Below, in pieces: positions 1 to 37,334 of a stretch of DNA of 37,334 bases. The notes beneath the pieces are model-generated. The model had not been told where the DNA came from. It ran no database searches and worked only from the letters and a program-made list of their open reading frames with translations. The stretch is from positions 1-37,334 of IMG/VR virus record IMGVR_UViG_3300044639_004012. One strand, given 5' to 3'. The stretch's first letter is position 1. Every line of letters begins with the position of its first letter. A program made the position numbers and the translations under genes. The DNA comes from a virus.

Positions 1-168
1 AAAAACTCAGATGGAAAAACTGTTTATACACGTTATGTGGGCGAACAACACGTAAAAGAAGATTGTAATAACTATATACCTTCGGCAAAGGAATGGATAA
101 ACAATTTGAACGAGAATAAAAGACCCATATGGATGTTGAAAACTGTAAAATTAGAATTCGAAGATTGA
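1..168 (+). CDS. C-terminal fragment of a hypothetical protein
   Basis: The first frame is open from the left edge to a TGA at 166-168, giving the last 55 residues of a protein that begins outside the window. The visible part contains YTRYVGEQHVKEDCNNYIPS followed by a Trp-rich stretch and ends in LEFED. I do not recognise the family. Its last 40 bases overlap the start of the next gene in another frame, a common compact arrangement in phages. Confidence 0.6.
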   Translation, partial: KNSDGKTVYTRYVGEQHVKEDCNNYIPSAKEWINNLNENKRPIWMLKTVKLEFED

Positions 169-743
169 ATTATTCTCACAGACATAAAATTTTATGGTTC
201 ACTCCTTTGAGTACAGCTTCGAGGTCTTGTACTCCAATTATGGAATATTTTGACTTCGACGTAATTCAAAATCATAATGAAGAAATAATTCAAGGTTGTG
301 ATGATTATACATTTATAATGAATGTTCATAATCCATATAAAAGGATTGTATCAATTTTTGATATGATTAAAAAAGAAAAAATATATTCAACTCTTAAATT
401 TGAAAGTTGGATACGGAAGATTGTAGATGATTCTGAAGAATCAAACACCAATCCCAATCAATTATGGTTATCAAAAATTTATTTGAACTTTAATAAAAAA
501 CCTGATTATTTAGTGAAAGTTGAAAATCTTTATGATGATTTGATGGATATAAAAATTATAGAAAATAATTTTAATGATAATCTTCAAATAATATTTTTTG
601 AAAATATTATAAAAAATAATTACAGAGTAACAGATTGTGACTATTGGAAAAGAGAATATAATGAAGACTTGTCTAAATTCATTTTTGAAAAATTCAAAAC
701 CGATTTCGAAATCTTTGGTTACGATAAAAATAGTTGGAATTGA
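129..743 (+). CDS. sulfotransferase-like protein
   Basis: The 204-residue protein shows the layout of small PAPS-dependent sulfotransferases. Near residues 20-33 it has KILWFTPLSTASRS, where the 5'-phosphosulfate loop is expected. Near residues 65-76 it has MNVHNPYKRIVS, matching the RNPYxRLVS type of 3'-phosphate-binding motif. The C-terminus (FIFEKFKTDFEIFGYDKNSW) resembles the usual end of the Gal-3-O/sulfotransferase-2 group. Members move sulfate from PAPS to hydroxyl or amino groups of sugars, lipids or proteins. The ATG at 129 is used because the 5' loop lies close to it; the gene overlaps its upstream neighbour by 40 nt. The first motif lacks a clear Lys, so activity is uncertain. The substrate is unknown. 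Confidence 0.6.
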   Translation: MDVENCKIRIRRLNYSHRHKILWFTPLSTASRSCTPIMEYFDFDVIQNHNEEIIQGCDDYTFIMNVHNPYKRIVSIFDMIKKEKIYSTLKFESWIRKIVDDSEESNTNPNQLWLSKIYLNFNKKPDYLVKVENLYDDLMDIKIIENNFNDNLQIIFFENIIKNNYRVTDCDYWKREYNEDLSKFIFEKFKTDFEIFGYDKNSWN

Positions 744-752
744 ACATTTAAT

Positions 753-760
753 ATATTTAT
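753..760 (+). promoter_or_regulatory. ATATTTAT motif, 4 nt before ATG 765
   Basis: ATATTTAT in gene orientation; the following TTTT leads straight into the ATG. It is one of about 19 such sites in the window, interpreted here as a phage promoter element (see findings). Confidence 0.5.
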
Positions 761-764
761 TTTT

Positions 765-1490
765 ATGAAAAAAAACAAAAAAAGCCTCCCATCAATATTA
801 TCCTTAGAAGATAAAAAATATTTAAGGTCTTATACCAGATATTTCAGAGCCTTAGGAATGAAAGACGGTTTGATTGAAATTGATGTTGAAGAATATGATA
901 TAAATGACATTGATTTTTCTGAAATAAAATCTTTTTCAAATAATTTCAAAATTGAAGTTACTGAAGAATTACAAGAAATATTCTCAAAAATTTTTAATTT
1001 TATTTACGAAAAAGGTTTGTATGATGATAATCCCGATGTAGATGATATAAATTATAGAAGAGTTGAAATTGAAATAGATACAATCACTGAAACTATATCA
1101 GTATCTGATTTTTACACCTATTATGATACATCAGATACACAGGTATTGGTATATGACGACGAAGAGGAAATTGAACCACTTTTTGGTGCAGTGATAGAAA
1201 TGGCCAATAATGAAAATATACGAGATTCAATTTTTACTTTGAAGTTTTATGGTTCTGGCGATAGTGGATATATAGAGAGTAACTTTGAGAATAATCTATC
1301 TGTCCCTACTAATGTTGAAGATTGGTGCTATCAACAATTGTCAAACAATTATGGGGGTTGGGAAATAAACGAAGGCTCTCAAGGAGAATTTGTGTTTGAT
1401 TTAAACTCACGAGAAATTACTCTCAATTTTATAGAGAACGTAGAACAAAATGTGACCAACACAATTTTTGAAGAAAAATTTTCTAACTAA
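765..1490 (+). CDS. hypothetical acidic protein, possibly DUF6878-like C-terminus
   Basis: This 241-residue, Asp/Glu-rich protein has no signal peptide or membrane segment. Its C-terminal part, around residues 186-215, contains WCYQQLSNNYGGWEINEGSQ and a following FVFDL. This resembles the small DUF6878 family, although I cannot confirm that by search. The middle contains a YYDTSDTQVLVYDDEEE stretch suggestive of beta strands. The ATG at 765 is the first codon after the ATATTTAT motif. The gene is followed within 30 nt by tRNA-Leu. No function can be assigned. Confidence 0.75.
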   Translation: MKKNKKSLPSILSLEDKKYLRSYTRYFRALGMKDGLIEIDVEEYDINDIDFSEIKSFSNNFKIEVTEELQEIFSKIFNFIYEKGLYDDNPDVDDINYRRVEIEIDTITETISVSDFYTYYDTSDTQVLVYDDEEEIEPLFGAVIEMANNENIRDSIFTLKFYGSGDSGYIESNFENNLSVPTNVEDWCYQQLSNNYGGWEINEGSQGEFVFDLNSREITLNFIENVEQNVTNTIFEEKFSN

Positions 1491-1516
1491 AATTTTTTTT
1501 ACTATTTTTGAATATC

Positions 1517-1605
1517 ACCTGAGTGTTGAAATAGGTAGACAAGAGAGACTTAAAATCTCTTGGACAGTAATGTCCGTGCCGGTTCGACTCCGGCCTCAGG
1601 TACCA
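1517..1605 (+). tRNA. tRNA-Leu (UAA)
   Basis: The acceptor ACCTGAG (1517-1523) pairs fully with CTCAGGT (1595-1601). The anticodon stem AGAGA/TCTCT encloses CTTAAAA, giving anticodon TAA at 1551-1553. A long variable arm (GGACA/TGTCC), typical of class II tRNAs, and a GCCGG/CCGGC T stem are present. The 3' CCA is encoded at 1603-1605. Confidence 0.95.
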
Positions 1606-1615
1606 AAAAAAAGAT

Positions 1616-1831
1616 ATGGAAAGACTATTTTCGCCCGTCAGTTTGATTTCGATTACCGATGCTTTAAAAGAAAAAGCGTTGGAAATTAAATATATTGGTG
1701 ATATCTCCGATTTAGGCAATGAGGTCGGAGTAACCGTTGGTGAATTTTATCAAAATATGAATGAAGAAGAAATTGAGTTATTCATTCAAGGATTTAGACA
1801 TGGCGTTTCACTAACAAATGGTAATCACTAA
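1616..1831 (+). CDS. small hypothetical protein
   Basis: This 71-residue protein begins 10 nt after the tRNA-Leu CCA end and may be translated from the same transcript. It has an amphipathic helical look (DALKEKALEIKYIGDISDLG, then EFYQNMNEEEIELFIQGFRHG). There is no Shine-Dalgarno sequence, signal peptide or membrane segment. The family is not recognised. Its acidic, Asn/Glu-rich composition matches neighbouring phage proteins, which supports it being a real gene. Confidence 0.65.
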   Translation: MERLFSPVSLISITDALKEKALEIKYIGDISDLGNEVGVTVGEFYQNMNEEEIELFIQGFRHGVSLTNGNH

Positions 1832-1845
1832 TTGACACCCTACAC

Positions 1846-1876
1846 TTGACACTTTTATGAAAAAGAATATATTTAT
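1846..1876 (+). promoter_or_regulatory. putative promoter of the tRNA-operon leader
   Basis: TTGACA (1846-1851), 16 nt, then TATATT (1868-1873), overlapping ATATTTAT (1869-1876). A nearly identical TTGACACTTT...TATATTTAT arrangement occurs at 5167-5198. The motif ends 6 nt before the leader ATG at 1883. Confidence 0.45.
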
Positions 1877-1882
1877 TTTAGT

Positions 1883-1963
1883 ATGAAAACAACGAACTAT
1901 CATATAGAGTTTAGTGAGCAACAAGAAATTTGTTGGGTGACTAACCTATGCGTGGTTCGGTAA
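1883..1963 (+). CDS. candidate 26-residue leader peptide
   Basis: A short open frame starts at ATG 1883 and stops at TAA 1961-1963. For 26 codons it is unusually rich in rare residues: His7, Cys17, Trp18 and Cys23, plus several Glu and two Ile codons. Its last four sense codons (Cys-Val-Val-Arg, 1949-1960) are exactly the 5' arm of the hairpin that competes with the downstream terminator. This position suggests a regulatory leader rather than a functional product. Downstream lie tRNAs for Glu, Cys, His, Ile and Trp, all amino acids read in the leader. Confidence 0.4.
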   Translation: MKTTNYHIEFSEQQEICWVTNLCVVR

Positions 1964-2027
1964 ACATTTAAACTCCTGAAGAGTTATATATACAACCTCG
2001 GACTACGCAAGTGGTTCGGGGTTTTTT
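1949..2027 (+). promoter_or_regulatory. candidate transcription attenuator (antiterminator versus terminator)
   Basis: Bases 1949-1960 (TGCGTGGTTCGG) can pair with 1998-2009 over 12 consecutive positions, three of them G-U. Bases 1998-2006 are also the 5' arm of the terminator at 1996-2021. The two hairpins exclude each other. The competing strands share the direct repeat GTGGTTCGG at 1952-1960 and 2011-2019. The leader peptide frame ends inside this element. A ribosome reaching its stop codon would cover the first arm and favour termination before the tRNA genes. Confidence 0.55.
1996..2027 (+). terminator. rho-independent terminator upstream of the tRNA cluster
   Basis: An 11-bp stem (1996-2006 with 2011-2021, three G-U pairs) closes on a GCAA tetraloop and is followed by six T residues (2022-2027). 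It lies between the leader frame and tRNA-Glu, so it would stop transcription before the tRNA cluster unless the alternative hairpin forms. Confidence 0.8.
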
Positions 2028-2082
2028 GTTTTCAGAAGTTTTTTGGTTGTTTAAAATATTAGTTGTAATTTTGTTCAAGAAC

Positions 2083-2154
2083 GCTCGGTTCGACTAGTGG
2101 TTAGGTCACCACCCTTTCACGGTGGTTGCACGGGTTCGAATCCCGTACCGAGTA
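2083..2154 (+). tRNA. tRNA-Glu (UUC)
   Basis: The acceptor GCTCGGT (2083-2089) pairs with ACCGAGT (2147-2153). The anticodon stem CCACC/GGTGG encloses CTTTCAC (anticodon TTC). The T arm is ACGGG-TTCGAAT-CCCGT. CCA is not encoded. Confidence 0.95.
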
Positions 2155-2171
2155 CAAAAAAAACAAAACCT

Positions 2172-2981
2172 ATGAGTAAAACATGTTTAGTTATTTACGT
2201 TGGAAATGGATATTCCGATTTGGAAATGTCACATGATGGGGCATATACCTATTCAGTAGATATGAAAGAAAATTTTGAAAATCATCAAGAAAAAATTTTC
2301 AATCCCATTCGAGAAGAAGGTTATGAAGTAGAATTTGCTCTTCTCACAAATAAACATGAAAAATATGCGGAGTATTTCAGATTTTATAATGCAATATTTT
2401 TGGATTACGAAGAAGTAAGTTTACATGACGAAGAGGTTATGAAAAATTTTTACTTTTGGCGTTATAATGTTCCTCCAGGTAATTTTCGCAGTGGTGGAAG
2501 ATTTAAAAAATTGAAAAACAAAATTCCTGAATATGACATTTATGTTATAATCAGAACAGATACTTGGTTTTTGAAAGGGCTGAATGAACTGACGGTAGAT
2601 TATGATAAAATGAATTGGTTGTGGCCCGAAACAGATTGGCAAATGTTTACCGAATTCAAAGAAGCATACCTAAGTGATGGTAAAACTGAATTTTGGCCTT
2701 GGTTAAAACATAATCGTGTCAATGGGAATGTTTTTAATATTGTACCGAAAAAATTTTTCAGAATGTTCACAAATTATATTTGGATGGAACACGCCGCCCT
2801 TTATGCAATGTTATCCGAACTTTCTCCTTTGGTTACTTTGGAGAATGTGAATATGATGTTGGGTATGGATAAATGTTATTGTACTGATATCAGGTATTGT
2901 CAAAATCCTGTTTATACTTTCAACAAAAAAATTATCAAAAATAGGTCTGATGCAAAACTTGACGGTTACGGAAAAAAATAA
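2172..2981 (+). CDS. putative glycosyltransferase-like protein
   Basis: This 269-residue cytosolic protein starts at ATG 2172. An upstream in-frame ATG lies inside tRNA-Glu and is rejected. The N-terminus (KTCLVIYVGNG) looks like a first Rossmann-type strand. The central YDIYVIIRTDTWFLKG (near residues 120-135) resembles the DxD-like region of polysaccharide glycosyltransferases. The middle is rich in Trp and Phe. It sits between tRNA-Glu and tRNA-Cys, ending 6 nt before the latter. A glycosyltransferase role is only a fold-level guess, and the donor and acceptor are unknown. Confidence 0.4.
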   Translation: MSKTCLVIYVGNGYSDLEMSHDGAYTYSVDMKENFENHQEKIFNPIREEGYEVEFALLTNKHEKYAEYFRFYNAIFLDYEEVSLHDEEVMKNFYFWRYNVPPGNFRSGGRFKKLKNKIPEYDIYVIIRTDTWFLKGLNELTVDYDKMNWLWPETDWQMFTEFKEAYLSDGKTEFWPWLKHNRVNGNVFNIVPKKFFRMFTNYIWMEHAALYAMLSELSPLVTLENVNMMLGMDKCYCTDIRYCQNPVYTFNKKIIKNRSDAKLDGYGKK

Positions 2982-2987
2982 ATAGAA

Positions 2988-3059
2988 GGTCGGTTGGCCG
3001 AGTGGTTTAGGTGAAAGTCTGCAAAACTTTCTACACAGGTTCGATTCCTGTACCGACCT
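2988..3059 (+). tRNA. tRNA-Cys (GCA)
   Basis: GGTCGGT (2988-2994) pairs with ACCGACC (3052-3058). The anticodon stem AAAGT/ACTTT encloses CTGCAAA (anticodon GCA). The discriminator base is T, as expected for cysteine. CCA is not encoded. Confidence 0.93.
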
Positions 3060-3065
3060 CAACAT

Positions 3066-3137
3066 GGTGGTTGTAGCCTAATGGTAGGGCGGAAGTTTGT
3101 GGCACTTCATGTGAGAGTTCGATTCTCTCCAATCACA
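3066..3137 (+). tRNA. tRNA-His (GUG)
   Basis: GTGGTTG (3067-3073) pairs with CAATCAC (3130-3136), one G-U. The extra G at -1 typical of tRNA-His is encoded at 3066. The anticodon stem GAAGT/ACTTC encloses TTGTGGC (GTG). The T arm is GAGAG/CTCTC. The discriminator appears to be A rather than the usual C. Confidence 0.9.
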
Positions 3138-3143
3138 CACAAC

Positions 3144-3217
3144 GGAAGTATAGCTCAGCTGGTCAGAGCGCTATTCTGATACGATAGATGCCAGTGGTTC
3201 GAATCCACTTACTTCCA
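3144..3217 (+). tRNA. tRNA-Ile (GAU)
   Basis: GGAAGTA (3144-3150) pairs with TACTTCC (3210-3216). The anticodon stem CTATT/GATAG (one T-G) encloses CTGATAC, anticodon GAT. The next gene's ATG (3219) begins one base after the discriminator, so RNase processing of this tRNA would leave an almost leaderless mRNA. Confidence 0.9.
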
Positions 3218-3218
3218 C

Positions 3219-3737
3219 ATGAGACGGAAAATAATTTTCATAGATGTGGATGGTCCTTTGGCTTGGGGAACTTGGGGAGATGGGAGAGTTACGCTCAACG
3301 AAAATACGAAGACCTTCACGATTCCTTATCCTTGGGTTGAGGAAGATTGTCAAGCATTACAAAAAATTTGTAATGAGACAAATGCTTCCTTGGTTATAAG
3401 CTCAGATTGGAAAAAATTTTTTAGTATAGTTCAATTAAAAAGAGTTTTCGAATATTACGGTGTGACAGCTCCAATTGTTGACATCACAACACATCAAGAC
3501 CTTTGGCTTAAAATGAGTAGACCTAGTATTGATTGGGAGAGAGCTGCACAAATTGTTAAATGGGCTAAAGACAATAAAATTTCAAATTGGATAGCAATAG
3601 ACGATTTGAATTTGAAGGGAGAATTTAAATGGATGAGAATACCACAGTGGAGACATGTTCAGGTTGATGGAGATTTTGGTCAAGGTGGAAGACTCAGAGA
3701 TAAAATTGATGAATGTATTAAAAAACTTGAAAGATGA
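3219..3737 (+). CDS. HAD-superfamily phosphatase (HAD_SAK-like)
   Basis: The 172-residue protein opens with KIIFIDVDGPLAWG, the DxDG motif I in which the first Asp is the HAD nucleophile. LVISSDWKKFFS near residues 58-69 supplies the motif II Ser. IAIDDLNLKGEF near residues 126-137 carries the late acidic pair. This order and spacing resemble the HAD domain of Swiss Army Knife RNA repair proteins (PF18143). Such domains dephosphorylate small molecules or nucleic acid ends. It is embedded in a tRNA cluster, so a role in RNA end repair is possible but not shown. It overlaps the next gene by 4 nt (ATGA). Confidence 0.75.
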   Translation: MRRKIIFIDVDGPLAWGTWGDGRVTLNENTKTFTIPYPWVEEDCQALQKICNETNASLVISSDWKKFFSIVQLKRVFEYYGVTAPIVDITTHQDLWLKMSRPSIDWERAAQIVKWAKDNKISNWIAIDDLNLKGEFKWMRIPQWRHVQVDGDFGQGGRLRDKIDECIKKLER

Positions 3738-4288
3738 AAATAGATAGAAATAGATTGGCTTGGTTTTTGAAAAATATTAGGGTTGACCATCCTGAAGAAC
3801 TTTCAGACGAGATTCTCATAGACAAATTAGCAAACTATATGGAAGTGAATCCTGATTTTGTTGATATGCAAGGAGTGAGTCATCCTGGCCGTTTCAGTTA
3901 TCATACTGTTGGATATGGTGTTTTTTCTCTTTTAGGTGAACGATACAGGATGGGTAGAGTGGAAATATTTGACCGACAGGAGGATACAGGATATGCGGTT
4001 AGTGAAGGTGCTTATTGTATGCCACACATCGCAGCAAATCAGTTTGAAGATTTTATTGAATCTTTGGAGACAGACCTTCCAATAAACATTGAAATTGGTT
4101 CTCACAAATGGTGTGAGTATGAATGTGCTAAAGACCTCGGTTTTGAGAACGTTGAACAAATGAGAAACCCTGAAAAAATAAAAGAATATCGTAAAAAGAA
4201 AAACGATATCTATGCACAAGAAAATGGATATAAAGATTTTGATGATTTATTAAAAAATAGTAAATTTGGAAAGTTTTTGGTAAAATGA
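3734..4288 (+). CDS. hypothetical protein
   Basis: This 184-residue protein is translationally coupled to the HAD gene through an ATGA overlap. It has no signal peptide or membrane segment. It carries a central GYGVFSLLGERYRMGRVEIF stretch, probably beta strands, and a Lys/Glu-rich helical C-terminus. HKWCEYECAKDLGFENVEQM may be a helix-turn-helix-like pair, but I cannot assign a family. It ends 6 nt before tRNA-Trp. Confidence 0.75.
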   Translation: MKIDRNRLAWFLKNIRVDHPEELSDEILIDKLANYMEVNPDFVDMQGVSHPGRFSYHTVGYGVFSLLGERYRMGRVEIFDRQEDTGYAVSEGAYCMPHIAANQFEDFIESLETDLPINIEIGSHKWCEYECAKDLGFENVEQMRNPEKIKEYRKKKNDIYAQENGYKDFDDLLKNSKFGKFLVK

Positions 4289-4294
4289 TTACCC

Positions 4295-4367
4295 ACGTCT
4301 GTAGCTCAGTTGGTAGAGTACTAGTCTCCAAAACTAGTTGTCAGAGGTTCGAGCCCTCTCAGGCGTG
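4295..4367 (+). tRNA. tRNA-Trp (CCA)
   Basis: ACGTCTG (4295-4301) pairs with CAGGCGT (4360-4366), one T-G. The anticodon loop CTCCAAA gives CCA. The discriminator is G, the known tRNA-Trp identity base. The bases after it are CTA, so the CCA end is not encoded. Confidence 0.93.
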
Positions 4368-4382
4368 CTAAATGAAACAATT

Positions 4383-4736
4383 ATGAAACCAAAAGAAGTA
4401 TTACAAATTTGGGTTGAAAGGTTTAACCAATATGATTTTGAAGGATTAAGTGAATTATATTCTTACTCTGCAATAAATCATCAAACAGCATTAGGTATCA
4501 TTGAAGGTAAGGAAAGTATAAAAAAATTTTTTAAGGAAGATTTTGAGAAACATGAAATGGTATGTATAGTTGAGAATATTTTTGAAGATGGAAATGTTGG
4601 GATATTAGAATGGAAAGACCCAAAAGGGTTAAGAGGGTGTGGTTTCTTTTGGATTGAAAATGATAAGATAGTATATCAGAGAGGTTATTTCGATAAATTA
4701 TCTTTTATGGAACAACAAAAAGTAACCTGTGTTTAA
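4383..4736 (+). CDS. SnoaL/NTF2-like protein
   Basis: The 117-residue protein starts at ATG 4383; the longer open frame runs back into tRNA-Trp and is rejected. The sequence EVLQIWVERFNQYDFEGLSE followed by INHQTALGIIEGKESIKKFF is the helical N-terminal half of the SnoaL-like NTF2 fold. IVENIFEDGNVGILEWKD and GCGFFWIENDKIVYQRGYFD are the strands of the cone-shaped sheet. The family includes enzymes and ligand-binding proteins; the catalytic residues here are not evident. Its role in the phage is unknown. Confidence 0.75.
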   Translation: MKPKEVLQIWVERFNQYDFEGLSELYSYSAINHQTALGIIEGKESIKKFFKEDFEKHEMVCIVENIFEDGNVGILEWKDPKGLRGCGFFWIENDKIVYQRGYFDKLSFMEQQKVTCV

Positions 4737-4757
4737 AACTTCAGTACCCATACAGCG

Positions 4758-4892
4758 GTGAGATGGGCTAAGCAAGATGGAATTTCTCGATGCTGGAACC
4801 AGAATGCTGAAGAATTTTTTAGGTTGATTGGGGAAGGAATATACGATAACCTGATGATGGAGGTAGTATATTCGGAGTTGGAATCATCATAG
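4758..4892 (+). CDS. possible small protein downstream of the SnoaL-like gene
   Basis: After the TAA at 4734-4736 the same frame stays open for 51 codons to TAG 4890-4892. The first usual start is GTG 4758, giving 44 residues with a protein-like composition (RWAKQDGISRCWNQNAEEFF near the start). It lies between two tRNA genes and has no clear ribosome-binding signal. It could be a small gene, a readthrough extension or a remnant. I do not recognise it. Confidence 0.3.
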   Translation: MRWAKQDGISRCWNQNAEEFFRLIGEGIYDNLMMEVVYSELESS

Positions 4893-4946
4893 TAATGCCA
4901 ATCATAAAAGGAGTTGTCCACTCGACCATCTTCTCCTTTCCTAATT

Positions 4947-5020
4947 GGACCCCTAGCTCAGTTGGTTAGAGCAACTGACTCATAATCAGTAGGTCCACGG
5001 TTCAAGCCCGTGGGGGTCCA
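4947..5020 (+). tRNA. tRNA with CAU anticodon (Ile2 or elongator Met)
   Basis: GGACCCC (4947-4953) pairs with GGGGTCC (5013-5019). The anticodon loop CTCATAA gives CAT. The acceptor and D arm closely resemble bacterial tRNA-Ile2, where C34 becomes lysidine. Elongator tRNA-Met cannot be excluded by eye. CCA is not encoded. Confidence 0.9.
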
Positions 5021-5021
5021 C

Positions 5022-5092
5022 AAGACAGACACACGCTCCTCATCTCGAAGGATAATGAGAGGAATAATACGTCCTTTAAGGTCTGTCTCTTT
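5022..5092 (+). other. structured RNA segment or complex terminator after the tRNA cluster
   Basis: AGACAGAC (5023-5030) pairs perfectly with GTCTGTCT (5081-5088), followed by CTTTT. Inside, CCTCAT (5038-5043) can pair with ATGAG-A-GG (5055-5062), and AGGA with TCCT. The result is a branched fold immediately 3' of the last + strand tRNA. It may end the tRNA transcript or be a small RNA. The rest of the 5021-5240 gap contains a D-arm-like element (see rejected items) and a promoter. Confidence 0.4.
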
Positions 5093-5166
5093 TGTCATAT
5101 GGTGTAACGGTAACACAACAAATTTCAATCACACCTTTTAAGTTTGAATTGAATACTTTTGGTTTC

Positions 5167-5203
5167 TTGACACTTTGGTTCTAATTTGGTATATTTATGT
5201 TTG
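5167..5203 (+). promoter_or_regulatory. putative promoter of the small lipoprotein gene
   Basis: Three signals overlap here. TTGACA (5167-5172) with N17 and TATATT (5190-5195) is one. ATATTTAT (5191-5198) is another. The third is a Bacteroidota-like TTTG (5174-5177), N18 and TATGTTTG (5196-5203). The start codon is 37 nt downstream. Confidence 0.5.
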
Positions 5204-5240
5204 TTAGTTTTATAAAACATTAACCGAAAAAAAAACAAAA

Positions 5241-5426
5241 ATGAAAAAAATTTTTGCAATTGTATCACTTGTAGTGCTATCTGCATGTGGTGGAAATGGG
5301 GCATCAACTGAAGTAACAACTGATTCTTCAACTGTTGTAGTAGATTCAATTAAAGTGGATTCTACAGTTGTTCCTGTAGATTCAACAAAAGTTGATGAAG
5401 CTCCAAAAGTAGAAGAAGTTAAATAA
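5241..5426 (+). CDS. small lipoprotein
   Basis: This 61-residue precursor has a Lys-Lys start, a hydrophobic core and the lipobox LSAC. Cys16 would therefore be lipidated and the protein held in the host envelope. The mature part is only about 45 residues, Ser/Thr/Val/Asp-rich, with repeated VDST-type units (VDSIKVDSTVVPVDSTKVDE) and no Trp, Tyr or Phe. Such low-complexity lipoproteins are candidates for surface display or exclusion functions. No family is recognised. It converges on the peptidase gene through a shared terminator. Confidence 0.75.
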   Translation: MKKIFAIVSLVVLSACGGNGASTEVTTDSSTVVVDSIKVDSTVVPVDSTKVDEAPKVEEVK

Positions 5427-5442
5427 TAAAATTTCTTCCAAT

Positions 5443-5470
5443 AAAAAAACCCACAATCGTGGGTTTTTTT
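5443..5470. terminator. bidirectional terminator between convergent genes
   Basis: CCCAC (5450-5454) and GTGGG (5459-5463) flank an AATC loop, with seven A before and seven T after the stem. It therefore works in both directions for the lipoprotein (+) and peptidase (-) genes. Confidence 0.9.
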
Positions 5471-5474
5471 ATTT

Positions 5475-6116
5475 CTATTTGACGGGATTTGCAATCCCTT
5501 TTATATAATCGTAGAAAAGATTTCCTGTCCAACCAGCATCGGATGTAGAGATATCAGTTTTAGCACTTGCTGTTGAAAATTCTGGACTGTCTGAAGAACC
5601 AGGACTCACATCACCTTCATAAGATTCGCCTGTACTATTTGAAACGTGTACATGGTCATCGTGACCTGCGAAACCGAAAGTTAAAAAAGCTTTTGGATTA
5701 GTTTTACCCTCTTTATTTTTACTATAACCCATACTCTGTAAAGTATTAGTAAATTTTTCAACAGTTTCTTTATTTTTGGGTGCAACAACTACTTTTTTAC
5801 CGTCAGGTAAAATTATGTAATCGATGTCTACCGCTAACTGTCTCCAATGTCTACTAACTGAACCATTAGCAGTTAGTCTACGGTGTCCTGTTTTTGCCCA
5901 ATCTATTGTAATTTTAAAATTGTTTGCCTCGGCAGCTTTTTGTAAATCATTCAATAAAGCTTGTGGTAACTTGTCTTTTTTTGTTCTTCTATGAAAAATT
6001 AAATTTGGATATTTTGATTCATTAGATTCTACATCAATCAAAATCTCATTTATGAGACTTTTGTTTGATAAAATTTTATCAAAAGTTTCTGATATTCTAT
6101 GTTCCAATATATTCAC
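5475..6116 (-). CDS. M15-type peptidase (endolysin or tail-associated)
   Basis: The 213-residue protein contains SRHWRQLAVDIDYI near residues 87-100, the HxxxxxxD zinc-ligand motif of M15 D-Ala-D-Ala/L-Ala-D-Glu peptidases. GHDDHVHVSN near residues 150-159 supplies the HxH ligand. These enzymes cut peptidoglycan cross-bridges. The Ser/Asp-rich C-terminal 50 residues lie outside the catalytic core. The start is GTG 6116: the nearby ATG is out of frame, an in-frame TGA lies just upstream, and the ATATTTAT motif ends exactly 5 nt before this GTG, as for other genes here. It could act in lysis or at the tail tip. Confidence 0.75.
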   Translation of the reverse strand: MNILEHRISETFDKILSNKSLINEILIDVESNESKYPNLIFHRRTKKDKLPQALLNDLQKAAEANNFKITIDWAKTGHRRLTANGSVSRHWRQLAVDIDYIILPDGKKVVVAPKNKETVEKFTNTLQSMGYSKNKEGKTNPKAFLTFGFAGHDDHVHVSNSTGESYEGDVSPGSSDSPEFSTASAKTDISTSDAGWTGNLFYDYIKGIANPVK

Positions 6117-6121
6117 AATTC

Positions 6122-6129
6122 ATAAATAT
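6122..6129 (-). promoter_or_regulatory. ATATTTAT motif, 5 nt before GTG 6116
   Basis: On the minus strand ATATTTAT is followed by GAATT and the GTG start. It directly follows the upstream terminator (6139-6165). Confidence 0.5.
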
Positions 6130-6138
6130 TTGTAAAAT

Positions 6139-6165
6139 AAAAAAAACCCGTCAAACAGGTTTTTT
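6139..6165 (-). terminator. terminator of the DUF2061/HAD operon
   Basis: On the minus strand AAAAAACCTG-TTTGA-CGGGTTTTTT forms a 10-bp stem with one T-G pair and ends in a T run. It overlaps the last codons of the DUF2061 gene. Confidence 0.75.
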
Positions 6166-6453
6166 ATAACTTAGAACTTTTTTGCCTTTGTTCTCAGTGG
6201 TTTGTTGTGTGGGGGATTTTTTTTCTTTTTTTGGAGGAGTATTCAATCCAAATTTTACCCATTTATACCAAATTCTTTCATGAATATAATACTGAATTGG
6301 TTTATAAACAAGTTCAACCACTCCGAAAGCAGCACCTATTTTGATATCTCCAGAAGCCCACCACATACCGAGGAAACCAATTGTTGTGCTTAAAACTCTG
6401 TAAGTTATTGTTTTAGCTAAATGTCGTTTGAATGATACTTTAGTCTGACTCAT
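6151..6453 (-). CDS. DUF2061 membrane protein
   Basis: The 100-residue protein matches the DUF2061 pattern: KTITYRVLSTTIGFLGMWWA as the first membrane segment, then a short GDIKIGAAFGVVELVYKPIQ, then YYIHERIWYKWVKFG. The basic, Pro/Thr-rich C-terminal 30 residues are an extension. DUF2061 proteins are small inner-membrane proteins of unknown function. It overlaps the end of the upstream HAD phosphatase gene by 14 nt, so the two are co-translated. Family assignment is fairly sure; its role in the phage is not known. Confidence 0.8.
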   Translation of the reverse strand: MSQTKVSFKRHLAKTITYRVLSTTIGFLGMWWASGDIKIGAAFGVVELVYKPIQYYIHERIWYKWVKFGLNTPPKKEKKSPTQQTTENKGKKVLSYKKPV

Positions 6454-6835
6454 AATTTTCTATTTTTGGTGGTCCACCAATACTATTGAAGCCACCGTCT
6501 CTGATAAAATTTATACCTATAGCTCTTTCGATTTGAGGAGCTTCAGGGTCTTTATCATTAAATATAACACGAGTACCTCTTCCACAATTCATAACCAATT
6601 GATGATATTTCAAACCAATTTTCTCTAATTCCTGTTTTGTGAATAATTCATAGGTTGAGGGCCGTGCGGTAGTGATGATTATTACTGCACCTGAATCAAA
6701 CTGACTATTGAGATAGTCGATTACATCTTGAATAGGTTCAAGGGTAGATTCGAATAATTTACTGAATTTTCGGTACTTTACTATGGTACCATCTATATCA
6801 ACAAAAAAAGTAGGGTTTTTTATAATTTTATTCAT
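6440..6835 (-). CDS. HAD-superfamily phosphatase
   Basis: The 131-residue protein starts NPTFFVDIDGTIVKYRKFSK, containing the nucleophile motif DxDGT. IIITTARPSTYE near residues 53-64 gives the motif II Thr and the TTARP signature of small HAD phosphatases. RVIFNDKDPEAPQIERAIGI near residues 89-108 holds the late Asp pair. No cap domain is visible. Similar short proteins act as nucleotide or sugar phosphatases. The start codon lies 25 nt beyond the probable true end of the upstream small gene. Confidence 0.8.
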   Translation of the reverse strand: MNKIIKNPTFFVDIDGTIVKYRKFSKLFESTLEPIQDVIDYLNSQFDSGAVIIITTARPSTYELFTKQELEKIGLKYHQLVMNCGRGTRVIFNDKDPEAPQIERAIGINFIRDGGFNSIGGPPKIENYESD

Positions 6836-6917
6836 AAGTAAGTTTGTAGTGAATAATCAAAATGTGATATTATCATTATATTGCTCCCAATCGGAACTCC
6901 CATTGAAAATATTTTCA

Positions 6918-7139
6918 TCATTTGTTTTTTTCCCTTTTTTCTTCGAACTGAACAGATTCGAAATTAATTTTATTAAGTTCATCAATCGATATTTCATTAT
7001 TTTTCCAATTTTTCCAATTATCAAAATCTTTTAAATCTTCTAATGTTTTTTCATGAACCAAAACAAACCCTTCGGGAGCGCATCCCTCAAATTTGGTCTT
7101 TAATCCTTTTTCTTTCAGTAATTTTTTTAAATCAATCAT
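6918..7139 (-). CDS. small hypothetical protein, probably frameshifted at its 3' end
   Basis: The 73-residue frame begins IDLKKLLKEKGLKTKFEGCA and is hydrophilic. It ends just after GGGAAAAAAAC (6924-6934), at a TGA overlapping ATGATG. One frame over, the sequence continues in a protein-like way (DENIFNGSSDWEQYNDNITF) to a stop at 6857-6859. Removing one A from the seven-A run would join both parts into a protein of about 92 residues. The run also contains the in-phase -1 slippery heptamer A AAA AAC. It has a host-type promoter ending 5 nt before its ATG. Confidence 0.65.
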   Translation of the reverse strand: MIDLKKLLKEKGLKTKFEGCAPEGFVLVHEKTLEDLKDFDNWKNWKNNEISIDELNKINFESVQFEEKREKNK

Positions 7140-7144
7140 TGTGC

Positions 7145-7175
7145 CAAAATTAAAGTATTTATTTTAGAAAACAAA
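7145..7175 (-). promoter_or_regulatory. Bacteroidota-type promoter
   Basis: On the minus strand TTTG (7172-7175), 19 nt, TAATTTTG (7145-7152), a full match to TTTG-N19-21-TAnnTTTG. The ATG at 7139 starts 5 nt after it, so the transcript is probably leaderless. Confidence 0.7.
7156..7162 (+). promoter_or_regulatory. TATTTAT motif upstream of the 7214 gene
   Basis: TATTTAT in + orientation, 51 nt before ATG 7214, within the divergent intergenic region and overlapping the spacer of the opposite host-type promoter. Confidence 0.35.
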
Positions 7176-7213
7176 GTCTTAGGACATAAACTTTAAATAA
7201 TAATTCATGGGAG

Positions 7214-7438
7214 ATGGTGAGAAAAATATCCACTTGGAAAAACACACTCCAAGACAATCTATCTCAAGTGTTTCTAATGTTAGCACTTTTCTTCAATCCA
7301 TTTGGATTCGATGCCGTGCAATATTCCCTGATATTACTGACAGGAAGTTTATGGAGAGCGAATTTCGTTTTGTATTGTATTGCGGGCTTATTTTTTGGTT
7401 TATATATCTACTTTCGAAAATTATCTAAAGAGCTCTGA
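7214..7438 (+). CDS. small membrane protein with two membrane segments
   Basis: The 74-residue protein has a basic N-terminus (MVRKISTWKNTLQDN). Two hydrophobic segments follow: SQVFLMLALFFNPFGF plus VQYSLILLTGSLW, then FVLYCIAGLFFGLYIYF. The C-terminus is basic (RKLSKEL). It would lie in the host inner membrane. Another frame beginning at ATG 7207 is a shadow: this frame has the coherent membrane topology. Its last 14 nt overlap the 3' end of the opposite-strand 492-residue gene. No family is recognised. Confidence 0.65.
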   Translation: MVRKISTWKNTLQDNLSQVFLMLALFFNPFGFDAVQYSLILLTGSLWRANFVLYCIAGLFFGLYIYFRKLSKEL

Positions 7439-8903
7439 GTTCACCTTTTTTGAACGGTTCAAAATTACGCCCTTTCTTAATTATAAACTTTGAACCTTCT
7501 TTTACGTAATCAATTATACCAGCGTGTTTTGCCGATGCAAAAAATGATGCGAAATGTCCCCTGAATTGTTTTGATGGATGATAAACATCTGAATAAGAGT
7601 GAGCGTATTCTTTTTTCCCATTTACAACTCGAGTTTTTAGTTTTCCAATATATTCAAGGAAATCTAATTTGGTTCCATTATCGTAACCTGAATCTAAATA
7701 ATCAATCAACTTTTTTATCAGCCCTTTGTTTTTACCAAAAGTATACCCATGATTTATTCTGCTGGCTCTCCATGTTGGACCAGTAATATTTTTTAAAAAT
7801 TTTTCAAACTCCTCGTTTTCGAAAATTTTTTTGAAAACTTTTCCTAACAAAATTTTATCAAAATTCAATCGTAATTCTTCAGGAGGGTAGTTAAAATTCA
7901 TCATTACATCATAACCCCAAGATTCCCAAAGTTTGAAATCAAATTTTGGTTCTTCATCAGACTCTTCGCTGAATCCAACAGAGGCTCCCCATTGATTACC
8001 TTTTTTTAGAGAGTAACTTACGAATACATCGTATTCATCGATGACTTCGACATTTAAATAAATTTTTAGTTTACCTACAGCTTTACCCGGCATATCGGAT
8101 ATCAAATCATAACCGTAAATGTCGAGTAAAATATCTTTATGTACACCATGAAAGTTTCCGTAAACACTGAAGTTATGCCCTTTTTTTTCAAAAACTTTGT
8201 TCAATTCTTCAAAGTTTGATTTGGTTTTTTCTTCACTATGTTCTTTTATTTTTGAATATAATTCAGGAAAATATTCTTTGAAAAGAGTTACAGTATCGCC
8301 CCCCAATTGGTGGTCTCGGGAGTCCCACCAATTTTCATATCCCGCTTCGTTGATATGAACCGCAACTTTGTAATTTGGTTCATATTCTTTTCCTTTTTTT
8401 CTGATGATGTAATATAAACCTTGTTTCCCGCTCGTGTACCTACGAAAATGGTCTGCATCCTTAACTGTAGTACACCATTTTGTTCCTGAACCATATTTAC
8501 AAGAAGCCTCTATTGTTTTTGGTACTAAAACAAGAAAATTATCGTCTTCGTAAATTTTTTCTGTTTGGTTTTCTAATTCCTTTTCCTTCTCTTTTTCTTT
8601 AAAGGGCTCTAAAGCTTTTTCTAATTCCTCAAAACTAAGATATTGATTGATGTCTTTTTTTTCTAATTGTTTTTGATATTTGTCAAAATCTTTGACAAGC
8701 TCAACCGCAATTTCAACATTCATATCAACATCTGTTTCAGGCTCCAAAACTTTCAAAACCCAATCTGTATATTTGTGATTAAAATCTTGTAAATCTGAAA
8801 CACCCAAAACAAAATCAATAACCTCGTTATCAAATTTTTGGGAATATTTTTTCTTGAGGTCTTCTTTTCTTCCCTCCTTCAATAAAATATCAACAAACTT
8901 CAT
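7425..8903 (-). CDS. conserved phage protein with KWCT...LYYI motif
   Basis: The 492-residue protein begins with a helical region rich in Lys and Glu. Near residues 134-165 it has ASCKYGSGTKWCTTVKDADH followed by RRYTSGKQGLYYIIRK. I know this combination as a recurring, functionally uncharacterised signature in large phages (TKWCT then LYYI). The remainder contains VSYSLKKGNQWGASVGF and a Lys/Phe-rich C-terminus without known motifs. There is no signal peptide. It is transcribed alone from an ATATTTAT motif 5 nt before its ATG. Confidence 0.75.
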   Translation of the reverse strand: MKFVDILLKEGRKEDLKKKYSQKFDNEVIDFVLGVSDLQDFNHKYTDWVLKVLEPETDVDMNVEIAVELVKDFDKYQKQLEKKDINQYLSFEELEKALEPFKEKEKEKELENQTEKIYEDDNFLVLVPKTIEASCKYGSGTKWCTTVKDADHFRRYTSGKQGLYYIIRKKGKEYEPNYKVAVHINEAGYENWWDSRDHQLGGDTVTLFKEYFPELYSKIKEHSEEKTKSNFEELNKVFEKKGHNFSVYGNFHGVHKDILLDIYGYDLISDMPGKAVGKLKIYLNVEVIDEYDVFVSYSLKKGNQWGASVGFSEESDEEPKFDFKLWESWGYDVMMNFNYPPEELRLNFDKILLGKVFKKIFENEEFEKFLKNITGPTWRASRINHGYTFGKNKGLIKKLIDYLDSGYDNGTKLDFLEYIGKLKTRVVNGKKEYAHSYSDVYHPSKQFRGHFASFFASAKHAGIIDYVKEGSKFIIKKGRNFEPFKKGELRAL

Positions 8904-8908
8904 ATGGT

Positions 8909-8916
8909 ATAAATAT
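8909..8916 (-). promoter_or_regulatory. ATATTTAT motif, 5 nt before ATG 8903
   Basis: Minus strand ATATTTAT-ACCAT-ATG. Confidence 0.5.
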
Positions 8917-8949
8917 ACAAAAAGGGAGATATAAATCTCCCCTTTGATA

Positions 8950-9024
8950 TGGTAGTCCCGAGAGGAATCGAACCTCTATGTACAGATTAGAAATCTGTCA
9001 TTCTATCCGTTGAATTACGGGACC
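8950..9024 (-). tRNA. tRNA-Arg (UCU)
   Basis: Read on the minus strand, GGTCCCG (9024-9018) pairs with CGGGACT (8960-8954). The anticodon stem ACAGA/TCTGT encloses TTTCTAA, anticodon TCT. The T arm is GAGG-TTCGATT-CCTC. CCA is encoded at 8952-8950. It is the only minus-strand tRNA, and it decodes AGA, the favoured Arg codon of this AT-rich genome. Confidence 0.93.
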
Positions 9025-9030
9025 ATATTT

Positions 9031-9381
9031 TTACTTCCAAAACAATTGAATCAAAAGTATAACAAAACTTAGAGACAAACAAATTAAAGTTTTTGTTGTC
9101 ATCGGTTCTTTTAGAATAAGCCATGCCATGAAACTAAATACAATAACACCAATACTGAATCCTATAATACGATTAGGCCAAGTTTCACCGTTATATAGGC
9201 TTACCATTTCTCTACTTGCTAAAATTACCAAATATCCGACAGGTACCCCGAGTAAGGTCATAATAAATGGATTGTTTTTAATCCATTTACTCCAAAGATG
9301 TCCTTGAAGTTGATAGAATGTAAACGCTTGAGAAAAAAGATAAACTGTCAGAATAAAAATAATTGAGCCTAATTTGTTCAT
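9031..9381 (-). CDS. four-TM membrane protein (small multidrug/DMT-like topology)
   Basis: The 116-residue protein is read from ATG 9381. The frame extends 15 codons upstream, but that would run through the terminator and inverted repeat. Four hydrophobic segments are visible: SIIFILTVYLFSQAFTFY, FIMTLLGVPVGYLVILA, IIGFSIGVIVFSFMAWLIL and LICLSLSFVILLIQLFW. The length and topology resemble small EamA/SMR-type proteins, and ILKEPMTTKT between segments 3 and 4 resembles the loop after an EamA helix. No transport substrate can be inferred. The gene ends 6 nt before the tRNA-Arg 5' end. Confidence 0.65.
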   Translation of the reverse strand: MNKLGSIIFILTVYLFSQAFTFYQLQGHLWSKWIKNNPFIMTLLGVPVGYLVILASREMVSLYNGETWPNRIIGFSIGVIVFSFMAWLILKEPMTTKTLICLSLSFVILLIQLFWK

Positions 9382-9383
9382 TG

Positions 9384-9412
9384 TGTAACAAAGATAGTAA
9401 TTTTTTGTTACA
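9384..9412 (-). promoter_or_regulatory. inverted repeat overlapping a TATCTTTG -7 element
   Basis: TGTAACAAA (9384-9392) and TTTGTTACA (9404-9412) are a perfect 9-bp dyad with an 11-nt spacer. The minus-strand TATCTTTG (9396-9389) fits TAnnTTTG and lies inside it, 7 nt before ATG 9381. No clear TTTG is found at the right distance upstream. An operator, or a hairpin blocking the start codon, is plausible. Confidence 0.45.
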
Positions 9413-9441
9413 AAAAAAACCCCCACCGTGAAGTGAGGGTT
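9412..9441 (-). terminator. terminator after the PspC operon
   Basis: On the minus strand AACCCTCAC pairs with GTGGGGGTT (9 bp, one T-G) around a 6-nt loop, followed by eight T. It ends the 10413-9446 transcript. Confidence 0.85.
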
Positions 9442-9445
9442 AAAT

Positions 9446-9586
9446 TCATTTATTTGACCATCCGTCTATTAAACCTTGTTTGATATCTTTCCAATCAATT
9501 ATCAAGTAGGTAATAACTATAACACATAGAATTGTCCATTTGTGTTTAATAACGAGTGTTTCAATATCTTTTAGTAATTCTTTCAT
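9446..9586 (-). CDS. 46-residue single-pass membrane protein
   Basis: A short minus-strand frame starts at ATG 9586, overlapping the PspC stop as ATGA, and ends at TGA 9448-9446. Charged N-terminal residues (MKELLKDIETLVIKHKW) precede one membrane segment (TILCVIVITYLIIDW) and a short polar tail. The overlap with the PspC gene and the terminator just downstream support it as the last gene of that operon. No family is recognised. Confidence 0.7.
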   Translation of the reverse strand: MKELLKDIETLVIKHKWTILCVIVITYLIIDWKDIKQGLIDGWSNK

Positions 9587-9786
9587 ATTTTTTGTCCTAT
9601 AAGTGAGTTATCTTTAGGTATTACTAACCAAGCTAATAAATAAAATAAAATAATTGGTATTGGTGCAAATATTAAAGCTAAAAATATCAATCTCCAAAGT
9701 GTAGAGTCTATATTTGTATACTCACCGAGTCCACCACAAATTCCTGCAATTTTTTTATCTATCTGACTTCTAAATAATTTTCTCAT
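9583..9786 (-). CDS. PspC-domain protein
   Basis: The 67-residue protein is a nearly complete PspC domain. It has the N-terminal KLFRSQIDKKIAGICGGLGE with the characteristic AGxCGGLxEY motif, then DSTLWRLIFLALIFAPIPII and LFYLLAWLVIPKD as the membrane hairpin. Bacterial PspC acts in the inner membrane in the response to envelope stress, such as mislocalised secretins. It is co-transcribed with a secreted protein upstream and a tiny membrane protein downstream. Its neighbours are envelope genes, so it may protect the host envelope during infection. Confidence 0.88.
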   Translation of the reverse strand: MRKLFRSQIDKKIAGICGGLGEYTNIDSTLWRLIFLALIFAPIPIILFYLLAWLVIPKDNSLIGQKI

Positions 9787-9804
9787 AATGTCTTTTTTTA
9801 TGTT

Positions 9805-10413
9805 TTATTTCTTTTTCTTTAGTTCACTCAGTGCGTTTACAGGAATAATTGTTCCTACAGGATATGAAGACCCCACAGGTGCCTGAGTTACAGATGTTTC
9901 ACCTGGATGAGCTCGTAATGCTCTTCTCATCGGAAACGCTAATTCATTAAGTGGACCAAAACATTCTGCAAGTGTTACACCGTTAACCTTATTAGGTAAT
10001 ACAACACAAGGCATACACCACATATTACTCATTCCACCTTTAGGTCCTTTAGATATTACGAATGTTCTATTTACCGTTGGTAAATTTTCCCAAGTTGGAG
10101 CTTGAGGGACACTGTCATAATACCAAAAATAAGACCAAACAGTTTTATCTGTTCCATCAGGTGTAAGTGAAGGATTCGGAACCAAGATTTTGTTTGCTAC
10201 TGAAGGACCATCCATAACAGGACAAACCGCAACACCCTCTAAGAACTTTTTACCTTCCACAGTAATAGTTTTACCCGTTGCCTTAGCAGAAGAAGCCCCA
10301 CAAAAAGCAAATTTTCCCTCAACAATTGTGAGTGCTTTCCCTCTATGAAGTTTCTGAGTGAATGATGTTGTTCCTAATCCCAACATCGCAAGTAGTAATA
10401 GTAGTTTTTTCAT
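9805..10413 (-). CDS. secreted protein of unknown function
   Basis: The 202-residue precursor has a clear signal peptide (MKKLLLLLAMLGLGTTSFTQ), cleaved probably after the Gln region. The mature part has several Cys residues (FCGASS, VCPVMDG, then MWCMPCVV and ECFG) that could form disulfides in the periplasm. It is rich in Pro and Gly. I do not recognise a family; the WCMPC pair is not in a thioredoxin-like context. It is the first gene of an operon with the PspC gene (18-nt gap), driven by an ATATTTAT motif and preceded by the upstream operon's terminator. Confidence 0.7.
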   Translation of the reverse strand: MKKLLLLLAMLGLGTTSFTQKLHRGKALTIVEGKFAFCGASSAKATGKTITVEGKKFLEGVAVCPVMDGPSVANKILVPNPSLTPDGTDKTVWSYFWYYDSVPQAPTWENLPTVNRTFVISKGPKGGMSNMWCMPCVVLPNKVNGVTLAECFGPLNELAFPMRRALRAHPGETSVTQAPVGSSYPVGTIIPVNALSELKKKK

Positions 10414-10426
10414 AATATATTTTATT

Positions 10427-10434
10427 ATAAATAT
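10427..10434 (-). promoter_or_regulatory. ATATTTAT motif, 13 nt before ATG 10413
   Basis: Minus-strand TATATTTAT directly continues the T run of the preceding terminator. Confidence 0.5.
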
Positions 10435-10464
10435 AAAACCCCCACCATAAGGTGAGGGTTTTTT
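10435..10464 (-). terminator. terminator of the TonB-dependent receptor operon
   Basis: On the minus strand AACCCTCACC pairs with GGTGGGGGTT (10 bp, one T-G) around TTAT, followed by TTTT and then ATATTTAT. It begins just after the lipoprotein stop codon. Confidence 0.85.
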
Positions 10465-11670
10465 TTAATTACCCTTCAGTGGAAATCGTGTCCACCCTTG
10501 TGTCCAATTCGGGGTTGTCAAAACTTGTAGTTCCGAAATTGAAAAGGTTTTCTCAATATTACCTTGAGATAACGCTTTGGTTTTCATATCTGATGAAGTA
10601 AATAATGTAGATGTTGATTTGAAATTTAGAGTTGGGTCAAATGAACCAATCTGATTATTTTCAAACTTTGAAATATTATCTTTGTAAAACGTTGCTGTTT
10701 CATTCGATTCAAGTGAAAACGCACCTTTCATATGACCAGCAATCACTGAATTTGTAATAGTGAATTGCGTTGCTCTCCTCCATCTTAAACCCAAATTATG
10801 GTTAGTCAGTGAACCTGTTTCATTCGGACCAACAATAACCATATTGGATAATTTTGGGTGTGTAAAAGGTTGTGCGGATGAACCTGTTCCATCATTATCA
10901 CATTCTACGCCATTTCCCGCATCCCCATTATCTACAAATTGTGGGTCTCTTTTTGCAATACTAAAAGAAACTGACCCTCTATAACCGAAGTCAAAATCAA
11001 AATCGTCATCAGCTGTTGCAAACGCGTATAAGTTTTTTGCGTTTACTGTTCCGCCGAAGAATTCAAACGCGTCATCATTTGCATAAATTGTCTGAACATT
11101 TTCGATTACAGTACCACTTCCCACTCCTCCGAGAGTCAATGCATTTATCTCTGAATTTGGGAGTGCCGCTATTCCTGCATATTCAATTCTAACATATTTT
11201 AGAACCCCACTGTTGTCCAAATCATTTGTACCACCATAAGGTCTACCAATTCCACCTTCTATCGTAGGTTCGGAACTTCTGTTGGTTGTTGCTCTACCCA
11301 AGATGACAATTCCACCCCAATCGCCAGGTGCTCTTTGTCCTTCAGGTTTTCCTGAGGTAAAAACAATAGGTTTCAGTTGAGTTCCCTCAGCCAAAATCTG
11401 TGCTCCTCTTTCAATACACAGAGCCCCTTTTTCTGCTATGTCAGAAATTATTTTTGTACCTGGTTGAATAATCAACTTTGCACCATCTGTGATGTAAACA
11501 TAACCTTTGAGTGTCCATACTTTGTCTGATGTCAGTGTTGTGGTTGAGTTGATTGAACCAGTGAGTGTTGTGGAAGAGGGAACGTTAATTGGTCCATCAC
11601 CACCGCCAAGATTTTTTTCACAACTTGTAAAAAGGAGTGAGATTGCTAAAACCGATAAAAATTTTTTCAT
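10465..11670 (-). CDS. outer-membrane lipoprotein partner of the TonB-dependent receptor
   Basis: The 401-residue precursor has a lipoprotein signal (LAISLLFTSC; Cys17 lipidated). The body looks like a right-handed beta-helix: VYITDGAKLIIQPGTKIIS, then GDWGGIVILGRA, IEYAG and ENVQTIYANDDAFEFFGGTV. The acidic stretch TADDDFDFDFGYRGSVSF follows. Proteins of this kind are commonly encoded next to TonB-dependent receptors in Bacteroidota, as here, where it overlaps the receptor stop by ATGA. It would sit on the outer membrane and probably works with the receptor. The ligand is unknown. The family is normally cellular, so its presence in a phage suggests acquisition from a host. Confidence 0.75.
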   Translation of the reverse strand: MKKFLSVLAISLLFTSCEKNLGGGDGPINVPSSTTLTGSINSTTTLTSDKVWTLKGYVYITDGAKLIIQPGTKIISDIAEKGALCIERGAQILAEGTQLKPIVFTSGKPEGQRAPGDWGGIVILGRATTNRSSEPTIEGGIGRPYGGTNDLDNSGVLKYVRIEYAGIAALPNSEINALTLGGVGSGTVIENVQTIYANDDAFEFFGGTVNAKNLYAFATADDDFDFDFGYRGSVSFSIAKRDPQFVDNGDAGNGVECDNDGTGSSAQPFTHPKLSNMVIVGPNETGSLTNHNLGLRWRRATQFTITNSVIAGHMKGAFSLESNETATFYKDNISKFENNQIGSFDPTLNFKSTSTLFTSSDMKTKALSQGNIEKTFSISELQVLTTPNWTQGWTRFPLKGN

Positions 11671-13919
11671 AAATTTAAATTTAATGAAGCTGAAAGAGTT
11701 TGTTCATTATTTGTTTTTATTAACTCTCTCGTGTTTATTTTTTGATAATATACCGACGGTTGTGCAAGTAAGTCACCAACCGAAAGTTTGATTTCACCTT
11801 TGTTGAATTTTTTTAAGAAAACAAAATCAATTATATCTCTCGAATTTTCGAATATGTCAGGATATCCTTGGAATCCGACTGCGGATATTCTATCACCAAC
11901 TCTATTGTATGAGATACTGAATGTGTTATTTTTCTTATGAATATTCAATCCCCCGTTGAGAACATAATTTGATTGTCCCTGAAGTTGTCTCGAATATCCG
12001 TTCACATTTACCTTCGAACCCGAAAAAAATGAGTTTGTGTACAGGTCTAACCATTTTGTTATTTTCTTTCTAATTTCAAATTCAACACCGTATACATTTG
12101 CATTTTTGGGATTCATAAAAGTTAGAAGTAGATTTGATGGAACAGAACCATCAGCAACAACTTGTTCAATAGGTCTGATAAATTTTTTTCCAAAAAGTGC
12201 AATTGATAAGTTTTCTCCTACTTTGGGATAAATTTCATATTTTAAATCAAGGTTGTAGATATCAGTTTTCTCAAGGGTTGGATTACCAAGAATTTGTGCG
12301 TTTCTAATAAAGTCATAATATGCAAAATTTGCAACTTCTCTGAATTCAGGTCTTGATAAAGTTTTAGAACTTGAAACTCTCAATTTTGTTTTGTCCCAAC
12401 TGTAAGATAAGTTTATGGAAGGTAATAAATCAAAATATGTTCTGTTTACGTTGACCTTTTGACCACTAAAGTCTGATGTGTTTACATCAAACAGATTATA
12501 CTCCGTTCTAAAACCACCATTTATTTTAAATTTTTTGTAAGTTTTATCAATTTGAACATATCCACTTCCCAAGTCAAAATCCGCTTTGTATCTGTCTGTG
12601 TTATTTGTTATTTCGTTGAGTAAGTCCAAAGCATCGTATCTGAAAATTCTTGCTTGAAAATTTCTCATTTTTTTAAGATAAGAACCACCAATTTTTACAG
12701 CTCCGAAATCTTTATTTATTGACCCGTTAAATGAGTTTTCATTCATTACAGACCAAAATCTATAAGTGTCCCTCCAAGCTGTAGTGTAAGTAGAGTTCGA
12801 GCCAAGTGATTTTGTTATTGGATTCACCCTATAATCAGGTTGGTCTCTCAACATCAAATTCCAACCTAAATTGAAATCAAGTGTTTTTATCTTTCCCTCA
12901 ACCTGTGAATTAACAACTGTTTTGATGATGTTGTTTGATGAGTTACTTCTTACGTCCTGAACGTTATCATAGTTTTCACCTTCCCTTGTGAGGTATGAGT
13001 TTTCAATTTGATGGTTGAATAGAGTTTTCCAAGAATATTTCGATTCACCCAAGTAAGTCAAATTCAGTAAACCATTTACTAATAAAATTTGGGTAAACAA
13101 CGTGTCTCTATATTTGTATGCAAGTTCTGTTGATGATTGATAATCTTGTCTATCAATATAGTTGACGGTATAGTTCTTTCTTGAACTAGCAGATGTTAAA
13201 AGAGACCACTTACTTTTTTTCAAACCGAATGAAAGATTACCGTTCAAGTTGGGGAGTGAATTCAAAATTTTATAAGGGGGTTGACTCAGTAACTTTGTGA
13301 AAGTTCTTCTATCTCCATTTGTTCCAGTTCTGAAAACGTATGTTGATGGAAAATTCTGTGGGAAGAGAATATAATCCACCGATTTGAAATTTCGAAACGT
13401 TGAAACGGTCCCGAAACTTACTCCGAGACCCATTGAAAAAAAATTGTTTGATACTTCTTTTGTTGTAATCTGCACCACACCTCCACCAAAATCACCAGGT
13501 AAAGATGGCAATGCAGATTTGGAAACCATAACGTTATCAATCAAAGATGCGGGAATTATATCAAACGAAAAAGCCCTCCTGTCAGGTTCCGTTGATGGTA
13601 AGATGGTTTTGTTAAGAGTTGCTGAATTGTATCTATCAGATAATCCCCTTACCAAAACAAATTTATCATTTTGTATGGTTACACCATTTACTCTTTTTAG
13701 TGCGTCACCAACAGTTCTATCAGGTGTTTTTTTTATTGATTCACTTGAAAGTCCATCTGATACAACTACATTATTTCTTACAGAATTTATAATCGAAACA
13801 GTTGTTTCTTTTTTAATTGCCGAGCGAATTTTGACCTCGGACATTGTTTTGTTGAATAATGTATCTTGAGAATGACCGAAAGTTGGTATTAAAAGACACA
13901 AAATAATTTTTTTAATCAA
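11667..13919 (-). CDS. TonB-dependent outer-membrane receptor
   Basis: The 750-residue precursor starts with a TTG codon followed by a signal peptide (IKKIILCLLIPTFGHSQ); no ATG gives a signal peptide. The plug domain (about residues 35-155) is very clear: TPDRTVGDALKRVNGVTIQN, VLVRGLSDRYNSATLNKTIL and PSLPGDFGGGVVQITTKE. The rest is a beta-barrel with alternating aromatic strands ending in LSASLNLNL. Cellular relatives usually carry an extra N-terminal carboxypeptidase-regulatory-like domain, absent here, so this is a compact form. TonB-dependent receptors import large ligands using the host TonB-ExbBD system and are frequent phage receptors. It forms a coupled operon with the downstream lipoprotein. 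Confidence 0.9.
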   Translation of the reverse strand: MIKKIILCLLIPTFGHSQDTLFNKTMSEVKIRSAIKKETTVSIINSVRNNVVVSDGLSSESIKKTPDRTVGDALKRVNGVTIQNDKFVLVRGLSDRYNSATLNKTILPSTEPDRRAFSFDIIPASLIDNVMVSKSALPSLPGDFGGGVVQITTKEVSNNFFSMGLGVSFGTVSTFRNFKSVDYILFPQNFPSTYVFRTGTNGDRRTFTKLLSQPPYKILNSLPNLNGNLSFGLKKSKWSLLTSASSRKNYTVNYIDRQDYQSSTELAYKYRDTLFTQILLVNGLLNLTYLGESKYSWKTLFNHQIENSYLTREGENYDNVQDVRSNSSNNIIKTVVNSQVEGKIKTLDFNLGWNLMLRDQPDYRVNPITKSLGSNSTYTTAWRDTYRFWSVMNENSFNGSINKDFGAVKIGGSYLKKMRNFQARIFRYDALDLLNEITNNTDRYKADFDLGSGYVQIDKTYKKFKINGGFRTEYNLFDVNTSDFSGQKVNVNRTYFDLLPSINLSYSWDKTKLRVSSSKTLSRPEFREVANFAYYDFIRNAQILGNPTLEKTDIYNLDLKYEIYPKVGENLSIALFGKKFIRPIEQVVADGSVPSNLLLTFMNPKNANVYGVEFEIRKKITKWLDLYTNSFFSGSKVNVNGYSRQLQGQSNYVLNGGLNIHKKNNTFSISYNRVGDRISAVGFQGYPDIFENSRDIIDFVFLKKFNKGEIKLSVGDLLAQPSVYYQKINTRELIKTNNEQTLSASLNLNL

Positions 13920-13989
13920 GGTTTACAAGTTTTGACAACAATAATTAGAAAAGCATTGTCGTATAACTTGTTTTTATTGATTAAGGTTG

Positions 13990-14022
13990 TGTTATTAAAA
14001 TGTTATTAAAATGTTATTAAAA
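13990..14022 (-). repeat. three tandem 11-bp repeats upstream of the receptor operon
   Basis: TGTTATTAAAA occurs three times head to tail (13990-14000, 14001-14011, and 14012-14022). One unit is about a helical turn. They lie 70-100 bp upstream of the TonB-receptor TTG start, overlapping the T run of the preceding terminator. No ATATTTAT motif is present before this operon, so the repeats may be its control element. Confidence 0.75.
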
Positions 14023-14042
14023 AACCCCTCGAATTGAGGGGT
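14019..14042 (-). terminator. terminator after the Gln/Arg-rich secreted protein gene
   Basis: Minus-strand AACCCCTC-AATTC-GAGGGGTT with an A/T continuation and a T run, 5 nt after the stop at 14048. Confidence 0.85.
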
Positions 14043-14047
14043 TATTA

Positions 14048-14374
14048 TTATAATTTGTTGTGTCTTGGACCTCTGTGTGGTCGTGGATTATTAGTTTGAC
14101 ATCTTTGACAACAATTTTGTTGTGTGAAACGGGCCTGTCTAAATCTTTGGGCCTGTCTCATTTGTTGCATTCTTTTGAATTGTTCCTCAGACATCGTAAT
14201 TATGACTTTACCGTCTTTCTTTTCAATCATAGGTCTTTCTATTCCAAATCTTTGTTGATGGTCTACAAAGTCTCTAAATTGATTAGGTAGTGGTCTTTGA
14301 GGATTTGAAGGTGGTTGTGCGTCGATTATAAGTGAAACACAAGCAGTGATTAGAAATGAAATAATTTTTTTCAT
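14048..14374 (-). CDS. small secreted Gln/Arg-rich protein
   Basis: The 108-residue precursor has a signal peptide (MKKIISFLITACVSLIIDAQ). The mature part has a helical EEQFKRMQQMRQAQRFRQAR stretch and then a cluster NCCQRCQ with three Cys. It ends in a basic, Pro/His-rich tail (NPRPHRGPRHNKL). It is expected in the periplasm or outside the inner membrane. The basic helix resembles Spy-type periplasmic chaperone segments only in composition. Family not recognised. It has its own ATATTTAT motif and terminator. Confidence 0.7.
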   Translation of the reverse strand: MKKIISFLITACVSLIIDAQPPSNPQRPLPNQFRDFVDHQQRFGIERPMIEKKDGKVIITMSEEQFKRMQQMRQAQRFRQARFTQQNCCQRCQTNNPRPHRGPRHNKL

Positions 14375-14388
14375 AAAAATTTTTTTAA

Positions 14389-14396
14389 ATAAATAT
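14389..14396 (-). promoter_or_regulatory. ATATTTAT motif, 14 nt before ATG 14374
   Basis: Minus-strand TATATTTAT, continuing directly from the T run of the upstream terminator. Confidence 0.5.
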
Positions 14397-14426
14397 AAAA
14401 AACCCCCGATTTCTCGAGGGTTTTTT
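14397..14426 (-). terminator. terminator after the OMP/small membrane gene pair
   Basis: Minus-strand AACCCTCGA-GAAA-TCGGGGGTT (9 bp, one T-G) followed by a T run and the next ATATTTAT. Confidence 0.85.
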
Positions 14427-14428
14427 AG

Positions 14429-14536
14429 TTACTTCTTCAATTTTCCAAGAAGATTTTTGATATGTGGTCCCACCACAACACCAATTACTAAACCAGCCCA
14501 AAAAGGCCAGTTCATTAAAAATTCAAAATTTTCCAT
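14429..14536 (-). CDS. 35-residue single-pass membrane protein
   Basis: A minus-strand frame from ATG 14536 (or ATG 14542, two codons earlier) to TAA 14431-14429. It encodes MENFEFLMNWPF, one membrane segment (WAGLVIGVVVGPHI) and a basic tail (KNLLGKLKK). It lies between the outer-membrane protein gene and a terminator, which together define a two-gene transcript. Tiny single-pass proteins like this often modulate membrane complexes, but no function can be assigned. Confidence 0.6.
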   Translation of the reverse strand: MENFEFLMNWPFWAGLVIGVVVGPHIKNLLGKLKK

Positions 14537-14559
14537 ATGCATTTTGATTTTTTTGACTT

Positions 14560-15006
14560 TTAAAGATGATATCTCAATCCAAATCCTACAAGACTTGAAT
14601 GTTTACCATCTTTAACAGTTCTTAGAATTGATTGTTCTAAGCACCATTTTTTGTTTATCCTATAACCAACGGAAGGAACATAAGTAAATTGTCCTTTTTG
14701 TCCGTTGAAGAAGGTAACACCCCCATCAAGACCGATATGGAATCCTTTTTTGAGGTGCTTACGGAAACCAACCAAAGCTGGAATTCTTGCGAATCCGTCT
14801 TTGTCTTGCATGAAACCAAGAGAGACATTCCAGTTTTTCTTTGAGAAATCTACTCTTTGACCCCACGCTTTGGAATCCCAATCAACATTTTTTGCAATTG
14901 GTGCCATAGCGGTTGCTCCCACAGATATGTCCCATCCGTCTTTCTTTTGAGCAAATGTTGCTAATGAGAATACCATTGCAAAAAATAACAAAATGTGTTT
15001 TTTCAT
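14560..15006 (-). CDS. small outer-membrane beta-barrel protein
   Basis: The 148-residue precursor has a signal peptide (MKKHILLFFAMVFSLATFAQ). The mature sequence alternates hydrophobic and polar residues typical of beta strands (WDISVGATAMAPIAKN, WNVSLGFMQDKDGFARIPAL, FHIGLDGGVTFFNG, YVPSVGYRINKKW). It ends in the aromatic-rich GFGLRYHL expected for BAM insertion. An eight-stranded barrel of the OmpW/OmpA-barrel size class is likely. In a phage it could mask a receptor or alter permeability. It has its own TATTTAT motif. Confidence 0.75.
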   Translation of the reverse strand: MKKHILLFFAMVFSLATFAQKKDGWDISVGATAMAPIAKNVDWDSKAWGQRVDFSKKNWNVSLGFMQDKDGFARIPALVGFRKHLKKGFHIGLDGGVTFFNGQKGQFTYVPSVGYRINKKWCLEQSILRTVKDGKHSSLVGFGLRYHL

Positions 15007-15027
15007 TTGTGTTTTGTTTATTGATTT

Positions 15028-15034
15028 ATAAATA
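15028..15034 (-). promoter_or_regulatory. TATTTAT motif, 21 nt before ATG 15006
   Basis: Minus-strand ATTTTTATTTAT, directly after the upstream terminator stem. Confidence 0.45.
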
Positions 15035-15035
15035 A

Positions 15036-15072
15036 AAATCCCATCACATAACTCTATTGAGATGCGGATGGG
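15036..15072 (-). terminator. terminator after the YkgJ-like gene
   Basis: On the minus strand CCCAT pairs with ATGGG, then after a bulged C CGCAT pairs with ATGTG, and CTC with GAG. A TTTTTA tract follows. Confidence 0.7.
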
Positions 15073-15098
15073 ACTGATATTTCTGTATTATAAATATC

Positions 15099-15506
15099 CT
15101 ACTTGTTTGAAATGTTCGAAGTTTCAGTTTGGTCTCTAAGATAGTTACATTCAAAAGATGAACATGTTTCAGGTCTTACGTCATAAATCATACAAGACCT
15201 AACATGTGTATTATAAAAAATACAGGGTAATTTTGGATTACTCAAATCTACTTTGAGTGCGGGAAAATTATTTTTGTCTTGGAATGTAGATTTATTCGGG
15301 AATAAATTTTTTCCCTCTTCATAAGTTAAAAAAACCTCTTTGAATAAAATTTCGCGACCCAACTTTTCAGATAACCTATCTAAAAAATCGGAAGTATCGT
15401 GGTGAGGACCGATAATGAAATCTCTATCGGCAATCGTACAACAACCGCCATGATTTCCAATGAAACCCATGCACTTGTTACTACAAATATTACAATCTGA
15501 ACCCAT
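15099..15506 (-). CDS. YkgJ-family cysteine-cluster protein
   Basis: The 135-residue protein opens with a Cys cluster, CNICSNKCMGFIGNHGGCC, and later has PCIFYN, RSCMIYDVRPETCSSFEC. This order matches the YkgJ/UPF0153 family, thought to bind Zn or an Fe-S cluster. The function is unknown. The start lies 11 nt after the 3' end of the tmRNA on the same strand, so the two may share a transcript from the tmRNA promoter. The function in the phage cannot be inferred. Confidence 0.75.
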   Translation of the reverse strand: MGSDCNICSNKCMGFIGNHGGCCTIADRDFIIGPHHDTSDFLDRLSEKLGREILFKEVFLTYEEGKNLFPNKSTFQDKNNFPALKVDLSNPKLPCIFYNTHVRSCMIYDVRPETCSSFECNYLRDQTETSNISNK

Positions 15507-15517
15507 AAAATAAAAAA

Positions 15518-15915
15518 TGGTGGACCCGAGCGGAGTCGAACCGCTGTCTTGTTCGCGATAACTATAAGTGACTACACGTTTATTACAACATTGTTTCTCA
15601 ATGTTCCGAAATATTGAGTTTGATATATGTGGGAACCAAACTCACAAACAACCTGGTCTCAGAGTTATTTTGGAGGAGCTCTGACCTGTGACCCCTATAA
15701 CGGACTTCTGTTCCTAGGTTTATGTCCTTCCCGACCCGAAAGTTGAGTTCCTAATTTAATTAAGCCTCAACAACAGCTTCCTCAGCGATAAGACCGAGAG
15801 CAGCCATTTTAGCAAAAGTATTGCCAGTTATTATTCAAATCAGTTTTTAAGGAGTTAATTCAGCTCCTACGTGCCACCTATAACTACACACGCCAATCAA
15901 TACCGTGACGAGCCC
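15518..15915 (-). ncRNA. ssrA: transfer-messenger RNA (tmRNA)
   Basis: On the minus strand the RNA starts GGGCTCG (15915-15909), which pairs with CGGGTCC (15528-15522). The end is A-CCA, encoded at 15521-15518. The T arm AGCGG-TTCGACT-CCGCT and the preceding GACAG match the highly conserved tmRNA 3' end. Length is 398 nt, normal for tmRNA. The tag frame runs from a likely GGC resume codon to TAA, about 21 residues. It begins GNTFAKMAA and ends IAEEAVVEA, quite unlike the usual -YALAA tail. tmRNA rescues stalled ribosomes and tags the unfinished protein. The resume codon is inferred, not proven. Confidence 0.92.
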
Positions 15916-15935
15916 ATAATTTCAAATAACTTTCA

Positions 15936-15966
15936 CAAATATAACAATAAATATTTTAATTCCAAA
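15936..15966 (-). promoter_or_regulatory. Bacteroidota-type promoter of the tmRNA
   Basis: Minus-strand TTTG (15966-15963), 19 nt, TATATTTG (15943-15936), a perfect consensus match. The mature 5' end is 20 nt downstream, leaving a short leader for RNase P. An ATATTTAT motif (15954-15947) lies within the spacer. Confidence 0.75.
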
Positions 15967-15970
15967 CCTC

Positions 15971-15977
15971 TATTTAT
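15971..15977 (+). promoter_or_regulatory. TATTTAT motif, 4 nt before ATG 15982
   Basis: TATTTAT-CATT-ATG; it decides the start of the following gene. Confidence 0.5.
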
Positions 15978-15981
15978 CATT

Positions 15982-17025
15982 ATGGGTAAATTCGATTCTT
16001 TTGTTGCTTTGAAAAACTTTATTCAGGGAAAAATTGATTCTTATGAATTGATGAATTCAATTCCTAAAATAAATAAAGTTGAGGTGAATTACGATGATTT
16101 AAGTAAAAGTATTATAGTTTATGATTTTGAAAGGGAATCTGATTTGTTGAAATTGATAGGTGTATCTGATGATGATATTTGGTTTTATGATGCGGTGACT
16201 TCACCTTATGGAAGTTATTCTATATACACCACCGATACTTCAGAGACAGATTTTTACGAGGGTTATGGGATATGGGATGAATTAGACGATGACAATTGGG
16301 ATAAATTGAAGACTATTTCAAATTTCATCATGAAAAAACCTTTTTCACAAGATACTGATTTTTTGAGTGAATTCGCAGTGTTACTGAATAAGTTATTTCC
16401 GAAGGAAGTTAGGAGTATGATAACTGATTATGCTCAGGAGAGGGACAATCAAATGACTGATAGTGCTGAGAGAGTAATCGAAAATGACCTTGATGATTAT
16501 TTCTCACAAGTCGGTGTAAAATTCACGAATGGTTTACTCAAAATTGAAATTGGAAAATTATTCGACCAGTATGTTAGTACGGGTAAATTAACACTATCAT
16601 TAGAAAAAATCTTAGAAAATTTTCTGAAATCAGATTACACACCAGAGGGCGGATGGGGCGATTCAACGTGGGAATATCAAGAATCTGAAGGATTTGACAC
16701 AGAGAGATTTAATAGATATGTGGAAAATAACTTGGATTCTATACTCGAAAAAATTATGGAAAATGAGGAGCAGGCTCAAAGGTTTCTTACTATGATTCAA
16801 AGAATCGAAAAAAAATTTAGACCTAATGTTTTATATGATTTACCCAAAGACAAATTTAATTCAGTTAAATTTTCTATACAAGGGTATGATTATCCAACAC
16901 AAACTATAATTGTAAAACTAAGAAAGGACCTCAAACAAAAAGAATTCAAAATGACGGAGGAAAACTTTTATAATTTACTATATCAGCCAGAATTATTTAA
17001 AGTTGGAGAATTACATAATTTGTAG
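15982..17025 (+). CDS. hypothetical acidic protein
   Basis: The 347-residue protein is read from ATG 15982. The open frame continues 37 codons upstream but would run into the tmRNA gene, and the TATTTAT motif sits 4 nt before this ATG. The sequence begins GKFDSFVALKNFIQGKIDSY and is rich in Asp, Glu, Phe and Tyr. It includes DDDIWFYDAVTSPYGSYSIY and, near residues 215-232, GGWGDSTWEYQESEGFD. No motif, signal peptide or membrane segment is recognised. It ends 12 nt before the M20 peptidase ATG. Confidence 0.7.
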   Translation: MGKFDSFVALKNFIQGKIDSYELMNSIPKINKVEVNYDDLSKSIIVYDFERESDLLKLIGVSDDDIWFYDAVTSPYGSYSIYTTDTSETDFYEGYGIWDELDDDNWDKLKTISNFIMKKPFSQDTDFLSEFAVLLNKLFPKEVRSMITDYAQERDNQMTDSAERVIENDLDDYFSQVGVKFTNGLLKIEIGKLFDQYVSTGKLTLSLEKILENFLKSDYTPEGGWGDSTWEYQESEGFDTERFNRYVENNLDSILEKIMENEEQAQRFLTMIQRIEKKFRPNVLYDLPKDKFNSVKFSIQGYDYPTQTIIVKLRKDLKQKEFKMTEENFYNLLYQPELFKVGELHNL

Positions 17026-17033
17026 TACATTTG
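17003..17033 (+). promoter_or_regulatory. Bacteroidota-type promoter before the M20 peptidase
   Basis: TTG (17003-17005), 20 nt, TACATTTG (17026-17033), ending 4 nt before ATG 17038. It lies within the 3' end of the upstream gene and would give a leaderless mRNA. Confidence 0.5.
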
Positions 17034-17037
17034 TGCT

Positions 17038-17868
17038 ATGCAAAACGATTTAAATTTCCTAAAAGAGGTTCTATCAGTACCAACAGTGACTTATCGTGAA
17101 GATTTGATGATAAGATTCATAGTTGATTGGTTAGAAAAAAATAAAATTGAAAATTATGTTGACGAACATGGTAACGTTTATGCGACCAAAAAAATTTCTG
17201 AAGTGGATGATGATTTTCATTATCCTTGCGTTGTATCTCACACTGATACTGTTCACTCCATTAAACATTTAACTATTCAAGAGGAACAATTACCTAATGC
17301 TCAAGGGGATTTAAAATTATCGTTGAAGGCCTACGATGAGAACGGTTCCCCAACAGGTATAGGAGGGGACGATAAAGCTGGTGTTTTTGCTTGCTTGAAA
17401 TTGTTATCAGAATTACCTTTTCTAAAAGCGGCGTTTTTTGTTTCCGAAGAAACAGGTTGTCATGGTTCAAGAAATTGTGATGATAAATTCTTCAAAAATG
17501 TAGGCTACGCTATCCAATTTGACGCTCCTGAAAATTGGATGGTTACTGAAACTTGTTCAGGTCAAGTTATGTTTGATAGGGAGTCGGATTTTTTCAAAAA
17601 TTGTAATGAAGTTCTAACTGAGAACATGCATAAAGATTACATCGATTATATGGTCCACCCTTATACTGACGTATTTGCGTTACGTAGTAAATTTGATTTT
17701 TCTTGTATAAATTTTTCTATTGGATACTATGATTATCATTCTCCAAACGAGTATGTTGTTGTAGAAGACGTTTACAATGGAATCAAAATGGGAAAACTCA
17801 TGATTGAAAAACTTGGTTATAAGCTACATTTCAAAAAAGCAAAACACCCAAAAAAGTTTTATTTATAG
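17038..17868 (+). CDS. M20-type (peptidase T-like) metallopeptidase
   Basis: The 276-residue protein has the zinc-ligand order of M20 di/tripeptidases. HTD is at residues 68-70 (VVSHTDTVH), the bridging Asp in GIGGDDKAG is near 107-115, and the catalytic Glu pair in SEETGCHGS is at 136-144. A late FDAP and the final His in YDYHSPNEY complete the set. It is shorter than most M20 enzymes (about 400), and the dimerisation lid between the catalytic halves seems reduced. Such enzymes finish the breakdown of short peptides to amino acids in the cytosol. It lies beside other proteolysis genes. Confidence 0.82.
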   Translation: MQNDLNFLKEVLSVPTVTYREDLMIRFIVDWLEKNKIENYVDEHGNVYATKKISEVDDDFHYPCVVSHTDTVHSIKHLTIQEEQLPNAQGDLKLSLKAYDENGSPTGIGGDDKAGVFACLKLLSELPFLKAAFFVSEETGCHGSRNCDDKFFKNVGYAIQFDAPENWMVTETCSGQVMFDRESDFFKNCNEVLTENMHKDYIDYMVHPYTDVFALRSKFDFSCINFSIGYYDYHSPNEYVVVEDVYNGIKMGKLMIEKLGYKLHFKKAKHPKKFYL

Positions 17869-18519
17869 AAATTTTTCTAATTTTTCTATAAAAGGTTTAA
17901 CCATGGGATGGTCTTGTATGTCGGAATAATCCATCCCCTTTGACTTCATGTATTTTATTGTCTCAATTATTCTCTCTAAACTTGTCCCAACAATTTTTGA
18001 TGCTTGAGGATATTGCTCAATGAATTGGGACAATCTGAATATTTTTTTTACGTCCTCAATCGGCATTTTCAAACTAAAAACTAACCTACCTAGCATGTTT
18101 TTTGCATATTGGTCTGCATCTAATTCCATCTCCCAATATTGTTCATAAATTTTTTCGAAATCTTCCAAATCAAAATCAGAGAGAGGATTGGGCATTTTTA
18201 TATCTGAAATTTGTTGTTCGTGCCTTATTTCATGAAATAAAGTGTAGAGAAAATCTCCCAAAGATGACATTTGACTCGGAGCACAAATGATGATTTGGTC
18301 TCTTGTTCTGACACCTAAGTATGTTGTACAAGCATTCAAAAATTTTACATTATAATTAGATTTTTCTATGAAATTTTTTACAAAATTTTTAATCATAGGA
18401 ATCCGGTCCAAATAAGCTTGTTGAAACTGGGATTCAAACCTTTTCAACACATTATCTAAATTAGACGGTGAGTCTTTGGATTCGGACTCACTAAAATTTT
18501 TTTTGATTGAATTACGCAT
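17863..18519 (-). CDS. zincin-type metallopeptidase (HExxH)
   Basis: The 218-residue protein carries LYTLFHEIRHEQQ, with HEIRH at residues 96-100. About 30 residues later comes WEMELDADQYAKNM, whose Glu132 is a good third zinc ligand for a gluzincin-like arrangement. There is no signal peptide, so it acts in the cytosol. The gene overlaps the 3' end of the M20 peptidase by 6 nt on the opposite strand and has its own TATTTAT motif 5 nt before ATG. ImmA/IrrE-like relatives cleave specific regulators, but no helix-turn-helix partner is seen here. Confidence 0.72.
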   Translation of the reverse strand: MRNSIKKNFSESESKDSPSNLDNVLKRFESQFQQAYLDRIPMIKNFVKNFIEKSNYNVKFLNACTTYLGVRTRDQIIICAPSQMSSLGDFLYTLFHEIRHEQQISDIKMPNPLSDFDLEDFEKIYEQYWEMELDADQYAKNMLGRLVFSLKMPIEDVKKIFRLSQFIEQYPQASKIVGTSLERIIETIKYMKSKGMDYSDIQDHPMVKPFIEKLEKFL

Positions 18520-18524
18520 TTTGT

Positions 18525-18531
18525 ATAAATA
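18525..18531 (-). promoter_or_regulatory. TATTTAT motif, 5 nt before ATG 18519
   Basis: Minus-strand TATTTAT-ACAAA-ATG, immediately after the Clp-gene terminator. Confidence 0.5.
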
Positions 18532-18534
18532 CAG

Positions 18535-18560
18535 AAAAAGGGACTTATCGTCCCTTTTTT
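18535..18560 (-). terminator. terminator of the ClpC-like gene
   Basis: AAAAAGGGAC (18535-18544) pairs perfectly with GTCCCTTTTT (18550-18559) around a 5-nt loop. On the minus strand it overlaps the stop codon and ends in a T run. Confidence 0.85.
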
Positions 18561-20554
18561 GTAATTTTTATTTCATCTTTTTCAACTTTCAAATGATAAG
18601 TTTTTCCTTCGATAAATTTTCCTGTCAGAACTTCTTCAGAGATTAAATCCTCAACTTTGTCTTGTATTGCTCTTTTCAAAGGTCTGGCACCATACAATTC
18701 ATCGTACCCAATTTTTGATAAATATTCAATCAGAGTATCATCGTAGGTTACTGTGTACTTCAAATCATAAAGTCTCTTAGACAGTTTTTTCAGTTCAATT
18801 TCAGTAATTTTTTTGATATCCTCTTTAGAGAGAGAATTAAAAACAATTGTGTCGTCAATTCTATTCAAGAATTCAGGTGAAAAGAAATTTTTCATTTCTT
18901 TCATTAAAACTTGTTTTCTTGCTTCTTCATTTGAATAAGAATTTGAAAATCCAATACCAGTACCAAAATCTTGTAATTTTTTTACACCTAAGTTTGTGGT
19001 CAAAATAATCAAAGTATTTTTGAAATTGATTTTTCGACCGAGTGAGTCTGTAACGTGACCCTCATCTAAAATTTGTAAAAGTATTGTGAAAACATCTTTA
19101 TGCGCTTTCTCAACTTCATCGAATAAAATTACAGAGTAAGGTTTGTTTTTAACTTTTTCAGTCAACTGTCCGCCCTCATCATATCCCACGTAACCTGGAG
19201 GTGCACCAACTAATTTTGAAACGGTGTGTTTTTCTTGGTACTCACTCATGTCCACTCTAATAAGAGCATCTTCTGAACCGAACATTTCTTTCGCAAGTTG
19301 TTTGGCAAGGTGTGTTTTACCGACACCAGTTGAACCTAAGAAGATGAAAGAACCAATTGGTCTATTTGGGTCTTTGATTCCTAAACGATTCCTCTTTATA
19401 GATTTGACCACTTTGATGACTGCTGAATCTTGTCCTATGACTTTACCCGTGAGTTCTTTGTCCAAATTTATAAGTGATTTAGTATCATCTACAGTCATCT
19501 TGTTCACAGGAATTTTCGTCATGTTTGAGACCACATCATAAACCATCGTCGTAGTTATTTCCTGTTTTTGTTTTTCCATCTCCTCATCAAATTTTTTCTT
19601 TTCCGAGTCCAACTTGTCTAACAACTTTTTTTCTTTATCCCGTAGTTGAGCTGCTTGTTCGTAATTCTGTTTTTTTACAACGTCAATTTTTTGTTGTTTT
19701 ATTTCTGCGGCTTTTTTCTTCAGTTCTTCGATAACTTCAGGAATTTTTACTTCGGTCTGCATACGTGCACCAACTTCATCCAAGATATCAAAAGCTTTAT
19801 CAGGGAACTCTCGGTCTGTGATATATCTCTCAGCTAATTTGACGCAAATTTCAATTACTTCGTCTGAGTATCTAACCTTGTGATATGATTCGTATTTAGA
19901 ACGAATATTTTTTAAAATTTCGATAGTTTCTGCAACAGAAGATGCTTCTACAATAACTTTTTGGAATCGTCTTTCTAAAGCTCCATCTTTTTCAATGTTT
20001 TTTCTGAATTCATCCAATGTTGTTGCTCCAATAATTTGAATCTCACCACGAGAGAGGGCTGGTTTGAAAATATTGGAACCATCCATAGAACCTGCAGAAT
20101 TACCAGACCCAACTAAAGTGTGAACCTCATCAATAAAAACAATAATGTTCGGGTTTGCTTGTAATTCTTCAATAATAACTTTCATCCTTTCCTCGAATTG
20201 CCCCCTATACTTTGTTCCGGCAACGACAGAGGTTAAATCTAAATTCACAATCCTTTTATCAATTAGATTTTTTGGGCATTCACCATTCACAATCTTCATT
20301 GCCAAACCTTCAACAATCGCAGTTTTACCACAACCAGGTTCTCCTAAAATAATGGGGTTATTTTTTTTTCGTCTAGAAAGAATTTGTGCAATCCTCAAGA
20401 TTTCTCGGTCTCTACCAATTACAGGGTCTAATTTACCTTCAGATGCAAGTTTGTTTAAATCTCTACTGAAATTGTCCAAAACTGGAGAAGAACTGTCAGA
20501 GGTTTTTTGTTTTCTACTTGTTTTCATGTCATCATCATCCATTAGTTCATTCAT
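18545..20554 (-). CDS. ClpC-like AAA+ unfoldase lacking the N domain
   Basis: The 669-residue protein has two AAA+ modules. D1 has Walker A GEPGCGKT (71-78), pore loop AGTKYRGQFEER (112-123) and Walker B FIDEVHTL (140-147). A UVR-type coiled middle segment is at about 293-312 (KKQNYEQAAQLRDKEKKLL). D2 has Walker A GSTGVGKT (407-414), pore loop GYVG (454-457) and Walker B LFDEVEKAH (478-486). GTGIGFSN holds IGF at 534-536, the loop that docks on ClpP; disaggregase ClpB lacks it. The usual 140-residue N domain is replaced by a 25-residue polar tail. It should unfold proteins for a ClpP, probably the host's, with altered substrate or adaptor choice. Confidence 0.92.
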   Translation of the reverse strand: MNELMDDDDMKTSRKQKTSDSSSPVLDNFSRDLNKLASEGKLDPVIGRDREILRIAQILSRRKKNNPIILGEPGCGKTAIVEGLAMKIVNGECPKNLIDKRIVNLDLTSVVAGTKYRGQFEERMKVIIEELQANPNIIVFIDEVHTLVGSGNSAGSMDGSNIFKPALSRGEIQIIGATTLDEFRKNIEKDGALERRFQKVIVEASSVAETIEILKNIRSKYESYHKVRYSDEVIEICVKLAERYITDREFPDKAFDILDEVGARMQTEVKIPEVIEELKKKAAEIKQQKIDVVKKQNYEQAAQLRDKEKKLLDKLDSEKKKFDEEMEKQKQEITTTMVYDVVSNMTKIPVNKMTVDDTKSLINLDKELTGKVIGQDSAVIKVVKSIKRNRLGIKDPNRPIGSFIFLGSTGVGKTHLAKQLAKEMFGSEDALIRVDMSEYQEKHTVSKLVGAPPGYVGYDEGGQLTEKVKNKPYSVILFDEVEKAHKDVFTILLQILDEGHVTDSLGRKINFKNTLIILTTNLGVKKLQDFGTGIGFSNSYSNEEARKQVLMKEMKNFFSPEFLNRIDDTIVFNSLSKEDIKKITEIELKKLSKRLYDLKYTVTYDDTLIEYLSKIGYDELYGARPLKRAIQDKVEDLISEEVLTGKFIEGKTYHLKVEKDEIKITKKGR

Positions 20555-20614
20555 AGTATGTATTTTTTACAAAGATGTATCAAAAAATGTACACAAACAA
20601 ATAATTTGTAAAAT

Positions 20615-20650
20615 TGTCATAATAATTTTTTTTTACATGACATTATGACA
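20615..20650. promoter_or_regulatory. inverted repeat between divergent chaperone genes
   Basis: TGTCATAAT (20615-20623) and ATTATGACA (20642-20650) form a perfect 9-bp dyad with an 18-nt spacer. It lies 61 bp from the Clp gene start and 69 bp from the Hsp20 start. It does not match CIRCE. A shared operator is a reasonable reading. Confidence 0.45.
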
Positions 20651-20719
20651 TTTATCTGTTTACGGCACAAAAGTTGAATCTAATTATATAAATAATAAAC
20701 CTCAAAAACAAAAAAAACT

Positions 20720-21115
20720 ATGATTTTATCAAACAATGAATTGAACAGAATTTTCGATGAAATTTTCAACGGAACTTCAAACTCTTATTACAAAACCTCA
20801 GTAATTTCAAAAAATTCAAATGAAGAGAATTATGAAATAAACCAAACTAAGGATGGTGCATATCTTTTCTTCGAGGTTCCAGGTTTTAACAAATCTAATT
20901 TGAAAGTTGAAATGGAAGACGGAATTTTAATTATTGAAGGAAAAAGAGTTTATAAGTTGAACGGAGAGGAAAAAACTAAATCTTTTTCCAAAGAATTTAA
21001 AATTGGTAAGGAGTATAATTCATCCGAGATTGAGGCCACGATAGAAGACGGTCTACTAACGGTATTCGTACCTAATTATAAAAAGCAAGAGAAAAAAAGA
21101 ATCAATCTCCTTTGA
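20720..21115 (+). CDS. Hsp20/alpha-crystallin small heat-shock protein
   Basis: The 131-residue protein has a short N-terminal arm and an alpha-crystallin domain from about residue 35. Signature parts are GAYLFFEVPGFNKSNLKVEM, DGILIIEGKR, and EIEATIEDGLLTVFVPNYKK with the conserved GLL. The C-terminal RINLL could serve as the I-x-I-like tail. Such proteins hold unfolding clients for refolding; T4-like cyanophages also encode them. Here it is divergent from the ClpC-like unfoldase with a shared intergenic dyad. Just upstream is TATATAAATAATAAA, which resembles the T4 late promoter TATAAATA. Confidence 0.92.
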   Translation: MILSNNELNRIFDEIFNGTSNSYYKTSVISKNSNEENYEINQTKDGAYLFFEVPGFNKSNLKVEMEDGILIIEGKRVYKLNGEEKTKSFSKEFKIGKEYNSSEIEATIEDGLLTVFVPNYKKQEKKRINLL

Positions 21116-21117
21116 TG

Positions 21118-21148
21118 AAAAACCCTCAATTAGTTTGAGGGTTTTTTT
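21118..21148. terminator. bidirectional terminator between Hsp20 and the oxygenase
   Basis: AACCCTCAA (21121-21129) and TTGAGGGTT (21135-21143) form a perfect 9-bp stem flanked by A and T tracts. It serves both convergent genes and overlaps the last codons of the minus-strand gene. Confidence 0.88.
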
Positions 21149-21683
21149 CGCACCAATCTATTATCAAATGAACTCTGTCTTCATCACCCTCGTTCATAAA
21201 AGAGTGAGGTAATTTATCATTATTCATTTCCCAAATTTCACCAACTTTCATGTTTAGAGATTCTTCACCTACTTTGAATATACACCTTTCATTTGTAATA
21301 ATGGGAATATGTATTCTTCTTGAGAATTTGAAAGTATTATTTGCACTATCTACGTGAGTTGGTATAATAGTTTTTTTGTAAAGCTTGGTTAAAATTGCTC
21401 TGAGTAAATAACCTAACCCTTCGGTGTGTTTTTTTATAACCTCGGATATATTTTTCAAATCATCCTCAAAGAATACGTAATTTTTCGTTAAAACAGGATT
21501 GAAATTAGTTGAAAAAAAATCGTCATCATAAACTATTTTTATTGTTTGTGTGTTGACCATATCAGTACATGCCTTTTGTCTCAAAGTAAATTCATTCCAA
21601 TCCACCTTATTTTCATTCAAAATTTTCAAAATATTGGACACGTCGTAGTTCCCATAATATCTAAAAGATTCATTTACATTCAT
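21126..21683 (-). CDS. aspartyl/asparaginyl beta-hydroxylase-like 2OG-Fe(II) oxygenase
   Basis: The 185-residue protein has, near residues 110-130, PTHVDSANNTFKFSRRIHIP. It gives the HxD iron ligands and the RxHxP pattern of the Asp/Asn hydroxylase family. The distal PHSFMNEGDEDRVHLIIDW supplies the second His and the Arg that binds 2-oxoglutarate. The central GEIWEMNN is also typical. Family members hydroxylate side chains of proteins or free amino acids; phage members have unknown targets. It is expressed opposite to Hsp20 and shares a terminator with it. Confidence 0.78.
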   Translation of the reverse strand: MNVNESFRYYGNYDVSNILKILNENKVDWNEFTLRQKACTDMVNTQTIKIVYDDDFFSTNFNPVLTKNYVFFEDDLKNISEVIKKHTEGLGYLLRAILTKLYKKTIIPTHVDSANNTFKFSRRIHIPIITNERCIFKVGEESLNMKVGEIWEMNNDKLPHSFMNEGDEDRVHLIIDWCEKNPQTN

Positions 21684-21732
21684 ACTTATAATTATAATTC
21701 TTTAGTTAAAATAAAACTTATAAAATTTTTTT

Positions 21733-21975
21733 ATGTCAGTAATCAAAGAAACAATAGAAGGTACTAGAATTATAAATGAGATAAAGTCATCTAATTTGAA
21801 AAAAACCGAATATGACACAGAGACAAAAATGATGGTTGTTGAATTTTTGAATGGTTCAAGATATCAATACGAAGATGTACCACATCAAATATATACAAGA
21901 TTTAGGTTGTCCGAATCTCAAGGGAAATTTTTTTCAACCGAAATTTCCAAAAAATACAAATTCAAAAAACTATAA
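21733..21975 (+). CDS. KTSC-domain protein
   Basis: The 80-residue protein is essentially one KTSC domain (PF13619). SSNLKKTEYDTETKMMVVEF is followed by NGSRYQYEDVPHQIYTRF, and then SESQGKFFSTEISKKYKFKK with the typical GKFF-I near the end. This domain is small, often fused to lysyl-tRNA synthetase-like or other proteins, and of unknown function. The N-terminal 15 residues are a short extension. It begins 49 nt from the divergent oxygenase start and ends 21 nt before the next gene. Confidence 0.85.
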   Translation: MSVIKETIEGTRIINEIKSSNLKKTEYDTETKMMVVEFLNGSRYQYEDVPHQIYTRFRLSESQGKFFSTEISKKYKFKKL

Positions 21976-21984
21976 TTTTCGCAG

Positions 21985-21991
21985 TATTTAT
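21985..21991 (+). promoter_or_regulatory. TATTTAT motif, 5 nt before ATG 21997
   Basis: TATTTAT-TGTGG-ATG; it supports ATG 21997 over the earlier in-frame TTG. Confidence 0.5.
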
Positions 21992-21996
21992 TGTGG

Positions 21997-23976
21997 ATGA
22001 ATAAGTTTCAAAAAATTTTAGATAGTTTTTCTTTACAAGAAAATTTAAATCCCAAGGTATGGGATAATTACGAAGATATTGACAAGGCGTCTCTGAAACC
22101 TAATATAAGAAAAAAATTATTAGAAATTGCTGACGAATTTTCAGATAATTTAGGGGATGACGTTTTTGTTGAAGATATTGTTTTGATGGGTTCGTTGGCC
22201 AATTATAATTGGTCAGAATTTTCTGACTTTGATTTACATTTATTGGTAGATTTCGAAAAATACGGGAAAGAGGAAGATTTATATAGAGAAATGTTTGATT
22301 TGAAAAAAGATAAATTCAACAACAAACATGAAATTACCATTTATGGATACGATGTAGAAGTTTATGCTCAAGGAGCTGATGATGAGCATTCAAGTAGTGC
22401 GGTCTATTCAATTATGAATGATGAATGGATTCAAAAACCCAAAAAAGAAAATGCGGAAGTAGATTTTGATTTCTTGAAAAAGAAAGTTAAAGGATGGATT
22501 TCAAAAATTGATGATACTATCGAAAGTGAAGATATTGAAAAAATGAAATCTCTTAAAGAAAAAATAAAAAAATATCGGAAAGCCGGATTAGAAAGAGAGG
22601 GTGAATTTTCATATGAAAACTTGGTATTCAAATTTCTTAGAAGGTCGGAAATGATTGGTAAACTTTTTGGGGCTTTAAACAAAGAAAAAGATAGAAAACT
22701 TTCCATCGAATCCAAATTAAATGAACAAACACAAAGTGACAGATTATTCGGCTCTTCTGAGGTTGAAATTCCAATTGATGGTGCTCATGCAGGTCAAAGT
22801 GGATGGCCGAGTGCTAATGCTTGGGACATAAAAGCACCAATTGGAGAACCTGTATATGCAATTGCTAACGGCACTGTAACCACTTTTGAAGATTATGGGC
22901 CGAAAATAATCAAAACGAATGGTAAAAAATTATATGGTGCAGGATTTACGGTTAAAAGTACTGATGGTTTACCAAATGTTTTTTATACACATTTACAAAA
23001 CGTTCAGGTTCGAAAGGGCTCATCTGTTCAGTGTGGACAGTTATTAGGTTATGTCATGGATATGCCTGGTAGTTCTTATGACCACGTGCACATCGGGGTA
23101 GAATGGGGACATAACATCAGAGAATTTTTAAATGATGATGGTACACTAAAATGCTCCAAAGGTAGTATTCAAGCGGCACCAAAGTCTGAGAGAAAGAAAA
23201 AATTTAATAAAGAACAAGAGATGGTTTGGAACACATTGTCAGACTCTGTTTTTTTGAAAAAAATAATGTCATATGTTCAAGATGGATTATATTTTGAATA
23301 TACACCTGGTCAAAAAATTCCTTATGAACAACCAGTAGAAGTTATACAGTCTGGTTTACAATTTTTAGGGTTTTCATTACCAAAATACGGAGTGGATGGA
23401 AAGTACGGACCTGAAACTCAAGGAGCAGTGAAAGATTTTCAATCGAGTAACGGTTTACCACAAACAGGAATTTTCGGTGTAGAAGACTCAAAATATCTTT
23501 TAGCGATGTTGATACAGAAAGGGTTTTCTGATTCTAACTTGAGGGGTTTACAGTACGAAAGGGATTTTGATTTAGAATATAAAGCAGACCAAGAATTTTA
23601 TGAAACCTTACTGAGAAAATTGGGTGCCCCTATTACAAATGAAAATATGAAATTTTTACTTGCTTGGAGACAAGCTGAGGGCAAAGCGGGAAACTTCAAC
23701 CCATTCAATACCACTCACAAGCTAGAAAATTCAACTGATTTTAATTCTGTAGGAGTTCAAAATTATCAAACATTAGATGATGGAATGTATGCAACTCTCA
23801 GGACCTTGACGAATGGGAGGTACAATTGTATTGTATCAGGCTTGATAAATGATATTGGCGCATCGGAAATTGCTAAATGTTCCTCTTTGAAGACATGGGG
23901 AACAGGGGATTTAGTTGAAAAAGTGATTGATGGTTATGAGAATGGTGCATCGATTAAAAGCCCAAGTCTCAGATAA
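21997..23976 (+). CDS. nucleotidyltransferase-fold / M23 peptidase / peptidoglycan-binding fusion
   Basis: The 659-residue protein has at least three parts. Residues 50-85 have IVLMGSLANYNWSEFSDFDL, the GS-x-DxD signature of nucleotidyltransferase-fold proteins. Near 250-380 is an M23 (LytM) domain, with AHAGQSGWPSANAWDIKAPI and SYDHVHIGVEWG carrying the HxxxD and HxH zinc ligands. Near 440-510 is a PG_binding_1 domain (YGVDGKYGPETQGAVKDFQS). The C-terminal 140 residues (LLAWRQAEGKAGNFNPFNTT) look like a lysozyme-type or glucosaminidase-like region in phage tail enzymes. It is probably a virion-associated cell-wall enzyme, but the N-terminal domain is unexpected. Confidence 0.82.
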   Translation: MNKFQKILDSFSLQENLNPKVWDNYEDIDKASLKPNIRKKLLEIADEFSDNLGDDVFVEDIVLMGSLANYNWSEFSDFDLHLLVDFEKYGKEEDLYREMFDLKKDKFNNKHEITIYGYDVEVYAQGADDEHSSSAVYSIMNDEWIQKPKKENAEVDFDFLKKKVKGWISKIDDTIESEDIEKMKSLKEKIKKYRKAGLEREGEFSYENLVFKFLRRSEMIGKLFGALNKEKDRKLSIESKLNEQTQSDRLFGSSEVEIPIDGAHAGQSGWPSANAWDIKAPIGEPVYAIANGTVTTFEDYGPKIIKTNGKKLYGAGFTVKSTDGLPNVFYTHLQNVQVRKGSSVQCGQLLGYVMDMPGSSYDHVHIGVEWGHNIREFLNDDGTLKCSKGSIQAAPKSERKKKFNKEQEMVWNTLSDSVFLKKIMSYVQDGLYFEYTPGQKIPYEQPVEVIQSGLQFLGFSLPKYGVDGKYGPETQGAVKDFQSSNGLPQTGIFGVEDSKYLLAMLIQKGFSDSNLRGLQYERDFDLEYKADQEFYETLLRKLGAPITNENMKFLLAWRQAEGKAGNFNPFNTTHKLENSTDFNSVGVQNYQTLDDGMYATLRTLTNGRYNCIVSGLINDIGASEIAKCSSLKTWGTGDLVEKVIDGYENGASIKSPSLR

Positions 23977-23999
23977 TTAGATTATTTCTCAAAACTCTT

Positions 24000-24007
24000 A
24001 TATTTAT
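24000..24007 (+). promoter_or_regulatory. ATATTTAT motif, 13 nt before ATG 24021
   Basis: ATATTTAT in + orientation; it could start the transcript running through the structural genes up to 30658. Confidence 0.5.
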
Positions 24008-24020
24008 AAAGAAAAATTAG

Positions 24021-25049
24021 ATGGCCTTAGTAACATATCTTTTAGGACCCTGTTCTGGTGGTTCTGCGATTTTAGTAGATTTTGATAGTTCGTCACTTCC
24101 TGCGGTGAATGGTAACTATTATTTGACTTTTACAGGGGCAACTCCTGAGGGATGTTATGATATAATTGACAATGCTGAGCCTGCTACAGGTGTCGATAAA
24201 GTTCTTACCATGTCATCTAATTATGGTGATTGTGGCACATGTTTAGTGGTCCCAACCCCTACTCCAACAGCTTCAGTCACACCAACCCAAACATCTTCGC
24301 AAACTCCAACTCCGACAAAGACACCAACACAAACACCAACTCCGACAAAGACACCAACACAAACACCAACTAATACAGCAACAAATACAGCAACACCAAC
24401 TAATACATCTACTCCAACACAAACGCCAACTAATACAGCAACTAACACGGCATCTCCAACACAAACGCCAACTAATACAACAACAAATACAGCAACACCA
24501 ACTAATACACCTACTCAAACTCAAACCCCTACCAATACATCAACTAATACACCGACACCAACAAAGACTCCTACTCAAACTCAAACCCCTACCAATACAT
24601 CAACTAATACACCGACACCAACAAAGACTCCGACACCGACTCCAACTCCTCCTGGTTTTTGGGAAATCGTGGATTGTTTCGGTACTTCATCTATTGTTGA
24701 AATTTCAGGTGTATCCCCAAGTATTGGAGAAATGTATTTATTCACATTTGACAATAACAATTTAGATTATAATTGTTATTTTGTCACCGATACAAGTTAC
24801 GGTCCGATAGTTGCTACTGCAATATACAATGATGGTCCATTTGTTGATTGTGCTGAATGTGGTGTGGTATATACTGGAACCTCAGTGAATCAAAATTATG
24901 AATATACTGCGGGTATGTTAGGTTCTTTCAGTGGCGGAACATTACCACCAGGAACACAAGTACCTCATCCGGGATATGCAACTCAAAACGGAATAGCAAT
25001 CCAACTAAACGCCATAACATTAGGAGGATTTAACGGACTCAATAATTAA
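24021..25049 (+). CDS. two-domain Cys-containing structural protein with Pro/Thr-rich linker
   Basis: The 342-residue protein has two similar domains separated by a low-complexity linker of about 130 residues. Domain 1 (1-77) contains [21 protein letters not shown] and YGDCGTC. Domain 2 (from about 212) has the matching [23 protein letters not shown] and FVDCAECG. The linker is [16 protein letters not shown]-type repeats. The last 60 residues are Gly/Pro-rich ([20 protein letters not shown]). No signal peptide is present, so it is probably a virion decoration or fibre protein. It begins the structural gene run. Confidence 0.7.
24511..24630 (+). repeat. exact 60-bp tandem duplication in the Pro/Thr linker
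   Basis: The 60 bases at 24511-24570 recur exactly at 24571-24630, encoding a duplicated 20-residue Pro/Thr block. A shorter repeat with period 30 bp lies at about 24302-24370. Confidence 0.9.
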
Positions 25050-25070
25050 AACATATAAAAAAATATAAAA

Positions 25071-26351
25071 ATGGGAGACTTAAAACCAATAGGGAGTGAA
25101 AAACTCACAGGTCAAGACAAAATCAAAAGAATTCTTGAAATCGCTAAGTATAATGAAACAATTCCGAATTCAGTAAACGAAACGGCAAAATCATTCTATT
25201 CAATAAATCTAGCCGATGGTAATGATTATCAGATTGTAAAAGAAAAACAAGGATATATAATCAAGAAAATAGTTTCTGAGTCTGAGTTAGATTACATAGA
25301 GCCTATGAAAAATAGGAAGTATTATTCTTCATATTCACAGGCGTTCAAGAGACTAAATCTATTGGCCGGAGAGTTGAATAGATTGAATGAAAATGAAGGT
25401 GGAGTAGAATTATATGGTGAACAAAAGAAATTTGTTCTGAAAACTCCTAAACCTGAACCCGTTGATGCAGAACCACCGGCACCACCAGCAGAACCGCCAG
25501 CGGTTCCTCAACCAGAATTACCTGATTCACCTGTTGGAGGGGAAGAAGAAATGGATATGAGTGCTGAAGAAATGCCTGATGGTGAACTTGAATTGGATGC
25601 AGATATGGAAATGGATGATACAGAATCTGCTCCTGAGGGTGAACCTGAAATGGATGATTCTTCAGAAGATATGTCATCGGCATCTGATGAGATGGTAACA
25701 TTCAAGACAATTCAAAAATTGACAGGAAAACTTACACAAAAAATTAGAGAGTTTGATAATCAAGACGGGATGACTTCCGAAGACATAAAATATGTAATAA
25801 ACATGGTTCTTTCTTCATTAGATTTGAAAAACTTATCTGAGGAAGACAAAGAGGATATCATGTCTAAATTTGAAGATGCGGAAGAAAGACCTGAAGGAGA
25901 TATGGACACGGATATGTCTGATGATGAATTGTCATTAGATGATGAGGATATTACCTCAGATTCGGAAGTTGAAGATATTGAAGTAGATATGGACAAACCA
26001 AAGGCTGAGATGGGTGAAATGAACTCTGGAAACGGTTCAATACTTGATAGTATCTTCAAAGAATCAAAAGTTGATAAAGTTTTATCAAGATATTTCGAAA
26101 TCACAAAGAAGGAAATCTTGGAGTCAAAAGAAAAAAAACAAAGAAAAAGTAAAATACAAGAGGTAACTCTAAGAAAAAAAATGACAGAAGTAGTGAAACT
26201 TTCTGAGTCTGTTAAACAAGAACTTGTCTCAGAAAAATTTTTAAGAGCAAATCCTTCTTTCAATGTTGTTGGTAAAACAAATAAAAAAAATATAGTTTTT
26301 GAAAATAACCAAAAACAAATTAAAATATCACCTGAGGGAGAAATTTTATGA
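25071..26351 (+). CDS. acidic virion or scaffold-associated protein
   Basis: The 426-residue protein has a folded N-terminus (GDLKPIGSEKLTGQDKIKRI, residues 1-120). A Pro-rich hinge (PPAPPAEPPAVPQPELPD) follows, then two strongly acidic Asp/Glu/Met regions and a basic C-terminal part (KKEILESKEKKQRKSK). A SILDSIFKESKVDKVLSRYF helix lies near residue 325. The acidic blocks resemble the scaffold-like protein at the right edge. It starts 21 nt after the previous gene and overlaps the next by ATGA. Probably a phage assembly protein; not recognised further. Confidence 0.7.
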   Translation: MGDLKPIGSEKLTGQDKIKRILEIAKYNETIPNSVNETAKSFYSINLADGNDYQIVKEKQGYIIKKIVSESELDYIEPMKNRKYYSSYSQAFKRLNLLAGELNRLNENEGGVELYGEQKKFVLKTPKPEPVDAEPPAPPAEPPAVPQPELPDSPVGGEEEMDMSAEEMPDGELELDADMEMDDTESAPEGEPEMDDSSEDMSSASDEMVTFKTIQKLTGKLTQKIREFDNQDGMTSEDIKYVINMVLSSLDLKNLSEEDKEDIMSKFEDAEERPEGDMDTDMSDDELSLDDEDITSDSEVEDIEVDMDKPKAEMGEMNSGNGSILDSIFKESKVDKVLSRYFEITKKEILESKEKKQRKSKIQEVTLRKKMTEVVKLSESVKQELVSEKFLRANPSFNVVGKTNKKNIVFENNQKQIKISPEGEIL

Positions 26352-26749
26352 GTAAATTGGTTTTCGTTAATGGTTTAGGACCTAACTACAAAGGCGATAA
26401 CATTTACGAATTCATATTTTCTGACGAAAATTTGGAAGATGTTTGGGGAGAAAATTGGGAATCAAAACCAAGTAATGGTTATCCATCACCTCCGAATTTG
26501 AAATATATAAAAAAGGTAGGAGTTTTGAGAAATACTGATGTTAAATTGGAATTGATTCAGAACTCCGATTTTTTTTGTATGATAGATGCCTTAGATGATG
26601 TAGTTGCGATGGCTTGGGAACCTGAAGAAATAAAGGGACATAAAAGAATGATTTTTAGGTTCGGAGAGTCAGAGCAAGTTATAAAAGATAAATTATACGA
26701 GAGAGATTTGATTCTCGAATTTGAAAAGAAAGTTGTATATGAAAATTAA
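26348..26749 (+). CDS. hypothetical protein in the structural operon
   Basis: The 133-residue protein follows an ATGA overlap. It begins SKLVFVNGLGPNYKGDNIYE and includes DVWGENWESKPSNGYPSPP and a central acidic MIDALDDVVAMAWEPEE. There are no membrane or signal features. Its position just before the terminase group suggests a role in assembly. The family is not recognised. Confidence 0.75.
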   Translation: MSKLVFVNGLGPNYKGDNIYEFIFSDENLEDVWGENWESKPSNGYPSPPNLKYIKKVGVLRNTDVKLELIQNSDFFCMIDALDDVVAMAWEPEEIKGHKRMIFRFGESEQVIKDKLYERDLILEFEKKVVYEN

Positions 26750-27581
26750 AATTAAATCATTGGAACTTATTGAAAAAGGAATCCCTTCAAGAACTGTTCT
26801 GAAATTGAATGAATCTGAAATAAATTTATTACATTCAAAATTATTTGGTGAACAAATACAATCCAAAGGTGCTCCCGTACAAATCAAAAGTACAACACCA
26901 AATGCGATTCAAACGGTAAAAAACTTATCTACACAGGGGGTTCCTGTTCAGATGATTGAAAAAGAATTAGAGGAAGAGGAAGAAGTTGATATGGACCCAA
27001 ATCAGAAGAAACAAACTCAAGACCCACAACAAGTTGGTCCAAGTTCAAACGATGGGTTCGGACCGGATAAAACAGAAGACTCTTCCATGAATGATGATGG
27101 TATGTATAATTTTGAATCGATTGAAGAGTCAAAAAAGAAAAATGCGAAAAATCCCTGGGCTATTTGTACTGCAAAAATGGGAGAAGAATTCGGAACTACG
27201 GAAAGAAGTGAGTGGACAAAAAAACAAAAAGCCAAGTATGAAAGTTGTGTTATGGGTGTGAAAAAATCTTTGGAAGAAAGTAAAAAAAATGTATCTTTGT
27301 TTTTAGAAACAGAAATTCAAAAAATTGTCGAAAGACATCTTTCTCCAAAAATTACAAAAAAAGACCTCATGAAATACTTGAGAGAATCGGAACCAGCTAC
27401 AGCACCCCCAAAACCGGCTACACCTACAAAACCGGCTACACCTACAAAACCAAAACCTAGACCCATGAGACCTGGACAAAATCCTAATCCAGGTGAAAAA
27501 GAGTCACCGATGGCAGTTGAACCAGAAAAAGTCAAAGACAAAGTTATATCTACTATAATGAAAATGTTGAGAAAAAAATGA
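26739..27581 (+). CDS. phage protein with AICTAKMG-type motif
   Basis: The 280-residue protein is read from ATG 26739, the start of KIKIKSLELIEKGIPSRTVL; an upstream in-frame ATG at 26721 is less likely. The middle has a Gln/Pro/Asp-rich linker. Near residues 140-175 it has KNPWAICTAKMGEEFGTTER then KYESCVMGVKK. I have seen this Cys-x(n)-Cys motif in several large-phage structural proteins, though its function is unknown. The C-terminal part has PATPTKPATPTKPKPRP repeats. The 11-nt overlap at its start and 4-nt overlap at its end show co-translation. Confidence 0.65.
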   Translation: MKIKIKSLELIEKGIPSRTVLKLNESEINLLHSKLFGEQIQSKGAPVQIKSTTPNAIQTVKNLSTQGVPVQMIEKELEEEEEVDMDPNQKKQTQDPQQVGPSSNDGFGPDKTEDSSMNDDGMYNFESIEESKKKNAKNPWAICTAKMGEEFGTTERSEWTKKQKAKYESCVMGVKKSLEESKKNVSLFLETEIQKIVERHLSPKITKKDLMKYLRESEPATAPPKPATPTKPATPTKPKPRPMRPGQNPNPGEKESPMAVEPEKVKDKVISTIMKMLRKK

Positions 27582-28888
27582 AAAAAAGAACATTAGAAGC
27601 AATTGATTATGGGAATTATCCTGAGAGGATGGACCCAAACTTAGAAAGAAAACTTTCAAGTCCCGAAAATTTATATGCTAGCTCACCAGCATTCCAAAAA
27701 GGGGTTGAAGATGTAGAAAGGTTAGCAACAGAACGTTTCAAAACGGTCGTTGATAAGCTGCGTCAAGTCAAAGGGATGGAAAGACTAACTCCTAATGTAA
27801 TTCAAAGAATTTATATGGAGGAGATGAGTAAGGTACCTATGATTTTAAGAATCGAATCTCAACATAGAGAGGAATTGGAAGAATTGGCTAAAGATGTTTG
27901 TTTGGATGAAACTGAGACACCTGAGGATTGGTATCAAATTGAAGCCATGTTAAATAGAGAACCTATTGACGTGGACAATTTTAGATACGAACCCGAAGAA
28001 CCCGAAGATGAAGATGATGAAAATGAAGAAAAAAAACAGAGTTTGAGTTTTGATGATTTTGATATTGAAAATTTGACACCACAAGAAGAGTTTGAGTTAG
28101 AGAAACACAAAAGAAATATTATAAATGCTCTTGTTCAGGGTGCCGCAAAAAAAGGACACTACTTATTTCAAAAACCTGAAGTTAAAACTAAACTTGACGC
28201 AATCGACTCAAGATTGTACCCAGCTTATTTGGGGGTTATGGCCGTCAATGATTTATTGTATTTCACCATGGAACAAATGATTGAACACATGTCAGCCACA
28301 GGAAATGGTGTTGCCGGTAAAGTATCGTTGGAGGATGCTGATGACAAAGGAGGAGAAGGAGAAGAAGATTCTCAAGATAAACCAGACACCAAAATAGTTG
28401 CCGAGGGTTTATTTTTTCCAATTTTATGTCATGAAATTATTAAAGGAATCAAAAAGGCTAACGCTAGATTTGGTCTACCCAAGGACCCTCAAATGCGTGA
28501 AAAAGTGAAAGCAGCTGTTGATGTTCTCTCTAACGAACCCATGCAGTTGCGGTTAGGACCTCCTGTTGTAGAAAAACTTAGATTTGCGTTACCCGACGAA
28601 ATGTTTCTTCCTGAAAATAAAGGTTTGATAAACTGGTTTGAAATCGAATTATACCAAATTCCAAATCGTGAATTTCTTCAAATTTTTGGCGATACAATTT
28701 CAAAGATTCCATCAAAAGTTTCAAAGGCTAAAGAACGTTACAGAGAAATCATGAAAAAAGCGATGGAACTTAAAAAAGAGTATGAAGATTATTTGAAAAC
28801 TCAAAAGAAAAGTGATGATTCCGATATTGACGATGACGATAGTTTGGACGACTTCTTGAGTAATTTAGGTATAAGTCGACCCAAATAA
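27578..28888 (+). CDS. hypothetical protein upstream of terminase
   Basis: The 436-residue protein is mainly helical. It contains YGNYPERMDPNLERKLSSPE at the N-terminus, an acidic hinge (YEPEEPEDEDDENEEKKQ, near residue 140), then EEFELEKHKRNIINALVQGA. The C-terminus is charged and acidic (SDDSDIDDDDSLDDFLSNLG). It overlaps the preceding gene by ATGA and ends 6 nt before the terminase. A T4-type small terminase or neck function is conceivable from position, but size and sequence give no firm support. Confidence 0.7.
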   Translation: MKKRTLEAIDYGNYPERMDPNLERKLSSPENLYASSPAFQKGVEDVERLATERFKTVVDKLRQVKGMERLTPNVIQRIYMEEMSKVPMILRIESQHREELEELAKDVCLDETETPEDWYQIEAMLNREPIDVDNFRYEPEEPEDEDDENEEKKQSLSFDDFDIENLTPQEEFELEKHKRNIINALVQGAAKKGHYLFQKPEVKTKLDAIDSRLYPAYLGVMAVNDLLYFTMEQMIEHMSATGNGVAGKVSLEDADDKGGEGEEDSQDKPDTKIVAEGLFFPILCHEIIKGIKKANARFGLPKDPQMREKVKAAVDVLSNEPMQLRLGPPVVEKLRFALPDEMFLPENKGLINWFEIELYQIPNREFLQIFGDTISKIPSKVSKAKERYREIMKKAMELKKEYEDYLKTQKKSDDSDIDDDDSLDDFLSNLGISRPK

Positions 28889-28894
28889 TTTTGG

Positions 28895-30658
28895 ATGACG
28901 AAAGAACAACTAATTATTGAATATACAAAATGCATGAGGAACACTCCGTATGCATTAAAAACTTATTTACAAACTTACGATAACACGGTATCTAAGTACG
29001 TTCCTTTAGATTTATTTCCTGACCAAGTAAGATTGATTGAAGATTATGATGCTCATAATGAAAATATTGCCCTAAAATACAGACAAGCAGGTGTTTCTAC
29101 CGTGACAGCAGCTTGGGCTTCAAAAAAATTAGTTTTCGCAAAAAAACAAAAACCTGAAAAAATTCTAATAATTGCCAATAAACTTGACACTTCCGTCGAG
29201 ATGGCTAACAAAATAAGGTCGTTCACGGAACAATGGCCTGAGTGGGTTGGTATCGGGTTTTCTGCAGAAAAAAACTCACAAAGACATTTCAAACTTTCAA
29301 ATGATTGTGAAGTAAAGGCAGTTGCTACATCTAAAGATGCCTTACGTGGTTACACACCTACAATATTAATTTTTGATGAAGCAGCGTTCATTGAGGCGGA
29401 CAATGATTTTTGGTCTGCATGTATGGCCTCACTTTCTACAGGTGGTAAAGTTATAGTTGTTTCAACACCAAACGGATATGACCCAATCTATTATGAAATT
29501 TATGACCAAGCACTCAGAGGAATGAATGAGTTCAAAATTTCAGAAATGTTTTGGTATCGAGACCCGAGATATACAAAAGACCTTTATGTTGTAAAAACAA
29601 ACGACTTAGTTCATTTTCTTCTCAATAGAGAAGACTACGCCAAAGATGTAGTTATTGACCTTTCAATAGAAAATCCATATGAGAGAGACCATTCAATTAC
29701 AACAGATTACATAAACAAGGGTTATAAACCATGTTCTGCGTGGTTCGAAGGAATGGTCAAAAAACTAAAATTTGACCGAAGAAAAGTTGCCCAAGAATTG
29801 GAGTGTAATTTTTTGGGTTCAGGTGATAATGTTTTTGAGTCTGAATTGATGCAAAATATTGCAAAAAACAGTCTCCGAGAGCCACAAGCTAAATTGATGG
29901 GAAGTTCTCTTTGGATTTTCAAAGAACCTGAAAATAATCATAAGTACGTAATGGGTGTTGACGTTTCAAGAGGTGATTCTGAGGATTTTTCATGTATAGA
30001 AATTATTGACTTTGATACCAAAGAACAAGTATTAGAATATGTAGGTAAAATCCCTCCAGATGTACTTGCGGAGATTGCTTACAAATGGGGTACAATGTAC
30101 AGAGCTTACTGTGTTATTGATATAACTGGTGGAATGGGAATTTCTACTGCCCGAAAAATGCAAGAATTAAACTATGAGGGAGGTTTATATGTTGACAATA
30201 TAGACCCAAATAAAAAATGGAAATGGGACCCAAAAGCTAATGAAAAAATACCTGGTATAAATTTTAATTCCAAAAGGGTTCAGATAATTGCATCTCTTGA
30301 AGAGGCAGTAAGACATGATTTTAAAATCTATTCCAATCGTTTATATAACGAAATGAATACCTTTATTTTTATAAACGGTAGGCCTGACCATCAAAAGGGA
30401 CACCATGATGATTGTATAATGGCCATATCTATGGCGATATATGTTGCAGAGAAATCATTTCAATCATTACAAAAAGTTGTCAACCACACTAAAGCAATGC
30501 TAAATTCATGGACCTCAACCGTAAACGAAAATAAAAACACCTCAGATTATTTTAATCCTATGGTTCCTCAGTCTAATCGTAATTCAGGTATATATCCAAC
30601 AAACGGTCCAACTAAGGCCGATTATCAAAAATATGGGTGGTTATTTGGGACCAAATAA
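28895..30658 (+). CDS. terL: terminase large subunit (T4 gp17-like)
   Basis: The 587-residue protein is the packaging motor ATPase-nuclease. The ATPase has the phosphate-binding loop KYRQAGVST (61-69), which lacks the classical GK(S/T) lysine position, Walker B ILIFDEAAFI (about 153-162) and the coupling motif VVSTPNG. The C-terminal RNase H-like nuclease has MGVDVSRGDSEDFSC, then CVIDITGGMG and HDDCIMAISMAIYV with the expected acidic residues. The ATG at 28895 lies 6 nt after the preceding stop. It packs DNA into proheads through the portal encoded next. Confidence 0.95.
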   Translation: MTKEQLIIEYTKCMRNTPYALKTYLQTYDNTVSKYVPLDLFPDQVRLIEDYDAHNENIALKYRQAGVSTVTAAWASKKLVFAKKQKPEKILIIANKLDTSVEMANKIRSFTEQWPEWVGIGFSAEKNSQRHFKLSNDCEVKAVATSKDALRGYTPTILIFDEAAFIEADNDFWSACMASLSTGGKVIVVSTPNGYDPIYYEIYDQALRGMNEFKISEMFWYRDPRYTKDLYVVKTNDLVHFLLNREDYAKDVVIDLSIENPYERDHSITTDYINKGYKPCSAWFEGMVKKLKFDRRKVAQELECNFLGSGDNVFESELMQNIAKNSLREPQAKLMGSSLWIFKEPENNHKYVMGVDVSRGDSEDFSCIEIIDFDTKEQVLEYVGKIPPDVLAEIAYKWGTMYRAYCVIDITGGMGISTARKMQELNYEGGLYVDNIDPNKKWKWDPKANEKIPGINFNSKRVQIIASLEEAVRHDFKIYSNRLYNEMNTFIFINGRPDHQKGHHDDCIMAISMAIYVAEKSFQSLQKVVNHTKAMLNSWTSTVNENKNTSDYFNPMVPQSNRNSGIYPTNGPTKADYQKYGWLFGTK

Positions 30659-30659
30659 C

Positions 30660-30666
30660 TATTTAT
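30660..30666 (+). promoter_or_regulatory. TATTTAT motif, 29 nt before portal ATG
   Basis: TATTTAT begins within 2 nt of the terminase stop and is the only promoter-like signal before the portal gene. Confidence 0.4.
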
Positions 30667-30695
30667 ATTATTGATTAGACAAGTAAAATTAAAAA

Positions 30696-32528
30696 ATGAG
30701 TGAACAGAATTTAACGATTTGGCAAAGGTTATCCAAAACCTTTGGACCCAATTCTTTGTTAGGTCAAGATTATCCCACATATAAGTTTGACAAAAAAGTA
30801 TTATTACGTACAACTGACAGAACTGAATATGAGAGGGAAAAGTTACAAGCACAACAAAGTTTTTATTTAGCAAATCAGTGGGCTAAAGTTGAAAACAATC
30901 TATACTCTCAGGCCATTTATTATGAACCATCAAGGTTATCGGCACAATATGATTATGAGTCAATGGAATACACGCCTGAAATTTCCGCAGCTTTGGACAT
31001 TTATGCTGAGGAATCAACAACAACTAATGAAGATGGATTTATTTTGCAAATTTACTCGGAATCTAAAAGAATCAAATCAGTTTTAGCTGACCTTTTCAAC
31101 AATACTTTAGATATAAACACAAATCTACCCATGTGGACAAGAAACACTTGTAAGTATGGTGATAACTTCGTTTATCTTAAATTGGACCCTGAAAAAGGAA
31201 TTGTTGGTTGTCAACAATTACCTACAATCGAAATCGAAAGAAGAGAAGTGGGAACATCACAGAAAATTACAGTTGAACCTGATAAGCCTGAAGATAGAAA
31301 AGCACTTCACTTTGATTGGAAAAATAAAAACATGACATTCCAATCATGGGAAATTGCACATTTTAGATTATTAGGTGATGACAGGAGGTTACCTTACGGT
31401 ACTTCAATGTTAGAAAAAGCAAGAAGAATTTGGAAACAATTATTATTATCTGAAGATGCGATGTTGATTTATCGTACTTCTAGAGCACCTGAAAGAAGAA
31501 TTTTCAAAGTTTTCGTCGGAAACATGAACGATGATGATGTTGAAGCATATGTACAGCGTGTTGCCAACAAATTCAAGAGGGAACAAATAGTAGATAGTAA
31601 AACGGGTCAAGTTGATATGAGATTTAATCAGATGGCGGTAGACCAAGATTATTTCGTTCCTGTCAGAGACCCAGCAGCACCGAGTCCAATTGACACACTT
31701 CCTGGTGCACAAAATTTATCAGAAATTGCTGATATTGAATATATTCAGAAAAAATTACTAACAGCTCTTAGAGTTCCTAAAGCATTTTTAGGATTTGAGG
31801 AGGTGGTAGGTGATGGTAAAAACCTTTCCTTACAAGACATCAGGTTTGCCAGAACAATCAATAGGATTCAAAAAAGTATGCTACAGGAATTAAATAAAAT
31901 TGCAATTGTACATTTATTCCTTTTAGGCTTTGAAGATGAACTTGAGAATTTTACTTTAGGTCTTACAAATCCCTCTACTCAAGCCGACCTACTCAAAATT
32001 GATGTTTGGAAAGAAAAGGTCACACTATATAAAGATATGGTATCTGACCCAGGAGGTGGAATATCTGCAACATCTACAACCTGGGCTAAAAAACATATTT
32101 TTGGTTGGTCAGATGATGAAGTCAAATTGGATTTACAACAACAAAGATTAGAAAGAGCTGTGGGTGAAGAATTGAAAGCAACACCAACGGTAATAACAAA
32201 AACAGGAATATTTGATAATTTAGACAAACTATATGGGTCAACCACTGGAGGAACTACAACACAATCAGCACCTGAAACAGGAGGATTTGAACCCTCAGGT
32301 GCGGAAACAATGGCACCACCGCCCCCAGAACAACCAGCACCTGAAGCTCCAGCAGCACCTGGAGCAACTCCTGAGGGAGGTGAAGTTACACCAGAATCCA
32401 AAACTAAAGAATTAAATATTTTAGTTGAAAATAACTTTATTGAAGGTCCAACAAACATAGATTTATCACATGGACAAAATTCTTTGGGTGAAATTACAAA
32501 GGAGTTAAACAAGTTACTAAATTCATAA
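30696..32528 (+). CDS. portal protein (T4 gp20-like)
   Basis: The 610-residue protein contains the most conserved T4 portal block: YRTSRAPERRIFKVFVGNMN (about 260-280), then QMAVDQDYFVPVRDPAAP and TLPGAQNLSEIADIEYIQKK, then LLTALRVPKAFLGFEE. The C-terminal 100 residues carry a Pro/Glu-rich tail (PPPEQPAPEAPAAPGATPEG), an extension relative to T4 gp20. The portal forms the dodecameric ring at one capsid vertex through which terminase pumps DNA. It lies between terminase and assembly genes, as expected. Confidence 0.95.
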   Translation: MSEQNLTIWQRLSKTFGPNSLLGQDYPTYKFDKKVLLRTTDRTEYEREKLQAQQSFYLANQWAKVENNLYSQAIYYEPSRLSAQYDYESMEYTPEISAALDIYAEESTTTNEDGFILQIYSESKRIKSVLADLFNNTLDINTNLPMWTRNTCKYGDNFVYLKLDPEKGIVGCQQLPTIEIERREVGTSQKITVEPDKPEDRKALHFDWKNKNMTFQSWEIAHFRLLGDDRRLPYGTSMLEKARRIWKQLLLSEDAMLIYRTSRAPERRIFKVFVGNMNDDDVEAYVQRVANKFKREQIVDSKTGQVDMRFNQMAVDQDYFVPVRDPAAPSPIDTLPGAQNLSEIADIEYIQKKLLTALRVPKAFLGFEEVVGDGKNLSLQDIRFARTINRIQKSMLQELNKIAIVHLFLLGFEDELENFTLGLTNPSTQADLLKIDVWKEKVTLYKDMVSDPGGGISATSTTWAKKHIFGWSDDEVKLDLQQQRLERAVGEELKATPTVITKTGIFDNLDKLYGSTTGGTTTQSAPETGGFEPSGAETMAPPPPEQPAPEAPAAPGATPEGGEVTPESKTKELNILVENNFIEGPTNIDLSHGQNSLGEITKELNKLLNS

Positions 32529-32535
32529 TATTTAT
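32528..32535 (+). promoter_or_regulatory. ATATTTAT motif, 16 nt before ATG 32552
   Basis: ATATTTAT immediately overlaps the portal stop codon. Confidence 0.45.
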
Positions 32536-32551
32536 TTGTAAATCCACAGTA

Positions 32552-33250
32552 ATGACATTCGGACAGATAAAAACCGCCATAGAAAACCATCTTATTGAAT
32601 CTTATAAAAATGAAAAAGATTTTAAGAAAAGTATCAATGAATTCAGGTCTAACATATTGAATAATAAATCAATATCTAAACTTTACTCTATTTACGACCA
32701 ATTGTCTACAAATCAAGGTCTGAATGAAAGCGACGCTAAAGATTTTTTAGAAGAGGGTTTGTCTGTAATCAATAGAATCTTACCTACAATAAAATTACCC
32801 AAACTTGCTAAGGAAAATACAAATAACAATTATAAAAACATAGACACTTTAGTTTATACGAATAATTTAAATTTGTCTGAACGTGTAAATGCGAAAAAAG
32901 AAATTATCCAAATTCTAAAATCGAAAAAAGAAAATTTAAAAGAGTCTATAAAGATACCTGTGTCTAGTATGGTCAAAATTGCGAATCAGACATTAGAAAA
33001 TTACATCACAAACATGGATGAGGATTCTAAAAAAATTTTCATGAACGTCGTGAAAACAGATAGTAAAAACTTGATAGAAGATTATCAAAATTTGAAAGAC
33101 TCCACAATAAATAAATTGAAAACAATTCTCACAAATGAATCTGAGGAAGAATTAAAATTCAAAATTGAAGAAACTATAGAAAAAATTCAAACTCAGGACT
33201 TTAATCAGATGAACTATGTGAAATTGATGAGTTTGGAAAAAAATTTATAA
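32552..33250 (+). CDS. conserved helical phage protein between portal and protease
   Basis: The 232-residue protein is predicted to be all helical (FGQIKTAIENHLIESYKNEK, KLYSIYDQLSTNQGLNESDA, and many Lys/Glu heptads). Its position between portal and prohead protease is that of the small core proteins of T4 (gp67/gp68), but it is larger and no similarity is visible to me. It may be a prohead core component. Its 3' end overlaps the opposite-strand bS21 gene by 6 nt. Confidence 0.65.
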   Translation: MTFGQIKTAIENHLIESYKNEKDFKKSINEFRSNILNNKSISKLYSIYDQLSTNQGLNESDAKDFLEEGLSVINRILPTIKLPKLAKENTNNNYKNIDTLVYTNNLNLSERVNAKKEIIQILKSKKENLKESIKIPVSSMVKIANQTLENYITNMDEDSKKIFMNVVKTDSKNLIEDYQNLKDSTINKLKTILTNESEEELKFKIEETIEKIQTQDFNQMNYVKLMSLEKNL

Positions 33251-33433
33251 ATTATTTTTTTTTCTCTGAGTGTATTTTGCTTTCAGTAATGCTTTTCTTT
33301 TAGTAACGGACTTTTTCTCAAATTCTTTCTTTTCAAGTAATTTTTGATTCTGTTTTGTCTTTATTACCTTGGATTTCAAAACTTTCAAAGCTTTCTCTAA
33401 ATTTTCCGATTTGGTTATTTCAATAATCAACAT
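33245..33433 (-). CDS. rpsU: ribosomal protein bS21
   Basis: The 62-residue protein has the bS21 pattern: LIIEITKSENLEKALKVLKS at the N-terminus, KLLEKKEFEKKSVTKRK in the middle and a basic ALLKAKYTQRKKNNL end. It is full length (about 60-70 residues). bS21 sits near the 16S 3' end and influences initiation; in Bacteroidota it helps sequester the anti-Shine-Dalgarno sequence. Phage bS21 genes are known, but here the gene is a lone minus-strand gene inside the head-assembly block, with a TATTTAT motif. No Shine-Dalgarno is seen before it. Confidence 0.88.
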   Translation of the reverse strand: MLIIEITKSENLEKALKVLKSKVIKTKQNQKLLEKKEFEKKSVTKRKALLKAKYTQRKKNNL

Positions 33434-33452
33434 ATTTTATATATATTGTGTT

Positions 33453-33484
33453 TTTGACAATAAATAACTTTATGGTTACTTTTG
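33453..33484 (+). promoter_or_regulatory. Bacteroidota-type promoter for the 33516 gene
   Basis: TTTG (33453-33456), 20 nt, TACTTTTG (33477-33484), a full consensus match. The start codon is 31 nt downstream. A TATTTAT for the divergent bS21 gene lies in its spacer. Confidence 0.7.
33460..33466 (-). promoter_or_regulatory. TATTTAT motif, 26 nt before bS21 ATG
   Basis: Minus-strand TTATTTATTG inside the spacer of the opposite host-type promoter. Confidence 0.45.
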
Positions 33485-33515
33485 TATCAAAATAAACTAT
33501 GAAATATGAAAATGA

Positions 33516-33944
33516 ATGAAAAAAGGAAAAAGTGTAAAATTAAATTTATTTACACCAATTAAATCGGTATACGGAACAGTAGATTCAAAAAATTTGAAAT
33601 CAATTTACATAAATATTCAATCTTGGGTTTGTCCCAAAATTGAATATGATAATTGGAACAGAGTTGTTTGTAATTTAAACCGTGAAATAAAACATTCTGT
33701 ATACAATTCAATATCACAAGAAATTTTTTTAGAAAAAAATATTGTTGATTTAGATTTGAGAACCAGTGGTATAAACAAAGGAAAAAAATCTTTTTTTAAT
33801 TTAGAAGTAAATTTATTCGTTACACAGGACTACGAATTCAAGTCACCAATTTTAAAAGAAGGTATCAAAAAAATTGTAAAAAATATTTACACAAATAATA
33901 TTTCCAACAACAAATATTTTGATTTTTCGAAATCAAAAAATTAA
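33516..33944 (+). CDS. hypothetical protein in the head-assembly block
   Basis: The 142-residue protein begins MKKGKSVKLNLFTPIKSVYG and includes SIYINIQSWVCPKIEYDNWN and VDLDLRTSGINKGKKSFFNL. It looks like an alternating beta-rich protein with a C-terminal helix. No signal or membrane segment is seen. A preceding six-codon frame at 33499 may be a short upstream open frame. It is transcribed from a host-type promoter rather than the phage motif, so it may be expressed earlier than its neighbours. Family not recognised. Confidence 0.7.
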   Translation: MKKGKSVKLNLFTPIKSVYGTVDSKNLKSIYINIQSWVCPKIEYDNWNRVVCNLNREIKHSVYNSISQEIFLEKNIVDLDLRTSGINKGKKSFFNLEVNLFVTQDYEFKSPILKEGIKKIVKNIYTNNISNNKYFDFSKSKN

Positions 33945-33958
33945 ACAATACTAGCAAT

Positions 33959-33966
33959 ATATTTAT
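33959..33966 (+). promoter_or_regulatory. ATATTTAT motif, 15 nt before protease ATG
   Basis: ATATTTAT followed by CTTTTAAAAGGAAGA-ATG. The AGGA there is one of the very few Shine-Dalgarno-like sequences in the window. Confidence 0.5.
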
Positions 33967-33981
33967 CTTTTAAAAGGAAGA

Positions 33982-34695
33982 ATGAAACAACTCAGAATTT
34001 TAGAAGCACATGAAACGGGGCACGGCATTTTGATTGAGATGGATGCTGGTTATGTTTCGCCGCGAGATGAACATAATGCTAATATGTTAAAAGAAGCAAA
34101 AAATTTAGATTATAGAAATCCTTTTGAATTTTATGCTGTACTTCAGAAATACGATACTCCGAATAGAAACGGAAGATTTTATCCTGAAAAAATATTGAAA
34201 AGAGAAGCCGACAGATATAGAAAAATAATTGAGAAAGGTTTATCTACTTCTGAATTGAATCATCCTGAATCTTCACTTATAGATTTAGATAGGGTTTCAC
34301 ATTTAATTACTGATGTTTGGTGGGATAAAAATATTTTGATGGGAAAATTAAAATTATTAACTACTCCAGGTTTTCATGAAAGAGGGATTGTTTCAAGTAA
34401 AGGTGATGTTGCGGCAAATTTAATGAGACAGGGTGTGACTATGGGGGTATCGTCGAGAGGGGTTGGTTCTCTAAAGAAAGTAGGAGAAAGAAATGAAGTT
34501 CAAGATGATTTTGAATTGATTTGTTTTGATTTGGTATCTTCTCCCTCTACACCAGGTGCTTACTTGTTCTCCGATGTAAATGACAGACATAAGTATGAAG
34601 AAAACCTCGAAGAAGAAAAAAAGGTAAAATCAGACCCTACCACAAACAAATCGCTTGATTTGATGAAAAAATTATCCGATTATTTAGGAAAATAA
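33982..34695 (+). CDS. prohead protease (T4 gp21-like, S80 family)
   Basis: The 237-residue protein has the S80 catalytic features. STSELNHPESS (about 92-102) holds the catalytic His, and VTMGVSSRGVGSL (about 150-162) holds the catalytic Ser. FDLVSSPSTPGA is also conserved. The protease removes scaffold and processes capsid proteins during maturation. The C-terminal 40 residues are Lys/Glu-rich. Its position after the portal and before the scaffold-like gene is that of T4 gp21. Confidence 0.9.
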   Translation: MKQLRILEAHETGHGILIEMDAGYVSPRDEHNANMLKEAKNLDYRNPFEFYAVLQKYDTPNRNGRFYPEKILKREADRYRKIIEKGLSTSELNHPESSLIDLDRVSHLITDVWWDKNILMGKLKLLTTPGFHERGIVSSKGDVAANLMRQGVTMGVSSRGVGSLKKVGERNEVQDDFELICFDLVSSPSTPGAYLFSDVNDRHKYEENLEEEKKVKSDPTTNKSLDLMKKLSDYLGK

Positions 34696-34702
34696 TTTAA
34701 CC

Positions 34703-34915
34703 ATGGATGAAAAGTATTTTGTAGCAAAAATTCAATATGAATTGCCTGATGAAGCAACAGGAAAAATTAAAAAAATCAGAGAAGAAAAATTAGTAAAAGG
34801 TTTTTCAGTTACTGATGTTGAGGCCAAGGTAACCAAAAGATATCAATCTTTTTCGTATGATTGGCGGATAACCTCTGTTTCAGAAAGTAAAATTGATGAA
34901 GTTATAGAAAAATAA
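34703..34915 (+). CDS. DUF4494-like small protein
   Basis: The 70-residue protein has the pattern of DUF4494, a Bacteroidota and phage family: YFVAKIQYELPDEATGKIKK, then LVKGFSVTDVEAKVTKRYQS and a final YDWRITSVSES strand. It starts 7 nt after the protease gene and is followed by a terminator. Function unknown. It shares the beta-beta-alpha-beta outline of the next four genes. Confidence 0.7.
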   Translation: MDEKYFVAKIQYELPDEATGKIKKIREEKLVKGFSVTDVEAKVTKRYQSFSYDWRITSVSESKIDEVIEK

Positions 34916-34943
34916 AAGTGGTCAAACGACCACTTTTTTTTTT
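34914..34943 (+). terminator. terminator after the protease/DUF4494 transcript
   Basis: AAAAGTGGTC (34914-34923) pairs with GACCACTTTT (34928-34937) around AAAC, followed by a T run to 34943. The next ATATTTAT starts 4 nt later. Confidence 0.9.
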
Positions 34944-34947
34944 GGTG

Positions 34948-34955
34948 ATATTTAT
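34948..34955 (+). promoter_or_regulatory. ATATTTAT motif, 5 nt before ATG 34961
   Basis: ATATTTAT-TGGTT-ATG, directly after the terminator. It supports ATG 34961 over the in-frame TTG at 34955. Confidence 0.5.
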
Positions 34956-34960
34956 TGGTT

Positions 34961-35284
34961 ATGGTAAAAAGAATTGTTGCATCAGGTAATATTGAAGGTA
35001 CTGATTATGATTATTTATATAACACAAACAACTTTTCTTACTTTTTGCAATATTTGGACACTTACAGACCGTATGAGTTGAATTTTGCTGGATTATCAGA
35101 ATTTCAAGATACTGGTGTTGAAACAAATGTTGTTTTTGACGTGGTTTTTAAAAACATAGAAGGTGTTAGTGTAAACGCAGTTGTCTTGGGTTCGGATTAT
35201 AAAGATGTATTTAATTACGTGTCACAAAATTTGGGTAAAGTAATAAAAATAAGTAAATCAAATTTACAACTTACAAATATATAA
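34961..35284 (+). CDS. small repeated-domain protein 1 of 4
   Basis: The 107-residue protein starts at ATG 34961. It contains VVFDVVFKNIEGVSVNAVVL followed by GSDYKDVFNYVSQNLGKVIK and an ending strand. Two beta strands, a helix and a strand would fit. An N-terminal half of similar shape (SYFLQYLDTYRPYELNFAGL) is less clear. It resembles the next three small genes in layout, though identity is low. Function unknown; the location in the head block suggests a virion or assembly role. Confidence 0.6.
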   Translation: MVKRIVASGNIEGTDYDYLYNTNNFSYFLQYLDTYRPYELNFAGLSEFQDTGVETNVVFDVVFKNIEGVSVNAVVLGSDYKDVFNYVSQNLGKVIKISKSNLQLTNI

Positions 35285-35287
35285 GTC

Positions 35288-35695
35288 ATGTTTCAATTAG
35301 CGGAAGGTCCTATAGGAGGTATTGAAGGTGGTGGAGGCAAGGGGTCCACAGGTTATTGGAATGTAATTTTAGAAAATGGAAACACCAACGTTTGGACAAA
35401 TACTAACTCCGAGTTCGATTCAATTAAACAAATTACCCAAATTGAAAGTTATTATAAAGAAAATGGTATTACAATCAGACAAATGAAATTTGTTGATGGT
35501 GAGTACACAATTTGGGAAACTCCAAGAGATGCGAAATTTTATAGAGCAAAAATAAATTCTAATGACCCAAAAATAAAAAATAATTTACTAATAGCAGCAG
35601 AGAATTATGATGCGGCAATAACGGCAGCCCAAACCTTTGGAATTACAAAGTCTATTTCTGATAGGGAATTAATTTTTATGGGTTCAATAAGATAA
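35288..35695 (+). CDS. small repeated-domain protein 2 of 4
   Basis: The 135-residue protein starts 3 nt after the previous stop. It has a Gly-rich beginning (EGPIGGIEGGGGKGSTGYWN) and then a strand-helix-strand unit (NVILENGNTNVWTNTNSEFD, IRQMKFVDGEY). A second unit follows (FYRAKINSNDPKIKNNLLIA, AENYDAAITAAQTFGITKSI). The second unit is closest to DUF4494 in shape. Function unknown. Confidence 0.6.
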   Translation: MFQLAEGPIGGIEGGGGKGSTGYWNVILENGNTNVWTNTNSEFDSIKQITQIESYYKENGITIRQMKFVDGEYTIWETPRDAKFYRAKINSNDPKIKNNLLIAAENYDAAITAAQTFGITKSISDRELIFMGSIR

Positions 35696-35700
35696 TTTTT

Positions 35701-36021
35701 ATGGCAATTTATTTAGTTACAAAATTGGAAAATGGAAAAAGGAATACATTTGTTTGTGAAACAAATAATCTCTCTCCAACCAATTCTATTCCTGGAGAAT
35801 ATTTACAAATAAGTTATCAAAATGTTGATAGTCTTATAAATATGAATACAGAACTTCCAGTTTATATGACAATTTATTTTGATAGTTTCGGAACTAAAAA
35901 AACCTCATACATCTGCGGAAACTCATTCGATAGTGTATTTGATTTTCTTAGACGTAATTATGACGCCTCAGATTTTCAAGTCATAACTAAAACAAATTAC
36001 AGTTGGTACGAAATTAGATAA
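35701..36021 (+). CDS. small repeated-domain protein 3 of 4
   Basis: The 106-residue protein begins AIYLVTKLENGKRNTFVCET, a strand-turn-strand. It later has YMTIYFDSFGTKKTSYICGN, then SFDSVFDFLRRNYDASDFQV and a closing strand. It has two units of the same outline as its neighbours, 5 nt after the previous gene. Function unknown. Confidence 0.6.
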   Translation: MAIYLVTKLENGKRNTFVCETNNLSPTNSIPGEYLQISYQNVDSLINMNTELPVYMTIYFDSFGTKKTSYICGNSFDSVFDFLRRNYDASDFQVITKTNYSWYEIR

Positions 36022-36025
36022 TATT

Positions 36026-36340
36026 ATGGGTAATTATTTAGTAAATTGGACAAATGGAAGTTCTCAAGAGAATTTTTTAGTTATGGCCAATTCTTTTTCT
36101 TCTGCGGCAGACATCGTTTGGGTGAAAAAATCTTTCGAGGGTTCTATACAGTCTCTATATGCAACAAATCTGTCCATAGATAAAGAAATGGGTCGGAATG
36201 TTTATTATGTTGTTATGGGTGATGGTAGTAAATTTTTTATAACTTCAGAGACATGGTTAGATGCGAAGGGTTGGGTATATGAAACCTTGGGTTCAGATGT
36301 TGATACAATAATGTCTTTGGATAGGGTATATGTGTATTAA
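36026..36340 (+). CDS. small repeated-domain protein 4 of 4
   Basis: The 104-residue protein begins GNYLVNWTNGSSQENFLVMA, then SFSSAADIVWVKKSFEGSIQ. A second unit follows: VYYVVMGDGSKFFITSETWL, then DAKGWVYETLGSDVDTIMSL. Each half is a strand-strand-helix-strand unit like those in the three preceding genes. It starts 4 nt after the preceding gene. Function unknown. It is followed by a 75-nt gap containing only the next promoter motif. Confidence 0.6.
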   Translation: MGNYLVNWTNGSSQENFLVMANSFSSAADIVWVKKSFEGSIQSLYATNLSIDKEMGRNVYYVVMGDGSKFFITSETWLDAKGWVYETLGSDVDTIMSLDRVYVY

Positions 36341-36383
36341 ATTTTTTTTATTACTTGAAAATCAACTTTTTTGGTTTTAGGTA

Positions 36384-36391
36384 ATATTTAT
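36384..36391 (+). promoter_or_regulatory. ATATTTAT motif, 24 nt before scaffold ATG
   Basis: ATATTTAT in + orientation in the 36341-36415 gap. Confidence 0.45.
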
Positions 36392-36415
36392 AAGATAAAA
36401 ATTAGATAATTTCTC

Positions 36416-37334
36416 ATGCAAGAAAATAAAAATTTAGTAGAAGAGGCGCTCATTCAAATGAAAAACGTTGAAGAGGCTATCGCCGAGAATGCAAAAGGAA
36501 TACTTGCTTCAACTATGAAGGAAGAAATCAACCAATTAGTAAAAGAATCTCTTTCTGAACAAGACGAGATTGAAGACGACGAAGTTGACATGTCTGATGA
36601 AGTGGAAGACACTGAAATGGACATGGATACTGATAAAATGGATGATTTTTCGGATGAAATTGAAATTGATTTCGAAAACGAACCCGAAACTCAAGATTTA
36701 ACCGGTTTACCCAACGACGAACTTTTCAAAATCTTCAAACGTATGAATCCTGAGGATTCAATCACAGTTGTAAAAGATGGTAACAATTTACACATCACTG
36801 ACGATGATTCTGATGTTGAATATTTAGTCAACATGGGTGAGTCTAAAAACAAAAGACAAACTATGAAAGAAGAAATGGAGGAAGCAACAATCGATGACAT
36901 TATGGCTACTTTATTTGATGAACCAGAAACTGAAATGGAAGTAGATGTAGATTCAATGGATGATGATACTGAAACTGAAATGAATGTTGATGTCGATACC
37001 GACGATATGGAATCAGAAGACGAAGTAATGTATGAAATCGAACTAGGAGAAGATGACGATGAGGCTGATGATGAAGCTGATGATGAAGCTGATGATGAAG
37101 CTGATGAAATGGCTGAATCGGATGACTTAGAAGAATCGGATGACTTAGAAGAATCGGATGACTTAGAAGAATCTGATGACTTAGATGAGTCTGATGACTT
37201 AGAAGAATCTGATGACTTAGAAGAATCTGATGATTTGGAAGAATCAGATGACTTAGACGAGGGTAATTGGGAAGAATCTATAGAGGAGTCTTACAATCAC
37301 AAGAAAGCGATAAAACCTAAAGGTGTTGGAATTG
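36416..37334 (+). CDS. acidic scaffold/prohead core-like protein (partial)
   Basis: The frame from ATG 36416 stays open to the right edge, giving 306 residues of a longer protein. The start (MQENKNLVEEALIQMKNVEE) is helical. Most of the rest is Asp/Glu/Met-rich, with a short folded-looking part near residues 95-135 (TGLPNDELFKIFKRMNPEDS). It then carries DDEA repeats and eight ESDDLE units. The position after the prohead protease matches the T4 gp22 scaffold gene, and strong acidity fits a core protein that is later degraded. The 3' end is not in the window. Confidence 0.7.
   Translation, partial: MQENKNLVEEALIQMKNVEEAIAENAKGILASTMKEEINQLVKESLSEQDEIEDDEVDMSDEVEDTEMDMDTDKMDDFSDEIEIDFENEPETQDLTGLPNDELFKIFKRMNPEDSITVVKDGNNLHITDDDSDVEYLVNMGESKNKRQTMKEEMEEATIDDIMATLFDEPETEMEVDVDSMDDDTETEMNVDVDTDDMESEDEVMYEIELGEDDDEADDEADDEADDEADEMAESDDLEESDDLEESDDLEESDDLDESDDLEESDDLEESDDLEESDDLDEGNWEESIEESYNHKKAIKPKGVGI
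37115..37258 (+). repeat. eight tandem 18-bp repeats encoding ESDDLE
   Basis: The unit GAATCGGATGACTTAGAA repeats eight times without a gap. The first three copies are identical; the later ones have mostly silent or Glu-to-Asp changes. A 12-bp GATGATGAAGCT repeat precedes it at about 37060-37105. Confidence 0.92.

Follow-up and report, generated by a model that had tools for sequence, protein, structure and literature searches.

Clp subunits are known from some jumbo phages. The IGF/VGF loop that docks an unfoldase on ClpP is absent from ClpB, and MecA-type adaptors require the N domain of ClpC. tmRNAs have been described earlier in phages, among them mycobacteriophages (Bxz1 and others) and Bacillus phage G (PMC4131195), and some huge phages carry a tmRNA together with SmpB (PMC7162821); the parts of these two papers drawn on here report neither a matching unfoldase nor a conserved family of phage tags, and the term Clp is absent from the main text of PMC7162821. 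In Staphylococcus aureus ClpC the N domain covers the pore, and when it is removed and an M-domain contact (F436 or R443) is also broken, GFP-SsrA is degraded without an adaptor (PMC5699869, PMC12521514). Removing the N domain while leaving the M domain intact did not enable S. aureus ClpC to degrade GFP-SsrA (PMC5699869).

The window, i.e., the whole stretch of DNA analyzed here, is an entire record, a viral fragment of 37,334 bases with T4-like terminase, portal, and prohead protease genes and nine tRNA/tmRNA genes (ARAGORN). An earlier note on this DNA had described an island comprising a tmRNA, an M20-type peptidase, an HExxH peptidase, a ClpC-like unfoldase devoid of the N domain, and an Hsp20; all five were confirmed in the window, the HExxH peptidase as a putative one (Table 1). 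Judged by the portal protein, the nearest isolates (36 to 38% identity) are Microcystis phage Mel-JY01 and Flavobacterium phage immuto, in neither of which was a tmRNA above the cut-off found. A pattern scan for the Bacteroidota-type promoter TTTG-N16-22-TAnnTTTG gave 17 occurrences in the window against 3.5 expected, a number reached by none of 100 shuffles, and the TAnnTTTG element was present 5' of the tmRNA in 143 of 161 cases. The promoter excess and the Bacteroidota affinity of clpC indicate that the host of this phage is very probably a Bacteroidota bacterium. On the best reading, the locus sits in jumbo T4-like phages of Bacteroidota, a widespread and deeply diverged group.

Table 1. 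Features of the tmRNA-clpC locus and their positions in the window
Feature	Position	Strand	Basis or remark
tmRNA (ssrA) with encoded CCA and G3:U70 alanine identity pair	15518..15915	-	ARAGORN; Rfam RF00023
Tag reading frame GNTFAKMAALGLIAEEAVVEA plus stop	15760..15825	-	tmRNA coding part 91-156; frame by 65-tmRNA alignment
Bacteroidota-type promoter TTTG-N19-TATATTTG	15936..15966	-	Just upstream of tmRNA; pattern scan
ORF347, 347 aa, divergent from tmRNA, constant neighbor	15982..17025	+	
M20-type metallopeptidase, 276 aa	17038..17868	+	PF01546 2.2e-5 (just above cut-off); phrog_4191 5.6e-34
Putative zinc metallopeptidase HEIRH...E132/D136, accessory	17863..18519	-	HExxH invariant in relatives
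ClpC-type double-AAA+ unfoldase without N domain, 669 aa (D1, UVR-type M domain, D2, ClpP loop)	18545..20554	-	
GIGF ClpP-docking loop, unfoldase residues 533-536	18947..18958	-	Alignment with 183 ClpC sequences
Hsp20 small heat-shock protein, accessory	20720..21115	+	PF00011 3.2e-15

The window tmRNA matched the RF00023 covariance model over its full length (1-374) with 79.1 bits, the gathering score being 47, and has the tRNA-like domain, pseudoknotted ring, and encoded tag of that family. Its resume codon is GGC, and the G3:U70 pair for alanine charging is shared with 162/162 related phage tmRNAs. Weak RF00023 matches of about 15 to 90 bases, tRNA-sized in appearance, were left out of the tmRNA count for the whole clpC records. 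An ORF listed from position 15871, which would overlap the tmRNA, was rejected in that form, its start being moved to 15982 by homologues. A gene for SmpB was found in only 4 of 50 whole records (in three of these less than 1 kb from ssrA), so most such phages would borrow the SmpB of the host; with it, the window tmRNA is predicted to tag stalled peptides in vivo.

The tag belongs to a family, GN[VT]xxK[ML]xxxGL...VA, which we call type I and which comprises 81 distinct versions of 20 to 22 residues, including those from the tmRNA-first scan described below. G11 is invariant among them, L12 occurs in 79 and K6 in 71, and the final residue is nearly always Ala. None of the 81 ends in LAA or MAA; some end in VAA, which is near to a host ClpX degron. 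The earlier note had proposed the ending -VVEA as a phage-specific degron: the tag did turn out to be specific to the phages, but VVEA is too narrow a description, with an EA ending in only 2 of the 81. Over the first 12 tag codons, pN/pS was 0.52 in frame versus 0.86 and 1.43 for the two alternative frames, so it is the tag peptide itself that is constrained, and, judging from these comparisons of sequence, the type-I tag peptide is under selection. Nearly all the tags of 27 Bacteroidota host tmRNAs are 9 residues long (e.g., GENNYALAA and GESNYAMAA). The first nine residues of the window tag, GNTFAKMAA, resemble one host tag, GNTQYAMAA (L370), and one may speculate that the window tag is a host tag extended until its AA end became buried. 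The tags given by ARAGORN for L048 (EKKQ...) and its short AEEATVVA calls were shown by alignment to be in the wrong frame, and no reliable tag was obtained for the tmRNAs of LR756508 and LR756504.

The best match of the window unfoldase was S. aureus ClpC, from residue 144 on (735 bits), and the phage ClpCs are 55 to 60% identical to those of Bacteroidota; in a ClpC tree, a branch with support 95/60 had the phage group on one side. The protein has the class I Clp architecture, with two AAA+ domains, a short UVR M domain, and D2-small. As had been claimed earlier, it has Walker and pore motifs and an IGF docking loop, here GIGF, all of them readable in the sequence; 93 of 95 phage ClpCs have retained a GIGF or GVGF loop. 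The proposed lack of the N domain was likewise borne out, since only 24 residues precede D1 in the window protein, compared with 181 to 219 in host ClpCs, and no Clp_N match was among the 25 Pfam matches listed. There is no room for such a domain, because the divergent Hsp20 gene begins at 20720. The loss is universal across the phage group, whose members usually have 18 to 27 residues (a few have more) ahead of the D1 anchor. By analogy with the S. aureus protein, the pore of the phage ClpC should be open to C-terminal tags. The repressive M-domain contacts are retained, with an equivalent of R443 in 97/97 phage ClpCs and an aromatic residue at 436; the M-domain brake is therefore apparently intact, and an activator is predicted.

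Relatives of this clpC, 97 to 68% identical, were found on 80 viral contigs. Many hits labelled as "phage" (Listeria, Staphylococcus, and Enterococcus contigs and the CAKLQ records) looked bacterial and were disregarded. In all those reaching the position of the tmRNA (64/64), it lay on the same strand, downstream of clpC, while the remaining 16 stop short of the expected site; among whole clpC records, 42 of 50 had a tmRNA over the cut-off. The order clpC-(HExxH)-M20-ORF347-ssrA was constant. In L072, the positions of M20 and ORF347 are shifted, the contig stopping just past ORF347. Since the terminase and portal genes turned out to be as syntenic in the relatives as ssrA and clpC, gene order alone reflects clade history, and we therefore took an independent sample from the tmRNA side. 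A DNA pattern search gave 96 classified records, 76 with a type-I and 20 with a type-II tag. Type-II tags have a host-like YA(V/L)AA end, typically ...FVGADYAVAA, and their contigs also belong to tailed phages and carry T4-like genes for sheath, baseplate, and polymerase. clpC was present in 65 of the 76 type-I records versus 0 of the 20 type-II ones (Fisher 4e-13, uncorrected for phylogeny), a contrast that may represent a single evolutionary event. The type-I records without clpC were contigs stopping near the tmRNA, short contigs, and members of the GNVYN lineage, in which clpC lies 14 to 24 kb from the tmRNA in sufficiently long records; the exception is G083 (180 kb), the sole large type-I record without clpC. 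The check for co-occurrence in relatives put forward in the earlier note was thus positive from both sides, and the records compared support the view that ssrA and the clpC lacking an N domain are linked and have been retained together in a large group of phages that diverged deeply.

ClpP is encoded by 20 of the 50 clpC records and by further tmRNA records. It was found in six of the seven relatives of 270 to 322 kb (G004, G014, G054, G081, G120, and G132), the seventh, G096 (322 kb), having clpC and tmRNA with no ClpP found. The closest long relative, G009, has a tag identical to that of the window (L018/L158) and a neighboring gene, o9805, that is 100% identical; its clpP is located ca. 25 kb downstream of ssrA, and by this comparison the clpP of the window phage is expected ca. 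10 kb beyond the left end of the fragment. The best PDB matches of the phage ClpP were ClpPs (E 3e-47), and the Ser-His-Asp triad of the S14 fold (equivalents of S97, H122, and D171) was intact in all 16 phage ClpPs compared. In the docking pocket these 16 carry His62 (E. coli numbering) and Val/Ile189, whereas host ClpPs nearly always have Tyr62 and the main ones Leu189; such a re-cut pocket suggests a dedicated partner. An apparent covariation of the GIGF or GVGF loop with phage ClpP in the first 20 records was discarded, as it was broken by G063, G097, G119, and G132, which combine GVGF with ClpP.

Among the neighboring genes, M20 was found in 76 of 81 loci and ORF347 in 69, the other loci being truncated in both cases. 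The M20 part of the proposed five-part island thus proved constant in the relatives, but HExxH (25/81) and Hsp20 (21/81) are optional. The di-zinc ligands of the M20 protein (H68, D70, D111, E137, E138, D162, and H234) are invariant in 76/76 homologues, and it could trim Clp products; it may also recycle amino acids for the phage, as the earlier note had supposed. Its 276 residues are few for a classical two-domain M20 enzyme with a lid (dimerisation) domain. HEIRH and E132/D136 of the HExxH protein are conserved in the relatives; it gave no family match, and a fold search yielded weak zincin-like matches only, none below E 0.001. The idea that ORF347 is an SspB/MecA-like adaptor was examined, and its confident structure model (pLDDT 90) had no match in the PDB. 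Ever beside ssrA and with an unmatched confident fold, ORF347 is the natural candidate for the predicted activator of the phage ClpC.

We give about even chances to the reading that this locus forms the heart of a trans-translation/ClpCP route run autonomously by jumbo T4-like phages of Bacteroidota. The phage tmRNA, charged by the host AlaRS and assisted by mostly host-derived SmpB, would free ribosomes stalled on broken mRNAs, probably largely those of the host, and append its tag of 20 to 22 residues to the unfinished proteins. Its pore uncovered, the ClpC lacking an N domain would then grip the tag at the C terminus without an N-domain adaptor, unfold the tagged protein, and hand it over via the GIGF loop to the phage ClpP or, in lineages without one, to the ClpP of the host, and the M20 peptidase may trim the resulting peptides. 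We infer here the expression of the locus, the pairing of ClpC with ClpP, the origin of the substrates, and the role of M20, as well as the recognition of the tag by ClpC, for which co-retention and the analogy with delta-N ClpC speak, synteny within one clade not being proof. That the tag is, beyond this, an orthogonal degron protected from the host ClpXP and read only by the N-less ClpC, itself paired with a phage ClpP whose pocket is re-cut, with ORF347 as a possible activator releasing the brake, we consider unlikely; if true, the virus would own a private tag-and-destroy channel.

The tmRNA could also serve for ribosome rescue only, with host proteases clearing the tag and clpC lying nearby merely through the gene order of the clade. 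The equal synteny of the packaging genes would fit this, as would the T4-like type-II phages, which hold a tmRNA without clpC and have host-like YAVAA/YALAA tags, and the VAA end of some type-I tags. We nevertheless regard it as possible but rather unlikely, because the N-terminal two-thirds of the type-I tag are strongly conserved as a peptide, something that rescue by itself would not call for, and because clpC is kept even where its adjacency to the tmRNA has been lost. Another use of the unfoldase, alone or with ClpP, would be that of a general disaggregase or protease in virion assembly or host takeover, acting on substrates unrelated to the tag, with Hsp20 supplying aggregates. Against this stand the loss of the N domain, which takes away the usual adaptor- and casein-binding site, and the fact that Hsp20 is missing from most members while the tmRNA is never missing where this can be checked. 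It appears improbable to us, even though clpC adjoins packaging and head genes, Hsp20 is adjacent in 21 of 81 loci, and in several huge phages ClpC and ClpP occur with no tmRNA found above the cut-off.

The earlier note had suggested that the unfoldase could plug into host ClpP. A form of this idea, in which an N-less ClpC without a phage peptidase docks on host ClpP and redirects it to phage-tagged proteins, draws on G096 and on the phage GIGF, which resembles the GVGF/GIGF loops in ClpC of Bacteroidota hosts. As a general account it is not supported: a ClpP of their own is encoded by six of the seven relatives that measure 270 kb or more and also by G009, and the window fragment itself stops before the clpP site predicted from G009. 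We find it decidedly improbable, and it is in lineages like G096 alone that host ClpP is a plausible partner.

In the open-access journal literature searched, no account was found of a phage tmRNA coupled to a ClpC/ClpP of the same phage, or of a tag family of this kind. If the locus does encode an autonomous trans-translation/ClpCP route, viruses would own both halves of the bacterial pathway of ribosome rescue and degradation, and the tag would be one that fits the protease they encode. This would account for the way in which jumbo phages deal with ribosomes that stall on shattered mRNA, and tools for protein control would gain a natural ClpC that works without adaptors as well as a new family of degrons. 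Comparison of type-I phages (tmRNA and clpC) with type-II phages (tmRNA only) offers a direct test of the tie between tag sequence and protease.

With the bacterial tmRNA-SmpB/ClpXP system the phage tmRNA has in common the tRNA-like domain with G3:U70, the resume codon, and the encoded tag. It differs in the tag, 20 to 22 residues long with the new core GNxxxK[ML]xxxGL versus 9 residues of the GENNYALAA type in the host ssrA, in the partner unfoldase, an N-less ClpC rather than ClpX, and in that SmpB is usually not encoded by the phage. LR756502, LR745206, and Salicola phage SCTP-2 also have a phage ClpC or ClpA-like ATPase and at least one ClpP, and the second ClpP of LR745206 shares the T60/H62 pocket of the phage ClpPs, but a tmRNA above the cut-off was found in none of the three. 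The ClpC-ClpP pairs of S. aureus and Bacillus subtilis share with the phage ClpC the D1, UVR M, and D2 domains, the pore loops, and the ClpP loop. The N domain, in contrast, is missing throughout the phage group, and MecA-type adaptors therefore cannot bind in the known way. A parallel in this respect is the engineered delta-N ClpC-R443A/F436A (PMC5699869, PMC12521514), which is likewise devoid of the N domain and whose pore is reached directly by the SsrA tag, whereas the phage proteins retain R443 and an aromatic residue at 436.

The huge phage LR745206 (634,780 bp) encodes two different ClpPs, one of which has the same T60/H62 docking pocket as that found in the clpC- and tmRNA-carrying phages studied here. 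The relative G096, which at 322,372 bp is of near-complete size, carries clpC and the tmRNA and lacks ClpP; it is a natural case in which ClpC either would need to rely on the ClpP of the host or works with no peptidase at all.

In a lineage distantly related within this phage group (contigs L423 and L422), the clpC gene is interrupted by an intein exactly at the Walker A cysteine (GEPG/C...HN/CGKT). Its N- and C-terminal parts are located in two overlapping ORFs in L423, an arrangement reflecting either a split intein or a frameshift, while the C-terminal part alone was seen in L422.

ORF347, always divergent from the tmRNA, is fast evolving, and no PDB match was found for its confident structure model. 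Many relatives have an extra N-terminal domain on this protein (e.g., CYYGTNTKWCTT).

The window also holds a TonB-dependent-receptor-like barrel gene, present in just 4 to 5 of 80 relatives, in which the 401-aa neighbor travels with it. Together with its neighbors, it is an unusual phage cargo.

Coordinates of features in the window and in two related contigs
Sequence	Feature	Position	Strand	Remark
Window	Sulfotransferase-like protein	129-743	+	PF03567, 9e-6
Window	202-aa ORF beside barrel gene	9805-10413		
Window	401-aa neighbor of barrel gene	10465-11670		
Window	TonB-dependent-receptor-like outer-membrane barrel with plug domain	11667-13919	-	PF14905, PF07715
Window	ORF347	15982-17025	+	
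Window	Aspartyl/asparaginyl beta-hydroxylase-like gene	21126-21683	-	In few relatives
L423	clpC-intein, two ORFs	951-1280, 1279-3516	-	
L422	clpC-intein, C-terminal part	628-2868		

A second type of phage tmRNA was observed in T4-like phages without clpC (contigs L150, L179, L194, L201, L239, L425, and others). Its tags are 23 to 24 aa long and have host-like YAVAA or YALAA ends (...FEDxMAFVGADYAVAA).
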